Assembly (NCBI RefSeq): GCF_032302195.1
Contig: NZ_CP135275.1
Location: forward strand, 4,154,001-4,218,000
Direction of reading: 5' to 3'
Length of the DNA stretch: 64,000 nucleotides
From: Paenibacillus sp. MMS20-IR301
Lineage (GTDB): Bacteria; Bacillota; Bacilli; Paenibacillales; Paenibacillaceae
In this document: in pieces, positions 1 through 64,000 of the stretch
Position numbering within the stretch: the first letter of the stretch is position 1
How the letters are laid out: the number at the start of each line of letters is the position of its first letter
Translations under genes and position numbers: made by a program
Notes under the pieces: generated by a model
Databases searched by the model: none
Told to the model about the DNA's origin: nothing
Seen by the model: only the letters and a program-made list of their open reading frames with translations

Positions 1-200
1 TCCGGCCGGTCCAGCACAGGCAGGATATAGATCTGGCCCGGCTTCCCGCTGAACAGCCCGGCTCCGGACAGCCGGCTGAGCCGTCCAGCCCATTCTGCCG
101 GGATTCCTTCGCCCTGTATCTGTGCTTCCGAGATTATGAAGCATAAGGCATCGCCTTCCAGCAAAGCAGGGTCTGTACCACTGCCCCATTCAATATTCAT
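1..200 (-). CDS. Probable leucyl aminopeptidase (M17), N-terminal fragment
   Basis: The gene is cut by the left window edge, leaving the first 66 codons. ATG at 198-200 is preceded (on the minus strand) by GGAGGGATGAAGC, a strong ribosome site. The visible part has the alternating hydrophobic strands and the FSGKPGQIYILPVLDRP stretch that resemble the N-terminal domain of M17 leucyl aminopeptidases, which cleave N-terminal residues from peptides in the cytosol. The catalytic C-terminal domain is outside the window, so this call rests only on the non-catalytic domain and is tentative. It lies downstream of the histidine kinase on the same strand with a 144-base gap. Confidence 0.5.
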   Translation of the reverse strand, partial: MNIEWGSGTDPALLEGDALCFIISEAQIQGEGIPAEWAGRLSRLSGAGLFSGKPGQIYILPVLDRP

Positions 201-344
201 GCTTCATCCCTCCAATGGATCGTTCATCGACTGCAGATAACGCAGATAAGGCTGATCTCCCGCACTTGTCCGTGCACCGCAGGAATCAGCCCTTAAGTAT
301 ATTTATTATAACCGGCTTGTCTCCGGAATACCTCTCCTCTGTCC

Positions 345-1448
345 TCAATGCATCAGCGGCAGTGAGATTACGAACCGGGTGCCTTCATTCACCCTGCTGC
401 TGACCGAGATGCAGCCCCCGTGATTCTTGATGATCCGGTCACTGACCGAAAGCCCGAGTCCTGTTCCATTCTCCTTCGTGGTGAAAAAAGGGTTGAACAG
501 CCTGTCAAGTGTACAGACGTCCATCCCTTTGCCATTATCAGAGATGAAGATCCTGACCTCCGCCCCTTCTTTGCGTGCTCCTACTTCTATTCTGCCGGCC
601 GAATCATCCGCTCTCTCCGAGATCGCTTCCATTGCATTTCTGATCATATTCAGAACAACCTGCTTCATCTGCTTGATGTCACCTGAGATGAACAGATCAT
701 CCTGCAGTACCTGCAGATTAATCTGGCAGCCCTTCATCAGTGCCTCACTCTCTGTAAGCAGTACTACCTCCTTGAGCAGCGCTGAGACAGGAATCATGCT
801 AACCTGCGGGGCAGAAGGCTTGGAAGAGGTCAGAAATTCATGAATAATGTCATTGGCACGGTCGATTTCAGCTAATATAATCTTGGCATATTCCTCTTTA
901 CCGAGCAAATGCAGGTGAGGATGCAGCAGCTGGATGAAACCGCGGATGGCTGTTAACGGGTTGCGGATCTCATGGGCAATGGAGGCCGATAATTTGCCTA
1001 GCATTGCAAGGCTGTCATTCTGGTATGCAGTCTGTTCAATCAGCTTGTAATCAGAGATCTCCTTAAGGGTAAACAGATAGCAGCCTTTCATCTGCTCTCC
1101 GCTGCAGAGCGAAGCACGCCAATACCGGCCGTATTCATCTACAAATTCATAGCTTGGCTTACCTTTGAGGACCATTTCACGATAGCTCCGCAATACCTGC
1201 TTCTTCTTGAAACGGCTGAGTTTGATATGGGATAACAAATGGGTCAGAGTGCAGCCGAGAAGCGAATGGCGGCTCAGCTCCAGTATGCCGTACATTTGCT
1301 TGTTAACAAAAGTCAGCACACCCTCATCATCAAAAAGTAAAATTCCGCTGTCGATATGCTCCAGTACATCCTCATATGTAGTATCCATTGGACCAGATTG
1401 AAACGTTCTTGCCGGTAACAGCAAGCTTTCCTGATATTGGCTTATCAC
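345..1448 (-). CDS. Orphan PAS-domain sensor histidine kinase (sporulation-kinase type)
   Basis: This 367-residue protein would autophosphorylate on a histidine and pass phosphate to a response regulator. A PAS domain covers about residues 22-130. The H-box HEIRNPLTAIRGF is near residue 160, the N-box NMIRNAMEAI near 268, and the ATP-binding G boxes DNGKGMD and GTGLGLSV lie in the last 70 residues. There is no transmembrane segment, so it is predicted cytosolic. No response regulator is adjacent, which is the usual arrangement for Bacillus/Paenibacillus kinases feeding the Spo0F phosphorelay; that role is inferred. The start is GTG at 1446-1448, chosen because GGGGGAAC sits 9-10 bases upstream. 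Confidence 0.9.
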   Translation of the reverse strand: MISQYQESLLLPARTFQSGPMDTTYEDVLEHIDSGILLFDDEGVLTFVNKQMYGILELSRHSLLGCTLTHLLSHIKLSRFKKKQVLRSYREMVLKGKPSYEFVDEYGRYWRASLCSGEQMKGCYLFTLKEISDYKLIEQTAYQNDSLAMLGKLSASIAHEIRNPLTAIRGFIQLLHPHLHLLGKEEYAKIILAEIDRANDIIHEFLTSSKPSAPQVSMIPVSALLKEVVLLTESEALMKGCQINLQVLQDDLFISGDIKQMKQVVLNMIRNAMEAISERADDSAGRIEVGARKEGAEVRIFISDNGKGMDVCTLDRLFNPFFTTKENGTGLGLSVSDRIIKNHGGCISVSSRVNEGTRFVISLPLMH

Positions 1449-1781
1449 GATACGAAGTTCCCCCTTTTACTGCAATTGACGAAGACGCTTAAGCGACATC
1501 AAATTACTATGTATTTGAGTATATGACGAAGCCGCCAGAACATTCGGAAATCGTATTATATTATCCAACCGTTTCAACTATATTCCAATCATATCCAAGA
1601 GAAGAAGACAACGCAATCAGAGAAACTGTCGAATGAAGGAAATTTTCTTAAAATGATTCTTAGGACACATTAAATATTATTAGAATGATTTGTTTCATGA
1701 AAATACACATGAAAAGAGCCTCCGCAGACCGCGAAGGCTCTCTCATAACAGACATTGAAGCTAAGCTCCGCCCATGTAATC
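1449..1781. other. Intergenic region upstream of the kinase
   Basis: About 330 AT-rich bases separate the kinase start from the end of the next minus-strand gene. I can defend only the terminator at 1715-1743. TATAAT-like strings occur on the minus strand near 1550-1560, but none has a good -35 partner, so no promoter is annotated. No open frame here has a ribosome site. Confidence 0.6.
1715..1743 (-). terminator. Rho-independent terminator of the zinc-ribbon gene
   Basis: Inverted repeat AGAGCCTCCGC / GCGAAGGCTCT (11 bp, one mismatch, 7-base loop) followed on the minus strand by TTTT. It lies about 40 bases beyond the stop of the gene at 1782. Confidence 0.75.
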
Positions 1782-2189
1782 TCAGGCTTTCTGCTGGAGC
1801 CGGTGGCGCCGTTGACTCATCACTGCCAGCCGTTTCTTCAGCTCACGCTCCCACTTCGTATCACCGATCTGCTTGGCTACAGCCAGCAGGTCCAGTGACA
1901 TATCAATCTGGCTGCGTACGATGGCAAGCGGATCTTCACTTTCTATATTTATAACGTTCTCGAAGATCGCTTCCTCATCTTCCATTACATAATCCTGGAA
2001 ATCAACATCCGTAACGCCGTCGCCATGGGCATATTCCGCCAGTATTTCATATTCATTCTCGACTTTGTAATGGACCTCTACCCGGTGGCATACCGGACAA
2101 AAAAGCAGGGGAACATTATGGACTTGCGTGCGATAATGCTTTAGGGTTCCCTTCGTTCCAACCATACTCGCTCCACAGCAAAAGCTCAT
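1782..2189 (-). CDS. Conserved zinc-ribbon-like protein, function unknown
   Basis: A 135-residue protein. The N-terminal part has two cysteine pairs (CC at 4-5 and CPVC near 32-35) that could bind zinc, in a layout like short rubredoxin/YgiT-type zinc fingers. The middle is acidic and the C-terminus (about 95-135) is basic and probably helical. The start ATG at 2187-2189 has GGAGGG nine bases upstream. It stands alone between two terminators, so it is monocistronic. I do not recognise a specific function; a regulatory or nucleic-acid-binding role would be a guess. Confidence 0.75.
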   Translation of the reverse strand: MSFCCGASMVGTKGTLKHYRTQVHNVPLLFCPVCHRVEVHYKVENEYEILAEYAHGDGVTDVDFQDYVMEDEEAIFENVINIESEDPLAIVRSQIDMSLDLLAVAKQIGDTKWERELKKRLAVMSQRRHRLQQKA

Positions 2190-2334
2190 TTTTGTTCACC
2201 CTCCTTGGTATTTTCGTTGATTTCGTATTATTGTATTACAGGCCGGCCGGATAGATTCCTCTACCCGCCGCTATTCATTAACCTTTATGCCCATTTTCAA
2301 ACGGCTTGTCCGGGATTATAGGCTGTTTGGTGCA

Positions 2335-2372
2335 AAAAACCCCCTTGCCGGGAAATACTCCCGCAAGGAGGT
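2335..2372 (-). terminator. Terminator of the peroxiredoxin gene
   Basis: On the minus strand a GC-rich stem (CCTCCTTGCGGGA paired with TCCCGGCAAGGGGG, small mismatch) is followed by TTTTTT. It sits about 45 bases after the peroxiredoxin stop. Confidence 0.85.
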
Positions 2373-2416
2373 TCTCTTCGTATCTCAAAGATCGCGGCTG
2401 ATGAGTCACCGGCAGC

Positions 2417-2956
2417 TTACAGGTTCTTGTCGCCCGGCTTCCAGTTCATAGCGCACAGTCCGCCCGATTGCAGAGCCTGCAGTACGCGCAGGGTTTCTTC
2501 TACACTGCGGCCTACATCGTTGTGGTTAACCACTTCATACTTCAGTTCGCCATCCGGGTCAATGATAAACAATCCGCGGAGTGCAATACCTTCTTCTTCG
2601 ATCAGGACGCCGTAATCACTGGCAACCTTCTTCGTAATATCGGAAGCAAGCGGGAAGTTGATCTGGCCGAGACCGTTCATATCCTTAGGTGTTGTAAGCC
2701 AAGCCTTGTGGCTGTGGATTGAGTCAATGCTCACACCAAGAATTTCTGTATCAAGCTCAGCGAAATCAGCTGCCGCATCGCTCAGGGCTGTAATTTCAGT
2801 TGGACATACAAATGTGAAGTCAAGCGGATAAAAGAAGAATACAAGCCATTTACCGCGATAGTCGGACAAGCTCACCTTACCGAAATCCTTACCGTCGCCC
2901 GTTACTGTCTCCATGAAGAAATCAGGGGCTGGTTTACCTACCAAACGTTCTGCCAT
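2417..2956 (-). CDS. Typical 2-Cys peroxiredoxin (AhpC/TSA family)
   Basis: This 179-residue cytosolic enzyme reduces hydrogen peroxide and organic hydroperoxides. The peroxidatic cysteine is in FTFVCPTE near residue 51. A second, resolving cysteine is in the C-terminal GGLCAMNWKPG motif near residue 168. Length and both motifs match the AhpC/Prx1 class. No AhpF reductase is adjacent, so the electron donor is unknown (thioredoxin is the usual one). The ATG at 2954-2956 follows AAGGAGG. The gene has its own sigma-A-type promoter at 3046-3074 and a perfect PerR box at 3094-3108, so it is very probably peroxide-regulated. Confidence 0.95.
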   Translation of the reverse strand: MAERLVGKPAPDFFMETVTGDGKDFGKVSLSDYRGKWLVFFFYPLDFTFVCPTEITALSDAAADFAELDTEILGVSIDSIHSHKAWLTTPKDMNGLGQINFPLASDITKKVASDYGVLIEEEGIALRGLFIIDPDGELKYEVVNHNDVGRSVEETLRVLQALQSGGLCAMNWKPGDKNL

Positions 2957-3045
2957 TGCTTAAATCCTCCTTTGATTATGTAAGAAAAACATTATGCTTT
3001 TCTCTGATTTTGATGGATGGTTACTTTCTTGCTTCTACAGAACAA

Positions 3046-3074
3046 ATGTTATCATCGTACAAAATCAAAGTCAA
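3046..3074 (-). promoter_or_regulatory. Sigma-A-type promoter of the peroxiredoxin gene
   Basis: On the minus strand, TTGACT (3069-3074) and TAACAT (3046-3051) are separated by exactly 17 bases. The predicted start of transcription is near 3039, giving an 80-base leader before the ATG. Confidence 0.75.
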
Positions 3075-3093
3075 TATTACACTCATTACTTTT

Positions 3094-3108
3094 TTATAAT
3101 AATTATAA
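3094..3108. promoter_or_regulatory. Perfect PerR box
   Basis: The 15 bases TTATAATAATTATAA match the PerR consensus TTATAATNATTATAA at every position. The box lies between the end of leuB and the peroxiredoxin promoter, 20 bases upstream of its -35 element. PerR is the Fe/Mn-dependent peroxide sensor of Bacillota. Confidence 0.85.
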
Positions 3109-3170
3109 ATAAGCAACATTTTGTGAAGTTTTTCTTCCTTTTGCGTCAAAAGAGGCTCTATGTGGTAGAA

Positions 3171-4253
3171 CTAGGCTTTGCGGATAGCTGCCACAATCAG
3201 ATCGCCCATCTCAGTAGTGCTGATTGCCTTGCTCTTGTCTACAGCAATATCGCTGGTCCGGTGGCCGGCATCCAGCACTTCAGCTACAGCTGTCTCAATG
3301 GCCGCTGCAGCCTCCTCGTAACCGAAGGTAAGGCGGAACATCAGGGCAAGCGACAGGATCGTAGCGATCGGATTCGCCAGTCCCTGGCCGGCAATATCAG
3401 GCGCAGAGCCATGCACCGGCTCGTACAGGCCATAGCTGCCTTCTCCCAGTGAAGCTGATGCCAGCATCCCGATGGAGCCTGTCAGCATTGCTGCTTCATC
3501 GCTGAGGATATCTCCGAACATGTTCTCGGTAACAATGACGTCGAAGCTTGAAGGACGGCGCAGCAGCTGCATTGCACAGTTATCCACCAGTACATGCTCC
3601 AGCTCTACCTGCGGGTATTCCGGCGCCACTCTGTTTACCACCTCACGCCACAGGCGGGAAGTTTCCAGCACGTTCGCCTTGTCGACACTGGCCAGCTTAT
3701 TGCGGCGTTTGCCGGCAATTTCGAACGCCTGGCGGACAATCCGTTCCACCTCAGTTACATTGTACACGCAGGTATCCACTGCTTCTTCCCCATGCTCGCC
3801 TTGACGGCGCAGCTTGTCTCCGAAGTAAATCCCCCCGGTCAGCTCGCGCACTACCATCAGGTCCGTACCCTCCAGCACTTCCGGCTTCAGCGTTGAAGCA
3901 TCCTTCAGGCAATCGAAGACAACTGCCGGACGCAGATTGGAGAACAGTCCCAGCGCTTTGCGGATGCCCAGCAGTCCTGTTTCCGGACGCAGCTCCTTCG
4001 GGTTATTGTCCCATTTCGGTCCGCCTACAGCTCCAAGCAGTACTGCATCGGCATTGCGGCAGATTTGCAGCGTATCCTCAGGCAGCGGTGTTCCCCGTTC
4101 ATCAATCGCAATTCCCCCAAATAGCGCATGCTCTGTTTCAAACGAATAGCCAAACACTTCTTCTGCCTTCTTCAATACTTTTTCCGCTTCAGCCACAACT
4201 TCAGGTCCGATACCGTCCCCGGCAATTACGGCGATCTTTTTAACCTCGCTCAT
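3171..4253 (-). CDS. leuB: 3-isopropylmalate dehydrogenase
   Basis: LeuB oxidises and decarboxylates 3-isopropylmalate to 2-oxoisocaproate, using NAD+, in the third step of leucine synthesis. The 360-residue length is normal. Visible motifs are the N-terminal GDGIGPEV, the substrate loop [11 protein letters not shown], and [21 protein letters not shown] with the metal-binding aspartates of GDILSDEAA. The start is taken as ATG at 4251-4253, eight bases after AAGGAG; a GTG three codons upstream overlaps that site. In related bacteria leuB usually follows leuA. Here 13 kb of other genes lie between them, and no leuC or leuD is in the window. Confidence 0.96.
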
Positions 4254-4408
4254 TTCAGTCACTCCTTAGGTAGTCCTGCTGCTCGCAGACATAGTTCTTC
4301 TGTATATTGTTGTATCATAATGGCGGGCAAAGGACAAAGATACAGATTCTATTGAGCTGATAGGCAAAAGCTATAGGCCTTGATAAGCACCGGATAGCCT
4401 GAAAGAGA

Positions 4409-5167
4409 TTACTGGTTTAACCTGTACAGCTTATAGTCGAAGAAGGCTTTTAACTCTGCGGACTCAATATGGTATTGCTTTTGATTCCTTTTTTTGTTGA
4501 TTTTCACGTATACGTTCCGGTTATCGTATTGGATATGAACAGACATATCCCTATCTGATGCGAGGCTAATGCCAATGTCTGCAACGAGGCTATTTTCGTC
4601 ATTGCGGACCTCAGTGGCTTGACTCTCCTGTACCAGATTGAGCATAGAGCAGACTTGGTTTATCTCTTGCTCATTTAGATCTATATAACGCCGCTCACCC
4701 TTCGCTGCATCGCCATAGATCCACATTCCCGCCCCCGCAACCTCATCTGCGGCTACCTTCTCCCAGCGGATGGGAGGTTCGTACATCAACCGGTTGATAA
4801 GCCCGCCCGAGAACAGCAATCCCGCCAATCCTGCAAGAATTACTGCAGACATGATCGGAATTAACCTTTTACTGCCGCGCATGTAGCCATATACCGCACA
4901 CAGCAGACTAGTCACAAATGAAGGAATGACAAGAAAGCTCATAAATCCGGATTTCACTGAGTAGTCAATCATAGCCGCCAGCGACAATAAGACCCCGGGA
5001 TCTTTGATGAATGAATACAGAAACGGGATTGAAATACTGCTGGCGAGACATAAAGGCACAAGGATCCAATATATTCTCAGGCGGCTTCTGTTATGGATAG
5101 ACCGGAGCATCTTATACAGCAGCACCGGATACAGAATGGAAACTGCCAATATGAATACAACGCCCAC
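4409..5167 (-). CDS. Membrane protein with C-terminal soluble domain, function unknown
   Basis: This 252-residue protein has about four transmembrane helices in its first 130 residues (around 1-20, 32-55, 75-95, 105-125). A mixed alpha/beta C-terminal domain of about 120 residues follows and is probably outside the membrane. GTG at 5165-5167 is the start, preceded by AGAGGAGG at good distance. It lies upstream of leuB on the same strand with a 155-base gap and no clear terminator, so read-through into leuB is possible. I do not recognise the family. Confidence 0.75.
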   Translation of the reverse strand: MGVVFILAVSILYPVLLYKMLRSIHNRSRLRIYWILVPLCLASSISIPFLYSFIKDPGVLLSLAAMIDYSVKSGFMSFLVIPSFVTSLLCAVYGYMRGSKRLIPIMSAVILAGLAGLLFSGGLINRLMYEPPIRWEKVAADEVAGAGMWIYGDAAKGERRYIDLNEQEINQVCSMLNLVQESQATEVRNDENSLVADIGISLASDRDMSVHIQYDNRNVYVKINKKRNQKQYHIESAELKAFFDYKLYRLNQ

Positions 5168-5293
5168 GCTAAACCTCCTCTAACGCGATAACTGCTCCCT
5201 CACAGTTTGCTCTTGATTCTTAAGTTGTTTACAATTAGTATGCAATTGTTGGGCACAACCGTTAACCTATCTTATTTCAGGGAGTGATCATGA

Positions 5294-6274
5294 ATGCAAT
5301 ATACCAAGCTTGGCAAATCAGGCATGAAGGTCAGCCGTCTCTGCCTGGGCACGATGAATTTCGGTCCAAGCACCGATGAGAAGGAAGCCTTCCGGATTAT
5401 GGATGCTGCACTGGACGCAGGCGTTAATTTTTTTGATACCGCTAACATTTACGGATGGGGTGAGAACTCGGGCCTCACTGAGACTATTATCGGCCGCTGG
5501 TTCAAGCAGGGCGGAGGCCGCCGCGAAAAGGTGGTGCTGGCCACTAAAGTCTACGGCGCCATGAGTGACAAGTCGGATGGCCCGAACGACGAGGCCGGCC
5601 TCTCCTCCTATATTATCCGCCGCCATCTGGAAGGCTCTCTGCGGCGTCTGCAGACCGATCACATCGAGCTCTACCAGATGCACCACATTGACCGTAACGT
5701 GTCCTGGGACGAGCTGTGGGGCGCCTTTGAGCTCGCTGTCCATCAGGGCAAGATCGGTTATGTCGGCTCCAGCAACTTCGCCGGCTGGGATATTGCTATT
5801 GCCCAGCAGGAAGCGAAGGCACGCGGTTTCCTGGGGCTGGTATCCGAGCAGCATAAATACAGCCTGACCTGCCGGCTGCCGGAGCTTGAGGTCCTTCCTG
5901 CAGCCCAGCACCTGGGGCTGGGCATCATTCCGTGGAGTCCGCTGGACGGCGGACTGCTTGGCCGAAATGCCCTGAAGAAGATTGAGGGCAGCCGCAGCGG
6001 CGGCAACGCCGAGCGTATAGAGCAGCATAAGAGCCAGCTGGAGGCTTTCGCCGAGCTGAGCCTTGAGCTTGGTGAGCCGCAGGACACCATTGCTCTGGCA
6101 TGGCTGCTGGCCAACCCTGCCGTGGCCGCTCCGATCATTGGACCGCGCACGCTGGAGCAATTCGAAAGCGCACTGCGCAGCCTCGAGACCGTTCTGGACA
6201 GCTCCGTGCTGAAACGGCTGGATGAGATTTTCCCGGGACCCGGCGGAGCCGCCCCGAAGGCTTATGCCTGGTAA
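5294..6274 (+). CDS. Aldo/keto reductase
   Basis: A 326-residue NADPH-dependent oxidoreductase of the AKR TIM-barrel fold, likely reducing aldehydes or ketones. It carries LGTMNFG, the catalytic-tetrad region FFDTANIYGWG (Asp/Tyr), ATKVYG (Lys) and YQMHHID (His), and a C-terminal IIGPRTLEQFESAL cofactor-binding motif. Length fits the family (YhdN/potassium-channel-beta-like branch). The ATG at 5294 has GGAG nine bases upstream; an overlapping ATG at 5290 is out of frame. It is the only plus-strand gene in this stretch and is isolated by the bidirectional terminator at 6318-6357. The substrate cannot be read from sequence. Confidence 0.93.
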   Translation: MQYTKLGKSGMKVSRLCLGTMNFGPSTDEKEAFRIMDAALDAGVNFFDTANIYGWGENSGLTETIIGRWFKQGGGRREKVVLATKVYGAMSDKSDGPNDEAGLSSYIIRRHLEGSLRRLQTDHIELYQMHHIDRNVSWDELWGAFELAVHQGKIGYVGSSNFAGWDIAIAQQEAKARGFLGLVSEQHKYSLTCRLPELEVLPAAQHLGLGIIPWSPLDGGLLGRNALKKIEGSRSGGNAERIEQHKSQLEAFAELSLELGEPQDTIALAWLLANPAVAAPIIGPRTLEQFESALRSLETVLDSSVLKRLDEIFPGPGGAAPKAYAW

Positions 6275-6317
6275 ACAAGACATAACAGCCTCACGTTAAG
6301 CCTCATACTAGTACGAC

Positions 6318-6357
6318 AAAGAGCTGTTCTCCGGCAAATTCCGGATAACAGCTCTTT
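6318..6357. terminator. Bidirectional terminator
   Basis: AAAGAGCTGTT / AACAGCTCTTT arms with an inner CCGG pair form a long hairpin between two convergent genes, with A and T runs on either side. Confidence 0.85.
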
Positions 6358-6364
6358 ATGCATT

Positions 6365-7453
6365 TTACTCTGCTGTATCTACCGTCACAGATCCGTTACT
6401 GGTCGATAGGCTTACCTTATGTGTTCCGCCGCCAAGCACAACTGTGCCATGATTCTCATCGCCGTCCCAGGTAACATTGCCCTTAAGCGAACCATTGCTG
6501 GTATCCGCAGTAATCTCCGCATCCGTTACCGCCGGCAGCCCGGCTATAATTTTACCGTTGCTTGATTTCAATTCCCATTCACCGGTAACTGCAGAATTGA
6601 TTGTAATCTTACCGTTGCTGCTCTTGGCAGACAGTGAGCCGTCAATATTACCGAGCGTGATTGCCCCGTTAGAGCTCACCAGCTCCACTTCGCCCTGTAC
6701 ATTCTGAACATTCACTGTGCCATTGCTGGTGTGCGCCTTCACACCTCCGGTAATATCATGTATATCCATCGTTCCGTTGCTGGTATCGACATCCAGTCCG
6801 CCTGTTAAGTTAGCCGCTTCAACCGTTCCGTTGCTGGTCTCCACTTCTACAGCCAGATTCCCGGGAATGCTGACATTCAGATATGGATCTTTGATATTGA
6901 AGCCGATCTGGATATTCGACAGCCAGTTCGAATCGCTTTCCAGCTCCATGATGAGCGTGTCGCCTTCAACTGTCACTTTCCACTTACGCTCAAGTGCGCT
7001 GGCCGCCTCACTCTCCGTTTTGCCCGGCAGCTCCAGCTTTCCTTCATAGTCCAGCGTGTTACCTGCCACGCCTTCAAGCTTGATTTTACCGCTGGGCAGC
7101 TCAATCTTCACATTCTTGATATCCTGCTGTACCTCAACCGACCCGCTGACCGGAGCAAGCGCCGTATTCCCTATAATGCTGCTCAGGGAACCGCCTGCCA
7201 GCGCATTCTGCACACCGCTTGCACCTACAAGAATGATAATCAGGACAACCGCCCAGCCGCTGACACGGCTCTTGGCATCCGATTTAATGAAGAGCCTCAG
7301 CAGCATCTCAAGTCCGAACAGGATAAGCAGAGCCGGCCACAAATAACCAATCACATCATAGTTAATAAAATTGAACTGTGCGAGTACTACAATAACACCC
7401 AGCACTATGCAGCCGATTGCGGCGGTAAAGCTGCCGATTTTCCATCTCCCCAT
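6365..7453 (-). CDS. LiaI/LiaF-like membrane protein with DUF4097 beta-helix domain
   Basis: A 362-residue protein. The first 85 residues hold two to three hydrophobic helices in the style of LiaI/LiaF transmembrane regions. From about residue 115 onward it is a DUF4097-type repetitive beta structure, with SNG turn motifs recurring every 15-20 residues (TSNGTV, TSNGTM, SSNGAI, SSNGKI, TSNGS). Such proteins are found beside cell-envelope stress regulators, but their biochemical role is unknown. It is the last gene of a four-gene minus-strand unit with the ECF sigma factor, anti-sigma factor and a TM2-like protein, and probably belongs to that response. Confidence 0.85.
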   Translation of the reverse strand: MGRWKIGSFTAAIGCIVLGVIVVLAQFNFINYDVIGYLWPALLILFGLEMLLRLFIKSDAKSRVSGWAVVLIIILVGASGVQNALAGGSLSSIIGNTALAPVSGSVEVQQDIKNVKIELPSGKIKLEGVAGNTLDYEGKLELPGKTESEAASALERKWKVTVEGDTLIMELESDSNWLSNIQIGFNIKDPYLNVSIPGNLAVEVETSNGTVEAANLTGGLDVDTSNGTMDIHDITGGVKAHTSNGTVNVQNVQGEVELVSSNGAITLGNIDGSLSAKSSNGKITINSAVTGEWELKSSNGKIIAGLPAVTDAEITADTSNGSLKGNVTWDGDENHGTVVLGGGTHKVSLSTSNGSVTVDTAE

Positions 7454-7472
7454 AGTTCATTTCCCCATTTCG

Positions 7473-7970
7473 CTATACTTTTGAATTGTTCTTCAGCATT
7501 CTGAGACCATAACCGATCAGAGCAAGGGACAGCAGGATCGCTCCGATATTCAGATCGTTAAGTATTGCCCAGAGCGCCGGGAATGCAGTGATCAGCATCA
7601 GCAGAATACCGGCGGTAACGCAGCCAATGCCGACCCAGACCGGATTAACATCATCATGCGGATACATCGGCGGAGCTGTCATCCCCATCGTCCAAGGCGC
7701 TCCGAAGCTGTCCGGATGAAACATCATCCGTTCATGCTCGGCAGCAGACAGCTTCATCCAGGCTGCCTTCTGCAAAGCATCGAATAACTGGTAGAACCAG
7801 AGTGCTGCCAGGGCAAACGGAAATACCGCAGGCATGGACGGAATGAAGATAATACACAGTGATGCTCCAATCATATACTCCAGGCCCATTTTTTTGAAGC
7901 CTAAATACATATGTCCGAGTCCCGGAATCATTGCCAGGAGAAAAGTGAGCCAGCGTCTTTTTTTAATCAT
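7473..7970 (-). CDS. TM2-like small membrane protein
   Basis: A 165-residue protein with about four hydrophobic helices. It opens with a basic KKRRW, then the motif LLAMIPGLGHMYLGFKKMG, typical of TM2-domain proteins. ATG at 7968-7970 is chosen because AGGAGG lies nine bases upstream; a longer in-frame reading begins before that site. The gene lies between the anti-sigma factor and the DUF4097 gene (19-base gap), so it is part of the same operon. Its role is unknown; an assisting role in envelope stress is inferred from context only. Confidence 0.85.
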   Translation of the reverse strand: MIKKRRWLTFLLAMIPGLGHMYLGFKKMGLEYMIGASLCIIFIPSMPAVFPFALAALWFYQLFDALQKAAWMKLSAAEHERMMFHPDSFGAPWTMGMTAPPMYPHDDVNPVWVGIGCVTAGILLMLITAFPALWAILNDLNIGAILLSLALIGYGLRMLKNNSKV

Positions 7971-8069
7971 TGATAACATCCTCCTAAATTTTGAACATGT
8001 ACTCCTGAAGTGAAGCTCTATTCCACACAGGCTCGGCCAGTCATAATGCACCGGGACGGCCTTGATTTT

Positions 8070-8537
8070 TTACGGATTATTGCTTTGCGGGTTAAACCAG
8101 GTACTGACGGAACTGGACATTTGCCCGTTAATTTCCGTAATCCCATAAGCAAGATGTTCGAATACACCGAATTGCAGCAGCAGGAAAGTTAATCCGACGG
8201 CAACACCATAATGCATCCAGGAGGTTCCCGGTGCTGTACGCCGTCTGGACATCGTTGATTTCATAACCCGTTCCCTGCGCCCGTTCTCCAAACGGTCAAT
8301 TTGCGCCATCACATCCGCCGTAAGATCAGGGAAGTCCGGGGACATTGCTTCAGGGCTTGCAGTTCCGAGCTCTGCTTCCATATCACTCCAGAGCGCCGCA
8401 AGTCCGCGCGCCTCCTCCAGCCATTCCGCGCAGCCGGGACAGGACTGAATGTGCTGGCGGATACTGTAATCCGCCTCAGGAGACAGCTGGCCATCGATAT
8501 AATGCGGCATCCATTCTTTTACTGTTGCACAATTCAT
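8070..8537 (-). CDS. Zinc-finger (ZAS-type) anti-sigma factor
   Basis: A 155-residue single-pass membrane protein that would hold the neighbouring ECF sigma factor inactive. The N-terminal zf-HC2 domain shows HIQSCPGC (His-x3-Cys-x2-Cys). A linker follows, then one transmembrane helix near residues 108-128 and a short outer tail. The second ATG (8535-8537) is preferred. It lies seven bases after GGAGGA, and it overlaps the sigma stop codon as ATGA, the usual sign of translational coupling. The first ATG, six bases upstream, almost touches the ribosome site. Confidence 0.9.
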   Translation of the reverse strand: MNCATVKEWMPHYIDGQLSPEADYSIRQHIQSCPGCAEWLEEARGLAALWSDMEAELGTASPEAMSPDFPDLTADVMAQIDRLENGRRERVMKSTMSRRRTAPGTSWMHYGVAVGLTFLLLQFGVFEHLAYGITEINGQMSSSVSTWFNPQSNNP

Positions 8538-9082
8538 CGCCATTCCTCCCCACTTTTACGCATCATCTGTCTGGCCCGATAGAGCTGCGATTCAACCGTT
8601 TTAACCGAAATCCCTTTTTGATCAGCAATCTCCTGGTAGGAGTGGCGCTGAAAATAGTACAGCTGGACAACCGACCGGTACGGTTCTGTCAGACTGTTCA
8701 AATTCTCACCGAGCTCCTGGGACGCTTCCTTGCGCAGTAATGTCTGCTCGGGCGTCTGTGAAGACACCCAGTCATTTTCCGTGTAGTCCGCTGTACTGCG
8801 ATGCCGCCATTCCCGGTCATTGGCCCGTTTCCAGTCCAGACAGGTCCGGTAAGCAATCCGGTACAGCCATGTAGAGAATGAAGACTGTCCTCTGAAGGAG
8901 GGGAGCGCCTTATAGGCTTTAATGAAGACTTCCTGGGCCATATCCTTAGCCGACTCGGCTTCTCCTGTAATCTTGATGCATACACTGTATACCATGCCTT
9001 GATAGCGCGTTACCAGTTGCCCGAAGGCCTGATGCTCGCCATTCAGCACGGCAGCAATCCACTCCGTCTCTTCCAAAGTCAT
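8534..9082 (-). CDS. ECF (group 4) RNA polymerase sigma factor
   Basis: A 182-residue sigma-70 family protein with region 2 (about 15-90, including DMAQEVFIKAYKALPSFRG and FSTWLYRIAYRTCLDWKR) and region 4 (about 125-178, with SYQEIADQKGISVKTVESQLYRAR as helix-turn-helix). It would redirect RNA polymerase when the membrane anti-sigma factor lets go. The ATG follows AGGAGGGGAGA. It is the first gene of the sigma, anti-sigma, TM2, DUF4097 unit and lies just downstream of the giant adhesin gene. I looked for an ECF-type autoregulatory promoter (GAAAC/CGTC) at usual spacing and did not find a convincing one. Confidence 0.95.
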   Translation of the reverse strand: MTLEETEWIAAVLNGEHQAFGQLVTRYQGMVYSVCIKITGEAESAKDMAQEVFIKAYKALPSFRGQSSFSTWLYRIAYRTCLDWKRANDREWRHRSTADYTENDWVSSQTPEQTLLRKEASQELGENLNSLTEPYRSVVQLYYFQRHSYQEIADQKGISVKTVESQLYRARQMMRKSGEEWR

Positions 9083-9256
9083 TCTCCCCTCCTTCTGCTA
9101 CATAACGTTAGACGCCGGAGTTTCAGATACCCCTGCAGCCCGCACAACTTTTTTTCTAGAAAAATATCCGGTCCCTCAGCTTACCTTAATATATCCTGTA
9201 TAGGCCTTAAATCTCTACATTTTTTTGGGGCCTTCAGCTGTCCCCGGATACAAAAG

Positions 9257-9288
9257 AACCCGCCCGAAGCATGGCTTCAGGCGGGTTT
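9257..9288 (-). terminator. Terminator of the adhesin gene
   Basis: Stem ACCCGCCtGAAGC / GCTTCgGGCGGGTT with a three-base loop, about 40 bases after the adhesin stop, between it and the ECF sigma gene. This separates the two transcription units. Confidence 0.8.
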
Positions 9289-9325
9289 CCGTGCATAGCT
9301 GTGAATTTGTACTTATTATTTCAGC

Positions 9326-12300
9326 TTATTCCGGTTTGTTGCGTGTCTTGAACTTCCGGGCCAAAACAATACCGGCAACAATCAATCCTCCGCCAAGCAG
9401 ATAAAGCGGAAGCGGGCTGTCTTCCCCTGTCTTAGGGAGATTGCCAGGCAGTGTCTTGCCACCCGAATCTGTGTCTGTGCCGTTATCAGTGTTGGTTACA
9501 GAGCCAGTCGGCACTTCATCAACACCAACCTCAATAATTACATCCTGCTCATTGCCGTCTTCATCCGTTACGGTAATTGTGAACTTATCCTTACCAATGA
9601 AGCCTGGATCCGGCGTATATGTCCATTTGCCGTCAGGTGTAACTACGACTGTACCATGGGAAGGCTGTACGGTAATTTCCGGAATACCGCCCAGAGGAAT
9701 CTCACCATTAATCGGAATATCCTCGACAGTAGTTGCCGATGTTGCCTGTGGTGTCACCGCCGGAGCACTGCTGGTTGCAGGCTGCGTAGGAGCTGCAGTA
9801 GGAACTGCAGTTGGTCCCGGAGTTACCGTAGTGCCCGGGGCCCCAGTCGCTGAAGGAGCCGGCGTAACCGTTGCAACCGGTGCTGCCGTACCTACTGGAG
9901 TAGCTGTCGGAGTAACCCCGGGGTTCGGTCCTGGCGCTCCTGTCGGTGCCGGTATGTCTTTATTAGTAATTGGATCCAGCACCTTCTGTACCTTCGAATC
10001 AATTGTAATGCTGCGCTCTGTGGAATCCAAATAATATCCGGTTGGAGCCACCGTTTCCTTCAATGTGTATTTTCCAAGCTTCAGGTCCTTGAATTCAATC
10101 TCGCCGTTTACATCAGTAACAGCCGTTGCAACTACATTCTTGCTGGAGTCATACAATTTAAATTCTGCTCCGGCAAGCTTTCTTGCCTCATTTCCTTCAG
10201 CTACCTTAACGACCTTGATCGAACCCAGGGTTTCCTGGTTGGTGATCGGAGGCAGCACCTGCTGCGTCTTCCCGCTGATCGTGACATTGCGCACCGTAGC
10301 ATCCAGATTGAATCCGGCTGGCGCTTCGGTTTCCTGCAGGGTATATGACCCCAGCTTCAAATCAGGGAAAATAATTTCACCGCTGGCATTAGTTGTGCCC
10401 GTTGCCACCACAACATTGCTGGAGTTCGTGAGCTTGAATTTCGCTCCGGCTAGCTTCTTCGCCGTATCAGCTGCATCCACCTTCACTAGCTTGAGTGACC
10501 CCAAGGTTTCCACGTTCTTAATTGGAGCCAGCACCTGCTGCGCTTTTCCGCTGATTGTGATGTTGCGTACAGCCGCATTCAGATCATATCCGGCTGGTGC
10601 TTCGGTTTCCTGCATCGTATATGCACCGAGTTTCAAATCATTAAATACCAGTTCGCCATTAACATTGGTAGTGCCTGTTACTACTTTACCAGTACTTGTA
10701 TTCGTAAGTTTGAACTCTGCTCCCGTAAGCTTCTTCGCATCATCCGCCGCATCCACCTTCACGAGCTTGAGTGAGCCCAAGGTTTCCTGGTTCGTAATCG
10801 GAGCCAGCACCTGCTGCGCCTTCACAGTGATCGTGATGTTGCGTACTGTGGCATCCAGATCATATCCGGCTGGCGCTTCAGTTTCCTGCAGAGTGTATGA
10901 CCCCAGCTTCAAATCATTGAATACCAGTTCACCATCACCATTGGTAGTACCTGTTACTACCGTTTTCGTGGCCGTATTCGTAAGTTTGAATTCTGCACCG
11001 ATAAGCTTCTTCGTGCTGTCTCCTGCATCCACCTTCACGAGCTTGAGTGAACCCAGCGTTTCCACGTTCTTGATTGGAGCGAGTACCTGCTGGGCTTTCC
11101 CGCTGATTGTAATGTTGTGTACCGTAGCATCCAGATCATATCCGGTCGGAGCTTCAGTTTCCTGCAGCGTATACGCACCTAGCTTCAGATCGTTGAATAC
11201 CAGTTCACCATTAACATTGGTTGTACCTGTTGCTACCTTACCGGTAGTTGTATTCGTGAGCTTGAACTCTGCTCCGATAAGCTTCTTCGCTGAGTCAGCC
11301 GCATCCACTTTCACCAGCTTGAGTGAACCCAGGGTTTCCTGGTTCGTGATTGGAGCAAGCACCTGCTGCGCCTTCTCAGTGATCGTGATGTTGCGTACTG
11401 TGGCATCCAGATCATATCCGGCTGGCGCTTCAGTTTCTTGCAGCGTGTATGACCCCAGCTTCAAATCAGGGAAAATAATTTCACCATCAGCATTGGTAGT
11501 ACCTGTTACTACCGTTTTCGTGGCCGTATTCGTAAGTTTGAATTCTGCACCGATAAGCTTCTTCGTGCTGTCTCCTGCATCCACCTTCACGAGCTTAAGT
11601 GAACCCAAGGTTTCCACGTTCTTAATCGGATCAAGCACCTGCTGCGCCTTTGCACTAATCGTAACGTTGTGTACCGTAGCATCCAGATCATATCCGGCTG
11701 GTGCTTTAGTTTCTTCCAGGGTATATTTGCCCAGCTTCAAATCTTCGAATACCAGTTCACCATTAACTTTGGTAGTGCCAGTTACTACCTTACCGGTAGT
11801 CGTATTCGTGAGCTTGAACTCGGCTCCGATAAGCTTATTCGCACTGTCAGCTGCATCTACCTTCACTAGCTTGAGCGAGCCCAGCGTTTCCTGATTTGTA
11901 ATCGGAGCCAGCACCTGCTGCGCCTTCTCAGTAATCGTGATATTGCGTACCGTAGCATCCAGATCATATCCGGCTGGCGCTCCAGTTTCCTGCAGCGTGT
12001 ATGTGCCCAGCTTCAAATCACTGAATACCAGTTCGCCATTTTCCTTGGTAGTACCTGTTACTACCGTTTTGGTGGCCGTATTCGTCAGTTTGAATTCTGC
12101 GCCTTCAAGCTTCTTCGTGCCATCAGCTGCATCCACCTTCACGAGCTTGAGTGAACCCAAGGTTTCCACGTTCTTAATCGGATCAAGCACCTGCTGCGCC
12201 TTTGCACTAATCGTGATGTTGTGTACCGTAGCATCCAGATCATATCCGGCTGGCGCCTTAGTTTCTTCCAGGGTATATTTGCCCAGCTTCAAATCTTTAA

Positions 12301-15300
12301 ATACCAGTTCACCATCACCGTTGGTTGTATCTGTTACTGCCTTACCACTGATGATATTGGTGAGCTTGAACTCGGCTCCGATAAGCTTCTTCGCTGAATC
12401 AGCCGCATCCACCTTCACGAGCTTAAGCGAGCCTAAAGTCTCCTGGTTCTTAATCGGATCCAGTACCTTCTGTACCTTGGAATCAATCGTAATATTCTGT
12501 GGTGTTCCATCCAGGTCGTATCCGGCTGGAGCCCCGATCTCCTCAAGTGTATAAACTCCGACCTTCAGATTGTCGAAGACAATTTCCCCAAATTCATTGG
12601 TAGTCTTCGTACCTATCACAGTCTTACTGGAATTTGTGAGCTTGAACACTGCTCCTTCCAGTTTTTTCGCAGCGTCCGCTGCATCGACCTTAACCAGCTT
12701 AATCGAGCCTATGGTTTCTATGTTCGAAATTGGGGTCAGAACCAGCTGAACATCCGAAACAATCTTGACATTACGTACCCTTGCATCCAAATCATATCCG
12801 TACGGGGCCTTGGTTTCCACCAAAGTGTAGTCCCCCAGATTCAGATTATTGAATTCAATCTCACCATCGGAATTCGTTATATCCGTTACCGCCACATTTG
12901 TACTGGTATTCGTGAGTCTGAATTCTGCTCCGGCAAGCTTCTTATTTACATTACTATAATCTACCTTACTCAGCTTGAGTGAACCCACGGTTTTGGTGTT
13001 CTTGATTGGGCCCAGCACCAACTGAGTTGTCGAATCTATTTTGATATTACGCACTGTGGAATCCAATACATATCCGGTTGGAGCAGTAACTTCCACCAGC
13101 TTGTAATCCCCGAACTTCAAATCAGTGAATATAACTTCACCACTTGCTTCGGTAATAACAGAGGCAACAAAACCATTGGTGACAGCATTGTACAGATCGA
13201 ACTTGGCGCCTGCGAGTTTCTTGGTCCCGTCAGCCGCATCTACCTTAAGGAACTTAAGAGAGCCCGTTTTGGCTTTATTTGGGAACGAGGCCAGAATCTT
13301 TTGTGACTTTTCCGAGATCTTGACATCGATTACTGAAGCACTCACCTCATACCCGGCTGGAGCCTCAATTTCCTTCAGTTTATAATCTCCCAGGTTCAAA
13401 TTAGTGAAGATAACTTCACCGCTCGGACTGGAAGTAGCCTCATAAACCTTAGTATCACTGGAATTAAACAGCCCGAACTTTGCTCCGGCAAGCTTCTTTG
13501 TTGCATCTGCTGCATCTACTTTATCAAACTTGAGTGACCCCATAGTTGATGTATTCTTTACCTCCAGCGTCTGCTGATCCTTCGAGGTAATTGAGATATT
13601 CCGGATTGTTCCATCCAGATCGTATCCGGCCGGAGCTTTGACTTCCTCCAGTTTGTATGACGCAACCTTCAAATTCGGGAAAATAACTTCACCGCTGGCG
13701 TTGGTAGTTGCTGCTGCAACCTGAACACCGCTGGTATTGCTCAGCTCGAACTTCGCTCCTTCGAGCTTCTTCCCTGAGACAGCATCTACCTTGATGACCT
13801 TAAGTGAGCCTATTGTTGCCGTATTCTTAATAGGATCCAGTACCTTCAGCACTTCCGAGTCAATCTTCACGCTCAGCATCGTACTATCCAGATCATATCC
13901 ATATGGAGCGGTTACTTCCTTAATGAAGTAATCTCCGAATTTCACATCAGCGAATACAGCTTCACCGTTAGCACCGGTAGTAGCAAATTTATTCAATGAA
14001 ACTTTGCTGGCATTAAATAACTCAAACTTCGCACCTGCAAGCAACTTGGCCCCATCATCTTTATCCACTTTGATAACCTTAAATGAGCCGTAAGGATCAT
14101 TCGTTAAAGTCAGTTCCGCTGGTGTTGTTGAATTGATAGTAACCGGGCGTGATGTGGTATCAAGTATATATCCTGCTGGTGCTTTGGTTTCTTTCAGGAC
14201 ATATTTACCCAGCCGCAAATTCGGGAAGCTAATGACACCATTCGCATCACTTTTAAATGATCCTGTAACAGCAACCAAATCTGTACCTACTTTTCGCTTC
14301 AAGGAGAACTCGGCACCGGCCAGAACTTTCGTGCTGTCTGTATTCGTTTTGGTCAGCTTGAGTGAACCTCTTATCCCGCTGCCCGTGCCTCCGCTCTCAC
14401 TAATAAACACGCTATCGGTGGTTGAGGTTGATGTATTTACCTGCGTATAACCCGATCCGCTAAAAGCCACGTAATTTGTTACTTTTACAGTATCTACCGC
14501 GGTAATAGCAGTTTTGTACTTGAGTATATAAGGTTCAGCAATTTCATTCTTAAATGTCAGTTTAAAGCTGTCGTTCCCACTGGAATCAGTACTGATAACA
14601 AGAGTATAATCTTTATCCTTTTCCAGTGTTGTCGAAGTGGGCTCCACATCCCCATTTGGTTTAACTAGGGTTGTATAGAGCTGGAAGCTTTCCGGCAGCA
14701 GCACCTGATTTGTACTTGGTGTATCTATAATCTGTACACCGCCCACCCTGGACTGATTCGCGTTAATGATCAATTGCCAGTTTACGAGCGTATTATCAGA
14801 ACCATCAACAGCTCCGGATTTCGCTATATATTCTCCACCATGTATTACAGATGCATCTCCAGTTAATTTTTCTGATACCGCGGTATTTCCTGCATTGTAC
14901 AATGTTGCACTATTGGTCACGGTTTTCAGATTAACGTCGTCATCTTTAAACTTAGTTTTGAATTCCACATAGAAGGCGTAGTCGATTTGTTTCGTGAATT
15001 CAACTCTAAGCTTCTGTCCGTTGTCAATCAAGCTTGCAGTGTAATCCGCTGAATCTACAGGAGTTCCCGGCTGAGGGCTGCCTGAGGCACCATAAGTCAG
15101 CTTATACACCTTAATTGCTGTAATGTCCCCGGACAAAATCTGGCTTGCAGGAAGCGTATCAACCAGGTAAGCACCTGCAGGCAGCACTCGCTTGTTATAA
15201 TTCGCTCCAACCTTCCAGGTAATCTGCTTGCTCAGCACATCATAGCTGCCTGTCTTCAAGCCGTTATTCTTAACCTTGATATCAGGATCGAATTTACCTA

Positions 15301-17089
15301 TCGAGGTATAAGGTGAGCCAGATGTATTCTCAGTCCAATTAATGGATGCGGTATTCTCAAAAGTCTTACCGCTTGTTAAGCTGTAAAGATCAAAATTGGT
15401 AGTGTACGTAATTGTATAAGGCTGATTGATAACCTTATTAAAAGTTATTATAAAGCCATCATTTTTACCAAATGTACTTCCTACCGGAGTAATTGAATAG
15501 TCGGGAGAAGCATTCGGCAATCCAATCAGCTTCAGTCCGCCGAGATTAAATGTATCCGTCAATACCAGATTACTCATTGTTTTCTCGTCTTCATTAATTT
15601 TAATCGTCCATTTTACGGTTTTATTCTCGTAGTCTATATCATAACCATCCTGCTTAGTCAAAATTTGTTGTGCAGTACTGACGTCAGCCGTTTTCTTTAT
15701 ACCATTGTAATTGACTTCATTCGTAATGGTCTGTTTCTCATAAACACGGATGTTCGATTTTGTATTGTAAATGATCTTGTATGCGTTTTGGATATCATTA
15801 TTGAAGCTAATCTGGAAACCGTTCTGAGTACCCACTCTATCCGTTAAAGTAGTGATGGTATAATCCGTATCTCTTACTAAAGTTCCATCATTAGTAGCAG
15901 TTCCGTCTGAGCTGATCTTCATTTTATATATAACAATTGAACTATCCACTAAATCCTGGGTTTTATTAAAATAGTCCTTTAGAACCGCCTTGTCCGCCGT
16001 AATGGCTTTCTCATTGTAGTTATATCTGATCTCCCAGTTAATGGACTCATCAGCTAAATCATATGATCCGCCAATCTTCTCCAGGGTCTGGCCCAGCTCA
16101 ATACCAACTGATCCGTTTGCCTCGCCTTGGCTGGTACCATTAGCAGTGAGAATGGCTTTGTTAGTATAAGTTGTCGTCTCCGTTACGGGGAGCTTCGTTG
16201 TAAATTTCACCCGGTAAGCTTCGCTGACCGGATAGTTAAATTTAATATTTAATTTATCTTTATCGCTGCCATCTATGCTGTAAAGCCCTGCACTGACCGG
16301 CTGGCTGCCCGGGGTCAAGTCTCCGTTAATTTTTACCGCCAGCGGATATACAGCAATCGAAGTAAGATCCAGTTCCTGGCCATTCAGCATCGTATCTGTG
16401 ATTGCTGCATCGCTAAGCTTATTTAAGAGTGTGTTGACATCTACCGTCCACTCGATTTTATTCGCATTATACTTTTGCGGCAGAGGTATCCCCGATTTGG
16501 TAATCACACTTCCTTTTTCAGGTTTAATTTGGATGGTGATTGCATAATCAGGATTCCCAGAGATCGGGAAAGGAAGCACCTGTACGGTACTACCGGTGGT
16601 TCTAGTCTGGCTGAGTTTAATTTTCACCCAGAAGGTACCTTTTATTTGTGAGTAATAATCACTAATATTGTTGAAGTTAAATACAACTGTGTTGTCAGTT
16701 TTTACAGTATAAGTTCCGACATCGCCAGTTGGAGAATCATTGAAATACAATTTATCCGTCATTTCTTTATCAATTTGCAATTGATCAGGAAGCTTATAGG
16801 TATATGTAGAATTCCCTGTATAGATCGGATTGTTATCTTCATCCTCCGGCAGCTCATAGGTCAAATCCAGCCTAATGGTCGAATCGATCTTATATACAGT
16901 ATCAGTAACCTGTGTGCCATCACTTTCGTACACGGATAATGTGACGGATTTAATAATATTTTCAGTAATCGGGGTTTCTCCGTTAGCTGCATTGATGCTG
17001 GAAAAGAAGCCCATAGAATTAGCGACTAGTATTGCAAGTAATAATCCCCCGAGCCACATAGCCCATTTCTTCTTTTTCATTAATCTCAA
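9326..17089 (-). CDS. Giant LPxTG-anchored adhesin with 16 CnaB/SpaA domains
   Basis: A 2587-residue surface protein. The first 40 residues are a signal peptide (KKKKW, hydrophobic core, AANG). Residues about 40-905 are adhesive domains. At least five share a W-(I/V)-x2-N...D-T core, like collagen-binding/SdrG-type folds. Sixteen CnaB (SpaA) domains of about 92 residues follow from residue 908 to about 2380. Each keeps a Lys in xxKVD, a Glu in xxExxAPxGY and an Asn near its end, the set that forms internal isopeptide bonds. Then come a Pro/Thr/Ala linker (about 2381-2460), a cadherin-like domain, LPKTG at 2551-2555, a hydrophobic helix and a basic tail. Start: TTG at 17087-17089 lies five bases after GGGAG; an ATG at 17078-17080 is the alternative. 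No sortase is in the window. Confidence 0.93.
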   Translation of the reverse strand: MRLMKKKKWAMWLGGLLLAILVANSMGFFSSINAANGETPITENIIKSVTLSVYESDGTQVTDTVYKIDSTIRLDLTYELPEDEDNNPIYTGNSTYTYKLPDQLQIDKEMTDKLYFNDSPTGDVGTYTVKTDNTVVFNFNNISDYYSQIKGTFWVKIKLSQTRTTGSTVQVLPFPISGNPDYAITIQIKPEKGSVITKSGIPLPQKYNANKIEWTVDVNTLLNKLSDAAITDTMLNGQELDLTSIAVYPLAVKINGDLTPGSQPVSAGLYSIDGSDKDKLNIKFNYPVSEAYRVKFTTKLPVTETTTYTNKAILTANGTSQGEANGSVGIELGQTLEKIGGSYDLADESINWEIRYNYNEKAITADKAVLKDYFNKTQDLVDSSIVIYKMKISSDGTATNDGTLVRDTDYTITTLTDRVGTQNGFQISFNNDIQNAYKIIYNTKSNIRVYEKQTITNEVNYNGIKKTADVSTAQQILTKQDGYDIDYENKTVKWTIKINEDEKTMSNLVLTDTFNLGGLKLIGLPNASPDYSITPVGSTFGKNDGFIITFNKVINQPYTITYTTNFDLYSLTSGKTFENTASINWTENTSGSPYTSIGKFDPDIKVKNNGLKTGSYDVLSKQITWKVGANYNKRVLPAGAYLVDTLPASQILSGDITAIKVYKLTYGASGSPQPGTPVDSADYTASLIDNGQKLRVEFTKQIDYAFYVEFKTKFKDDDVNLKTVTNSATLYNAGNTAVSEKLTGDASVIHGGEYIAKSGAVDGSDNTLVNWQLIINANQSRVGGVQIIDTPSTNQVLLPESFQLYTTLVKPNGDVEPTSTTLEKDKDYTLVISTDSSGNDSFKLTFKNEIAEPYILKYKTAITAVDTVKVTNYVAFSGSGYTQVNTSTSTTDSVFISESGGTGSGIRGSLKLTKTNTDSTKVLAGAEFSLKRKVGTDLVAVTGSFKSDANGVISFPNLRLGKYVLKETKAPAGYILDTTSRPVTINSTTPAELTLTNDPYGSFKVIKVDKDDGAKLLAGAKFELFNASKVSLNKFATTGANGEAVFADVKFGDYFIKEVTAPYGYDLDSTMLSVKIDSEVLKVLDPIKNTATIGSLKVIKVDAVSGKKLEGAKFELSNTSGVQVAAATTNASGEVIFPNLKVASYKLEEVKAPAGYDLDGTIRNISITSKDQQTLEVKNTSTMGSLKFDKVDAADATKKLAGAKFGLFNSSDTKVYEATSSPSGEVIFTNLNLGDYKLKEIEAPAGYEVSASVIDVKISEKSQKILASFPNKAKTGSLKFLKVDAADGTKKLAGAKFDLYNAVTNGFVASVITEASGEVIFTDLKFGDYKLVEVTAPTGYVLDSTVRNIKIDSTTQLVLGPIKNTKTVGSLKLSKVDYSNVNKKLAGAEFRLTNTSTNVAVTDITNSDGEIEFNNLNLGDYTLVETKAPYGYDLDARVRNVKIVSDVQLVLTPISNIETIGSIKLVKVDAADAAKKLEGAVFKLTNSSKTVIGTKTTNEFGEIVFDNLKVGVYTLEEIGAPAGYDLDGTPQNITIDSKVQKVLDPIKNQETLGSLKLVKVDAADSAKKLIGAEFKLTNIISGKAVTDTTNGDGELVFKDLKLGKYTLEETKAPAGYDLDATVHNITISAKAQQVLDPIKNVETLGSLKLVKVDAADGTKKLEGAEFKLTNTATKTVVTGTTKENGELVFSDLKLGTYTLQETGAPAGYDLDATVRNITITEKAQQVLAPITNQETLGSLKLVKVDAADSANKLIGAEFKLTNTTTGKVVTGTTKVNGELVFEDLKLGKYTLEETKAPAGYDLDATVHNVTISAKAQQVLDPIKNVETLGSLKLVKVDAGDSTKKLIGAEFKLTNTATKTVVTGTTNADGEIIFPDLKLGSYTLQETEAPAGYDLDATVRNITITEKAQQVLAPITNQETLGSLKLVKVDAADSAKKLIGAEFKLTNTTTGKVATGTTNVNGELVFNDLKLGAYTLQETEAPTGYDLDATVHNITISGKAQQVLAPIKNVETLGSLKLVKVDAGDSTKKLIGAEFKLTNTATKTVVTGTTNGDGELVFNDLKLGSYTLQETEAPAGYDLDATVRNITITVKAQQVLAPITNQETLGSLKLVKVDAADDAKKLTGAEFKLTNTSTGKVVTGTTNVNGELVFNDLKLGAYTMQETEAPAGYDLNAAVRNITISGKAQQVLAPIKNVETLGSLKLVKVDAADTAKKLAGAKFKLTNSSNVVVATGTTNASGEIIFPDLKLGSYTLQETEAPAGFNLDATVRNVTISGKTQQVLPPITNQETLGSIKVVKVAEGNEARKLAGAEFKLYDSSKNVVATAVTDVNGEIEFKDLKLGKYTLKETVAPTGYYLDSTERSITIDSKVQKVLDPITNKDIPAPTGAPGPNPGVTPTATPVGTAAPVATVTPAPSATGAPGTTVTPGPTAVPTAAPTQPATSSAPAVTPQATSATTVEDIPINGEIPLGGIPEITVQPSHGTVVVTPDGKWTYTPDPGFIGKDKFTITVTDEDGNEQDVIIEVGVDEVPTGSVTNTDNGTDTDSGGKTLPGNLPKTGEDSPLPLYLLGGGLIVAGIVLARKFKTRNKPE
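10226..12433 (-). repeat. Tandem array of 8 x 276 bp (4 x 552-bp A/B pairs) within the adhesin
   Basis: CnaB domains 8-15 are exactly 92 codons each. They alternate between two types. Type A has TGK in the middle loop and ends in KNVETL. Type B mostly has TATKTVV and ends in TNQETL. The pair (552 bp) therefore occurs four times, showing expansion by duplication of a two-domain unit. Domains 1-7 and 16 are more diverged and do not follow the alternation. Confidence 0.9.
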
Positions 17090-17323
17090 GACATCTCCCT
17101 CTTCCCTTTATATTTTTCTCTAGTGCCGGACATGTAAAAATTGTCAAAAGCGTCTGATCAACTATGTAAATTCGCTCTTTCTCGTTTAAAACCTCCTGAA
17201 ATTTTGCAAAATTGACAGACGAAAAATTTAAAAGTCGTAAGAATGACAAATCTCATAGTAAACACTCCCACTGATAAATCACTGATAAATCACTGTAAAT
17301 GAATCCCATATTTTAACTTACAT
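17090..17323. other. Upstream region of the adhesin
   Basis: AT-rich. An 11-bp direct repeat ACTGATAAATC occurs twice and partly a third time at 17270-17295. A palindrome AATTTTGCAAAATT is at 17200-17213. A TTGACA lies at 17142-17147 on the minus strand, but the -10 at 17 bases (ACTAGA) is poor, so no promoter is claimed. I see no c-di-GMP riboswitch. Confidence 0.5.
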
Positions 17324-17368
17324 AAAAAAACCATTCAGCCAGCAGACTATTTCTGCTGATCGAATGGC
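17324..17368 (-). terminator. Terminator of the ilv-leuA operon
   Basis: Arms GCCATTCGATCAGCAGAAA and the matching CTGCTGGCTGAATGG (small bulges), followed by TTTTTTT on the minus strand, 40 bases beyond the leuA stop. Confidence 0.9.
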
Positions 17369-17406
17369 TAATTTACAGGTTTTAGGTTGAATATTAACTT
17401 TTTGGT

Positions 17407-18948
17407 TTAAAGGCTGGAAGGGTCGGCCGGCTGCAATGTTTTACGTTTCTCAATCAGCTTGTTCAGCGCATCCAGGTAAGCTCTGGCACTTGCTTCAAGA
17501 ATATCAGTGCTGAGCCCGCGGCCCTGGACAGCAATCTCGCCTTGCGAGAGCACAACATGCACCTCACCCTGCGCATCTTTGCCCCTGCTGACAGCTTTAA
17601 TCGAATAATCACCCAGGGTGACCTCTTCGCCCGTAGCCTGGTCAATGGCGTTATAGATTGCATCAACTGAACCATTGCCTTCAGCACTGGCCACGATCGG
17701 CTCAGGCTCCTGCCCGTTAATAATAACCTTGGCGGTTGGGGTAGCCTCATTGCCATACGTCACATAAATTGTCTGCAGGCTGAATGTCTCCGGCGTATCA
17801 ATCAGCTTCTCTTCAAGCAGAGCCAGAATGTCCTCATCCGAGACTTCCTTTTTCTTATCAGCCAAATCCTTGAATTTGGCAAAAGCGATATTGATCTCTT
17901 CCTCAGAGACATCAAAGCCCAGATCATTCAGCTTATCACGGAAGGCATGGCGGCCGGAGTGCTTGCCAAGTACCAGCTTGCTCTCCTTGAGTCCGATCGT
18001 TTCCGGTGTCATGATCTCATAGGTCGTTTTCTCCTTCAGCATGCCGTCCTGATGAATCCCGGATTCATGCGCGAAGGCATTCGCGCCAACGATGGCTTTA
18101 TTGCCGGGCACTACCATCCCGGTCAGCTTGCTGACCAGACGGCTGGTCCGCGAAATTTCGGACAACACCAGTGAAGTTTTGGCATCAAAAAATTCACTGC
18201 GTGTTTCCAGTGCCAGTGCAACCTCTTCGATTGCGGTATTACCGGCACGTTCGCCGATTCCGTTAATCGTTCCTTCAATCTGGTCCGCACCATTCTGAAT
18301 AGCAGCCAGCGTGTTCGCAGTTGCCATACCCAAATCGTTATGACAGTGGGCGCTTAGCTGCACACGCTCAATCCCAGGTACTGTATCCTTCAGGAATTTG
18401 AAGATTGCGCCATATTCTGAAGGATTCAAATACCCCACAGTATCAGGGATATTGACTACATTTGCCCCTTCGCGAATCGCCATTGCCACCACTTCTGCCA
18501 TGAATTCACGTTCCGTCCGTCCGGCATCCTCCAGAGAGAACTCCAGCTTGGAGAAATATTTCTTGGCATAACGGATTGCGGACTGCGCAGTTTCCAGTAC
18601 CTGTGATTTATCCATGCGCAGCTTATGCTGGCGGTGAATGGGAGAAGTCGCCAGGAAAATATGGATGCAAGGATCTTGCGCTCCCTGCAATGCTTCCTTA
18701 ACAGCATCAATATCGCTCTCTCTCGAACGGGAGAGGCCAATTACCGTAACGTTCTTAACGGCTCTGGCAACTGCGTTCACTGCAGCCAGATCTCCGGGTG
18801 AAGCGGCAGGAAAGCCTGCTTCCATCCGGTCAATTCCCAGCTTCTCAAGCTGATAAGCGATTTCCACTTTCTCACGCGTATTGAGGTTCACACCCGGCGA
18901 CTGCTCTCCGTCACGCAGTGTCGTGTCGAACACATATATTTTCCGCAT
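17407..18948 (-). CDS. leuA: 2-isopropylmalate synthase
   Basis: LeuA condenses 2-oxoisovalerate with acetyl-CoA, the committed step of leucine synthesis. It has 513 residues. The HMGL-like TIM barrel begins with VFDTTLRDGEQSPG and carries the metal-binding SAHCHNDLG near residue 200. The C-terminal LeuA dimer domain (about 390-505) normally gives leucine feedback inhibition. ATG at 18946-18948 has AGGAGG eight bases upstream; the longer reading frame to 18999 lacks such a site. It is the last gene of the T-box-controlled ilvB-ilvH-ilvC-leuA operon. A hairpin at 18982-19018 separates it from ilvC. Confidence 0.97.
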   Translation of the reverse strand: MRKIYVFDTTLRDGEQSPGVNLNTREKVEIAYQLEKLGIDRMEAGFPAASPGDLAAVNAVARAVKNVTVIGLSRSRESDIDAVKEALQGAQDPCIHIFLATSPIHRQHKLRMDKSQVLETAQSAIRYAKKYFSKLEFSLEDAGRTEREFMAEVVAMAIREGANVVNIPDTVGYLNPSEYGAIFKFLKDTVPGIERVQLSAHCHNDLGMATANTLAAIQNGADQIEGTINGIGERAGNTAIEEVALALETRSEFFDAKTSLVLSEISRTSRLVSKLTGMVVPGNKAIVGANAFAHESGIHQDGMLKEKTTYEIMTPETIGLKESKLVLGKHSGRHAFRDKLNDLGFDVSEEEINIAFAKFKDLADKKKEVSDEDILALLEEKLIDTPETFSLQTIYVTYGNEATPTAKVIINGQEPEPIVASAEGNGSVDAIYNAIDQATGEEVTLGDYSIKAVSRGKDAQGEVHVVLSQGEIAVQGRGLSTDILEASARAYLDALNKLIEKRKTLQPADPSSL

Positions 18949-18981
18949 GCTGAGCACCTCCTGAAGAAAAGTCCATAAACC

Positions 18982-19018
18982 CTCAAATGCGGCTCGCAAA
19001 ATTACGGCCGCATCTGAG
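18982..19018 (-). promoter_or_regulatory. Hairpin between ilvC and leuA
   Basis: CTCAGATGCGGC (minus strand) pairs with GCCGCATTTGAG with one G-U pair and a 13-base loop. There is only a weak T-stretch after it. It could act as a partial terminator or as the 3' end that stabilises a processed ilvC mRNA. Confidence 0.65.
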
Positions 19019-19055
19019 AGTCATCTATGGTTCATTGTAATCTTAAGTATATGAC

Positions 19056-20063
<1,008 letters not shown>

Positions 20064-20082
20064 TTAATTTGGGACCCATCGT

Positions 20083-20150
20083 AAAGAGCGGGTGCTTCAA
20101 GAGCATAACTTCTATTATAATCTGCTGTGCTCCTCAAGCCCCCGCTCTTT
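20083..20150 (-). promoter_or_regulatory. Long intercistronic hairpin before ilvC
   Basis: AAAGAGCGGG-type arms (from 20083) and CCCGCTCTTT (to 20150) pair through about 22 positions with a few mismatches, including GCTT/AAGC and AGAGCA/TGTGCT. The loop contains ATTATAAT. It lies in the unusually long 178-base gap between ilvH and ilvC, just upstream of the ilvC ribosome site. Confidence 0.75.
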
Positions 20151-20226
20151 CGCGGGTTAAATGTACATAATCTTATTAAATTAATGCAAGCAAGCAGTAA
20201 TTCGTTAAAGCTGTAAATTATGACGA

Positions 20227-20709
20227 TCAGGCATTACCGCGGATCATCGCCGTTACTCCAGTTCGTGACAGCTCTTTAATGCCGTATGGCTTGAGCAGTT
20301 CAATCATAGCATCAATCTTCTGGGTATCGCCAACTACCTGTACCAGCACGCTGGTTGTTCCGATATCGACTACCGAAGCGCGGAAGGTTTCAACTACACC
20401 CATAATCTCAGGACGCTCAGCAGGCTCTGCCTTAACCTTAATCAATGCCAGCTCGCGGGCAACCATCGGCTTTGAGCCCAGGTCAACAACTTTAATTACG
20501 TCAATCAGCTTGTAGAGCTGCTTCTCAATCTGCTCCAGTGTGTGCTGATCACCAAGTGTAACAATAACCATCCGGGACAGCCCGATTTCTTCGGACTGGC
20601 CTACAGTAATGCTCTCAATATTGAACCCCCGGCGGCCGAACAGTCCGGATACCCGCTGCAGCACACCTGGCTGGTCATTTACAAGCACGGAAATCGTATG
20701 CTTCATCAC
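20227..20709 (-). CDS. ilvH: Acetolactate synthase, small regulatory subunit
   Basis: This 160-residue protein has an N-terminal ACT domain (about 4-75, starting HTISVLVNDQPGVLQRVSGLFGRRGFNIESITVG) that binds valine for feedback inhibition. Its C-terminal ALS_ss_C domain (about 84-157) activates the large subunit. It starts two bases after the ilvB stop, within the same transcript. The start could be GTG at 20707-20709 or ATG at 20704-20706; GGGGGATGA from the end of ilvB would serve either. The gene name is ilvH by Bacillus usage (ilvN in others). Confidence 0.96.
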   Translation of the reverse strand: MMKHTISVLVNDQPGVLQRVSGLFGRRGFNIESITVGQSEEIGLSRMVIVTLGDQHTLEQIEKQLYKLIDVIKVVDLGSKPMVARELALIKVKAEPAERPEIMGVVETFRASVVDIGTTSVLVQVVGDTQKIDAMIELLKPYGIKELSRTGVTAMIRGNA

Positions 20710-20711
20710 CG

Positions 20712-22460
20712 TTATTCATCCCCCATCAGCATTTGATCAATGGTTGACCCTTGGGTTACCATCGGGTAGACATTCTCGTCTTTTGGAACAACGAACTCTA
20801 CCAGGACGGGTCCAGGTGTTTCCAGTGCTTCCTTCCATACAGCTCCGGCTTCCTCTTTGTTCGTAGCCCGCAAGCCCTTAACCCCATAAGCTTCAGCCAG
20901 CTTTACAAAATCCGGGCTGCCGGCAAGATCGGTGTAGCTGTAACGCTTCTCATAGATCAGATTCTGCCATTGGCGGACCATACCCAGCACCTGATTATTA
21001 ATAACAACAATCTTAACCGGAATGTTATTGATCGCACAGATTGCGAGTTCCTGGGAACACATCTGCATTCCGCCGTCACCGTTAATGGAGACTACCAGAC
21101 GTTCAGGCTGCGCCATCTGCGCTCCGATCGCAGAAGGGAATCCGAAGCCCATCGTTCCAAGTCCGCCTGAGGTAATCCAGGAGCGCGGGTGGTTGAATTT
21201 GTAGTATTGTGCCGCCCACATCTGATGCTGCCCTACATCTGTAGTAACAATAGCTTCACCCTTTGTGGTGTCGTTAATCATCTCAATCACCCATTGGGGC
21301 TTGAGCTCTGTCTCCGAATCCTTGTACTTCAGCGGATGTTCCAGCTTCCACTGTGCAATCTGCGTTCTCCAGGCATCTGCATTCGCAGCGCGCTTAAGGT
21401 CAGGAATCAGCAATTCCAGTACAGTCTTCACATCACCTACGATTGGAATATCGGGCGATACATTCTTGCCGATCTCTGCCGGATCAATATCAATATGCAC
21501 AATCTTAGCTTTAGGAGCAAATCCGTCCAGCTTACCGGTTACGCGGTCATCAAACCGGGCACCGATATTAATCAGCAAATCGCATTGTTGAATTGCATTG
21601 TTCGCCGTGTAAGTTCCGTGCATGCCGGGCATTCCCATCCACAGCTCATCCGCACTCGGATAACAGCCAAGACCCAGCAAAGTTGTAGTAATCGGAATTT
21701 CAGTCCGCTTCACAAATTCATGCATCGCCTCATGCGCCCCGGAGTAAATAACCCCGCCGCCTGCAATAATGATCGGACGCTCAGCTGCAGCAATTGCCTT
21801 CACCAGCTTATCCAGCTGTAGCTTATTAGGCACTGTGCGCGGATTGTAGCCGCGAAGATTCACACCTTGCTGCTGGATTGGCGTGAATAAGGTTTTAGCC
21901 GCCGATACATCCTTAGGAATATCGATCAGAACCGGTCCTTTGCGCCCTGTGTTGGCAATATGGAAAGCTTCATGAATGATCCGCGGCAGATCTTCTACAT
22001 CCCGCACCAGATAGCTATGCTTCGTAATCGGCATCGTTATACCTGTAATGTCTGCTTCCTGGAAAGCATCTGTTCCGATCAGGCTGGAGAATACATTCCC
22101 CGTAATCACCACCAGCGGAACGGAGTCCATATATGCTGTTGCAATTCCCGTCACCAGATTGGTTGCCCCGGGTCCTGAAGTAGCAATACATACGCCTACT
22201 TTGCCGCTTGCTCTGGCATATCCGTCAGCGGCATGGATGGCCCCCTGCTCATGGCGGGTCAGGATATGTTTGAAATCATCGAATCCATAAAGAGCATCAT
22301 AGATATACAGTACAGCCCCGCCCGGATATCCGAATACAGTGTCCACATCCTCCAGTACAAGACTGCGCAGAAGGACTTCAGATCCCGTAATCACCTCAGG
22401 ATTTTTCCATTTCTCACGTAACTGCTCTATCGACCGCACTTCCGGTAATTGCGCGCTCAT
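20712..22460 (-). CDS. ilvB: Acetolactate synthase, large catalytic subunit
   Basis: IlvB joins two pyruvates, or pyruvate and 2-oxobutyrate, using thiamine diphosphate, Mg2+ and FAD. It has 582 residues. The catalytic Glu is in [20 protein letters not shown] near residue 70. The ThDP-binding motif runs from GDGGMQM to VINN near residues 470-500. ATG at 22458-22460 is preceded by GGGAGGA; the open frame continues upstream but without a ribosome site. It is the first gene of ilvB-ilvH-ilvC-leuA, behind a T-box leader. Confidence 0.97.
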
Positions 22461-22566
22461 CAGTATTCCTCCCTTCGATAGTTCACATGCATTATTCAAA
22501 TGACAGGCTGCCCTCATATCCAACACTTAATATTTGCGATTAGGCCGTAAATTCTCCCTATTCAAC

Positions 22567-22621
22567 AAAAAAACCTTTCGCCTCCCACGCGCCGAATAAG
22601 CGCGTGAGGGACGAAAGGTTT
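22567..22621 (-). terminator. T-box regulatory terminator
   Basis: On the minus strand AAACCTTTCGTCCCTCACGCGC pairs (with minor mismatch) with GCGCGTGGGAGGCGAAAGGTTT and is followed by a T7 run. The 5' arm directly follows the T-box sequence, so it can be captured by the antiterminator. Confidence 0.9.
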
Positions 22622-22925
22622 AGCTTCCGTGGTACCACCCATGTTTGCATTACATCTCACGATGCAACACCTTATCAGGATACAAAAATCCATCGATGTA
22701 GGCAGGGCCCAAATCTTTGTAACCTGAAGTCCCTAACGCGGACTAAACGATTCCCCCTAATAATTCCACCGCTCTTGCTGGAAGACCTTTCAGGGAAACA
22801 GCTCCGAGGTGAGCTCGTATATAAGGGATTCTGGTGGAGGTTGCAGCAATTCCTCTCACTCTCTGAACAAAAGAGCCCTTAAAACTTCGTCCTCTTCATC
22901 GCCGATACATGTATGTTCGTTAAAA
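22567..22925 (-). ncRNA. T-box riboswitch leader of the ilv-leu operon
   Basis: The minus strand carries the T-box core TGGGTGGTACCACGGAAG (from about 22652 to 22625), followed by the intrinsic terminator and then ilvB. The leader is about 360 nt from the predicted transcript start near 22930. The upstream half can fold into a Stem I. A CUC leucine codon followed by A (plus-strand 22811-22813), in a bulge-like GAGCTCACC context, is my candidate specifier, as in B. subtilis ilv-leu. Uncharged leucyl-tRNA would then allow read-through. The class is certain; the specifier is inferred. Confidence 0.93.
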
Positions 22926-22936
22926 TGTTTAGACAC

Positions 22937-22966
22937 ATTATATGATTCCTCACATGGTTAAGTCAA
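22937..22966 (-). promoter_or_regulatory. Promoter of the ilvB operon
   Basis: TTGACT (22961-22966) and a perfect TATAAT (22937-22942) with an 18-base spacer on the minus strand, directly upstream of the T-box leader. A partial CodY-like box (11 of 15 matches to AATTTTCWGAAAATT) lies at 22992-23006. Confidence 0.8.
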
Positions 22967-23082
22967 TACCCATCTTCCGTAACTATATTAAATTCTTCAC
23001 AAAATGTTGTTCTACCCTTTCCGGAACGCCCACACCAGGCAGGGCATATGATGTACGACAATGCGTGGAAAGGGGGCATCTT

Positions 23083-23529
23083 ATGATTCGTTACCGCAGA
23101 CCCAAGCAGGATGACACCGTCATTTTCGACTTGATTGAAAAGCAGCTTGTCCCGTTATCCCATCTTCCGCAAACGATCATCAATCAGGTCCGGAAAGATC
23201 TGCCCCGCCGTCTGGGGCAGGGCGTCACTCTTGTCGCTTGTCCAGATTACGAAAGTGATCCGCTGGGGTTCGTGCACTTCATGCTGCACGGGGATTTGTT
23301 ATATATCGATATGCTTGCTATTGCACCGGGTGCAAGGCGTAAGCGTTATGGAAATATGCTTATGGACCGGGCAGAGCGGTTTGCACTATCCCGTGCTTGC
23401 CGCAGGGCTAAAGTCTCCGTCGATACCGGAAATACCGCCGGTCTCGCCTTTTATGAAAAATCGGGCTACAATGTAGCCCGTTATCAGCCGCAAAACTACT
23501 GTTATGAGCTTGAAAAACAATTCATCTGA
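23083..23529 (+). CDS. GNAT-family N-acetyltransferase
   Basis: A 148-residue acetyl-CoA-dependent acyltransferase. Motif A is LAIAPGARRKRYGNMLMDRAERFA (about 87-110) and motif B is VDTGNTAGLAFYEKSGY near the C-terminus. The ATG at 23083-23085 is chosen because AAAGGGGGC stands six bases upstream; the frame is open further 5' but overlaps the ilvB promoter. It is monocistronic and divergent from ilvB. The substrate (protein N-terminus, amine or antibiotic) cannot be told from sequence. Confidence 0.88.
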   Translation: MIRYRRPKQDDTVIFDLIEKQLVPLSHLPQTIINQVRKDLPRRLGQGVTLVACPDYESDPLGFVHFMLHGDLLYIDMLAIAPGARRKRYGNMLMDRAERFALSRACRRAKVSVDTGNTAGLAFYEKSGYNVARYQPQNYCYELEKQFI

Positions 23530-23552
23530 TAATTTTCTCTATAGGCCGGCCA

Positions 23553-23897
23553 TTAAAAAAATCCGATTGGCGGAACTCCATAACCGGGACCAGGACCATA
23601 ACCGCCGTAAGGACCGGGAACAGGGCCAGGGCCATAGCCGCCATAAGGAACCCCGCCATAACCGTAGCCTCCGCCTCCATAAGCATAAGGAGCCGTACCT
23701 ACAGCAAGCAAATCAAACAGCACGAGCGGGATCAATGCTTTCGTTTGTACTTTTTTACCACTGATCCTTTGCAGAACAAGACGGTTTCCTGATACACGCA
23801 GCAATTTCCCCGTTACCTTGGAGCCGTCTTTTTTGACCGCAACGATATTTTTGCCAATCAGCTTCATCACTTGTTTCTTCGTAACCGGCTGTGCCAT
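23553..23897 (-). CDS. Sm-like domain protein with Gly/Tyr/Pro-rich tail
   Basis: A 114-residue protein in two parts. Residues about 10-55 look like a small beta-barrel of the LSm/KOW kind (GKNIVAVKKDGSKVTGKLLRVSGNRLVLQRI). Residues 68-114 are low complexity, rich in GGYG, GPG and PYGGYGPGP units. ATG follows GTAGGAGGGATATT. Similar barrel-plus-glycine-tail proteins are common in spore formers, and some are spore-coat associated; that link is inference. It is convergent with the GNAT gene with only 23 bases between stops, and I see no hairpin there. Confidence 0.78.
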   Translation of the reverse strand: MAQPVTKKQVMKLIGKNIVAVKKDGSKVTGKLLRVSGNRLVLQRISGKKVQTKALIPLVLFDLLAVGTAPYAYGGGGYGYGGVPYGGYGPGPVPGPYGGYGPGPGYGVPPIGFF

Positions 23898-23992
23898 AAT
23901 ATCCCTCCTACTTAGTTCTAAAGCAGTCTATTCGCCGCTGCCGGTCTTTGCCTGTACATCTGCCCTGTTCAGGTTATGAGGGCTGCTTCAAC

Positions 23993-24033
23993 AAAAAAAG
24001 CACATTCCCGGATAACCGAAAATGCGCTCTTTT
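23993..24033 (-). terminator. Terminator of the nucleoside transporter operon
   Basis: Minus strand: AAAAGAGCGCATTTTCGG / CCGGGAATGTGCTTTTTTT stem with T7, about 35 bases past the last permease stop. Confidence 0.85.
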
Positions 24034-24065
24034 AAATAGCATACCTATTGAAGCGGATCAGAAAT

Positions 24066-25016
24066 TTAGCGTTTGCTCGGGTCGTATGGTTCACCCAATG
24101 CTTTAGGAGCCGAAGACCGGCCGACCGCACTGACCAGCACGATGATGGTAAGCACATAAGGAATCATGAAAATAAATTCCTGCGGAATACTCTTCGACCA
24201 TTCAAACAATTGCACATAGTTGCGGATCGCCTGGGACAGGCCGAAGAATACAGCGGCTCCGAAGGCGCCGAGCGGGTTCCATTTCCCGAAGATCATCGCT
24301 GCAATTGCAATAAAGCCTTGCCCGGAGATCGTGTTATGCGCAAATGTACCCGTAGTAGTTAAAGTAATTGTCGCTCCGCCGATACCTGCCAGCATTCCGC
24401 TCAGCATTACGCCGACGTATCTCATCTTGTTTACATTTACACCCAGCGTGTCAGCAGCACTCGGATGTTCGCCGACTGCACGCAGCCGGAGACCAAACGG
24501 AGTTTTGAACAGGACAAAATAAATGACAATTACCAGAATGATCGCTAAATAAGTCGTTGGATAGGAATTGAATATCCCTTCACCAATTACCGGAATCTTG
24601 GAGAGTCCGGGAATAGACACTTTGCTGAAGCCGTCAATCAGCGGTGTCTCACCGGAACCGTCGAAGATCAGCTTAACCATGTAAAGTGTACTACCTGCGG
24701 CCAGGAAGTTAATAACCGTACCGCTGATCGTCTGATCGGCCTTGAAGGTTATAGAGGCCACCGCATGAATCAGTGAACCGATCACGCCTACAGCCATTGC
24801 ACTAAGCACACCAACCCATGGAGCCCACTCGCCCATTCCCGCTTCCTGGGCATAATAACCGCCTACAGCAGCAGCAAAAGCGCCAAACATCATCAAGCCT
24901 TCCAGACCGATGTTAACGACACCGGAGCGTTCAGAGAAGATGCCGCCAAGGGCAGCGAATATAAGCGCCGTGGAAAAAACAAGCGTAGTATTAAGTAATT
25001 GGCCTAAGATTTCCAT
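24066..25016 (-). CDS. ABC transporter permease, nucleoside type (NupQ-like)
   Basis: A 316-residue inner-membrane permease of the BPD_transp_2 family with about 8-9 hydrophobic helices. The conserved cytoplasmic loop GLRLRAVGEHPSAADTLGVNV and the FSERSGVVNIGLEGLM start are typical of the second permease in BmpA-linked purine nucleoside importers (B. subtilis NupQ). It follows the first permease with no gap (stop TAG, then ATG) and uses AAGGTG as ribosome site. It is the last gene of a four-gene operon. Confidence 0.93.
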   Translation of the reverse strand: MEILGQLLNTTLVFSTALIFAALGGIFSERSGVVNIGLEGLMMFGAFAAAVGGYYAQEAGMGEWAPWVGVLSAMAVGVIGSLIHAVASITFKADQTISGTVINFLAAGSTLYMVKLIFDGSGETPLIDGFSKVSIPGLSKIPVIGEGIFNSYPTTYLAIILVIVIYFVLFKTPFGLRLRAVGEHPSAADTLGVNVNKMRYVGVMLSGMLAGIGGATITLTTTGTFAHNTISGQGFIAIAAMIFGKWNPLGAFGAAVFFGLSQAIRNYVQLFEWSKSIPQEFIFMIPYVLTIIVLVSAVGRSSAPKALGEPYDPSKR

Positions 25017-26093
25017 CTACAACACCTTCTCTTTCTTGCGCTTGAAGTAAAACGGTTTAAGCACCCAGCGTACAATGCCCTGCGCAGCAATAAAGAATAT
25101 GATCGAACCGATGACAATACGGATCAGCTCGGGAGGCACATCTGCACCAAAGCTCATGCCCGCTGAACCATAGGTTAGTGTACCGTACAGAATAGCCGCA
25201 AGAATAACACCAAGCGGATGCGTCAAGCCAAGCAGGGCAACAGCGATCCCGTCAAAGCCATAGCCCGGGGAAGCTGCGAATACCGATTGATAATGGAACA
25301 CGCCCAGCACTTCACCTGCTCCGGCCAGTCCGGCAAACACACCACTGATAAACATGGCTTTGATTACATTACGTCCCACATTCATTCCGGCATATTCTGC
25401 AGCATGCGGGTTCAAGCCAACTGCACGCATCTCATATCCCTGTTTGGTCTTCCACAGGTAGATATAGAAGAACGAAGCAGCTGCAAGGGCAATAACTGTT
25501 CCCCAGTGCAGACGGGCATTATCAAATGTCGAGAACAGGAATGTCATGGAAAGGGATGCCGGATTATCTTCCGACCGGTTCTGCCCTTGTAACAGCAGGA
25601 ACGTCCGGACAATATAGTTCGACAGGAAAAGCGCAATCCAGTTCAGCATGATGGTTGTTATAACTTCATTGATTCCGCGCTTCGCCTTCAGATAGCCGGC
25701 AATACCGGCCCAAAGTCCGCCGCATACCCCGGCAGCAATAACTGCAAGCGGGACAAGCAGGAATGCCGGCAGTATGCCGCCCAGCTTAATGCCGACTACA
25801 GAGGCAGCTGTCATCCCGATCATGACCTGGCCATCGGCACCAATGTTGAACATCCCCGAACGGAAGGCAAAGGCTACAGCAAGACCCGTTAACATCAGCG
25901 GTGTCATCTCACGAACCGCCTCACCAAAGTCATACGGGCTGCCGAAGACGCGTTTGAACAGCGCGGAGTAAGCAGCGACTGGGTCGTATCCGCCAATCAG
26001 CATGACAATAGCACCGACCAGGAAACCCATCAGAATCGCTACAACAGGAATAACATAGCTGTCTGTTGCGAATATTTTTTTGATTCTAGACAT
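25017..26093 (-). CDS. ABC transporter permease, nucleoside type (NupP-like)
   Basis: A 358-residue permease with about ten hydrophobic helices. It has FRSGMFNIGADGQVMIG near the N-terminal third and the loop GYEMRAVGLNPHAAEYAGMNV, which contacts the ATPase. Length and motifs fit the first permease of BMP-family nucleoside importers (NupP). It overlaps the ATPase gene by eight bases, showing translational coupling. Together with the following permease it forms the membrane channel for purine nucleosides such as guanosine; the exact substrate is inferred from the family. Confidence 0.93.
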   Translation of the reverse strand: MSRIKKIFATDSYVIPVVAILMGFLVGAIVMLIGGYDPVAAYSALFKRVFGSPYDFGEAVREMTPLMLTGLAVAFAFRSGMFNIGADGQVMIGMTAASVVGIKLGGILPAFLLVPLAVIAAGVCGGLWAGIAGYLKAKRGINEVITTIMLNWIALFLSNYIVRTFLLLQGQNRSEDNPASLSMTFLFSTFDNARLHWGTVIALAAASFFYIYLWKTKQGYEMRAVGLNPHAAEYAGMNVGRNVIKAMFISGVFAGLAGAGEVLGVFHYQSVFAASPGYGFDGIAVALLGLTHPLGVILAAILYGTLTYGSAGMSFGADVPPELIRIVIGSIIFFIAAQGIVRWVLKPFYFKRKKEKVL

Positions 26094-27624
26094 CCGCCTG
26101 GCCCCCCCGCTTCAAGCTTCCCGCCATCATAAGACCCAGTTCCTGGTCATTCGTATCCTGCGGGTATACTTCTCCGACGATCTGGCCTTCATAAATAACG
26201 GCAATTCTGTCGGATACATTCATAATTTCATCCAGTTCGAATGAAATCAGCAATACTGCTTTGCCCTGATCACGCTGTGCGATCAGCTGCTTTTGTACGA
26301 ACTCAATCGCCCCGACATCAAGACCGCGTGTCGGCTGCGCAGCAATGAGAAGCGTCGGATTTTTGTCTATTTCCCGCGCAATAATCGCTTTCTGCTGATT
26401 ACCGCCGGATAATGACCGGGCTTTGTTCTCGATCGAAGGCGTACGCACATCGAACTGCTTCACCAGATCCTCTGCATGCTTATCAATAACATCCTTGTTT
26501 AGGAAGCCGTTCTGGTTATACGGGCTCTTATAATACGTTTCCAGAACCATATTTTCACTCACAGTGAAATCGAGCACAAGCCCATGCTTATGCCGGTCTT
26601 CCGGAATATGGGAAACGTTCATCTCAGATACTTTACGCGGAGACAGATTAGCAATTTCCTTACCGGAAACCGTGATTGAACCGGAGTCAATTTTACGCAG
26701 CCCGGTTATTGCCTGAATCAGCTCGCTCTGACCGTTACCGTCTACCCCGGCAATCCCCAGAATTTCGCCCGCCTTCACTTCAAAGCTAAGCCCATTCAGC
26801 ACAGGAACGCCGTCTTTGCTTTTACTGCTGACGTCAGACAGCTTCAAGATGCTGGTTCCGATATGTGCAGGCTGCTTGTCCACCTTGAAGGTGACTCCGC
26901 GCCCAACCATCTTCTCTGCCAGTTCATTAGGGTTCGTTTCGGAAGTCTTAACCGTATCAATTACCTTCCCGCGCCGGATAATGGTTACCCGGTCGGAAAT
27001 CTGCATAATTTCTTTGAGCTTATGTGTAATAAGAATAATGGACTTGCCTTCAGCAACGAGCCGCTTCATAATCGCCATTAGTTCCGTAATTTCCTGTGGC
27101 GTTAGCACAGCAGTAGGCTCGTCGAATATAAGTATATCCGCTCCGCGGTACAGGGTTTTCATAATTTCTACCCGTTGCTGCATGCCTACCGAAATGTCAT
27201 GAATTTTAGCATTCGGATTGACTTGTAGACCGTACTGCTCCGATAGCTTACGAACCTGCTCCGCAGCGGATTTATAGTCAATTTTAAGACCTTTTTTCGG
27301 CTCCATGCCAAGAACAATGTTCTCGGTTACCGTAAAAGGCTCTACAAGCTTGAAATGCTGGTGAACCATACCAATGCCCAGCTCAATAGCCTTATTGGGG
27401 TTATCGATAATAACCGGTTTCCCGTCGATTTCGATGCTGCCTTCATCGGGCTGGTACAGTCCGAATACGATATTCATCAAGGTTGACTTGCCTGCCCCGT
27501 TCTCACCAAGCAGCGCATGAATCTCCCCTTTTTCCAGCGTCAGACTGATGGAGTCGTTCGCTATAATACCGGGAAAGCGTTTTGTGATTTGCTTCAACTC
27601 TACGACAGGAGCCGCAGCACTCAT
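26086..27624 (-). CDS. ABC transporter ATPase, two-domain nucleoside type (NupO-like)
   Basis: A 512-residue protein with two ABC domains. The first has Walker A GENGAGKST, a signature variant DISVGMQQRVEIMKTL and Walker B ILIFDEPTAVLT. The second has a degenerate Walker A (GVDGNGQSEL), LSGGNQQKAIIAREI and the altered Walker B TLLIAAQPTRGLD. This asymmetry is normal for sugar/nucleoside importers of this class. ATG at 27622-27624 follows GAGGGTGA; the open frame 18 codons further up lacks a ribosome site. It energises uptake through the two permeases downstream. A strong hairpin lies between it and the lipoprotein gene. Confidence 0.95.
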   Translation of the reverse strand: MSAAAPVVELKQITKRFPGIIANDSISLTLEKGEIHALLGENGAGKSTLMNIVFGLYQPDEGSIEIDGKPVIIDNPNKAIELGIGMVHQHFKLVEPFTVTENIVLGMEPKKGLKIDYKSAAEQVRKLSEQYGLQVNPNAKIHDISVGMQQRVEIMKTLYRGADILIFDEPTAVLTPQEITELMAIMKRLVAEGKSIILITHKLKEIMQISDRVTIIRRGKVIDTVKTSETNPNELAEKMVGRGVTFKVDKQPAHIGTSILKLSDVSSKSKDGVPVLNGLSFEVKAGEILGIAGVDGNGQSELIQAITGLRKIDSGSITVSGKEIANLSPRKVSEMNVSHIPEDRHKHGLVLDFTVSENMVLETYYKSPYNQNGFLNKDVIDKHAEDLVKQFDVRTPSIENKARSLSGGNQQKAIIAREIDKNPTLLIAAQPTRGLDVGAIEFVQKQLIAQRDQGKAVLLISFELDEIMNVSDRIAVIYEGQIVGEVYPQDTNDQELGLMMAGSLKRGGQADV

Positions 27625-27732
27625 GGAATCACCCTCATCACAGAATATATAATATTGCCAATTTTGCTCTATAGACACGGCTGTACCGCCCCGGACAGGA
27701 CGGTACCGCTGTGAAGTCTATAACCAGTGTTG

Positions 27733-27778
27733 TAACAGGGAACAAGGCCAGTGTATTAACCGGCCTTGTTCCCTGTTA
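27733..27778. promoter_or_regulatory. Perfect 17-bp intercistronic hairpin
   Basis: TAACAGGGAACAAGGCC (27733-27749) is exactly complementary to 27762-27778, with a 12-base loop. No T-run follows on either strand, so it is more likely an mRNA-stabilising or processing element than a full terminator. It sits 31 bases after the lipoprotein stop and 109 bases before the ATPase start. Confidence 0.85.
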
Positions 27779-27808
27779 TGTCAGATCCGCAAAAGGTGAA
27801 GCAAAAAA

Positions 27809-28891
27809 TTACTCGGCAGGAACAACGATTGTTCCATCGATGATTTGTTTGCTGTATTCGTCAACTTTAGCCAGAATTTCAGGAGTTACGTTGGCTTTAG
27901 AAGTTTCAGGAAGACCTACACCGTTGTCTTTCAGGCTCAATACAGTTGTAGTACCGCCTTTGAATGTACCATCAACTACCTGCTGAGAAACCTTCTTAAC
28001 CGCTTCGTCAACACGTTTGATCATGGAAGTCAAAGTTACGTCATCGCCAAATTCCAGGGATTGGTCTTTGTCAACGCCGATAACCCATACTTTAGTACCG
28101 CCTGCTTTGTTGCGGGATTTAGCTTCGTTGAACACACCGTTACCAGTTGCGCCAGCTGCCGGGAAGATGATGTCGTTGCCGGCATCATACAGAGTAGCTG
28201 CCAGAGACTTACCAGTATCAGGCTTGTCATAAGCGCCTGCATAAGTGATTGTTACAGTTGCATTAGGGTTAACCGCTTCTACGCCGGCTTTGAAACCAAC
28301 TTCAAAACGTTTGATAACCGGGCTTTCCATACCGCCGATGAAGCCTACTTTGTTAGTTTTGGTTGTCAGACCTGCAACAACACCCACCAGGAAGGAACCT
28401 TCATTCTCAGCAAAAGTTACGGACTCAACGTTAGGAGCTTCAACTACGCTGTCAATGATTGCCAGGTTTGCAGTAGGGTTCTCGTTAGCAACTTTAAGAA
28501 CTGCATCACCAAGGTCGAAACCGATACCCCAAGTCAGATCGTAGCCGCCTTTAACGAATTGGTTAAGGTTTGGCTCGTAGTCTGCATTGGATTTACTTTG
28601 CAGGTATTTGATTTCAGCACCGGCTTCTGATTCCAGAGCCTGCAGTGCTTCCCAAGCGGATTGGTTAAAGGATTTGTCGTTAACTCCGCCTACGTCAGTT
28701 ACGAGACCGAGTTTAACAGCTTTAGGAGCCTCAGTTGCTGCTGGTGCTTCTGTAGCTGCTGCATCAGTTGGAGCATTAGTTGCAGCACCAGCGTTAGTGC
28801 CGGAATTTGCATTGTTATTGTTTCCGCATCCTGCCAAAATGACAGTGAATGCCAGAACCATAACCAAAGACAGTTGGTAAAGCTTCTTCAT
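27809..28891 (-). CDS. BMP-family nucleoside-binding lipoprotein
   Basis: A 360-residue extracellular lipoprotein that captures nucleosides for the ABC importer. The signal peptide ends in the lipobox LAGC (Cys at residue 21), then comes an Asn/Gly/Ala/Thr-rich linker to about residue 58. The BMP fold follows, with LVTDVGGVNDKSFNQSAWEAL, the hallmark of the BmpA/Med/PnrA family. ATG at 28889-28891 has AAGGGGG about 11 bases upstream. It is the first gene of the operon. A TATAAT lies upstream near 28958-28963 but lacks a good -35. A 21-bp imperfect palindrome at 28992-29012 may be an operator. Confidence 0.95.
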   Translation of the reverse strand: MKKLYQLSLVMVLAFTVILAGCGNNNNANSGTNAGAATNAPTDAAATEAPAATEAPKAVKLGLVTDVGGVNDKSFNQSAWEALQALESEAGAEIKYLQSKSNADYEPNLNQFVKGGYDLTWGIGFDLGDAVLKVANENPTANLAIIDSVVEAPNVESVTFAENEGSFLVGVVAGLTTKTNKVGFIGGMESPVIKRFEVGFKAGVEAVNPNATVTITYAGAYDKPDTGKSLAATLYDAGNDIIFPAAGATGNGVFNEAKSRNKAGGTKVWVIGVDKDQSLEFGDDVTLTSMIKRVDEAVKKVSQQVVDGTFKGGTTTVLSLKDNGVGLPETSKANVTPEILAKVDEYSKQIIDGTIVVPAE

Positions 28892-28991
28892 CGAATGTGA
28901 TCCCCCTTAATAAATTGGATGTCTTCTGTGTTCTGCTTGGACATACCATTAGTACAAATTATACCTGCAAAAAAGGCTAAAATCCAGTCCA

Positions 28992-29012
28992 TTAATGACC
29001 TCAGGTCAATAA
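28992..29012. promoter_or_regulatory. Palindromic operator candidate in the bmp/thioesterase divergent region
   Basis: TGACCTCAGGTCA (28996-29008) is a perfect 6+1+6 inverted repeat, and the symmetry extends to TTA/TAA on the outside with one mismatch per arm. It is about 120 bases upstream of the lipoprotein start. The binding protein is unknown; the B. subtilis nupNOPQ operon is repressed by a GntR-type regulator, NupR. Apart from this, the 305-base divergent region holds only the TATAAT near 28958. Confidence 0.55.
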
Positions 29013-29196
29013 TAATTTGCATTTTTCAACAAGAAACCGCTTACCTTAACATGACTCGTCACATCCATGTCTGGTGTGCGTTAGAAAACCTCGAAATTCC
29101 TGCTATGGCACCATTGCATTAACATTATTATTGCACGAGGATGGCTTTTCTATTATCATGTATTTTTACATATTGTTCGCAAAGGGAGTTACTGAA

Positions 29197-29739
29197 ATGG
29201 ATCAAGAGAACCCGTCCCAAGCTATGCCGGCCTTCAAATACTGCCATGAATCACGGGTATTCAAAACCGGCCGTGTTTTCCCGAATGATGTAAACAACCA
29301 CAAGACGCTGTTCGGCGGGAAGCTGATGAGCACCATTGACGAAGTCGCCTCAATCTCAGCTATGCGCCATTGCCGCACTAATGTAGTGACCGCCTCCACT
29401 GACTCTGTCGACTTTCTCCTGCCGATCAGGCCTACGGACTCCGTCTGCTTCGAATCCTTTGTCTCCTGGACAGGCCGCACCAGCATTGAGGTGTTCGTCA
29501 AAATCATTTCCGAGAATCTCTACACAGGAGAGCGCCGCGTTGCCGCCACCTCCTTCCTGACCTTCGTAGCTGTCCAGGAAGACGGCACCCCGTCTCCGGT
29601 TCCGGGAATCATCGCCGAGACCGATGAAGAGAAGCTGATCTGCCAGTCTGCCGGCGAACGCTCGGAGCTGCGTAAGATCAGACGCACCAGCAGCAAGAAG
29701 CTGGCCTCCCAGCTGGGAACTACAAAGTACTGGGAATAG
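29197..29739 (+). CDS. Acyl-CoA thioesterase (hot-dog fold)
   Basis: A 180-residue hydrolase of acyl-CoA thioesters, BACH/YkhA type. The single hot-dog domain (about 15-130) includes VFPNDVNNHKTLFGGKLMSTIDEVA, with the conserved Asn/His and GG helix, and ends with SFLTFVAVQEDG. The tail is polar and basic. ATG at 29197-29199 lies about eight bases after AAGGGAG; the frame extends upstream without a ribosome site. It is divergent from the nucleoside importer and stands alone. Its natural acyl chain is unknown. Confidence 0.9.
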   Translation: MDQENPSQAMPAFKYCHESRVFKTGRVFPNDVNNHKTLFGGKLMSTIDEVASISAMRHCRTNVVTASTDSVDFLLPIRPTDSVCFESFVSWTGRTSIEVFVKIISENLYTGERRVAATSFLTFVAVQEDGTPSPVPGIIAETDEEKLICQSAGERSELRKIRRTSSKKLASQLGTTKYWE

Positions 29740-29796
29740 TCTGAGCCCGGCAGCCCTCTTCGTTCAGAGGACCCTGATCGCCCTGGCCTCACCGCA

Positions 29797-29822
29797 CAAA
29801 ATAACCCCACAGAGTGGGGCTT
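29797..29822. repeat. Short hairpin element, copy 1
   Basis: CCCCACAGAGTGGGG flanked by AAATAA and CTT. It differs at one base from the element at 35695-35721. It lies after the thioesterase stop and may act as a small terminator; no long T-run follows. Confidence 0.6.
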
Positions 29823-29848
29823 GGCTTCGAGGCTGATTCTTATCCCTC

Positions 29849-29893
29849 AAAAAAAAGCACCGTCACACGGGTACTCCCGCAGGCGGTGCTTTT
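29849..29893 (-). terminator. Terminator of infC-rpmI-rplT
   Basis: Minus strand: AAAAGCACCG / CGGTGCTTTTTTTT with inner CGGG/CCCG pairing, just after the rplT stop. Confidence 0.9.
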
Positions 29894-29908
29894 CGGTTCA
29901 TCTCGTTC

Positions 29909-30268
29909 TTACGCGTTGATCTTCTCTTTGGCTACAACAGCCAGGGAGTTGAATGCGTTCAGATCGTTTACTGCCAGGTCAGCCAGCATCTTGCGGTTCA
30001 CTTCTACGCCAGCCAGTTTCAGGCCGTGTACAAGCTTGCTGTAAGAAAGACCGTTCAAACGTGCTGCTGCGTTGATACGAACGATCCACAGTCTGCGGAA
30101 GTTACGTTTAGTCTGACGACGGTCACGGTAAGCGTAAACCATCGATTTCATTACTTGCTCTTTAGCTGTTTTGAAAATGCGGTGTTTGGAACCGAAATAA
30201 CCCTTTGCCAGCTTCAATACTTTTTTATGTCTACGACGAACTACAAAGCCGCCTTTAACTCTTGCCAT
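29909..30268 (-). CDS. rplT: 50S ribosomal protein L20
   Basis: A 119-residue, very basic protein that binds 23S rRNA and is needed early in 50S assembly. Length and sequence ([36 protein letters not shown] core, YSKLVHGLK) are canonical. ATG follows GGGAGG. It is the last gene of infC-rpmI-rplT, 32 bases after rpmI. In Bacillota L20 represses its own operon by binding the leader RNA and favouring termination; the matching leader terminator is visible upstream of infC. Confidence 0.98.
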
Positions 30269-30300
30269 ATTAATAAACCTCCCAAAAATGTGTAATCAAA

Positions 30301-30501
30301 CTATTTCAAGTTAGCAAGTCCTTGTTTCAAACGTCTCACGTCACCGGCAGCCATAACCGGATTGCCGTTCAGTACGCGCTTAGCGCGTTTGGACTTGTGG
30401 GACAGCAAGTGGTTCTTGTGGGCTTTGTAACGCAGTACTTTACCAGATCCAGTGATCTTGAAGCGGCCTTTCAGGCTGCTGTGGGTTTTCATTTTAGGCA
30501 T
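30301..30501 (-). CDS. rpmI: 50S ribosomal protein L35
   Basis: A 66-residue basic ribosomal protein with the canonical MPKMKTHSSLKGRFKITGSGKVLR start. ATG at 30499-30501 is preceded by AAGGAGG with eight bases spacing; the longer frame to 30546 is not supported. It sits between infC and rplT as in nearly all bacteria. Confidence 0.98.
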   Translation of the reverse strand: MPKMKTHSSLKGRFKITGSGKVLRYKAHKNHLLSHKSKRAKRVLNGNPVMAAGDVRRLKQGLANLK

Positions 30502-30557
30502 GGTGTTTCCTCCTTGATTATTATGCGGCGCCAAATTGCTATGCAAGTGACTCCAGA

Positions 30558-31073
30558 TTATTGGGCTTTAGGAGCCAGAATCATAATCATGCTGCGGCCT
30601 TCCAGCTTAGGCTGGCGCTCAACAACAGACAACTCTTCCACTTCGTTCTTCACGCGCTCCAGAATTTTCTGACCGATATTCGCGTGGGCAATTTCCCGTC
30701 CGCGGAAACGTACGGAGCACTTCACTTTGTCGCCTTCGCCCAGGAATTTGACCACATTGCGGAACTTGGTCTGATAATCATGTTCATCAATGTTGGCACG
30801 GAACCAGACTTCCTTGATGTCAACGATCTTCTGGTTCTTGCGCGCTTCCTTCTCTTTCTTCTGTGTTTCATAACGGAACTTGCCGTAATCCATGATGCGG
30901 CATACCGGCGGTTTCGCCTGCGGTGCTACGTTGACTAGATCCAGATTAAGATCGATTGCCATCTGCAACGCCTCGCGGATCGGTTTGATCCCGATTTGTT
31001 CGCCTTCCGCTCCAACCAGCCGAACCTCTTTGGCCCGAATTTCATCATTGATCATATGTTCCTTACTGATAAT
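30558..31073 (-). CDS. infC: Translation initiation factor IF-3 (AUU start)
   Basis: IF-3 keeps the 30S subunit free and checks start-codon pairing. An N-terminal domain (about 1-75), a linker helix and a C-terminal domain are all present (KPPVCRIMDYGKFRYE, DIKEVWFRANIDEHDY). The first ATG in frame is at 31053-31055, with only a weak site. An ATT codon at 31071-31073 lies just after GGAGGTGGAGT and gives the start (M)ISKEHMINDEIRAKEVRL, which parallels the known Bacillus IF-3 N-terminus. A rare AUU start makes infC translation sensitive to IF-3 itself. The protein is 171 residues from this start. Confidence 0.95.
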   Translation of the reverse strand: MISKEHMINDEIRAKEVRLVGAEGEQIGIKPIREALQMAIDLNLDLVNVAPQAKPPVCRIMDYGKFRYETQKKEKEARKNQKIVDIKEVWFRANIDEHDYQTKFRNVVKFLGEGDKVKCSVRFRGREIAHANIGQKILERVKNEVEELSVVERQPKLEGRSMIMILAPKAQ

Positions 31074-31120
31074 ACTCCACCTCCGGATCTTCTTTGGGTA
31101 ATTTATTTACGGTTCTCCAT

Positions 31121-31153
31121 AAAAAAGGGATGCCGGTAACTCCCCGACACCCC
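31121..31153 (-). terminator. Leader attenuator of infC-rpmI-rplT
   Basis: Minus strand GGGGTGTCGG / CCGGCATCCC (10 bp with two G-U pairs, loop GGAGTTA) followed by TTTTTT. It lies 48 bases before the infC start and 120 bases after the predicted transcription start, where the L20-controlled leader terminator is found in Bacillota. Confidence 0.85.
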
Positions 31154-31278
31154 GTTTGATCAACGTTCATGAATTATAACATCCATAAAGCATTGAGATC
31201 AAAACCAGCCGGCATATAGCCGTTCAGGTGAGAAGCCGGTGCTTCTGCTTGCAATCCCTATGTTTTGCATACTTGAAT
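31154..31278 (-). ncRNA. L20-type leader RNA (5' part)
   Basis: About 200 nt of transcript precede infC. The 5' part contains GC-rich inverted repeats (GCACCGGCTTCTCACC and GCCGGCTGG regions) that could form the alternative antiterminator or mimic the L20 site of 23S rRNA. The assignment is by position and by the attenuator downstream; I cannot fold it here. Confidence 0.6.
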
Positions 31279-31307
31279 AATATACAGCAATGAGCAACTG
31301 GTGTCAA
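31279..31307 (-). promoter_or_regulatory. Promoter of infC-rpmI-rplT
   Basis: Minus strand: TTGACA (31302-31307), 17-base spacer, TATATT (31279-31284). A textbook sigma-A promoter with start near 31272. Confidence 0.85.
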
Positions 31308-31342
31308 CACCTTTTAGTGAAAAAATCAGTTGCCTGCATAAT

Positions 31343-32581
31343 TTAGACTTGCTTGCTCTGCACCTCTTCAAGCCGTACTACCCGTGTATGCTTCGTATGG
31401 CTCCATTGCTTGTTGTTCTGCGTGAAGAACGCATAGAACGTAATGGGATACCAGGACAGCAGATAGAAAGGGAAGGCCAGCAGGTACAGATACACCTTCT
31501 TGAACTTCACCTTCTCCAGGGCCATGGCCAGCAGGAAGGTCAGAATGTTGGCACCGACAGCAAAATAGCTGAGCCACAGCGGCAGATGCCCATAGATATT
31601 GGCAATATGCGGGCCGCCAAACATGGAGTTGTCGATCCACATTACGGCGGTCATCAGGAACGTCAGCAGAACGATGTAGACATTCGCTCCGTACAGCGCC
31701 AGGTCAAACTTCGTCAGGCTGCGCTCTTTAATACCCTGCCACAAGAGCGGGAAGAAATAACGGCGGGCCACTGTGAAATGCCCCTGCATCCAGCGCAGCC
31801 GCTGTCTCGAGGAAGCTTTGAACGTCAGCGGCTTCTCATCGAATACCTTAGCATCATAATTGAATCTCGGATAGACGCCCTTTGAGGCACTGCGCATGGT
31901 GAACTCTAAATCCTCAACCAGGCTTGTTGCACCCCAGCCCATTTCCTTCAGCAGGTTAGTCTCGAAGCACATGCCCGTTCCGCCGAGGAAGTTAGCCATC
32001 TTCAAATTGTGGCGTGACAGCTGCCAGAGACGGTTGATGTACCAGTACGATACGCCGTACGCTGCAGTGATCCAGGAATCCTCAGGGTTCTTCGTATCGA
32101 TATACCCTTGAATGACCCGTCCGCCTGAACAGAGATCATTGTTCATCTCGGTCAGGAATTCCGTATGCGCGAGATTGTCGGCATCGAACATTACGACGGC
32201 ATCATACTGGCGGGGCAGCGCCCACAGCTCCTTGAGCATCCATTCAATGGCATACCCTTTTCCGCGCAGGTTACTGTTGGTGCGTACACAGGCATTCATG
32301 CCGTGCTCCCGCACGATGGCAGCCGTATTATCCGTACAGTTATCGCAGATGACAAATACATCGTACAGTTCCCGGGGATAATTAAGCTGTTTCAGATTTT
32401 CCATTAATGCGCCGACCACTTCTTCCTCGTTGTGCGCTGCAACCAGTACGGCAAATGATTTCTGCGGCGCATGAATTACCTTGTTCTTTTGCCTGCGCAG
32501 TCCGAACAGCGAAAATCCGAACTGATACACGGCAATTGCCGCCAAGATCACTTGGAGCGTAACAAACAATGCGTCTGTCAT
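31343..32581 (-). CDS. Processive membrane glycosyltransferase (GT2, BcsA/NodC-like)
   Basis: A 412-residue membrane glycosyltransferase. One N-terminal helix (about 5-28) is followed by a GT-A catalytic domain with LVAAHNEE, DNCTDN (80-85), DADN (133-136), the acceptor-site VEDLEFTMR and RQRLRWMQGH (QxxRW) motif. Three or four transmembrane helices follow (about 285-390). This architecture belongs to processive GT2 enzymes that make or export polysaccharide, or to related beta-glycosyltransferases. ATG follows AAGGGGGC. It has its own promoter with a 230-base leader. The sugar and product are unknown. Confidence 0.92.
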   Translation of the reverse strand: MTDALFVTLQVILAAIAVYQFGFSLFGLRRQKNKVIHAPQKSFAVLVAAHNEEEVVGALMENLKQLNYPRELYDVFVICDNCTDNTAAIVREHGMNACVRTNSNLRGKGYAIEWMLKELWALPRQYDAVVMFDADNLAHTEFLTEMNNDLCSGGRVIQGYIDTKNPEDSWITAAYGVSYWYINRLWQLSRHNLKMANFLGGTGMCFETNLLKEMGWGATSLVEDLEFTMRSASKGVYPRFNYDAKVFDEKPLTFKASSRQRLRWMQGHFTVARRYFFPLLWQGIKERSLTKFDLALYGANVYIVLLTFLMTAVMWIDNSMFGGPHIANIYGHLPLWLSYFAVGANILTFLLAMALEKVKFKKVYLYLLAFPFYLLSWYPITFYAFFTQNNKQWSHTKHTRVVRLEEVQSKQV

Positions 32582-32815
32582 GATCTTTTGATGCCCCCTT
32601 TTCCAGTCTGTTGTTTTTCTCTGTCTCTGGTTTTTGAACGTTCTTGCTGACCCTTTTGTTGCATCCCTTAGAATAGACGAGCGTAATCCCTTTTTTCGGG
32701 CAGGCTGCCGATTTTGTATTTGTTCCGTCTCTTGAAGATATGAACGGGGTTTCCAGGTACTGGCTGGAACCTCATTTCTCTGTTACCTTTTAAACGGGAT
32801 CTGCCTGCTTGAATC
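32582..32815 (-). other. Long 5' leader of the glycosyltransferase gene
   Basis: About 230 nt of untranslated RNA. A stem GGTTCCAG / CTGGAAACC (plus-strand 32748-32771, one bulged base) is the only clear hairpin. I do not recognise a riboswitch class. Confidence 0.5.
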
Positions 32816-32845
32816 ATTGTACGGCGTAAGGGGTTAACAAGTCAA
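32816..32845 (-). promoter_or_regulatory. Promoter of the glycosyltransferase gene
   Basis: Minus strand: TTGACT (32840-32845), 18-base spacer, TACAAT (32816-32821). Confidence 0.7.
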
Positions 32846-32879
32846 AACTGTCATTTTTCGACCGCACGCGAGCTTTTTC

Positions 32880-32909
32880 TTGAAATGGACTGCCTGAAAA
32901 AAGTATGAT
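32880..32909 (+). promoter_or_regulatory. Promoter of the PAP2 phosphatase gene
   Basis: TTGAAA (32880-32885), 18-base spacer, TATGAT (32904-32909); divergent from the glycosyltransferase promoter. Confidence 0.65.
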
Positions 32910-32987
32910 AAGGACAGCTTCAGGTCATAAAACCTGCCCTTAAAGCTGCGCCAAATATCTTTAGCCGGACTATCGGAGGGACAAGAT

Positions 32988-33515
32988 ATGAGACCTTTAT
33001 TCAAGAAACTGCATCTCTTGGAGCGGCGTCTTTTTCAATGGATTAACGGACGGTTACACAATCCTTTTCTGAACTTCTGGCTCTATTACATCACCCATCT
33101 GGGGGGAGCCACCTGTGCCATCGGCATTAACGTTCTGATCTGGGCACTGTGTCCGCAGCCATGGAGAACCACCGGACTGCAGGCGCTGACTTCACTGGCT
33201 GTAAGTCATCTGCCGGTCGCCGTCGCCAAAAAGCTATATCCGCGCATGCGGCCTTATCTCGCGCTGCCGGGCACCAATACGTTCCATAATCCGCTTAAGG
33301 ATCATTCTTTTCCTTCAGGCCATACTACAGCTATCTTCGCCTCAACGGTTCCTTATATGATGGCTTACCCTGCCCTGACCATTATCCTGCTTCCGCTCGC
33401 GTGCACGGTCGGCTTCTCCCGGATCTATCTGGGGCTGCATTATCCGTCTGACGTGATTGCCGGCGCGGTCATCGGCTCTGGTGTTGCAGCAGGTACGCTT
33501 GCGCTATGGGTCTGA
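32988..33515 (+). CDS. PAP2-family phosphatase (lipid phosphatase)
   Basis: A 175-residue membrane phosphatase. The three catalytic motifs are KKLYPRMRP (81-89), SFPSGH (107-112) and SRIYLGLHYPSD (144-155), with about five hydrophobic helices. The family dephosphorylates lipid phosphates such as undecaprenyl pyrophosphate, phosphatidate or phosphatidylglycerol phosphate. ATG follows GGAGGG. The next gene, a diacylglycerol glycosyltransferase, lies about 60 bases on. If the phosphatase makes diacylglycerol from phosphatidate, the two would form a short glycolipid pathway; this is inference. Confidence 0.93.
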   Translation: MRPLFKKLHLLERRLFQWINGRLHNPFLNFWLYYITHLGGATCAIGINVLIWALCPQPWRTTGLQALTSLAVSHLPVAVAKKLYPRMRPYLALPGTNTFHNPLKDHSFPSGHTTAIFASTVPYMMAYPALTIILLPLACTVGFSRIYLGLHYPSDVIAGAVIGSGVAAGTLALWV

Positions 33516-33580
33516 TGCCCCGCAGGCACCGGGCTAATGAATACCACTAAATTTTTATATTAGAACAGGTGAATGCTACA

Positions 33581-34696
33581 TTGCGCAAAAAAAGAGTATT
33601 ACTGCTGTCGGAAGGTTTCGGCGCCGGGCATACCCAGGCAGCATATGCGCTGTCGAGCAGCCTGCGTAAATTGTCGCCGGATGTGCAGACCAAGGTGCTC
33701 GAGCTCGGCAGCTTCCTGAATCCCAAGATGGCTCCGCTGATCGTCTCGGCCTACCGCAAAACGGTGACATCCCAGCCCCGGCTGATGGGGTATGTATACC
33801 GTCACCAGAAATCATTCAACCGTCTTACCACACTTGCCCTGCACCGCATATTTTATACTCATACGCAAAATATTGTGAAGCAGCTGAAGCCGGATATCAT
33901 TGTCTGCACCCACTTCATCCCCGGTGCTGTCGTCTCCCGGCTGAAACGGCTGGACCCGTCGCTTAAAGCGCCGCTGATTACGGTCATTACCGATTACGAT
34001 GCCCATGCCAGCTGGATCAGTCCCGAGGTCGACCGCTATCTGGTCTCTACTCCGGAGGTCAAAGCCAAGCTGCGCCGCCGCAGCGTCTCTGCTGCCAAAA
34101 TCCGGGTCACGGGCATGCCGGTGCACCCCATATTCTGGGAGCACCCGGGCCGGGAGGAAATCCAGCAGCAATTCAGCCTGCGGAACATGCCTACCGTGCT
34201 GGTCATGGGCGGCGGCTGGGGAATGATGAATGATGAGGTAGTGAACGAGGCGCTGGCCGGCTGGCGGGAGCAGGTGCAGCTCATCTTCTGCCTCGGCCAG
34301 AATGACAGGCTGCTGCAGGAGATGAAGAACCATCCGCTCTATAATCATCCGAACATCCTCCTGCTGGGCTTCACCCGTGACATCGACAAGCTCATGGAGG
34401 TCTCAGACCTGCTGGTGACCAAGCCCGGCGGCATGACCTGCAGTGAAGGGCTGGCCAAAGGCATTCCGATGCTCTTTCATCATCCGCTGCCGGGCCAGGA
34501 GGAGGAGAACAGCCGTTACTTCACCGCGGCCGGCTTCGGCGAGCTGATCTCCTCCCTTGAAGTGGTTGACCGGTGGATGAACCGGCTGCTGAACGATTAC
34601 GGGGATGTGCGTACAAGGCGCAAGCTCCATCTGGAGGACATCTCCCGTTACAATCCGCTGCAAAGCGCCCAGAGCATTATTGATATGCTGGAATAG
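33581..34696 (+). CDS. MGDG synthase/UgtP-like diacylglycerol glycosyltransferase
   Basis: A GT28-fold glycosyltransferase of the MGDG synthase family that adds a sugar from UDP-sugar to diacylglycerol, giving the glycolipids that anchor lipoteichoic acid. The N-terminal lipid-side domain has LLLSEGFGAGHTQAA and the TDYDAHASWI motif (TDY/F, about residue 135). The C-terminal donor domain has VMGGGWGMM and VTKPGGMTCSEGLAKGIPMLFHHPLPGQEEEN. TTG at 33581-33583 lies eight bases after AGGTGA and gives 371 residues; the upstream GTG at 33569 has no ribosome site. The sugar (glucose or galactose) is not decided by sequence. Confidence 0.9.
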   Translation: MRKKRVLLLSEGFGAGHTQAAYALSSSLRKLSPDVQTKVLELGSFLNPKMAPLIVSAYRKTVTSQPRLMGYVYRHQKSFNRLTTLALHRIFYTHTQNIVKQLKPDIIVCTHFIPGAVVSRLKRLDPSLKAPLITVITDYDAHASWISPEVDRYLVSTPEVKAKLRRRSVSAAKIRVTGMPVHPIFWEHPGREEIQQQFSLRNMPTVLVMGGGWGMMNDEVVNEALAGWREQVQLIFCLGQNDRLLQEMKNHPLYNHPNILLLGFTRDIDKLMEVSDLLVTKPGGMTCSEGLAKGIPMLFHHPLPGQEEENSRYFTAAGFGELISSLEVVDRWMNRLLNDYGDVRTRRKLHLEDISRYNPLQSAQSIIDMLE

Positions 34697-34748
34697 AGCT
34701 ATTCAGAATGACGTTATGAATACCAGCAATATTCCAAAGGATACAAAT

Positions 34749-34785
34749 AAAAGGCAGTCCGGTTATTTCGTCCGGACTGCCTTTT
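34749..34785. terminator. Bidirectional terminator
   Basis: AAAAGGCAGTCCGG / CCGGACTGCCTTTT, 14-bp perfect stem with an ATTTCG-type loop, between the convergent glycosyltransferase and trmB genes. Confidence 0.92.
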
Positions 34786-34827
34786 ATGCTGCTGCGTTTG
34801 ATTAAACTCTTGATTAGCGTGTAGAAG

Positions 34828-35544
34828 CTATAGACGGTACTTCTCCAGCCGTGTGGCCTGGTACTGCTTCAGCGCTTCTTCGCCGACAATGGCCTCGCAG
34901 CGGTGAATATTAACCCCGCGTCCATAAAATTTAGTCTCGTACTCCGTCATCACATGCTCCTCATTAATTATGCCGCCCTCATGCAGGTCCAGAGAGATAT
35001 TCTTCATCTGGAGGCCGTAATCAGCAAAGGAATTCAGTGAGAATTCGAACAGGCTGCGGGAATCCGTCTTCAGGTGAATTTCGCCAAGCGGACTTAGCAG
35101 GCCGCGGTATTTGTCAAGAAAACGCGGATGCGTCAGGCGGCGGCGCGCATGTTTGCTTTTCGGCCAGGGATCACTGAAATTCAGATAAATCCGCTCCAGC
35201 TCCCCCGGAGCAAACACTTCCTCGGCATAATCGATATTAGCAAGAGCGACCTTAAGGTTCGGCGGGGTCTCTTCCCCTGCCGGCTCCCATACCAGTCTGG
35301 CCTTCTCGGCTGCACGGCGGATCAGCTCGTCGTACATATCAACGCCGATAAAATTAATTCCCGGATATTTGAAGCTCATCTGGCTGATAAACTGGCCCTT
35401 GCCCATTCCGAATTCCACATGAATCGGATGACCGTTGCCGAACAGCTCGGACCACCGGCCCTTAAGACTGCGTGGATCAAGAATGACCAGGTCAGTCTGT
35501 TCTTCAAGGCTTTCACGTATTCCTTTTCTTCCGCGTAAACGCAT
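34828..35544 (-). CDS. trmB: tRNA (guanine-N7)-methyltransferase
   Basis: TrmB methylates G46 in the variable loop of tRNA with S-adenosylmethionine. The 238 residues include the SAM-binding EFGMGKGQFI near residue 45, a DMYDE acidic loop, and the catalytic/RNA-binding YLNFSDPWPKSKHARRRL near 125. ATG at 35542-35544 follows GGAGG. It is monocistronic. Confidence 0.96.
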   Translation of the reverse strand: MRLRGRKGIRESLEEQTDLVILDPRSLKGRWSELFGNGHPIHVEFGMGKGQFISQMSFKYPGINFIGVDMYDELIRRAAEKARLVWEPAGEETPPNLKVALANIDYAEEVFAPGELERIYLNFSDPWPKSKHARRRLTHPRFLDKYRGLLSPLGEIHLKTDSRSLFEFSLNSFADYGLQMKNISLDLHEGGIINEEHVMTEYETKFYGRGVNIHRCEAIVGEEALKQYQATRLEKYRL

Positions 35545-35694
35545 TAAGTATTCCTCCGCTTATCTCTTATTCCATAACTGTGAACGGGATAACTGCCACT
35601 TGCAATATTGTGCCGAACTTACCGGCAAAAGTAAAGGGATTTTAAGCGGGCAGCCGGAGCAGATCCGCTATATTCTTCTGCTTTGCCCCTTAAT

Positions 35695-35721
35695 AAAATA
35701 ACCCCACAAAGTGGGGCTTTG
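35695..35721. repeat. Short hairpin element, copy 2
   Basis: CCCCACAAAGTGGGG flanked by AAATAA and CTT, one base different from 29797-29822. Here it is upstream of trmB rather than behind a gene end. Confidence 0.6.
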
Positions 35722-35777
35722 GCGCAGGTGATGACTCAGGTACTTTGCGGGGACCCCAAAACATATAAATTCTTATA

Positions 35778-35830
35778 AAAAAGGGATTCTCGCCCAGTCT
35801 GGATATGACCGGACGAAAATCCTTTTTTTG
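35778..35830. terminator. Terminator of the 60-residue gene
   Basis: AAAAAAGGGATTCTCG... / ...AAAATCCTTTTTTT with inner CAGTC/GACCGG pairing; A and T runs on both sides. It lies 43 bases beyond the small gene. Confidence 0.8.
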
Positions 35831-35872
35831 TTGTATTTGGAATTGGGGTCCATATGATCAACAGTACATAGT

Positions 35873-36055
35873 TTATCTTGCCGGAGAATTAAAATCAAAT
35901 GTCTTCTCAAATGCACTGCGGATCTTACGCTGCGCCTCTGTCTTAATCTTGTGGTTGCCGTTAAATTCCACGCCTGTCAGGGCAAGGGCTTCATCCGGAG
36001 TCAGCTGCACATCAATCGAACCTTTGCTTTCAGGATATACGGTTTGCGAATTCAT
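35873..36055 (-). CDS. Small protein of unknown function
   Basis: A 60-residue protein (MNSQTVYPESKGSIDVQLT start). It has a short beta-rich N-terminus and a helical, charged C-terminus (KTEAQRKIRSAFEKTF). ATG at 36053-36055 lies five bases after AGAGGTGAT. Its own terminator supports it as a real transcript. No membrane segment and no recognised family. Confidence 0.65.
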   Translation of the reverse strand: MNSQTVYPESKGSIDVQLTPDEALALTGVEFNGNHKIKTEAQRKIRSAFEKTFDFNSPAR

Positions 36056-36269
36056 CGATATCACCTCTATGGTTTATTATGGACCGGACGACACGAGATT
36101 ATGAATTCAATAAATGTGATTGTGGTTATTGCAGCGGCTTTTTTACACTTTAAATATAACATAATGTGTAAGCATTTTCAAGCGGAATTCCGCTGTCCGC
36201 TGCCTATTTTCACAGCTTTTTCTGCTGAACTTCCGGCGCTTGCTTGTTACGCTCTATGCTGATTTTTGA

Positions 36270-36275
36270 TACAAT
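36270..36275 (+). promoter_or_regulatory. Extended -10 promoter of mnmL
   Basis: TGATACAAT (extended -10, TACAAT at 36270-36275) 27 bases before the ATG; the -35 region is weak. Confidence 0.55.
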
Positions 36276-36301
36276 GAAAAGGTTCATGAAAGGAGCTGCA
36301 C

Positions 36302-37258
36302 ATGTCTAATTTATTACAGAGTTCTTCTCCGCTTCTGTGGGGGGATAAACGTTTCCATACCTGGAACTATGAAATGCGCGGGGAGATGGATACCAAGGTG
36401 TTCAAGGTTATGCTTGATGCCGGCTTCACCTGCCCGAACCGTGACGGTTCCATTGCCAAAGGAGGCTGTACCTTCTGCAGTGCCAGAGGGTCCGGGGATT
36501 TCGCCGGAAGCCGCCGGGATGATCTGGTTACCCAGTTCAACAAAGTACGCGACCGCCAGCATCTGAAATGGCCGAACGCCAAGTATATCGGATACTTCCA
36601 GGCCTATACCAACACTTATGCTCCGGTAGAGGAGTTAAGGGAATATTATGAAGTTATTTTGCAGCAGCCGGGGGTTGTAGGCCTCGCAATTGCCACCCGC
36701 CCGGATTGCCTTCCTGATGATGTGGTCGAATATCTTGCAGATTTGAACAAACGCACTTATCTGTGGGTAGAGATGGGGCTGCAGACGATTCACCAGTCCA
36801 CCTCCGATCTGATCAACCGGGCTCATGATACTGCCTGTTATATAGAAGCTGTTGCGAAGCTCCGCAAGCACGGCATCCGTGTCTGCACCCACATTATTCA
36901 CGGCCTGCCGCAGGAGACTCATGAAATGATGCTGGAGACCGTCTCTGCTGTTGCCGCCATGGGCGTGCAGGGCATCAAAATCCATCTGCTCCACCTCATG
37001 CGCAAGACGCCGATGGTGAAGCAGTATGAAGCCGGGCTGCTGCGCTTCCTGGAACAAGGCGAGTACGTAAAGCTTATTGCCGACTCCCTGGAGCTGCTGC
37101 CGCCGGAGATGATTGTCCACCGCCTGACCGGCGATGCCCCGCGCGAAGCCCTGATCGGCCCGATGTGGAGCCTCAAGAAATGGGAAGTGCTGAACGCGAT
37201 CGACCAGGAGCTGATTGCCCGCGACTCCTGGCAGGGTAAGTACTGGAGGAAGAGCTGA
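36302..37258 (+). CDS. mnmL: Radical SAM tRNA-modification enzyme MnmL (YtqA, TIGR01212)
   Basis: A 318-residue radical SAM protein of the TIGR01212 family. The iron-sulfur motif is C44-x11-C56-x2-C59 (CPNRDGSIAKGGCTFC), the spacing of this family, not the usual Cx3Cx2C. It continues with the radical SAM barrel (YFQAYTNTYAP, ATRPDCLPD, LWVEMGLQT, THIIHGLPQET). B. subtilis YtqA was reported to convert cmnm5(s2)U34 in tRNA toward nm5(s2)U for the adjacent methyltransferase. ATG follows AAAGGAG. Its stop overlaps the next start (TGATG), coupling it to mnmM. Confidence 0.88.
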   Translation: MSNLLQSSSPLLWGDKRFHTWNYEMRGEMDTKVFKVMLDAGFTCPNRDGSIAKGGCTFCSARGSGDFAGSRRDDLVTQFNKVRDRQHLKWPNAKYIGYFQAYTNTYAPVEELREYYEVILQQPGVVGLAIATRPDCLPDDVVEYLADLNKRTYLWVEMGLQTIHQSTSDLINRAHDTACYIEAVAKLRKHGIRVCTHIIHGLPQETHEMMLETVSAVAAMGVQGIKIHLLHLMRKTPMVKQYEAGLLRFLEQGEYVKLIADSLELLPPEMIVHRLTGDAPREALIGPMWSLKKWEVLNAIDQELIARDSWQGKYWRKS

Positions 37259-37872
37259 TGGGCTTCATGTCCGTGCTTAGCTTTGCCCATAAGCTGACCG
37301 AAGGGCGCCTGTCCTCCGGCGGGCTGGCCATCGATGCCACCGTAGGCACAGGTAGCGATACCCTGTTCCTCGCCAGGACGGCCGGGCCGCGCGGCGGAGT
37401 CTACGGCTTCGACATCCAGCCTGCGGCGCTGGAGCTTGCGGAAGAGCGCCTGCGGCTGGCCCGGGAGGAAGCGACGGCTGCGCTGTCTCCCGTAACCCTG
37501 CTGCAGCAGAGCCATGCAGCAATGGCTGAAGACGTTCCGCCCGGCTGGCGCGGAACGGTCTCGGCGGTGATGTTCAACCTCGGCTATCTGCCCACGGGCG
37601 ATGCCGATAAGACCATCATCACCGAGCCGGCGAGCACGCTGGCCGCGCTGCAGGCGGCGCTCGCGCTGCTCCGTCCGGGCGGGATCATCACGGCCGTGCT
37701 GTATCCCGGCCACGCGGGCGGCGGCAGTGAAGCCGCCGCCGTAGAAGCCTGGGCCGCGGGCCTGGCCCAGCAGGAGGCGCAAAGCATCGTGTACCGCCAG
37801 CTGCAGCGGGCCTCCGCCCCTTATGTTGTGGCTGTAGAGAAGAAAAAAGGAGCTGATCAATCATGGCAGTAA
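37258..37872 (+). CDS. mnmM: tRNA nm5(s2)U34 methyltransferase MnmM (YtqB)
   Basis: A 204-residue class I SAM methyltransferase. SAM motif I is IDATVGTGSDTLFLA near residue 27, the acidic residue is in GFDIQPAALELAEERL, and NLGYLPTGD (near 104) is typical of the YtqB family. In B. subtilis it completes mnm5s2U34 by methylating nm5s2U. It starts inside the mnmL stop. ATG at 37258 follows GGAGGAAGAG; a second ATG three codons later is possible. GC content rises clearly in the C-terminal third (alanine-rich stretch near 150-175). Confidence 0.88.
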   Translation: MGFMSVLSFAHKLTEGRLSSGGLAIDATVGTGSDTLFLARTAGPRGGVYGFDIQPAALELAEERLRLAREEATAALSPVTLLQQSHAAMAEDVPPGWRGTVSAVMFNLGYLPTGDADKTIITEPASTLAALQAALALLRPGGIITAVLYPGHAGGGSEAAAVEAWAAGLAQQEAQSIVYRQLQRASAPYVVAVEKKKGADQSWQ

Positions 37873-38252
37873 CAAAGATGGAGCATGTCGGAATCAAGGT
37901 AGACAAGCTTGAGCGTTCGCTGCAATTCTACCAGGAGGTCATCGGCCTCACGCTGCAGGGAATAATCGGAGAGCCGGAAGACGGGCTGCGGCTGGCTTTT
38001 CTCAGTTTTCCCGGCCAGACCAGCGTAGAGGTTGAACTGATCGAACGGGTATTTGAAGGTCTGCCGCAGGAAGGCAGGGTCAGCCACACCGCATTCACAG
38101 TCGACAACATTGATGAAGAGCACAGCAGACTTGCCGGGCTCCGCATCCCTGCCCTGACCGGTATCTCTACACTTGCTAACGGCAGCCGCTACTTCTTCTT
38201 CGACGGGCCCGATGGGGAGAAGCTTGAATTCTTCCAGTCCACACGCAATTAA
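37863..38252 (+). CDS. VOC-superfamily protein (glyoxalase/epimerase-like)
   Basis: A 129-residue protein with two beta-alpha-beta-beta-beta modules. Likely metal ligands are His8 (KMEHVGIKV), Glu in SVEVELIE, His in VSHTAFTV and Glu in KLEFFQ. Spacing resembles methylmalonyl-CoA epimerase and glyoxalase I families; the reaction is not determined. ATG follows AAAAGGAG and overlaps the end of mnmM by ten bases, so it is co-transcribed with the tRNA genes, though a shared function is not evident. Confidence 0.85.
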   Translation: MAVTKMEHVGIKVDKLERSLQFYQEVIGLTLQGIIGEPEDGLRLAFLSFPGQTSVEVELIERVFEGLPQEGRVSHTAFTVDNIDEEHSRLAGLRIPALTGISTLANGSRYFFFDGPDGEKLEFFQSTRN

Positions 38253-38297
38253 TTAGCCGCATTTACTAATTCTATAATTAGAAAGGAAGATCTTGTA

Positions 38298-39266
38298 ATG
38301 ACCAAGCCATATCCTCTGAAGTTTCAGCCGGAGTTCAAAGAACGTGTCTGGGGAGGCCGGGCGCTGGAAAAATTCGGCCTGGAGCTGCCGGAAGGCCACA
38401 TCGGTGAAGGCTGGATGATTGCCGACCATGCGAATGGTGTCTCAACCGTAGTTAACGGGGAACTGGCCGGACAAGGCCTTGATGCCATCCGGGAACAGCT
38501 TGGAGCAGAATGGTTCGGCAGCAAAGGCAATGCGGAGGGCGGCGGAAGATTCCCGCTGCTGATCAAGCTGCTCGACTGCAACGACAACCTCTCTGTACAG
38601 GTGCATCCTACGGATGATTATGCCGGACTGCCAAAAGGCGAACTGGGGAAAACTGAAATGTGGTATGTCCTCGATGCCAAACCGGGAGCCAAAATCATCT
38701 ACGGCCTGAAAGACGGTGTAACCCGGGAAATGCTGCAGGAAGCGCTGGAAACCGGAACCGTTATGGACAGCCTGCAGGAGATTACGGTATCGGCCGGAGA
38801 CTCCTTTTACATCCCTGCAGGTACGGTTCACGCCTTGTGTGCCGGAGTGGTTGTAGCCGAAATCCAGCAGAATTCCGACACTACATACCGGATTTATGAC
38901 TATGACCGGCCGGGTCTTGACGGCAAGCCGCGTGAGCTGCATATTGAGGATTCCCTGAATGTTACGGCCTACGGGGGTGCAGGTGCGACTTCAATGAAGA
39001 CAGACGGCGCTGTGGCCGGAGAGTGGCTGCAGATTGCCTCCTCCCCGTACTTTATCGTAGAAAAAGGGGTGGTCTCCGGTGAATGGCAGCTTGCTACCAC
39101 GGAGGACAGCTTCACTATCCTTGTAATCTGTGAAGGCAGCGGCCATCTGATCTGGGAGGGCGGCTCCCAGCCTTATGCCGCAGGTGAATGCTATCTGCTC
39201 CCTTCCAGCCTCGGCGCTTACAGCATCGAAGGCATGTCCACCGTGCTCCGCTCTTATTTGCCTTAA
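38298..39266 (+). CDS. manA: Mannose-6-phosphate isomerase, class I
   Basis: A 322-residue zinc enzyme that interconverts mannose-6-phosphate and fructose-6-phosphate. Zinc ligands are visible in QVHPTDDYA (Gln/His), KTEMWYV (Glu) and GTVHALCAG (His). The start PLKFQPEFKERVWGGRAL is the family N-terminus. Length fits the short type I ManA of Bacillota. ATG follows AAAGGAAGA. It may be read from the mnmL promoter (45-base gap) or from its own. Confidence 0.95.
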   Translation: MTKPYPLKFQPEFKERVWGGRALEKFGLELPEGHIGEGWMIADHANGVSTVVNGELAGQGLDAIREQLGAEWFGSKGNAEGGGRFPLLIKLLDCNDNLSVQVHPTDDYAGLPKGELGKTEMWYVLDAKPGAKIIYGLKDGVTREMLQEALETGTVMDSLQEITVSAGDSFYIPAGTVHALCAGVVVAEIQQNSDTTYRIYDYDRPGLDGKPRELHIEDSLNVTAYGGAGATSMKTDGAVAGEWLQIASSPYFIVEKGVVSGEWQLATTEDSFTILVICEGSGHLIWEGGSQPYAAGECYLLPSSLGAYSIEGMSTVLRSYLP

Positions 39267-39355
39267 GCTGCAGCCTTTCTGCAGCTCAGTTTTGATAAAT
39301 CTAACTTGGCCTAACCTGTATAAGACGCTGAACTTAATGATCAGGAGGACAGGCG

Positions 39356-40324
39356 ATGCGACAGAACACCTTTACCATGACTGACCCCACCGGTGTCCTA
39401 ATCCATGTCTACGAATGGCTGCCGGATACGGAAGCAGACGCCAAGGTCAGAGGAATCGTGCAAATCTCCCACGGGATGTGTGAAACGGCTGCGCGGTATG
39501 CACGGTTCGCAGAAGCACTTACCTCTGCCGGCTATGCAGTCTATGCTAATGACCACAGGGGCCACGGCCTCACCGCCGGCAAAATCAATCTCCTCGGGGA
39601 TACCGGGGAGAACGGATTCTACTGGATGCGGCGCAATCTGCTGCAGCTTGCAGCTATTGCCTGCTCCAGGCATGAGCATGTACCGATTTATCTTCTGGCC
39701 CACAGCATGGGCTCCTTCCTGGCCCAGAAGCTGATGTGTGAGGAAGGCCATGACATTTACAGCGGCTTCATCTTAAGCGGCACTAACGGCCCCCGGGGGA
39801 TGCTGAAGCTGGGGGAATCCTTATCGGCAGTGCAATTAAGGCTGCAGGGTGATCATCACCGCAGTGTCCTGTTAAACGGAATCGTCTTCGGTGCGTATAA
39901 CCGTTCCTTCTCTCCGGTCAGGACTGCCTTTGACTGGCTGTCCAGCGACCCGGCTGAGGTAGACCGCTTCATTGCCGATCCGTATTGCGGGGCAATCTGC
40001 ACCACCCGGTTCTTCCGGGACTTCTTCCACATGCTGCGGGAGCTCCACATGAGGCAGACGCTGCTCACCTTATGCCACAATAAGCCTGTCTACCTGTTCT
40101 CCGGGGAGAAGGACCCTGTGGGCATGAACGGCCAGGGGGTGAAGCGCCTGGCTGAGCTGTACCGGAGGCAGGGGCTGCAGGATGTGGAAATCAGGCTGTA
40201 CCCTGAAGGCAGACACGAAATGCTGAACGAGGTTAACCGTGACCAGGTGACCGCAGATGTGCTGGACTGGCTCGCCCGCCACCTTCCTGCCGGATCGCTG
40301 AGGCTGCAGCCGGCAGCCCGTTAA
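39356..40324 (+). CDS. Alpha/beta hydrolase (monoacylglycerol lipase/lysophospholipase type)
   Basis: A 322-residue serine hydrolase of the Hydrolase_4 (serine aminopeptidase S33) family. The oxyanion motif is ISHGMCETAARY, the nucleophile elbow LAHSMGSFLAQ (Ser near 122), the acid GEKDPVG and the histidine EGRHEMLNE. No signal peptide, so cytosolic. ATG follows CAGGAGGAC. It is 90 bases after manA; the substrate is a guess (monoacylglycerol or lysophospholipid by family). Confidence 0.9.
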   Translation: MRQNTFTMTDPTGVLIHVYEWLPDTEADAKVRGIVQISHGMCETAARYARFAEALTSAGYAVYANDHRGHGLTAGKINLLGDTGENGFYWMRRNLLQLAAIACSRHEHVPIYLLAHSMGSFLAQKLMCEEGHDIYSGFILSGTNGPRGMLKLGESLSAVQLRLQGDHHRSVLLNGIVFGAYNRSFSPVRTAFDWLSSDPAEVDRFIADPYCGAICTTRFFRDFFHMLRELHMRQTLLTLCHNKPVYLFSGEKDPVGMNGQGVKRLAELYRRQGLQDVEIRLYPEGRHEMLNEVNRDQVTADVLDWLARHLPAGSLRLQPAAR

Positions 40325-40351
40325 GGTTTAACCGCTGCAGCGGTCAACGGT

Positions 40352-40405
40352 CTATAACAAAGAAAAGGCACCCGTTAAATACGGAGTGCCTTTTCTTTGT
40401 TATAG
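40352..40405. terminator. Perfect 20-bp hairpin terminator, overlapping a gene end
   Basis: Bases 40352-40371 are exactly complementary to 40386-40405 (loop 14). The outer stem is A/T-rich, so T-rich tracts follow on both strands. The last nine codons of the histidine phosphatase gene lie within the hairpin. It separates two convergent genes. Confidence 0.9.
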
Positions 40406-40920
40406 GCAATAATTGAAGCATGCGGAATATCGCCTATCTCGCCTACCAGAGTGCGGAAGGCCATGCCGTGACCGGTAATGATTATTTTGCGATAATCGAG
40501 ATAACGGTCAATTACCTGCTCCACGCGGTTCTTCAGCAGCTCTCTGGATTCCCAAAGCTTGGCTGCTCCCGGAGGATAGACGCCCTGATGTGCAACATAA
40601 TCATTTCCGAGCTCGGTCAGCCGCTGCACAGAAGCGTATTCAAAGCTTAAGTCCGGCTGCCATTCCCGCAGGTCGAATTCAATCCTGATGTGCAGGCCAA
40701 GCTCCTTGGATAAAATTGCTGCCGTTTGCAACGCCCGTGGGTACGGTGATGAAACAATGATTTCCGCATCCTGCAAACGTTCATCCCCGGCTGTCAAATA
40801 TACCTGCTGAACTCCGGTCTCGGTAAGAGGTACCAAATCCCGGCCATGCCCTTTTAACCGGTATTGCTCATTGATCCCCCAATCCGGTTCACCATGGCGG
40901 ATCAGATAAAATTGCGTCAT
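40375..40920 (-). CDS. Histidine phosphatase (phosphoglycerate-mutase-like)
   Basis: A 181-residue protein of the His-phosphatase superfamily. The phosphohistidine motif is LIRHGEPDW (His9), followed by SSPYPRALQTA and the second histidine in ITGHGMAFR near residue 154. Such proteins dephosphorylate sugars, nucleotides or cofactor intermediates; the specific substrate is unknown. ATG follows CAGGGGGTG. The stop codon falls inside the transcription terminator. Confidence 0.9.
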   Translation of the reverse strand: MTQFYLIRHGEPDWGINEQYRLKGHGRDLVPLTETGVQQVYLTAGDERLQDAEIIVSSPYPRALQTAAILSKELGLHIRIEFDLREWQPDLSFEYASVQRLTELGNDYVAHQGVYPPGAAKLWESRELLKNRVEQVIDRYLDYRKIIITGHGMAFRTLVGEIGDIPHASIIAYNKEKALRI

Positions 40921-40962
40921 GCGTACACCCCCTGTCAGTCTTTCATATCTGTGCCTTGCTCA

Positions 40963-41244
40963 GGCAGAGGGAACTGCAGGCTTAGGAGCCAGCTTATACT
41001 GTAAAATCATTTGCGGGCCTTTGCTTCCGCTGCGCCGCAGCCCGTTATCCTGAAACCCTGCACGAAGATACAGCTGCCGGGCAGCCGTATTGCGCTCATT
41101 TACGGCCAGCACAATCTGCTCCGCCCCGGGATATTGGATACGGACGAAATCCGGCAGCACCGCACTATGATAATCTTCAAAGAAATTAGCGATGCCTGCT
41201 CCGGGGGCAGGTTGAAGTTCAGCAGTGACGAAACGGATTGAAGA
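40963..41244 (-). pseudogene. Truncated GNAT acetyltransferase remnant
   Basis: An open stretch of about 93 codons reading SSIRFVTAELQPAPG... and ending in a clear GNAT motif B (AVNERNTAARQLYLRAGFQDNG) and C-terminus. The N-terminal half and acetyl-CoA motif A (x-P-x2-R/Q-G-x-G) are missing. It begins directly behind the TAG stop of the B12-radical SAM gene and in the same frame. No ATG lies in frame, and the only GTG (41160) has no ribosome site. It could be a decayed GNAT gene, or be made by stop read-through or re-initiation. Confidence 0.6.
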
Positions 41245-43176
41245 CTACACGGGCAGCGCATAATACTGCGCCCGCTGGCTCTCGTCCTGCTGATACAGCA
41301 CGATCAGCAGCGTACGGCCATCGCCGGCGCCTGGGTGCGGATCGGCCATCGCCGGAGCTGCGCCCTCGGCCAGAGCAACGGCCGCATGTCCTGCAGCCGG
41401 CTCCGCTCCATCCCCGCCGGACCCGCCGTCCGCCAGGCCAGCCGCCGGACTCTCCACCTTACCCGCCGCCTCAGACTCAGCAGCGGCAGCAACAATTCCG
41501 TCAAACCGCAGCCCGCTAAGCGACTCCAGCACCGGTTCAAGCCGGAACGGCAGCACATCGAGCACGATGTACTTTTGCAGCTCGCGCTCGCTGAGGCCCG
41601 CCTCGGCCAGCCTGGCCGAGAGCAGCTCCGGCTGCCGGGCAATGTGCTGCAGATGCTTCGCCCACTCCGACTTATCAAGGACATCGTTCCACCAGATTTT
41701 GCGCGGCTTGTACTTATGTCCAAGGAAGTAATCCAGCTTCATCAGTCCGGTGATGATATCCATGGAGCCAGTGCCCCGGTCCGTAAGGAAATCCTGCAGC
41801 CGGGTGAACAGATCCTCCAGCTGATGCCCGATCTTCTGCCAGCCCCGTTCTTCCCAGTAGTCGCCGAACTCCTGGAAGAAATCGAACGGCGAAGGAAACA
41901 CATGGCGGATCAGATATTTAACCGCATGATCCATCCGGTGGCTGTTCCAGTACTTCTCCAGCACATCCTCCAGCCGCTTCAGGCGGATGATGTCGGAGAA
42001 CGGCATCACATGGCTGCTGAGAATTTCGTAGGGCGCATTCTCCATATACGTATAATCGTATTTGGCCGCCTGGGCGCGCAGCCCGGTGCCGCGCAGCATT
42101 TTGAGGAAACCCAGCTGCAGCTCCTCCGGCTCCATGGCGAACACATCGTTAAAAGTCTTGCGGAAGGTGGAATAATCCTCCATCGGAAGCCCCGCAATCA
42201 AATCCAGATGCTGGTCGATATTGCCGCTGGCCTTGATCTTCATCACGGTACGGGAGAGCTTCGCGAAGTTCTGGCGGCGCTTGACCAGCTCATTCGTCTC
42301 ATCATTGGTCGACTGCACGCCGATCTCGAACCGGAAGATACCCGGAGGCGCATTCTCGGCAAGAAAATCAAGCACCTCAGGCCGCATAATATCCGCCGTA
42401 ATCTCGAACTGGAACACGCAGCCCTGATGATTATCGATCAGGAACTGGAACATCTCCATCGCGTAATTCCGGTTAATGTTAAAGGTCCGGTCGAGGAATT
42501 TGATAACCTTGGCTCCGCCCTCAATCAGATAGAGAAGATCTGACTTCACCCGCTCTATGTCGTAATACCGCACGCCGACTTCGATACTGGACAGGCAGAA
42601 CTGGCAGTTGAACGGGCAGCCCCGGCTGGTCTCAAAATACACAATCCGCTTGCTCAGCTCCGGCAGATCATCCGCGAACCGGTGCGGAGTCGGCAACGTA
42701 TTCAGATCGCTTTTGGGACGGGGAGGGTTGACGATCAGCTCTTCGCCCTTGCGGTAAGCAGCCCCATATACAAAGTGATACTTGTGCCCGTCCCGGATCT
42801 CCTGCAGCAGATGATGAAACGTCTCTTCCCCGTCACCGTTAACCACAAAGTCGATTCCGGCTTCCCGCTTCATCCAGTACAGCGGCTCATAGGATACCTC
42901 CGGCCCGCCGAGCACGATCTTCACCTCCGGCAGAACCTGCTTCAGAATCGCGACCAGCTTGACTGTCTCCTCGATGTTCCAGATATAACAGGAGAACCCG
43001 ATCACATCCGGCTGCTTCTGGTACAGGTCAGACACGATATTCATCAGGGGATCTTTGATGGTATATTCCGCCAGTACGATATCTTCAAATTCATGCTCAC
43101 TGTATGCCTTCAAGAGCCGGATCGCCAGCGACGTATGAATATATTTGGCGTTTAATGTGGCCAGGATGATTCTCAT
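41245..43176 (-). CDS. B12-binding radical SAM protein (DUF4080)
   Basis: A 643-residue protein in three parts. A cobalamin-binding domain (about 1-130) has the GFSCYIWN and VLGGPEVSYEP signatures. A radical SAM domain has the cluster C187-x3-C191-x2-C194 (SRGCPFNCQFC). A DUF4080 domain follows from about 380 onward. The family is widespread in Bacillota but its reaction is not established. Between about residues 575 and 620 is an Ala/Gly/Pro-rich low-complexity insert before the conserved end LLIVLYQQDESQRAQYYALPV. It follows recQ by 15 bases on the same strand, so they form an operon. Confidence 0.9.
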   Translation of the reverse strand: MRIILATLNAKYIHTSLAIRLLKAYSEHEFEDIVLAEYTIKDPLMNIVSDLYQKQPDVIGFSCYIWNIEETVKLVAILKQVLPEVKIVLGGPEVSYEPLYWMKREAGIDFVVNGDGEETFHHLLQEIRDGHKYHFVYGAAYRKGEELIVNPPRPKSDLNTLPTPHRFADDLPELSKRIVYFETSRGCPFNCQFCLSSIEVGVRYYDIERVKSDLLYLIEGGAKVIKFLDRTFNINRNYAMEMFQFLIDNHQGCVFQFEITADIMRPEVLDFLAENAPPGIFRFEIGVQSTNDETNELVKRRQNFAKLSRTVMKIKASGNIDQHLDLIAGLPMEDYSTFRKTFNDVFAMEPEELQLGFLKMLRGTGLRAQAAKYDYTYMENAPYEILSSHVMPFSDIIRLKRLEDVLEKYWNSHRMDHAVKYLIRHVFPSPFDFFQEFGDYWEERGWQKIGHQLEDLFTRLQDFLTDRGTGSMDIITGLMKLDYFLGHKYKPRKIWWNDVLDKSEWAKHLQHIARQPELLSARLAEAGLSERELQKYIVLDVLPFRLEPVLESLSGLRFDGIVAAAAESEAAGKVESPAAGLADGGSGGDGAEPAAGHAAVALAEGAAPAMADPHPGAGDGRTLLIVLYQQDESQRAQYYALPV

Positions 43177-43191
43177 GCCTTACAACCTTCT

Positions 43192-45018
43192 TTACATTTC
43201 ATTTTGAAAAAACTCCAGGAATGCCTTGCCGTACTTCCGGTATTTCACTTCGCCGACACCCTTCACCCTCAGCATCTCCGCTTCCGTCTGCGGACAAACC
43301 ACGCTCATCTCACGCAGTGTAGCATCGTTGAAAATGATATAGGACGGCACATGCTCGCGTCCCGCCAGCTCGCGGCGGATCAGCCGAAGCTGCTCGAAGA
43401 CGGTCTCGTTCACGGCAGATGGTGAGTGGTCGCGCGTCCGGCTGCGGTCCCGCGTGCCGGAGGTGACAAGCGTACGGGCTACACGCTGATGAACCTCACG
43501 CTGGCCCCGCAGCACCTCGGCAGCCAGCGGCTGCAGCCGCACGACAGGGTACTGCCCTTCCGATAAGGACAGGTAGCCCTCCGAGATCAGCACATTGATG
43601 CTCTCGGTAATCTCCTTCTCCGTGCGGGTGGACATCGCGCCATGGGTCGGCAGGTTCTCGAAGCCGTACTGCAGCACCTTCTGGTTGCGCGAGCCCTTCA
43701 GCACAGAAGATACCAGCGCCACACCATAGCGCTCACGCATGCGGTGAATGCAGGAGAAGATCTTCTGGGCGTCCACGGTCATATCGATTAGCTCACGCTC
43801 ATCCGTACAGGAGCTGCAGATGCCGCATAGCTTGTCCTCATGCTCCTCGCCGAAATAATCCAGCTGCGCACTGCGCAGGCAGCGTGTGGTATAGCAGTAA
43901 TCGATCATCTGCTGCAGCTTGCGGTATTCATTGGCCTTGCGCTCCGGGTCCTGCGGGTTCTGCTCAATCAGGAACTTCTGGGTCATAATATCCTGGGCGC
44001 TGAAGAGCAGAATACAATCACTCGGCTCGCCGTCACGCCCGGCGCGTCCGGCCTCCTGGACATAGGCCTCCATATTCTTCGGCATGTTGTAGTGGATGAC
44101 ATACCGGACGTTCGACTTGTCAATTCCCATCCCGAACGCATTCGTAGCCACCATGACACGGATATCGTCATAGAGGAACCCTTCCTGGCTGTCCGCCCGC
44201 TCCTGATCATTCATCCCGGCGTGGTAACGGCCGGCAGCAATGCCTGCCGCCTGCAGCCGCTGATAAAGATCATCCACCTCTTTGCGGGTGGCGGCATAGA
44301 CAATGCCCGGCTGGTTCGCATGCTGCGCCGCATAATCCATTACGAATTCGCGTTTGTTCTCGCCGCGCAGCACGGACATGGCCAGGTTATCCCGGCCGAG
44401 TCCGGTCATGAAGACGCCCGGTTCACGCAGCCGCAGCAGCCGGACCATATCCTCCATAACCTCCGGTGTAGCTGTGGCCGTGAACGCGGCCAGTATCGGC
44501 CGCTGCGGCAGCTCTTCGACAAACGGAGAAACCGCCAGATAGCTGGTCCGGAAATCATGCCCCCACTGCGAGACGCAGTGGGCTTCATCGACAGCGACGC
44601 AGGAAATGGGCAGGCCTGCCATCTCCAGGCGGAACCAGTCCAGCTCCAGCCGCTCCGGCGCAACGTAGAGCAGCTTGAGTTCGCTCCGGCGGGCGGCGCG
44701 GATCCGCTCATTCACTTCCTTGCCGCTTAAAGTACTGTTGATATAAGCAGCAGCAATCCCCGCTGTAGTGAGCGCATCCACCTGATCCTTCATCAGGGAG
44801 ATCAGCGGCGATACGACCAGCGTAAGCCCCGGCAACAGCAGCGCCGGAACCTGGTAACAGATCGATTTGCCGCCTCCGGTGGGCAGGATGCCCAGCGTAT
44901 CGCGGCCTTCGAGCAGATGCTTCACAATTTTCTTCTGGCCTTCCCGGAAATCGGGGTAGCCGTAATATTTCTGCAGGACCGCCTGCGCTTGTTCCATCAT
45001 GTTTTCTTGCATTTTCAT
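43192..45018 (-). CDS. recQ: ATP-dependent DNA helicase RecQ
   Basis: A 608-residue 3'-5' DNA helicase for recombination and fork repair. Helicase motifs include Walker A PTGGGKS near 48, DEAHCVSQWGHDFR and QEAGRAGRDGEPS (motif VI). The RQC region has zinc cysteines (CYTTRCLR...CGICSSC) near 370-400. A C-terminal HRDC domain (about 525-605, PSYIIFNDATLREM) is present, so it is full length. ATG at 45016-45018 has GGAG about 11 bases upstream. Transcribed first, with the B12-radical SAM gene behind. Confidence 0.96.
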   Translation of the reverse strand: MKMQENMMEQAQAVLQKYYGYPDFREGQKKIVKHLLEGRDTLGILPTGGGKSICYQVPALLLPGLTLVVSPLISLMKDQVDALTTAGIAAAYINSTLSGKEVNERIRAARRSELKLLYVAPERLELDWFRLEMAGLPISCVAVDEAHCVSQWGHDFRTSYLAVSPFVEELPQRPILAAFTATATPEVMEDMVRLLRLREPGVFMTGLGRDNLAMSVLRGENKREFVMDYAAQHANQPGIVYAATRKEVDDLYQRLQAAGIAAGRYHAGMNDQERADSQEGFLYDDIRVMVATNAFGMGIDKSNVRYVIHYNMPKNMEAYVQEAGRAGRDGEPSDCILLFSAQDIMTQKFLIEQNPQDPERKANEYRKLQQMIDYCYTTRCLRSAQLDYFGEEHEDKLCGICSSCTDERELIDMTVDAQKIFSCIHRMRERYGVALVSSVLKGSRNQKVLQYGFENLPTHGAMSTRTEKEITESINVLISEGYLSLSEGQYPVVRLQPLAAEVLRGQREVHQRVARTLVTSGTRDRSRTRDHSPSAVNETVFEQLRLIRRELAGREHVPSYIIFNDATLREMSVVCPQTEAEMLRVKGVGEVKYRKYGKAFLEFFQNEM

Positions 45019-45207
45019 ATCGCTTCGGACTCCTTAACACTTTCTATCTTTTAGTTTACCGGGCAACCCGCTACGAAAGCAACCGCCTGAAGCAACTATC
45101 CTCATGCAGCTTTTGGGTCTACCGCAGCAAATTTACATAAAAATCCGGCTTCCAAGCAACACTTAAGAGAAATAGATTCAAAGCGCCCCGGAGAGGAGGC
45201 TATCCCT

Positions 45208-46860
45208 TTGGCAGCCTGGAAAGAAAAATATAATACTTACCTGCAAAAACAACAACATCAGGCTATTAAGGAAGAGCATACAAACAGCCGGTTAACCGGC
45301 GGGCTGCAGGAAGACCTGCAGCGGCTTATGGCCGCCCTTGGCGATAACGGCGACCTCGTCGTGCGCGACTTTCTGCTCTTCGGCAACCGCCCGGCTGCGA
45401 TGATCTTCTTCTCCTCGCTGGTGAGTGCGGAGCAGATCCGTGAGCATGTGCTTAAGCCGCTGATGGCCCCGCTGCCGCTTCACCAGGATCTTCCTGAGCC
45501 TGGTCCGGCAATGGCGCATTACATCTGGAGTACAGCTGTCCAGGTTACTGAAGGCAGGGCGGCAGCTGATATCGCCGGGCTTCCTGAATCAGCTGTGAAG
45601 GGCGAGCTGATTCTGCTCATTGATGGTGTCCCGGAAGCACTTCTGATGGATATGCGCCAGGTTGAGCTGCGCGGCGTGGAGGCCCCGCAGACCGAGCAGG
45701 TTATCCGCGGCCCCCGCGAAGGCTTTGTCGAGAAGCTGGAGAACAATCTCTCCCTTCTCCGGTACCGGCTGCAGAGCAACGATCTCCGGATTGAGATCAG
45801 TCCCGCCGGAGCCCGCACCCAGTCGAGGATTGCGTTATGTTATATCGAGAGCATCGCCGACAGCAGGCTGATTGCTGAAGCAATGCGCAGACTTTCACTG
45901 ATTCATACCGACGGCATTCTCGATGCGGGATATATCGAGCAGTTCATTGAGGACCAGCCGCTCTCCCCGTTCCCCCAGGTACAGAACACCGAACGGCCGG
46001 ACAAGACCGTTGCCGCTCTGCTGGAAGGCCGCTTAGCAATCCTTGTTGACGGTTCTCCCTTCGCCCTGATTATTCCGGCCCTGTTCAACCAGTTCTTCCA
46101 GACCGTGGATGATTACACAGAGCGCTTCATTATGGGCAGTCTGATCCGCATGATCCGGCTGATTGCGCTGGCTTGTTCACTCTTTTTCCCGGCGCTGTAT
46201 GTTTCTGTAATCTCATTTAATCCTGAGCTTATGCCTACGGATTTCGCAGTTGCCATTTCCGGGGGACGGGCCGGTGTACCCTTTCCGGCAGTGCTGGAGG
46301 TGCTCATTATGGAAGTGTCGATGGAGGTGCTGCGTGAAGCTACCATCCGTCTTCCGCAGATGATCGGCGGGGCCTTGTCTATAGTCGGCGTCCTGGTCAT
46401 CGGGCAGGCAGCGGTAGGAGCCGGACTGGCGAGCCCGATCACAGTGGTTATTGTGGCGCTAACGACCATCGGCTCCTTCGCCACACCAGCTTATAATGCG
46501 GCGATTGCGCTGCGGATGCTGCGGTTTCCGCTGATTATTTTGGCAGGCATGTTCGGCCTCTACGGTGTAATGATCGGGACGATTCTCATTCTGAACCATT
46601 TGCTGTTTCTGGAGTCCTTCGGCGTTCCATACATGTCCCCCTACATTCCGGGCAAATGGCGTGACCTCAAAGATACCCTGGTGCGTGTGCCGCTATGGTG
46701 GATGCGCCGCCGTCCCAGCTTCCTCCATGCAGAGGATAAAGACAGGCTGGCCCGGCAAGTTCCTTCAATATATGAAGACCAGATTCTCAGGCAGGAGGGC
46801 GAGATCCGTGAACAATCCCCGGCAGATCACAACACTGCGCGCAGCAGCCGTGATCAGTAG
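45208..46860 (+). CDS. Spore germination protein, GerA family A subunit
   Basis: A 550-residue inner spore-membrane protein of the GerABKA family. The soluble N-terminal domain (about 1-310) carries family motifs GDLVVRDFLLFG, KGELILLIDGVPEAL and QVIRGPREGFVE. About five transmembrane segments follow (after LIRMIRLIALACSLFFPALYVS) and a short cytosolic tail. In GerA receptors the A subunits form the ion channel opened by nutrients. TTG at 45208-45210 is the start, eight bases after GAGGAGG. First gene of the operon; it overlaps the B gene by 53 bases. Confidence 0.95.
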   Translation: MAAWKEKYNTYLQKQQHQAIKEEHTNSRLTGGLQEDLQRLMAALGDNGDLVVRDFLLFGNRPAAMIFFSSLVSAEQIREHVLKPLMAPLPLHQDLPEPGPAMAHYIWSTAVQVTEGRAAADIAGLPESAVKGELILLIDGVPEALLMDMRQVELRGVEAPQTEQVIRGPREGFVEKLENNLSLLRYRLQSNDLRIEISPAGARTQSRIALCYIESIADSRLIAEAMRRLSLIHTDGILDAGYIEQFIEDQPLSPFPQVQNTERPDKTVAALLEGRLAILVDGSPFALIIPALFNQFFQTVDDYTERFIMGSLIRMIRLIALACSLFFPALYVSVISFNPELMPTDFAVAISGGRAGVPFPAVLEVLIMEVSMEVLREATIRLPQMIGGALSIVGVLVIGQAAVGAGLASPITVVIVALTTIGSFATPAYNAAIALRMLRFPLIILAGMFGLYGVMIGTILILNHLLFLESFGVPYMSPYIPGKWRDLKDTLVRVPLWWMRRRPSFLHAEDKDRLARQVPSIYEDQILRQEGEIREQSPADHNTARSSRDQ

Positions 46861-47905
46861 CACAATTATCGGTGTCGGAATCTTGAGCTTCCCCCGTTTT
46901 ATGGCTGCCGCCGGAGGCAGCAGTGCACCGTTCATCGCTTTTTGCGGTGTGGTGTTCTCTTTCCTATGCTACTGGCTGCTTGTCTCTCTGTGCCGGCGTT
47001 TCCCCAAAGACTCCCTGTTCGTGTTCAGTAAGGCTCTGATCGGCCGGCACCCGGCTACTGTCTTCACCGCAGTAATCATGATCATGTTCATTATGCTGAC
47101 AGGTCTGACTGTACGCCAATTCGGGGATGTGGCCACTACGGTGCTGTACAAAAAAACACCGATCGAAGCGACGATTTTCCTGATGCTGCTTACCTGTCTG
47201 CTCTCCTCCCGGCGCAATATCGTGAAGTTCTCCTATATTCATTTCTTTTATCTGCCGCTGATTATTAGCTCTATCCTGGTGACCATTCTTATCTCACTCA
47301 AAAGCGTCGATCTGCTCAATCTGCAGCCTGTCCTGATGACCCCTACTCCTGAATTCTGGAAAGGTGTGCGGGAGGCCAGCTATCTGTTCCAAAGCTCCTT
47401 TGTGATTGTGCTGCTGATTCCGTTCATGGAAAAGCCGGGTCAGGCTGTCCGGGCAGGTGCTCTGGCTATAGTTATCTCCGGGGCTATCTATGTGCTGATC
47501 GTAATTGCTTCTGTCGGGATGTTCGGTTCCGAAGAAACCAAGCTGCTGATCTATCCCACGCTGGAAATGGCCCGCTCCACCGCCTTCGGCGAGGGCTTTC
47601 TTGAACGGCTGGATGCTCTTTTCATGATTATATGGGTCATTTCGGTCTATACGACGGTGTACACCACCTACTATATTTCCGCCTATCTGCTGCAGGTCCT
47701 ATTCGGCTTCCGCGATCAGCATATGGCTGCAAGCCTGCTGCTCCCGCTGATGTTCACCCTGTCCTTGCTGCCTTCAAACGTGTTCGAATCCTATCAATGG
47801 GCACTGCATCTGGGCAATGCCGGAATGTTCCTGCTCTTGGGTTATCCGCTGCTCCTGTGGTCGGCATATCTGATCCGGCGGTTCCGTAAGGAGGCTGCTT
47901 CATGA
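46808..47905 (+). CDS. Spore germination protein, GerA family B subunit (permease)
   Basis: A 365-residue, ten-helix protein of the APC amino-acid permease superfamily (spore_permease), the nutrient-binding subunit of GerA receptors. It begins NNPRQITTLRAAAVISSTIIGVGILSFPR, with the unwound TM1 motif IGVGIL. GTG at 46808-46810 is the start, with AGGAGGGCGAGA upstream; it overlaps the A gene and ends four bases into the C gene. The germinant (amino acid, sugar or nucleoside) cannot be predicted. Confidence 0.94.
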   Translation: MNNPRQITTLRAAAVISSTIIGVGILSFPRFMAAAGGSSAPFIAFCGVVFSFLCYWLLVSLCRRFPKDSLFVFSKALIGRHPATVFTAVIMIMFIMLTGLTVRQFGDVATTVLYKKTPIEATIFLMLLTCLLSSRRNIVKFSYIHFFYLPLIISSILVTILISLKSVDLLNLQPVLMTPTPEFWKGVREASYLFQSSFVIVLLIPFMEKPGQAVRAGALAIVISGAIYVLIVIASVGMFGSEETKLLIYPTLEMARSTAFGEGFLERLDALFMIIWVISVYTTVYTTYYISAYLLQVLFGFRDQHMAASLLLPLMFTLSLLPSNVFESYQWALHLGNAGMFLLLGYPLLLWSAYLIRRFRKEAAS

Positions 47906-49131
47906 CAAAAAAGTATTCTTGTTCAAGGAATGTTATCCTGTTCCTGCTGCTGTCTCTTGTTGTCCCGCTGCTCGGCGGCTGCTGGGATCAGGTTGAGATT
48001 GAAGACCGCGCACTCGTGCTCGGCTTGTCCATTGATACAATATCCGCAGCGGAGGCGGAGAAGGAAGACAAGGTCACCCATGGCTATGCAGATAATCTGC
48101 CTGCAGAACTGATCAGTGTGACTGCACAGATCGCTGTTCCCGGCAGAGTTCCCCTCGGCCCCGGCAACGGCGGAAGCTCCGGCAGCGGCAACGTCAGCCC
48201 GGTGTGGGTGGTAAGCGTAAAGGGAATTTCCCTCGACGATGCGATGAATAATCTGCAGCAGCAGATCGCCGATCCGCGTTATCTGGTTCACCTGCGGATT
48301 ATCGTAGTCAGCGAAGCTGTCGCCCGGGGCCGTCTTGAAGAGCTGAATGATTATCTCCGGCGTAATCCGGAAATCCGGCGCAGAACCTGGCTGCTGGTCT
48401 CTGAAGGCAGAGCTTCGGCATTTATGGATGTGAATCCGCCGCTGCAGCGTGTCCCGACGCTCTATATTTTATCGATGATGGAGAAAGCCGTCGCCTCCGG
48501 CAAGTTCCCGCGCGATTATATCGGCACCTTCTGGTCAGCGGACTCCAAGTGGGGGCAGAGTGCCTACCTTCCTTATGTCGCCCTGCGTAATAAAGATAAT
48601 ATTCTGATTGAAGGACTGGCCTGCTTCAGCGGAGGCCGGATGGTCAGCAAGACCACCCCGATTGAGATCGGGGGATTCATGGCTATGCAGGGAATGGACC
48701 CGGGCGGTTATTCCACACTGTTCAGAACAGGCAGACTTGGCATTGTAATGACCAAAATCAACGAAAGATTCACCCGGACCCGAAGCTACATTAAGAACGG
48801 CAAACCGCATCTGTCTTACCAGATCTTCCTGGAAGGCGACCTAGACGAGCATTACGGCAGTGATATCCCGGTCAATTCCTCTGCCAGGCTGCATGAGATT
48901 GAGGCGGATTTCGAGGAACAGATTCAGAGTGTGCTGACCGGTCTGGTGAAGCAGACCCAGAAGGAGCGCTCGGATATTTTTGGCATGGGCGAAAGAATCC
49001 GCAGCCATCACCCCGCATACTGGAAAGAGCATATCCATGATAAAAGCGACTGGGAGAACATGTATAGCAGCATTGCGGTGGATATCAAGATGACCCTGCA
49101 TCTGCGGCGGATCGGGCTTAAGGATCAATAA
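47902..49131 (+). CDS. Spore germination lipoprotein, GerA family C subunit
   Basis: A 409-residue lipoprotein of the GerAC family. The signal peptide ends in LGGC (Cys near 27), followed by the family start WDQVEIEDRALVLGLSID. The three-domain GerAC ectodomain follows, including VSVKGISLDDAMNNLQQQ and a conserved C-terminal domain. It is attached to the outer face of the inner spore membrane and is needed for receptor function. ATG follows AAGGAGG and overlaps the B gene by four bases (ATGA). Confidence 0.95.
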   Translation: MTKKYSCSRNVILFLLLSLVVPLLGGCWDQVEIEDRALVLGLSIDTISAAEAEKEDKVTHGYADNLPAELISVTAQIAVPGRVPLGPGNGGSSGSGNVSPVWVVSVKGISLDDAMNNLQQQIADPRYLVHLRIIVVSEAVARGRLEELNDYLRRNPEIRRRTWLLVSEGRASAFMDVNPPLQRVPTLYILSMMEKAVASGKFPRDYIGTFWSADSKWGQSAYLPYVALRNKDNILIEGLACFSGGRMVSKTTPIEIGGFMAMQGMDPGGYSTLFRTGRLGIVMTKINERFTRTRSYIKNGKPHLSYQIFLEGDLDEHYGSDIPVNSSARLHEIEADFEEQIQSVLTGLVKQTQKERSDIFGMGERIRSHHPAYWKEHIHDKSDWENMYSSIAVDIKMTLHLRRIGLKDQ

Positions 49132-49158
49132 TCAGCTGTCACGGGAAAGGAGGCCCTC

Positions 49159-49344
49159 ATGGTTCGCGTATTCGGAAGTATCGCTTGTGTGCTGCTGGTC
49201 TCTGCAGTGCTGCTGCTGACGGTGGATTGCCGCATTTACAGCAGCCGGGGCTGGCTCAGGGAGAAAAAATATGCCAAAGTGCTGGGCTGGAGCTACAGTA
49301 TTCTCTTCCTGCTCATCCTTGCCGGGCTGCTCATTTATGTCTAG
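49159..49344 (+). CDS. Two-helix membrane protein, candidate germination D subunit
   Basis: A 61-residue protein with two transmembrane helices (about 3-21 and 40-60) and a short basic loop (YSSRGWLREKKYAKVLG) between them. ATG has an excellent AAAGGAGG ribosome site, 27 bases after the C-subunit stop, so it is surely translated and co-transcribed. Small two-helix D proteins are known next to several ger operons in Bacillus and clostridia, where they modulate the receptor. The assignment is from position and topology. Confidence 0.75.
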   Translation: MVRVFGSIACVLLVSAVLLLTVDCRIYSSRGWLREKKYAKVLGWSYSILFLLILAGLLIYV

Positions 49345-49460
49345 CTGTTCACCTGCCTTATGCCCGTTGCAGTGCCCCCGTTCCATGCGCTCTCCGTGGT
49401 ATTTCTTCACGGCCCGTGGTATATTGAGGAGTACCCTATTAGAGGACGGAGAATGTTGTC

Positions 49461-50501
49461 ATGAACACAAGAAGAAATCCCAAATCGGCCCCGGGACGCA
49501 GCGCGAAACCCGCAGCGGCTTCCAAAGCGCAGCCGAAGGCAGGAACCAGAAATTCGGGGACTAAATCTCTTAACCATAAGCCCGGACTCAGATCCGGAGC
49601 AGCGAACAAGCCGGCAGCCGCGCCAAGACCCTATACGGTAGCCGAACCTGCTGAACTGCTGCCTTTTCTGCTGGACAAGATTACGGGCAAGGGGCGGAAT
49701 GCCGTCAAATCGATGCTTTCCCGGGGGCAAATCTCGGTGAACGGCAAGCCTGTAACACGGCATGACCATCCCCTGCAGCCCGGTATGACCGTTACTATTG
49801 ACCAGGAAAAGCATGCTGAGGCCAAAGAGCTGCTCGGCCTGACCATTGTCCATGAGGATGATGATATCATCGTCATCCAGAAGGATGCCGGGCTGCTGTC
49901 GATTGCTACCGGTGAGGACAATGAGCTGACGGCTTACCGCCAGCTGATGGAGCATGTCCGCCTCGCGGGTCCGAAGAACCGCGTGTTTGTTGTACACCGG
50001 CTGGACCGTGATACTTCCGGCGTGATGATGTTTGCCAAAAGCGAAGCTATTCAGCAGGCCCTGCAGAACAGCTGGAAGGAAACCGTCAAGGAGCGCTCCT
50101 ATATTGCACTCGTGGAGGGTGCCGTTAAGAAGCCGGAGGGCACCATCACCTCCTGGCTCAAAGAAACCTCCACGCTGAAGATGTACTCCAGCCATCATGA
50201 AGGGGACGGGCTGCATGCCGTAACCCGTTACAAGCTGATTCAGGCGAACCGCCACTTCTCCCTGCTGGAGGTTCACCTGGAGACCGGACGGAAGAACCAG
50301 ATTCGTGTGCATATGTCAGACATCGGTCATCCGATTGCCGGGGACAAGAAATACGGCGCGGAGACCAAGGCTGTAGGCCGCCTCGGCTTACATGCCCGTG
50401 TGCTCTCGTTCGTTCACCCGACTACGGGGGAAGTGCTAACCTTCGAAAGTCCGATTCCAAAGACATTCCTGAAATATACTGCACCAGCGCCTAGCAACTG
50501 A
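49461..50501 (+). CDS. RluA-family RNA pseudouridine synthase
   Basis: A 346-residue pseudouridine synthase. The first 55 residues are a basic, Lys/Ala/Pro-rich disordered extension (RRNPKSAPGRSAKPAAASK). An S4 RNA-binding domain follows (about 60-115, RNAVKSMLSRGQISVNGKPV), then the catalytic domain with HRLDRDTSGVMMF (catalytic Asp near 179). LEVHLETGRKNQIRVHMSDIGHPIAGDKKYG is the family C-terminal motif. Its RNA target (23S rRNA or tRNA) is not clear. ATG follows GGAG by nine bases. The N-terminal extension is unusual in length. Confidence 0.92.
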   Translation: MNTRRNPKSAPGRSAKPAAASKAQPKAGTRNSGTKSLNHKPGLRSGAANKPAAAPRPYTVAEPAELLPFLLDKITGKGRNAVKSMLSRGQISVNGKPVTRHDHPLQPGMTVTIDQEKHAEAKELLGLTIVHEDDDIIVIQKDAGLLSIATGEDNELTAYRQLMEHVRLAGPKNRVFVVHRLDRDTSGVMMFAKSEAIQQALQNSWKETVKERSYIALVEGAVKKPEGTITSWLKETSTLKMYSSHHEGDGLHAVTRYKLIQANRHFSLLEVHLETGRKNQIRVHMSDIGHPIAGDKKYGAETKAVGRLGLHARVLSFVHPTTGEVLTFESPIPKTFLKYTAPAPSN

Positions 50502-50547
50502 TCGAGGCCGGCAGAAGCGTTTGTCTGTTAATCATCCAACCCGATCC

Positions 50548-50606
50548 GGAGGAGGCTGATTCAAGTGGAGTTTACTACGGTTACTACACAGCAATCGCCA
50601 CAATAA
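50548..50606 (+). CDS. Candidate 13-residue leader peptide upstream of a GNAT gene
   Basis: A GGAGGAGG site (50548-50555) is followed nine bases later by GTG (50565) and 13 codons (MEFTTVTTQQSPQ), stop at 50604-50606. Four of the 13 residues are Thr. Right after the stop, GCGGCGG (50607-50613) can pair with CCGCCGC (50648-50654). The adjacent CACCTCC could pair with the leader's own ribosome site. This looks like a leader-peptide attenuator but is short enough to be chance. Confidence 0.4.
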
Positions 50607-50679
50607 GCGGCGGTTACCTATACAATTAGATCACAACATATAGAGAGCCGCCGCACCTCCAGAAGGGCGGAATGTATTT

Positions 50680-51096
50680 ATGGCTAATTTTGAACTTATT
50701 GAGCGACTTCCTACGGTAGGGGAGCATGCTGCACTATGGGCAGCTGTAGGCTGGGGAACCGTGAACCAGGACATGAGCGCTGCCTCGCTAGGCGGCTCCG
50801 TGTATGGGGTGGTGATCCAGCATGAGGACAGGATTATCGGCATGGGCCGGATTGTCGGAGACGGAAGCATGTATTTCTACATTCAGGATGTGGCCGTGCT
50901 GCCGGAATTCCAGTCCCGCGGAGCCGGACAGCAGATTGTGGAGCAGCTGCTTAAGTACATTGCTGCCCATAGCCGGCCGGGTGCGGGTGCGTTCACCGGG
51001 CTGTTCGCCTCACACGGCAACGACTCCTTCTATGAACGCTACGGCTTCCGCAACCATGCCCCCGGCATGACCGGAATGTTCAAGGTAATGGAATAG
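50680..51096 (+). CDS. GNAT-family N-acetyltransferase
   Basis: A 138-residue acetyltransferase. Motif A is VAVLPEFQSRGAGQQIVEQLLKYI (about 70-93, Q-x-x-G-x-G pattern SRGAG), and motif B includes NDSFYERYGFRN. The N-terminus (FELIERLPTVGEHAALWAAVGWG) matches the short YjdJ/PaiA-like GNATs that read 'xxVGW'. ATG at 50680 has GGGCGG nine bases upstream. A candidate leader peptide and hairpin precede it. The substrate is unknown. Confidence 0.88.
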   Translation: MANFELIERLPTVGEHAALWAAVGWGTVNQDMSAASLGGSVYGVVIQHEDRIIGMGRIVGDGSMYFYIQDVAVLPEFQSRGAGQQIVEQLLKYIAAHSRPGAGAFTGLFASHGNDSFYERYGFRNHAPGMTGMFKVME

Positions 51097-51101
51097 CTGC
51101 G

Positions 51102-51136
51102 AAGCTGCCCCGCTGTGTTTCGGCGGGGCAGCTTTT
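51102..51136 (+). terminator. Terminator of the GNAT gene
   Basis: AAGCTGCCCCGC / GCGGGGCAGCTTTT, 12-bp stem, six bases after the stop. Confidence 0.92.
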
Positions 51137-51237
51137 GTGTGTATTACCTCGCCGGTTGGGTGGATTGTCTAATACACTGGGCGAATTCAATAAAACACCA
51201 TTGACGGGATACCTCTCCGGCTTGCTTCCGCCGGATT

Positions 51238-51482
51238 TAGGGGCACTTCTGCCCCTATTCCCAGCCATTTTCCCGTTTTAGCTGAAATCAGGGGCACTTC
51301 TGCCCCTATTTCCGGCCATTTGCCTGTTTTAGCTGAAATCAGGGGCACTTCTGCCCCTATTTTCAGCCATTTGCCCGGTTCGGCTGAAATCAGGGGCACT
51401 TCTGCCCCTATTCCCAGCCATTTTCCCGTTTTAGCTGAAATCAGGGGCACTTCTGCCCCTATTTCCGGCCATTTGCCCGTGT
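51238..51482. repeat. Tandem array 1: 51-bp unit, five copies
   Basis: The hairpin GGGGCACTTCTGCCCC begins at 51240, 51291, 51342, 51393 and 51444, exactly 51 bases apart. The rest of each unit (CCxGCCATTTxCCCGTTTTAGCTGAAATC) varies at only a few positions. Each copy can form a 6-7 bp hairpin with a CTTC tetraloop. It is not CRISPR because the whole unit repeats and there are no unique spacers. Confidence 0.95.
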
Positions 51483-51816
51483 CCCGGAGATGATAGAGAG
51501 AAAAGTGCCTGCGTGCCGGGCCGGGACGGACACCAGCGTCGTTATTCTGCTAGAAAAGTGAAGATAGTACATCAAAATTGGCCAATAAGGCCGTGGTGTC
51601 AGCAAACCCGTCAAGTGGAACAAGAACGGGCGGATAAGGGCAGTGATATCCGGAGTACCTGAACTCTCAGATGTACCAAAAGTATCCAAAGCACCCGAAG
51701 TGTCTGCCAAACGGTGTTTGCATTCGACTCGGAGAGTTAATATTTCTTCCTCTATATTCTACTCTTAAGCCACATTCAGATGTACTTATCTAGAGCTTTT
51801 GAACCGCCGCAATCCT
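51483..51816. other. Spacer between the two 51-bp arrays
   Basis: About 330 bases with no convincing gene, promoter or hairpin. Confidence 0.6.
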
Positions 51817-52062
51817 AGCCTGCTTCCGCGGATAATAGTGGGACTTTTCACTTTATTTTATCCATTTGGCCCGCTTCCGCCGATAATAGAGGGACTTTTC
51901 ACTTTATTTCATCCAATTGGCCTGCTCCCGCCGATAATAGAGGGACTTTTCACTTTATTTCATCCAATTGGCCCGCTTCTGCCGATAATAGAGGGACTTT
52001 TCACTTTATTTTATCAATTTGGCCCGCTTCCGCCGATAATAGAGGGACTTTTCACTTTTATC
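51817..52062. repeat. Tandem array 2: a different 51-bp unit, five copies
   Basis: GGGACTTTTCACTTT begins at 51840, 51891, 51942, 51993 and 52044, again exactly 51 bases apart. The unit is GATAATAGAGGGACTTTT followed by CACTTTATTTCATCC, then AATTGGCCCGCTTCCGCC. The sequence is different from array 1, but GCTTCCGCCGGAT just before array 1 resembles the GCTTCCGC(C)GATAA of array 2. Confidence 0.95.
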
Positions 52063-52067
52063 CTCAC

Positions 52068-52098
52068 TAAAAAGCCCCCTCGGATGTTCAGGGGGCTC
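52068..52098 (-). terminator. Terminator of the amino acid ABC transporter operon
   Basis: Minus strand AGCCCCCT / AGGGGGCTTTTT, a stem of eight G-C-rich pairs with T5. It is 200 bases beyond the last stop; the 3' untranslated RNA includes the 7-bp array. Confidence 0.8.
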
Positions 52099-52125
52099 TA
52101 GAGATTTCTATAGATGCCCATAGCA

Positions 52126-52220
52126 TCTTCTTCTTCATTCTTCATTTTTCATTCTTCATTCTTTACTCTTTACTCTTTACTCATCATTCATTACTTGTCA
52201 CTCTCCGCTTGTCACTCTCC
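52126..52220. repeat. Degenerate 7-bp tandem array
   Basis: Read on the minus strand it is about 13 units close to AAAGARt/GAAGAAT (GGAGAGT, GACAAGC, GGAGAGT, GACAAGT, AATGAAT, GATGAGT, AAAGAGT twice, AAAGAAT, GAAGAAT, GAAAAAT, GAAGAAT). The purine bias is extreme. It would be in the 3' untranslated part of the ABC operon mRNA. Confidence 0.8.
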
Positions 52221-52297
52221 AACCACTACTATCCACTCGCTAACCCTCATTAGCCACTCTTGACCAACATTCATCCCGGAACCGCAGCCCGGGCAGC

Positions 52298-53179
52298 CTA
52301 CTCCAGCTTGCCGCCTTCTACTACCAGCTCATCCGTGTAGCCTTCTCCATATACCTCATTTAAGGTATCTTTATAAGCCTGATGAATGAACTGCTCTTTA
52401 CCGATGGTCTCAAGCTCCGTGTTGAGCCAGTTCAGCAGCTCCGTGTTGCCTTTGGCTACTGCAGGTGCAATCGTGTCCTGTCCGCCAAAGGCCGGGATAC
52501 TTACCGTGAAGCCGGGATTGGACTTGGCCCAGGCAATCAGCTCGGTGTTGTCATTGGCAATAGCTGCGCCGCGCCCGTCCTTCAGTGCTGCAAAAATCTC
52601 GGTATACTGGTCAAATTTCAGCAGCTCGATATCCGGATATTCTTTGGTGAAGTAAGTTTCTGCGGTTGTGCCCTTGGCAACGATCAGCTTCTGGCCCTTT
52701 TCCTTCAGCTGGTCAATCGAGGTGATTGGCGCACTGTCAGGAGATACGATCCCGAAGGACAGCTTCATATACGGGTTGGCAAAATCAACCTTTTCTTTTC
52801 TTTCATCCGTTACAGTGAAATTAGCCATAATGATATCCACTTTGTTAGACTCCAGGTAGGCTACACGGCTGGCGGCATCCACCAGGACGAATTCCGCCTT
52901 GGATTCATCACCGAGGAGATCCTTGGCGAATCTTTTGGCGATATAGACGTCGAAGCCCTGATTCTTGCCGTCCGCATCCACATATCCAAACGGCGGTTTA
53001 TCCGCGAAGACACCGATTCTAATCTTGTCATTCTTCTTCAGCTGTTCAATAGAAGCGAATTTGGAAGAGCCTGATCCCGCACTATTATCTTTGTTATCCG
53101 AATTTCCGCAGGCGGTCAAACCCACCAGCAGCAAACTGGCTGCCATAAGTGCCACTGCGAACTTTAATCCTTTTTTCAT
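52298..53179 (-). CDS. Polar amino acid-binding lipoprotein (CjaA-like, probably cysteine/cystine)
   Basis: A 293-residue solute-binding lipoprotein with lipobox LTAC (Cys near 24), a Ser/Gly/Asn linker, and an SBP_bac_3 domain from about 42. Ligand-site patterns include IRIGVFADKPPFGYVDADGKNQGFDVYIAKR and DIIMANFTVTDERKEKVDFANPYM. The overall pattern is close to the cysteine-binding CjaA branch, but the ligand is inferred. ATG at 53177-53179 follows GAAGAGGA. It is the last gene of a permease-permease-ATPase-binding protein operon; binding proteins are more often first. Confidence 0.93.
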   Translation of the reverse strand: MKKGLKFAVALMAASLLLVGLTACGNSDNKDNSAGSGSSKFASIEQLKKNDKIRIGVFADKPPFGYVDADGKNQGFDVYIAKRFAKDLLGDESKAEFVLVDAASRVAYLESNKVDIIMANFTVTDERKEKVDFANPYMKLSFGIVSPDSAPITSIDQLKEKGQKLIVAKGTTAETYFTKEYPDIELLKFDQYTEIFAALKDGRGAAIANDNTELIAWAKSNPGFTVSIPAFGGQDTIAPAVAKGNTELLNWLNTELETIGKEQFIHQAYKDTLNEVYGEGYTDELVVEGGKLE

Positions 53180-53199
53180 TCCTCTTCATCCCCTGTTTT

Positions 53200-53958
53200 C
53201 TATGAATTTGTTTGGTACTGAAATATATCCAGAAAGTGCTGGGCACGCTCTGTGGACGGGTGGGTGAAAAACTGCTGCGGCTCCGCGGTCTCGCAAATCC
53301 TTCCTTGATCCATAAACACAATCCGGTCACCTACAGACTTTGCAAAGCCCATTTCATGGGTAACAATAATCATAGTCATGCCTTGTCCGGCAAGCCCGAG
53401 AATGACATCCAGCACTTCACGGACCATCTCAGGATCAAGCGAAGCCGTTACTTCATCGAACAGCATAATCTCAGGGTTCATACACAGCGCCCGGACAATT
53501 GCAATCCGCTGCTTCTGTCCTCCGGACAGCTGCCGGGGATAGGCATCCTTGCGGTCAAGCAGTCCAACGCGGTCCAGTAACTGTTCAGCCTGCTGCTGCG
53601 CCTCCTTCGCTTCTCTCTTTTGCACTTTAAGCGGTCCAAGCAGAATATTATCAAGCACGGTCATATGCGGGAACAACTCATAATTCTGAAAAACCATCCC
53701 GATATGCTGCCTGATCTCCCGCCAATCCGTATCCGGCCGGGCCAGATCCTGTCCACGGTAGCCAATCTTTCCTCCCTGCACAGGCTCCAGCCCGTTAAGA
53801 CATCGCAGGAGGGTGCTTTTTCCGCAGCCGGAGGGGCCAAGAATAACGGTCACTTCCCCCCTAGACACCTGCAGGTCAATACCGTCCAGAACCAGACGGT
53901 CACCGAAGCTTTTCTGCAGATCCTTAATCTCAAGCAATAATTCGCTGGTATTTGTCAT
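53200..53958 (-). CDS. Polar amino acid ABC transporter ATPase
   Basis: A 252-residue single-domain ATPase of the GlnQ/HisP type. Walker A is GPSGCGKST, the signature [15 protein letters not shown], Walker [15 protein letters not shown], and the H-loop [14 protein letters not shown] at 53956-53958 is chosen (eight bases after GGAAGGAA) over an upstream GTG. One oddity is Val in DEVTASLD, where many relatives have DEPTSALD; this is a common variant. It drives the two permeases encoded upstream. Confidence 0.95.
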
Positions 53959-53980
53959 GCTCACCGTTCCTTCCTATATG

Positions 53981-54658
53981 CTAATTCTGCCATCTGCGTT
54001 CAACTCTTCTGGAAAAACGGGATAATGGAAAGCATACTGCGAAATACAGGATGAAAATGAATCCATACACCCAGAACGAAGCGTTCGGTGCCTTGATCAC
54101 CCCAAGCTCGATAATCTGCTGCCCGATCTTCACGACCTCTATGACTCCTATCAGCACAACCAGCGAGGTTGTCTTGATCATCCGGGTAGCCAGGTTAATC
54201 GCACCGGGCACCATTCTGCGGATAGCCTGCGGAATCAGAATGTACCGGTACAGCTGAATCCGGCTGAGGCCCAGTGCAGCCCCCGACTCCTCCTGATGCT
54301 TCGGCATGGACTGCAGCGCCCCCCGCACAATATCCCCGATCTCGGCTGCCCCCCACAGGCTGAAGACCAGAATGGAGGTTGCTTCGCCGCTAATATCGAT
54401 ATTTAACAGCGGAGTGAAGCTGAAATGTACAACGTAGAGCCAGACCAGAATCGGGATAATCCGGAATGCCTCCAGGTACAGCCGGAGCACTGCCTGCAGC
54501 GGCTTCAGGTTCAGCGTCCGGAGCAGCCCCATCAGAACACCCAGCACCGTCCCGATTACAATCGATACGAAGGAGATTTCAATGGTGACCAGCAGGCCGC
54601 CCAGCAAACGCTCCAAATTCGAGCCTTCAAACAGCACTTCAATTCCCGAATTCTGCAT
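53981..54658 (-). CDS. Polar amino acid ABC transporter permease 2
   Basis: A 225-residue HisM/GlnP-type permease with about five helices. The EAA loop reads ESGAALGLSRIQLYRYILIPQAIRRMVP. It overlaps the upstream permease by 20 bases, with AAGGAAGG as ribosome site. It forms the channel with permease 1. Confidence 0.94.
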   Translation of the reverse strand: MQNSGIEVLFEGSNLERLLGGLLVTIEISFVSIVIGTVLGVLMGLLRTLNLKPLQAVLRLYLEAFRIIPILVWLYVVHFSFTPLLNIDISGEATSILVFSLWGAAEIGDIVRGALQSMPKHQEESGAALGLSRIQLYRYILIPQAIRRMVPGAINLATRMIKTTSLVVLIGVIEVVKIGQQIIELGVIKAPNASFWVYGFIFILYFAVCFPLSRFSRRVERRWQN

Positions 54659-55304
54659 ATCTTACCTTCCTTTCCAGCCAGCTCAGCACAATGGACAGAG
54701 GCAGCACCAGAATCAGATAGGCTAATACCAGCAGCAGCAGCGATTCCGCTGTTTTGTAATGCATGCCGATCAGATCCTTCGCCACATTCATCAGATCCAT
54801 CAGCGCGATCGCTCCGACAATCGACGTTTCCTTCAGGAGGAATATCACATTCGCGCCAAGCGAAGGAATACTGATAGCAAAGGCCTGCGGAAGAATAACA
54901 TATCTGGCCAGCTGGGTTCTGGATAATCCGATGCTCAGACCCGACTCTACCTGCGGCTTGCTTACAGCCTCCATACCGCTGCGGAAAGCCTCCGTCATAT
55001 AGCTTCCCCCCAGGAACGTTAAGCCAACGATGGCACAGGTTACTTCACTCATCTTGAGGCCAACCTTGGGCAGACCATAGTATAGGAAAAATAACTGCAC
55101 CAGCAGAGGCGTATTTCTCGACAGCTCGATGTAAGCCTGAATAATCAAGCTAAGCCCGCGCACCTTATAGTACAGAACAATACTGAAGATCAGGCCCAGC
55201 ACAAGCGAGAACACAATCGCCCAGAACGCCAGCTTTACCGTCAGCCACATTGCATCACCGTAGAGGGGCAGGCTCTCCGCGATAAACTCCCAATCCAAAT
55301 TCAT
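54639..55304 (-). CDS. Polar amino acid ABC transporter permease 1
   Basis: A 221-residue HisQ/GlnP-type permease with about five helices and the EAA loop ESGLSIGLSRTQLARYVILPQAFAISIPSLG. ATG at 55302-55304 follows AAAGGAT. It is the first gene of the operon, with a leader of about 220 bases from the promoter at 55529-55557. Confidence 0.94.
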   Translation of the reverse strand: MNLDWEFIAESLPLYGDAMWLTVKLAFWAIVFSLVLGLIFSIVLYYKVRGLSLIIQAYIELSRNTPLLVQLFFLYYGLPKVGLKMSEVTCAIVGLTFLGGSYMTEAFRSGMEAVSKPQVESGLSIGLSRTQLARYVILPQAFAISIPSLGANVIFLLKETSIVGAIALMDLMNVAKDLIGMHYKTAESLLLLVLAYLILVLPLSIVLSWLERKVRYAEFGN

Positions 55305-55528
55305 TCCGGTTCACAATCCTTTGCCTGTAAATAAATATCGCTCACACATATGCAATACTAATAATTCGCATACGATAACCCCGTTTAACAAATGACAAAT
55401 CCCCTTTTGCTTGTGCGCCTGGTTCATGCTCATGGTTATAGAAACAAGCAACAGCAGTATAGGTTTATGTACGATTGTCTAAGAGAATTATTAAAATTCT
55501 TACAAAAACCTCACATACTGTGGTAATC
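55305..55528 (-). other. Long leader of the amino acid ABC operon
   Basis: About 220 nt of 5' untranslated RNA. I see an AT-rich hairpin (GTAAGAATTTTAATAATTCTC) and GCTTGT/ACAAGC complementarity, but no S-box, lysine, glutamine or T-box signature. Confidence 0.5.
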
Positions 55529-55557
55529 ATCTTATTCACATAATACCTAGTTGTCAA
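55529..55557 (-). promoter_or_regulatory. Promoter of the amino acid ABC operon
   Basis: Minus strand: TTGACA (55552-55557), 17-base spacer, TAAGAT (55529-55534). Confidence 0.7.
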
Positions 55558-55573
55558 CTATGTTTTATTAAAT

Positions 55574-55601
55574 TTCACACTTTTCGGAGGCATGGTACAA
55601 T
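55574..55601 (+). promoter_or_regulatory. Promoter of the 171-residue unknown gene
   Basis: TTCACA (55574-55579), 16-base spacer ending in TGG, TACAAT (55596-55601). It is back to back with the ABC promoter; the two -35 elements are 16 bases apart. Confidence 0.65.
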
Positions 55602-55638
55602 ACAAGTAAACATAAGTAAACGTGAGAAGGTGCCGCTA

Positions 55639-56154
55639 TTGTTCCATCCTACTGTCTTTGACAATATCAAAATTGCTTTGGAGAACCAGATTTACGACTA
55701 CGATAACCTGGATGGAATACTTATGGTGACAGACCGCAGCGATGTGCTGGACCTCGCGCTGATGTCCCGGGAATTCAGCCTCGCGTTCAAGCTGACTGAA
55801 GGCCATAATGTGACTTCCGAGATTGTGCTGAAATCCTCCGTGAAGGAGCTGAGCGAGGAGATTCTGGCAGCACCGGGCGCGAATCCCGGCTGTATTCTTT
55901 TGTTACGCTTTTATATGGAGATTGAGGATGTCAATGAGCAGTGCCCGGCCATTGAGAAGCTGCTGATCTCTATATGGGGACCGGATTTCCAGCCTGTGCA
56001 ATCCCTCAGCTTCCGCTACGGGCAAGGCAATGATACTTATAACTGCTGCATAGAACTGCAGTTCAAACGGCAAATTACCGAAGACCAAATGGAGGATCTT
56101 CCGAATCTCCTGCAGTTTCTGCTGCAGAGTGCCGGGGAGCTCGAAGAGGTCTAA
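55639..56154 (+). CDS. Conserved protein of unknown function
   Basis: A 171-residue acidic, soluble protein without recognised domain. It begins LFHPTVFDNIKIALENQIYDYDNLDGILMVTDR and alternates beta and alpha segments (RFYMEIED, CCIELQFKRQIT). TTG at 55639-55641 is preferred, six bases after AAGGTG; a GTG at 55630 overlaps that ribosome site. It has its own promoter, and the next gene (a membrane protein) follows after 23 bases. I cannot assign a function. Confidence 0.75.
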   Translation: MFHPTVFDNIKIALENQIYDYDNLDGILMVTDRSDVLDLALMSREFSLAFKLTEGHNVTSEIVLKSSVKELSEEILAAPGANPGCILLLRFYMEIEDVNEQCPAIEKLLISIWGPDFQPVQSLSFRYGQGNDTYNCCIELQFKRQITEDQMEDLPNLLQFLLQSAGELEEV

Positions 56155-56177
56155 ATCACAAACGGGGTGAATGGTTC

Positions 56178-56579
56178 ATGAACTTCCTGCCTCCTGCCCG
56201 GAACAGCCGCTGGTTCGCGTGGTATCCCGGTTATGCGTTGATTGTATGGCTGCTGCTGGTGCTGCACCGGTTCGTACTGCTTGGAAGTCCCTTCAGTCTT
56301 ACACTCCTGGTACGCTGGGCTGTCCTTGCTCTCGTATTCTCCGGGATCATCAGCTGCTTCGGCTGGCTCGGCGCCCGGCTCGTGTGGATGTTCTCAACTG
56401 CCGGGCTTGTCCTGGGCATCATTCTGATGTACATCTATACTTACCGCGATATGTCGGGCTGGGAGGATCTCGCGGGCTTTCTTACTTTTGCCCTATTCAC
56501 GGCGGGCGGCTTCGTTCTCGGATTAATCGTGGAAGCTGTCCTCCGGCTGGTAAGGTATTTACGCAAACACCGGGTCTGA
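56178..56579 (+). CDS. Four-helix membrane protein of unknown function
   Basis: A 133-residue hydrophobic protein with about four transmembrane helices (17-37, 43-65, 68-92, 101-122) and a basic C-terminus (RLVRYLRKHRV). ATG follows GGGGTGA. It is in an operon with the unknown gene upstream, and the TetR gene follows after about 60 bases. No family recognised. Confidence 0.75.
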   Translation: MNFLPPARNSRWFAWYPGYALIVWLLLVLHRFVLLGSPFSLTLLVRWAVLALVFSGIISCFGWLGARLVWMFSTAGLVLGIILMYIYTYRDMSGWEDLAGFLTFALFTAGGFVLGLIVEAVLRLVRYLRKHRV

Positions 56580-56639
56580 ATGTATACACTGCATACACTG
56601 CCCCCGCCGCCCGGGCTTACAAGAGGAGCTGATGATCCA

Positions 56640-57209
56640 ATGTCCAATTCTCTTCTGACCAAAAATGCGCTGGCCCGTTCCCTGAAAGACCTGATGGCGC
56701 ATACCCCGCTGAACAAAATCTCCGTCAAGCATCTGGTGGACGACTGCGGAGTGAACAGGCAGACCTTTTATTATCATTTCCAGGATATCTTTGAGCTGCT
56801 GGGCTGGATCTATAAGACTGAAGCGGTGGAGAGTATTGCCGAGTACCGCAGCTACAGCACATGGACGGACGGATTCTACCGGATATTCTGCTATATTGAG
56901 CGAAATAAGGCGTTCTGCTTCAACACCCTGGATTCCCTCGGACGGGCGCATCTCGATGCGTATCTGTACGAAGTGACCAATGATCTGATCATGGGGGTGC
57001 TTCAAGAACTGGCTGCCGGGATGGAGGTCAGTATGGAGGATAAGCGGTTTATCGCAGGCTTCTATACGCTGGCCTTCACCGGACTTGTAATCCAGTGGAT
57101 GCGGGACGGCATGAAGGAGCAGCCGAAGCATATGATTGAGAAGCTCAGCGTACTGATTGAGGGAAATTTCCTGAGGGCGCTGCACCAATACGAACGCAAA
57201 CTGTCGTGA
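56640..57209 (+). CDS. TetR/AcrR-family transcriptional regulator
   Basis: A 189-residue regulator. The N-terminal helix-turn-helix is LKDLMAHTPLNKISVKHLVDDCGVNRQTFYYHFQDIFELLGW (about 12-52). The C-terminal ligand domain resembles the DhaS/TetR_C_8-33 group (tyrosine- and phenylalanine-rich). ATG at 56640-56642 with GAGGAG upstream. Oleate hydratase starts 164 bases downstream on the same strand, so it is the likely target, with a fatty acid as possible effector; this is inferred. Confidence 0.9.
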   Translation: MSNSLLTKNALARSLKDLMAHTPLNKISVKHLVDDCGVNRQTFYYHFQDIFELLGWIYKTEAVESIAEYRSYSTWTDGFYRIFCYIERNKAFCFNTLDSLGRAHLDAYLYEVTNDLIMGVLQELAAGMEVSMEDKRFIAGFYTLAFTGLVIQWMRDGMKEQPKHMIEKLSVLIEGNFLRALHQYERKLS

Positions 57210-57373
57210 TCCTCCGGGGTCATGGCTTTTTTAATTTGTGGTTTTTTTTACACATTGCCGTAAGTGACCAAATTTCATACACTCGCGGACTTTTGATTAT
57301 ACCCTTCAGATCCGGGCTAGATTACACTCGGTTCAGGTACAGCAATCAAGCAAACCTATGGAGGCGACCATCA

Positions 57374-58954
57374 GTGAAAAAAGAGTACGGTAACGAGCAG
57401 GTGTATTTTGTCGGCGGAGGAATTGCGTCCCTTGCAGGTGCGGCATACCTCGTCAGAGACTGCGGTTTTCCCGGACAGAACATTCACATTATCGAAGAGA
57501 TGAAGATTCTCGGCGGCAGCAATGACGGTGCAGGCAATGAGGAGCATGGCTATGTGATCCGCGGCGGCCGGATGCTCAATGACGAAACTTATGAGAACCT
57601 GTGGGAGCTTTTAAATACAATACCGTCCATTGATCAGCCGGGGCTGACGCTGCGGGAGGAAATTACCCAGTTTGATGATGCCAATCCAACCCGCTCCAAG
57701 GCCCGTCTTGTTGACAGCAAGGGTGAGATTCAGGATGTCAATTCAATGGGCTTCGATATGGCAGACCGGCTCGCTCTAGGCAAGCTGATCATTACTCCTG
57801 AGGCCAAAATGGGCAAAGCACGGATCAATGACTGGTTCGGGCCGCATTTTTTCACCACGAATTTCTGGTACATGTGGGCAACCACCTTCGCCTTCCAGCC
57901 TTGGCACAGCGCGGTTGAGCTGAAACGTTATATGCTGCGCTTCATTCATGAATTCCCTAGAATTCAGACGCTCGAAGGCGTAACCCGCACACCATACAAT
58001 CAATATGACTCGATTATTATGCCGCTGCATCAGTATCTGGAGCCGCTTGGCGTAGATTTCACCTTGAAATGTACGGTTACCGATCTGGAGTTCAAGGAAG
58101 GCGACGGCATTACGGTAACGAAGCTGAAGGTTCTGCGCCAAGGCGTGGAAGATGTAATTGAGGTAAAAGAAGGCGACCGCGTCATCATCACCAATGGCTC
58201 GATGACCGAAGGCTCAAGCCTCGGCTCGATGACCTCCGCACCGCGCCTGAACGGCAAGGGCAGCTCGTGGAAGCTCTGGGAGAATATCGCCGCGAAGAAG
58301 CCGGGTCTCGGCAATCCTTCCTCCTTCGACGATCATGTGGATGAATCCAAGTGGGAATCCTTCACAGTGACATTCCAGGACTCGAAGTTCTTCGACCTCA
58401 TGGAGAACTTTACCCGCAACCGGGCCGGAACCGGCGCCCTGGTCACCTTCAAGGATTCCAGCTGGCTGATGTCTGTCGTGCTGGCCTTCCAGCCGCATTT
58501 CCGCAACCAGCCGGAGCATGTCAAAGTGTTCTGGGGCTACGGACTATACCCGGATAAGATCGGAGATTATGTGCACAAGAGAATGTGCGACTGTACCGGC
58601 GAAGAGATTATGGAGGAGCTGCTAGGCCATCTGCATTTCGAAGCGCATAAGGAAGAAATTATGGCGACCGCCAACTGTATCCCGTGCATGATGCCGTACA
58701 TCACCTCCCAGTTCATGCCGCGGCTGAACAGCGACCGGCCGCAGGTCGTGCCTGAAGGCTCCACCAACCTGGCATTTATCGGCCAGTACTGCGAGATTCC
58801 GGATGATGTCGTCTTCACGGAAGAATATTCGGTCCGCGCAGCGCGGATTGCTGTCTATACGCTCTTCGGCATTAACCGTCCGGTGGAGCCGATCAAGGAA
58901 TACCAGCATGATGTACGTACGCTGTTCTCAAGTCTTGTGACTTCTTTCAGATAA
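57374..58954 (+). CDS. Oleate hydratase (FAD-dependent fatty acid hydratase)
   Basis: A 526-residue enzyme of the myosin-cross-reactive antigen family. It adds water to the cis-9 (or cis-12) double bond of oleic or linoleic acid to give 10- or 13-hydroxy acids, detoxifying free fatty acids. FAD binding is seen in VYFVGGGIASLAGAAYLV and IIEEMKILGGSNDGAG. The substrate region RGGRMLNDETYENLWELL carries the conserved Glu. GTG at 57374-57376 is the start, ten bases after GGAGG. It is slightly shorter than many homologues (about 550-590) at the C-terminus. Located behind a TetR gene. Confidence 0.93.
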   Translation: MKKEYGNEQVYFVGGGIASLAGAAYLVRDCGFPGQNIHIIEEMKILGGSNDGAGNEEHGYVIRGGRMLNDETYENLWELLNTIPSIDQPGLTLREEITQFDDANPTRSKARLVDSKGEIQDVNSMGFDMADRLALGKLIITPEAKMGKARINDWFGPHFFTTNFWYMWATTFAFQPWHSAVELKRYMLRFIHEFPRIQTLEGVTRTPYNQYDSIIMPLHQYLEPLGVDFTLKCTVTDLEFKEGDGITVTKLKVLRQGVEDVIEVKEGDRVIITNGSMTEGSSLGSMTSAPRLNGKGSSWKLWENIAAKKPGLGNPSSFDDHVDESKWESFTVTFQDSKFFDLMENFTRNRAGTGALVTFKDSSWLMSVVLAFQPHFRNQPEHVKVFWGYGLYPDKIGDYVHKRMCDCTGEEIMEELLGHLHFEAHKEEIMATANCIPCMMPYITSQFMPRLNSDRPQVVPEGSTNLAFIGQYCEIPDDVVFTEEYSVRAARIAVYTLFGINRPVEPIKEYQHDVRTLFSSLVTSFR

Positions 58955-58976
58955 TATTGTAATATGCCCTTTAGTC

Positions 58977-59015
58977 AAAGAAAGCAGCCGGTCTCCAGAC
59001 CAGCTGCTTTCTTTA
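58977..59015. terminator. Bidirectional terminator
   Basis: AAAGAAAGCAGC / GCTGCTTTCTTT with inner GGTCT/AGACC pairing, between the convergent oleate hydratase and reductase genes. Confidence 0.9.
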
Positions 59016-59058
59016 CAGTGCAGAGCTATGGAATCCTTTCAAGCGGACAGGCGCCCGG

Positions 59059-59610
59059 TTAACGGACAGCCCTGTAGCGGAGCACCACCACACCGGAGCC
59101 AAACGTCTTAGTTCCGCTCAGCTGCAAATTCAGCCGGTCACGGATTCCCCCCAGCAACCGCGGGCCGCTTCCGGCTAAGATTGGCTGTACCAGGAAATGA
59201 TATTCATCCACCAAGCCCAGCTCTGCCAGAGTGGAACCAAGTCCGGGACCGCCGTTAACGATCAGCTTCTTGCCTTCTGCCGTGAGCTGCTGCACTTCCT
59301 CTGATACAGGCCCCTTTAACAAAAAAGAGTTCTGCCATGACACATGATCCAGCGTCCGCGAGAAAACGTACTTCGGCTTCCGGTCGAGCTTGCGTGCGAA
59401 GTCAACCATGAATTGCGGTCCGCTCCCGCTGCCGGCAATGGCCGGCCAGGCACTCTCCATCAGCTGGTAAATCTTGCGTCCAAAGAGCAGGCCGTCAGCC
59501 TGATCCATCAGCTCCTCCGTATACTGGTGGAGTTCCTCATCTGCTATTACCTGCGTGTGGTCACAATAACCGTCCAGTGTCACATTCATCTGCAGGATTA
59601 CATGTCCCAT
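59059..59610 (-). CDS. Dihydrofolate reductase-family protein (RibD C-terminal like)
   Basis: A 183-residue protein with the DHFR/RibD-C fold: VILQMNVTLDGY at the start, LLFGRKIYQLM, KLIVNGGPGLGSTLAELGLVDEYHF and the end VVLRYRAV. Members are NADPH-dependent reductases of uncertain substrate (YwjB/YyaP-like). ATG at 59608-59610 follows GAGGAGG. It is not the housekeeping DHFR by sequence. Monocistronic. Confidence 0.88.
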   Translation of the reverse strand: MGHVILQMNVTLDGYCDHTQVIADEELHQYTEELMDQADGLLFGRKIYQLMESAWPAIAGSGSGPQFMVDFARKLDRKPKYVFSRTLDHVSWQNSFLLKGPVSEEVQQLTAEGKKLIVNGGPGLGSTLAELGLVDEYHFLVQPILAGSGPRLLGGIRDRLNLQLSGTKTFGSGVVVLRYRAVR

Positions 59611-59785
59611 GAGCAGCCTCCTCAGATCTAGTCTAATCATCCCAGAGCAGGACCAGTTTCTCATGAATTACTAATGCTAATGTGCTCTACCCGGCCCTGC
59701 TGAATTCAACCTCAGTTTAGCGGAGGAATGCGGAATAAACAAATCTGAATGGCTCCTCCCGCCACTGCACGATTAGTTATCAGCG

Positions 59786-59830
59786 CAAAAACACCCCCGC
59801 CGCATGGAGTATGTCCATGCAGTCAGGGGT
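59786..59830 (-). terminator. Terminator of the DsbA-family gene
   Basis: Minus strand: ACCCCTGACTGCATGGA / TCCATGCGGCGGGGGT with TTTTT after it. Confidence 0.85.
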
Positions 59831-59915
59831 ATCTGTGTCCTGCTCAGCAATATATTGTTTCTTCTCACCAGACTCCGGCGGCCTTATCCAGCGGATATGC
59901 CGGGAGACAGCTGAA

Positions 59916-60638
59916 TCAGATGCTGCAGGAGCCGTCATCGCAGCCGTCAGCTTTGTCAGCCGCAGCCTGCGTTTTGCCTACGACCTGAAGTGCAGGCTTG
60001 CTCTGCTCCTCGGCCCACACCGTATCCAGCACTTCAGTGAATACCGGACCCGGCTGTGCGCCGGACACCGCGTATTTATTATTAAAGACGAAGAACGGCA
60101 CACCGGTGACATTCAGCTGCCGGGCTGCTTCAATGTCCGCGTCCACCTGGGCACTATAAGCGTCACTCTCCAGCATTGCTGTGACAGCTTCCTGATCCAG
60201 TCCCGCTTCGGCGGCCAGCTCCGCCAGCACCTTGCGGTCACCGAGATTCTGCGTATCCGTGAAGTAGGCGCGCAGCAGACGCTCCGTCATTTGCGGGGCC
60301 TTGCCCTCACTGGCTGCGTAGTGGCTCAGACGGTGTCCGTCAAACGTATTCGTGGACTGAACCGTATCGAAGTTAAATTCCAGCCCCACACCCTGGGCCT
60401 GTTCAGCCAGCTGGGCATTCATCGCCTGGGCCTTCTCGCGGGTCATCCCGTATTTGGCGGCCAGAATCTCATGGATATCCCGCGTCTCATCGGTACGGGC
60501 ATTCGGATCAAGCTGGAAGCTGCGGAATACCACCTCCACCTGATCCCGGTCCGGGAATTGGCTCAGCGCGTGCTCCAGCCGTCTTTTGCCGATATAGCAG
60601 AAGGGGCAGGCATAATCAGACCATATATCAATTCTCAT
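59916..60638 (-). CDS. DsbA-family (FrnE-like) thiol oxidoreductase
   Basis: A 240-residue thioredoxin-fold protein with an inserted helical domain (about 60-165). The active site is CPFC (11-14) and the cis-Pro loop TGVPFFVFN. The C-terminus ends with Cys-rich CDDGSCSI. It has no signal peptide, so it acts in the cytosol, like FrnE of Deinococcus or polyketide-cluster homologues; oxidative stress protection is plausible. ATG at 60636-60638 follows CAGGAGG. Promoter at 60725-60753. Confidence 0.9.
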   Translation of the reverse strand: MRIDIWSDYACPFCYIGKRRLEHALSQFPDRDQVEVVFRSFQLDPNARTDETRDIHEILAAKYGMTREKAQAMNAQLAEQAQGVGLEFNFDTVQSTNTFDGHRLSHYAASEGKAPQMTERLLRAYFTDTQNLGDRKVLAELAAEAGLDQEAVTAMLESDAYSAQVDADIEAARQLNVTGVPFFVFNNKYAVSGAQPGPVFTEVLDTVWAEEQSKPALQVVGKTQAAADKADGCDDGSCSI

Positions 60639-60724
60639 GGAAATTCCTCCTGAACTGTAGTATTCGCAGTCTTTGAAACTGCACATCCATTGATCATAAT
60701 TTCAATTCTCATACGTCACTTACT

Positions 60725-60753
60725 ATTATATAGTTAAAAACCGAAAATTACAA
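60725..60753 (-). promoter_or_regulatory. Promoter of the DsbA-family gene
   Basis: Minus strand: TTGTAA (60748-60753), 17-base spacer, TATAAT (60725-60730). The remaining bases up to 60980 contain no feature I can defend. Confidence 0.75.
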
Positions 60754-60980
60754 ACAAACTTTCCGGCATCGTGATTGCGTCACCCGCAATGCTTGCAGCC
60801 TTACGCTGCGGTGCAGACGAGCCTCTCTCCGGCAAAGGAAATGACCGTGCTTCTGCAGATAACAGACTCTCTGCTGCTGCACGGCCTCCGCCGGTACCTC
60901 TCTACCCTGTAATGCTGCTCTGCTGTGCCGGGTCCGGGTGCAAGCTCCGGACAATAGCCGCACATGCTGCGCCCAGATGC

Positions 60981-62264
60981 TTACAGCCGGGCGCTGGCTT
61001 CCGGCGCATACCCGTCACTATAGACCGGCGGAGATACCGCAAGCCCCAGGCTCTCCTGCAGCAGATTGTAGAGTCTCGCTCCGATGATCTCCTCGGAATA
61101 CTCGGAGCGGACAATCCGCAGTGCAGCTTCCCCCATCTCCCGGCATAGTGCCGGGTTCTCCAGCAGCATCTCCAGCGCGGCAGCAAGCTTCCCGGGTGCA
61201 AGATCCTCGGCCAGCAGTCCGCTCACCCCGTGGCGCACCAGCCCTCTGACTCCCATTACATTGAATGCGACCGTCGGAAGACCGCAGGCTCCCGCCTCCA
61301 GAATGACCAGCGGCAGCCCTTCGTAACGTGAAGGCAGCACGAATAACTCGGATGCATTATAATAACGGGCCAGCATCTCCTTATCACGGATCGTTCCCAG
61401 CAGGATAATCCGGTCCTCCAGCCCCTTCTCCTTAATGAGCTCCTTAAGGCTGTGTTCATCCGGACCGCCGCCGGCGATGAGAATTCTCAGCTCCGAATAC
61501 CGCTTCAATTGCTCCGCAGCTTCAACCAGCAGGGAATGGCCCTTCTGATGCTCGAACAGCCGGCCGACCGTAATCAGATATCTGCATTCAGGATCCAGAC
61601 CGGCTGCAGCCACCGCTTCTGTCCGCTCACGCGGATAAAAAACCGCCGAATTCACGAAATTCGGCAGCAGACGGATCCGTTCCGCAAGCCGCGGGAAATG
61701 CTGCACCATGCTTCGCTGCTCATCCTCGTTGAGCGTGGTCATGAATGCCGCCCTGTGCAGAGTGCGCTTCTTGATCGGCAGAATCCATTTGTGGATGCTG
61801 CCTCCGTGATACGCAGCAATAATCGGGATACCAAGCTTCCTCGCCGCACCAGCCAGCCGTTCAAAGCGCCCGGAAGCATATTCCTGCGCATAAATCACGC
61901 TGATTCCATCACTGCGCAGAATGTCAGTCAAGTCGCTGTTGACGGTGGATATATATTGGGAAATGAATTTGCCGATTGGTGTCCGGTGTGAAAAGGGAAT
62001 TGCTAAATACCCTTTATACAGCAGGCCGACCGGAATAAACTTGATGGTACAGTCCACTACCCCGTGCTGGTAGGTGCGGACCGTATTGCCGGTTCTCGTA
62101 AAATTATAGATGGTTGTGCGGATTCCTTTGGTCTGCAGCAGGCGCGCATAGTCGAAAGAAAAATCATTATGATACGAATTTACGTATTCCTCTTCATTCA
62201 AACCCAGACCTTTTACGAAGAAATCTTCAAAGTAATTGGTATGCATAAAGATTCCGACATGCAT
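60981..62264 (-). CDS. GT4-family glycosyltransferase
   Basis: A 427-residue GT-B glycosyltransferase. The N-terminal acceptor domain (about 1-180) starts HVGIFMHTNYFEDFFVKGLGLNEEEYV. The donor domain has YLITVGRLFEHQKGHSLLVEAA and the E-x7-E motif in PSRYEGLPLVILEAGACGLPTVA. It uses a nucleotide-sugar to extend a surface glycan or lipid-linked sugar; the product is not known. ATG at 62262-62264 has AAGGAGG upstream; the longer frame to 62342 does not. Divergent from the GT2 gene that follows. Confidence 0.92.
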   Translation of the reverse strand: MHVGIFMHTNYFEDFFVKGLGLNEEEYVNSYHNDFSFDYARLLQTKGIRTTIYNFTRTGNTVRTYQHGVVDCTIKFIPVGLLYKGYLAIPFSHRTPIGKFISQYISTVNSDLTDILRSDGISVIYAQEYASGRFERLAGAARKLGIPIIAAYHGGSIHKWILPIKKRTLHRAAFMTTLNEDEQRSMVQHFPRLAERIRLLPNFVNSAVFYPRERTEAVAAAGLDPECRYLITVGRLFEHQKGHSLLVEAAEQLKRYSELRILIAGGGPDEHSLKELIKEKGLEDRIILLGTIRDKEMLARYYNASELFVLPSRYEGLPLVILEAGACGLPTVAFNVMGVRGLVRHGVSGLLAEDLAPGKLAAALEMLLENPALCREMGEAALRIVRSEYSEEIIGARLYNLLQESLGLAVSPPVYSDGYAPEASARL

Positions 62265-62497
62265 TTGAGCCGCCTCCTTAGTATCTGCAGAACAACCCTG
62301 AATAACTATAAACGGTAGAAAAACGTGCTTGATTTTATCCATATTATATTCGCAATCGTATTAAATAAAAGTAAACGAAAGTGGTATATACGGCCTACTT
62401 ACGGGGGAGTAAAATTAGAGCAACATGTACTATTCGTGCCTTGGAATCGTAACAACAACGGACGGGTTAAGAAGACGTCCCGGAAGGAGCCAGCGTC

Positions 62498-63430
62498 ATG
62501 CATGATCTGTCTATAGTAATTCCCACGCGCAACCGGGTGGGCGATTTGACCTTGTGCATTGAGTCCATCGGCAGGCAGACTGGGCTGGAGGAAATCTCGA
62601 TTGAACTTCTGATTGTAGATGACGGCGGGCTTGAAGCGCATGAGCTGGAGCATTTCCGCAAGGAACTGGGACGTCTGCCCCAGGCTGATCTCCGCTACTA
62701 CCGCAAAACCAAACCGGGTGTCTGGCTCTCCCGCTATGAAGCGCTGGGACTGGTAGACGGGGAGATTCTCCTCAGCTTCGATGATGATGCCGAGCTGGAT
62801 GATCCGCGCTATATCCGCCGGCTGCTGGATACCTATGACTCCGATCCTTCTATTGTCGGGGTAGGCGGTATCGCCAAGGGCCTCACCACCAGCAAATCCG
62901 GCAGGCTGCTCGGCAGGCTGACCTGCCAGATGTCGGCTTCACCAGGCAGATTATCGGCAAGCACCCTGGCCGGCTCACTGCTGCTGTGGGGTGACACGGA
63001 GCAGACGTTTGAGACCGATTTTTTCCATGGCTGCAATATGTCCTTCCGCCGTTTCGCACTGCAGGATATGAAGCCCTACCCCTGGATGACCAGCTACGCG
63101 GTAGCTGACGATATTTATATGTGCCAACTGGCCGGCAAATATGGCAAGCTGGTCATTAACCCTGAGCTGAGAATTACCCATCACGAATCCCCCAGCTCAC
63201 GTGACAAGGCAGGCCGGGTAGCCCGGGCTACTGCCGTCAATCATTATTACCTGCTTAATCTGCGCAAGGCCCCGGTTATTAATTATGCCGCACTGCTCTG
63301 GACCCTGAGCTATTTAACCGTAAAGTCGACCCTGAAACGAAACTTCAATGCCGTCTCCGGCTACACCAGCGGTATTCTCTTCGTACTGAACCCCCGCAAG
63401 AACAAATACAGGGAATTCATGCTGGACTAA
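62498..63430 (+). CDS. GT2-family glycosyltransferase
   Basis: A 310-residue GT-A glycosyltransferase. It starts LSIVIPTRNRVGDLTLCIESI, with the metal-binding FDDDAELDDP near 90 and an ADDIYMCQL acidic motif near 204. A C-terminal membrane-proximal basic helix is likely (LKRNFNAVSGYTSG). ATG at 62498 follows GGAAGGAG. It is divergent from the GT4 gene, suggesting a small glycan locus, but only these two are seen here. Confidence 0.92.
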   Translation: MHDLSIVIPTRNRVGDLTLCIESIGRQTGLEEISIELLIVDDGGLEAHELEHFRKELGRLPQADLRYYRKTKPGVWLSRYEALGLVDGEILLSFDDDAELDDPRYIRRLLDTYDSDPSIVGVGGIAKGLTTSKSGRLLGRLTCQMSASPGRLSASTLAGSLLLWGDTEQTFETDFFHGCNMSFRRFALQDMKPYPWMTSYAVADDIYMCQLAGKYGKLVINPELRITHHESPSSRDKAGRVARATAVNHYYLLNLRKAPVINYAALLWTLSYLTVKSTLKRNFNAVSGYTSGILFVLNPRKNKYREFMLD

Positions 63431-63458
63431 GCTGCCGCCAGATACTCCCATGCAAATA

Positions 63459-63506
63459 GAAAGAAGCCGCAAGCCAGCTCCTGCGCTGTCCTGCGGCTTC
63501 TTTTTG
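63459..63506. terminator. Bidirectional terminator
   Basis: AAAGAAGCCGCA / TGCGGCTTCTTTTT with a 20-base loop, between convergent genes. Confidence 0.88.
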
Positions 63507-63543
63507 TGTAAACTGAATTGCTGCTAAAGCGGATAATAACAGC

Positions 63544-64000
63544 TCACACCAGTTGCTCCTTTGGCGGGGCGGGTCTGGCCTGTTCGGTCTGACGCAGGAA
63601 ATACAGGAACGTCAGGAACAGGAAGATCACCGCATAACCCAGCAGATAGAGAATCTGTTGTCCCATTAAGCTGTAATCCCCGCTGGCGATGATCGCTTTG
63701 AAGCCCACAATACTATGTGTCATAGGCAGCCAAGGGTTCACCTTCTGCATCCACTGCGGAAGCAGCTCAAGCGGGAAGGTGCCTGCACTCGAAGTAAGCT
63801 GGAAGATCATCAGTACAATCGCGAGGAAGCGCCCCGGATTATCCAGCCAGGTTACCAGCGCCTGGACAATCAGCGTAAAGGTGAGGCTGGCAATCAGCGT
63901 GAACAGATAGAAGAGCGGTATGCTCTGCACCGTAAGCTTAAGGCCATACAATAATACAAGGTCGGCAAGGACCGACTGGATGATGCTGACCATTACAAAG
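63544..64000 (-). CDS. YhgE/Pip-type (ABC-2-like) membrane protein, C-terminal part
   Basis: The gene runs off the right edge; about 152 codons of the C-terminus are present. They hold four to five hydrophobic helices with the FLAIVLMIFQLTSSAGTFPLELLPQWMQKVNPWLPMTHSIVGF region, typical of YhgE/Pip and ABC-2-type membrane proteins (phage-infection/ESX-type export related). The cytosolic tail is polar (RQTEQARPAPPKEQLV). The frame is open through 64000, so the true start is outside. Function is not established for this family. Confidence 0.82.
   Translation of the reverse strand, partial: FVMVSIIQSVLADLVLLYGLKLTVQSIPLFYLFTLIASLTFTLIVQALVTWLDNPGRFLAIVLMIFQLTSSAGTFPLELLPQWMQKVNPWLPMTHSIVGFKAIIASGDYSLMGQQILYLLGYAVIFLFLTFLYFLRQTEQARPAPPKEQLV

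Follow-up and report, generated by a model that had tools for sequence, protein, structure and literature searches.

A probable sortase-anchored fibrillar adhesin of Paenibacillus with a predicted self-crosslinked stalk of variable unit number

The window, which is the whole 64,000-nucleotide stretch of Paenibacillus sp. MMS20-IR301 DNA analysed here, carries on its reverse strand (the strand of all the domains and neighbouring signals described below) a gene whose product is very likely to be a fibrillar adhesin of the MSCRAMM/Cna kind, made of a single chain and anchored by a sortase, with a self-locked rod as its stalk and a Periscope-type change of length. The chain would be exported, its 16 CnaB and five CnaA-like domains would each be locked by an internal Lys-Asn bond as they fold, and the sortase encoded at 5,094,218 would cut the LPKTG motif and join the chain to the wall. 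The stiff rod would then lift the Big_8/Collagen_bind tip beyond the wall, at a distance that depends on how many similar units the central part of the array has gained or lost, the head and the end units staying put.

The gene (9326..17089) encodes 2587 amino acids. The first-pass annotation had described a single uninterrupted gene of 7.8 kb, and this is borne out: there is one reading frame with no internal stop, beginning at a TTG codon, and the window contains no N letters. The TTG start and its ribosome-binding site are kept in eight aligned upstream regions, counting that of the window. The genome is a single contig of 7,692,718 bases, in which the gene lies at 4,163,326-4,171,089. From the N-terminus, the order is an export signal region (residues 1-36, 16982..17089; a Lys-rich start and then a hydrophobic stretch, with the boundary placed by eye), Big_8, five Collagen_bind domains, 16 SpaA/CnaB units, a Pro/Thr linker, a Big_9/cadherin-like domain and LPKTG. 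Pfam applied to the whole protein returns SpaA in 16 stretches (E 3.8e-301), Collagen_bind, Big_9 and Cadherin_5. The closest named proteins in a protein search are from Paenibacillus, and the protein itself appears in no paper among the matches listed by a literature search whose scope left subscription journals mostly outside.

The stalk comprises residues 908-2377 (9959..14368), which Pfam and unit alignment divide into 16 units of 89-93 amino acids each. The Lys, Glu and Asn that had been noted in every unit are indeed invariant (16/16 for each, with the Lys in alignment column 7), which is not a chance result. Over 50 loci, the three residues are present in 178 of 183 units, and in three more Asp replaces Asn, giving Asn or Asp in 181/183. 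Their positions were mapped on Bacillus anthracis BaTIE, and place a Lys, the catalytic Glu and an Asn/Asp where they are conserved in CnaB domains. A second invariant Lys, in column 4, was considered as the bonding residue and set aside, being kept in 143/183 units as against 183/183 for column 7. Whether the three residues meet was assessed from strand positions and homology, and the best match to the stalk model, in sequence and in fold, is BaTIE. Together with the MSCRAMM-type head described below, these observations give good support to the proposed covalently locked rod with a head of ligand-binding type. The earlier proposal needs qualifying as to the length of the stalk, which is not unique: an ortholog at the same site has 19 units and the CbpA protein of B. 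thuringiensis is described with 17 Cna_B units (PMC7423583).

The N-terminal part was divided into six pieces for Pfam scoring. One is a Big_8 domain (24.1 bits against a cut-off of 22.9) and the other five are Collagen_bind domains, at 41.6 to 75.6 bits against a cut-off of 27.5. The collagen-binding-like domains originally proposed are present, preceded by the Big_8 domain. The Big_8 domain (PF17961) forms the tip (residues 37-192, 16514..16981), and is followed by CnaA-like domains 1 (16088..16513), 2 (15668..16093), 3 (15272..15673), 4 (14834..15277) and 5 (14369..14842). The 23-row alignment shows a Lys-Asp-Asn triad in all five, these being K198/D232/N310, K338/D372/N457, K479/D512/N579, K612/D644/N726 and K757/D789/N872, respectively, and 15/15 of the residues lie in strands of the predicted model. 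In domain 4, K621 is as conserved as the triad Lys, yet it lies outside the model strands. Because the five head domains also bear triads, the number of predicted internal bonds is 21 rather than 16.

A Big_8 domain followed by Collagen_bind is the ligand-binding pair of the MSCRAMMs, and is found here in that order with scores over the cut-offs. It is therefore well supported, from these domain assignments, that the head is of a ligand-binding type, ligand binding being a prediction; Collagen_bind is a family name in Pfam and no proof that collagen is bound. A phmmer search of the head against PDB sequences gave a single match at chance level (a monobody, E 0.088), and its MSCRAMM relatives emerged from fold comparison only. 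The rows of that comparison match non-adjacent domains of the head, which slightly reduces our confidence in the adhesin reading as a whole.

C-terminal to the stalk are the Pro/Thr-rich linker (9749..9958) and a domain at 9530..9748 that had been called cadherin-like. The domain is there, but Big_9 describes it better (Pfam E 5.4e-11 against 4.4e-7). The LPKTG motif (9425..9439) is followed by a hydrophobic stretch and a basic tail. Its identification as the wall anchor expected of an MSCRAMM is upheld by the NCBIfam LPXTG model (21.7 bits, cut-off 15.9), while the Pfam anchor model falls under its own cut-off (14.7 against 20). It is worth adding that locus L085 has two genes (7490-9403 and about 10100-12814) with very long low-complexity repeats of Pro/Thr/Ala type, which adjoin two of the other LPXTG anchors.

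It had been stated that no sortase or pilin genes are nearby, and a genome search for a fitting sortase had been proposed. The search found two sortases, at 5.094 and 6.134 Mb, both remote from the adhesin at 4.163-4.171 Mb. The sortase at 6,134,264 passes the SrtD LPxTATN model and adjoins an LPDTA protein. The one at 5,094,218 is over the cut-off of a general sortase model and passes no class model, the best being class C with a score under the cut-off. It is this second sortase that tracks the head across genomes: among 100 genomes of the genus, 84 have both, 16 have neither, and none is discordant (Fisher p 7e-19, with kinship ignored; the head match in one genome, G016, is a fragment with E 8.9e-4). 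Of the 84 genomes, at least 18 have the two genes no more than 2.5 kb apart (19 pairs were inspected, the 19th being split over two contigs). SrtD, taken as a control, is also associated with the head (p 0.004), but with 33 discordant genomes, 29 with the head only and four with SrtD only. The 29 genomes that have the head without SrtD led us to reject the SrtD-type sortase as the partner. The lack of a sortase near the adhesin is thus accounted for by this unlinked enzyme, which is present or absent together with the head; as none of the 100 genomes departs from the pattern, it can be named as a likely partner for surface proteins of this genus.

The class C resemblance raises the question of whether the protein is instead a subunit of a sortase-assembled pilus, with the class C-like sortase as polymerase and the CnaB domains as pilin modules. 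In line with this, the NCBIfam model for the SpaH/EbpB major pilin scores 397.2 bits against a cut-off of 95, and several relatives are named 'SpaA isopeptide-forming pilin-related' in databases. However, the SpaH/EbpB match is spread over 16 stretches, of which the best is a CnaB unit, so it is driven by the repeats, and a paralog with a single CnaB unit (L076) scores 40.1, under the cut-off. A search near the locus for another SpaA-bearing gene, an LPXTG gene or a sortase found none; the remaining two SpaA-bearing genes of the genome are at 0.948 and 1.779 Mb. A pilin would be expected to share a gene cluster with a class C sortase dedicated to it, whereas the nearest sortase here is 0.92 Mb away and below the class C cut-off. 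We consider a pilus subunit very unlikely, and a single-chain adhesin by far the better description.

A pattern-based search for orthologs in genome contigs gave 55 matches, none of which was confirmed, and orthologs were therefore taken from a separate search of genomes. From its match list, 49 loci with a related head were selected, not exhaustively, making 50 with the window. In 41 of these the adhesin gene adjoins leuA (at least 80% identical); within the stretch fetched, 36 of the 41 have the sigma-factor gene and 24 have leuB. In the window, genes for an ECF sigma factor, a zinc-finger anti-sigma factor and a LiaF-like protein (6365-9082) lie downstream of the adhesin, and in relatives these genes accompany it between leuA and leuB.

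At this one site, the number of CnaB units ranges between species from 1 to 19. A single unit is found in 22 of the 41 loci, and five units in seven; two, ten and 16 units are each found in two loci, and three, four, six, 11, 12 and 19 in one each. One of the ten-unit and one of the two-unit loci run into a contig edge, and their counts are minima. The 16-unit loci are the window and L073 (genome G087), in which stop codons interrupt the head while the 16 units stay open, making it pseudogene-like or the result of a sequencing error. A quick tree covered 50 heads, namely those of 48 loci, of the window and of its nearest relative P0002, with L073 excluded. Nineteen multi-unit rows group together in it with full support, a long-branch warning applying elsewhere in the tree; two further multi-unit rows fall elsewhere and are not at the leuA site. 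Unit number differs even between close heads: 11 and 12 units for heads 96.2% alike, both in one-contig genomes, and 5, 6 and 10 units for heads 95.7-97.0% alike, in draft genomes. For heads 81.5% alike, there are 5 units (draft) against 19 (one contig). Such a natural length series, in which the heads are related and the chromosomal site is the same, means that the role of stalk length in adhesion can be addressed using natural alleles.

Comparison with P0002, which has 11 units, indicates where the array has grown. Units 1-7 (12434..14368) match their positional partners in P0002 and unit 16 (9959..10225) is the partner of its last unit, whereas units 8-15 (10226..12433) are an expanded block with an alternating pattern, each matching one of its fellows better than anything in the P0002 array. 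In DNA, units 8-15 are 78.8% identical to their neighbours and 85.8% to the next but one, which suggests that the array grew by two-unit steps; units 11 and 13 share 91% of their third positions. In protein sequence, the next-but-one identities within units 8-14 are 88 to 95% and those of neighbours 75 to 84%, with the rest of the array below 80%; the block thus has tandem folded repeats of more than 50 residues at 80% identity or above, as in Periscope Proteins. A recent common origin for the whole block has to be softened, as units 8-14 are nearest to one another, but for unit 15 the best match is a unit of L073 (86% identical, against 79% to its best fellow).

Repeats are a known cause of mis-assembly, and the expansion might on that account be an artefact; possible sequencing errors have been reported in the repeats of cbpA (PMC7423583, section 3.4). 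Against this, the genome is one contig of 7.69 Mb, one-contig relatives carry 11, 12 and 19 units, and any pair among units 8-15 differs by at least 11% in DNA, the one exception being units 11 and 13, at 5%. We regard an artefact as extremely unlikely. A more serious alternative is that the changes in unit number are a neutral by-product of recombination and that stalk length has no function, which would leave the anatomy unaffected. Similar repeats recombine, the expanded block has the highest identity, and near relatives differ in number, all as expected in that case. On the other side, the conservation of Lys, Glu and Asn in 178/183 units implies that each unit remains under constraint, and the end units hold their place. 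These observations do not themselves show selection on length, and neutral change is a substantial possibility, although the less probable one; a length that matters to the adhesin is the reading that we favour.

A conserved hairpin-like stretch with a T run after leuA (17323..17370) is probably a terminator, recognised by eye and not called by the terminator scan, and a site resembling an intrinsic terminator, with 14 pairs, follows the gene (9257..9287; 0.4 expected in region shuffles). A sigma-70 promoter scan of 17000-17450 found none. Rfam gave no match at E 1 in 16900-17500, and riboswitch control as in CbpA was accordingly rejected. Upstream of the gene, a repeat scan found three 11-bp direct repeats of the TTTATCAGTGA type (17269..17300), a candidate regulator site. 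The window has two overlapping matches where 0.01 would be expected, and there are five in the genome with up to three mismatches (two of them the window's) against none for a reversed control. Loose repeat pairs occur upstream in 13/50 loci, nine of which, with the window among them, belong to the nearest clade, in a scan that had no chance control. SARP/BTAD-type regulators bind 11-bp-spaced repeats, and such a regulator may therefore control the adhesin. Genes for BTAD-type response regulators are convergent to the adhesin in two relatives that were inspected (L060, 12621-13766; L063, 10404-14645), in L063 together with a 7TMR-DISM kinase. In the present genome, the closest BTAD homolog (1777226-1778362, 60% identity) adjoins a single-unit paralog, not the 16-unit gene. 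A further direct-repeat copy with two mismatches (6204218-6204238, L119) is flanked on one side by a BTAD-related response regulator (35% identity to the L060 protein) and on the other by a short gene of cohesin-like appearance, as judged by eye.

The two paralogs, L077 (945724-948282) and L076 (1779540-1782131), have the same kind of head, with Big_8 and four or five Collagen_bind stretches, respectively, and one CnaB unit each. We tentatively suggest that these paralogs and the 16-unit protein might hold tips of one kind at different heights on the same cell, with a single unlinked sortase dedicated to all three. The stalk at the leuA site would be a tunable rod, crosslinked to itself, with a length that evolves faster than the head, perhaps under a BTAD-type response regulator acting on the 11-bp repeats. 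If this somewhat doubtful picture were true, isopeptide-locked units would here make up a Periscope system, and would do so in an environmental genus.

Among the known systems that are close by description is CbpA, which has a PF05737-domain head, many Cna_B units, a proline-rich region and LPXTG, with reported collagen binding and a c-di-GMP riboswitch upstream; between strains its B region is variable and its N1-N3 head generally more than 90% identical (PMC7423583). The present adhesin shares the Collagen_bind-type head, many CnaB units, Pro-rich region and LPXTG, but differs in having Big_8 and five Collagen_bind domains in place of N1-N3, and no Rfam match upstream in the region searched. 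The number of B repeats in S. aureus Cna also differs by strain, although Cna and other MSCRAMMs are described with two or three, against 16 here. With the Periscope Proteins SasG, Rib and Sgo_0707 (PMC8201768, PMC9704523) it has in common a single chain of similar tandem domains, variable in number, as a rod projecting a head; here the variation is seen between species only, and the repeating domains are CnaB units for which crosslinks are predicted, whereas the words 'Cna' and 'isopeptide' are absent from the main text of PMC8201768. In BaTIE (6fwv), too, the Lys, Glu and Asn/Asp of the CnaB units have been mapped, but BaTIE is described with a thioester head and three units (PMC6194298), and no thioester domain (TED) is among the 18 families listed for the adhesin by Pfam at E 0.1. 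The Bacillus proteins named 'SpaA isopeptide-forming pilin-related protein' (P0015-P0019, P0022) have heads 31-32% identical to the one here and belong to another genus, with shorter stalks of 6 or 8 units in entries named B. velezensis and 7 in a multispecies Bacillus entry. As far as these sources describe them, CbpA, Cna and the Periscope Proteins already cover each main feature of the adhesin; to these the present analysis adds a same-site series that runs from 1 to 19 units, the triads of the head, and the link to a sortase.
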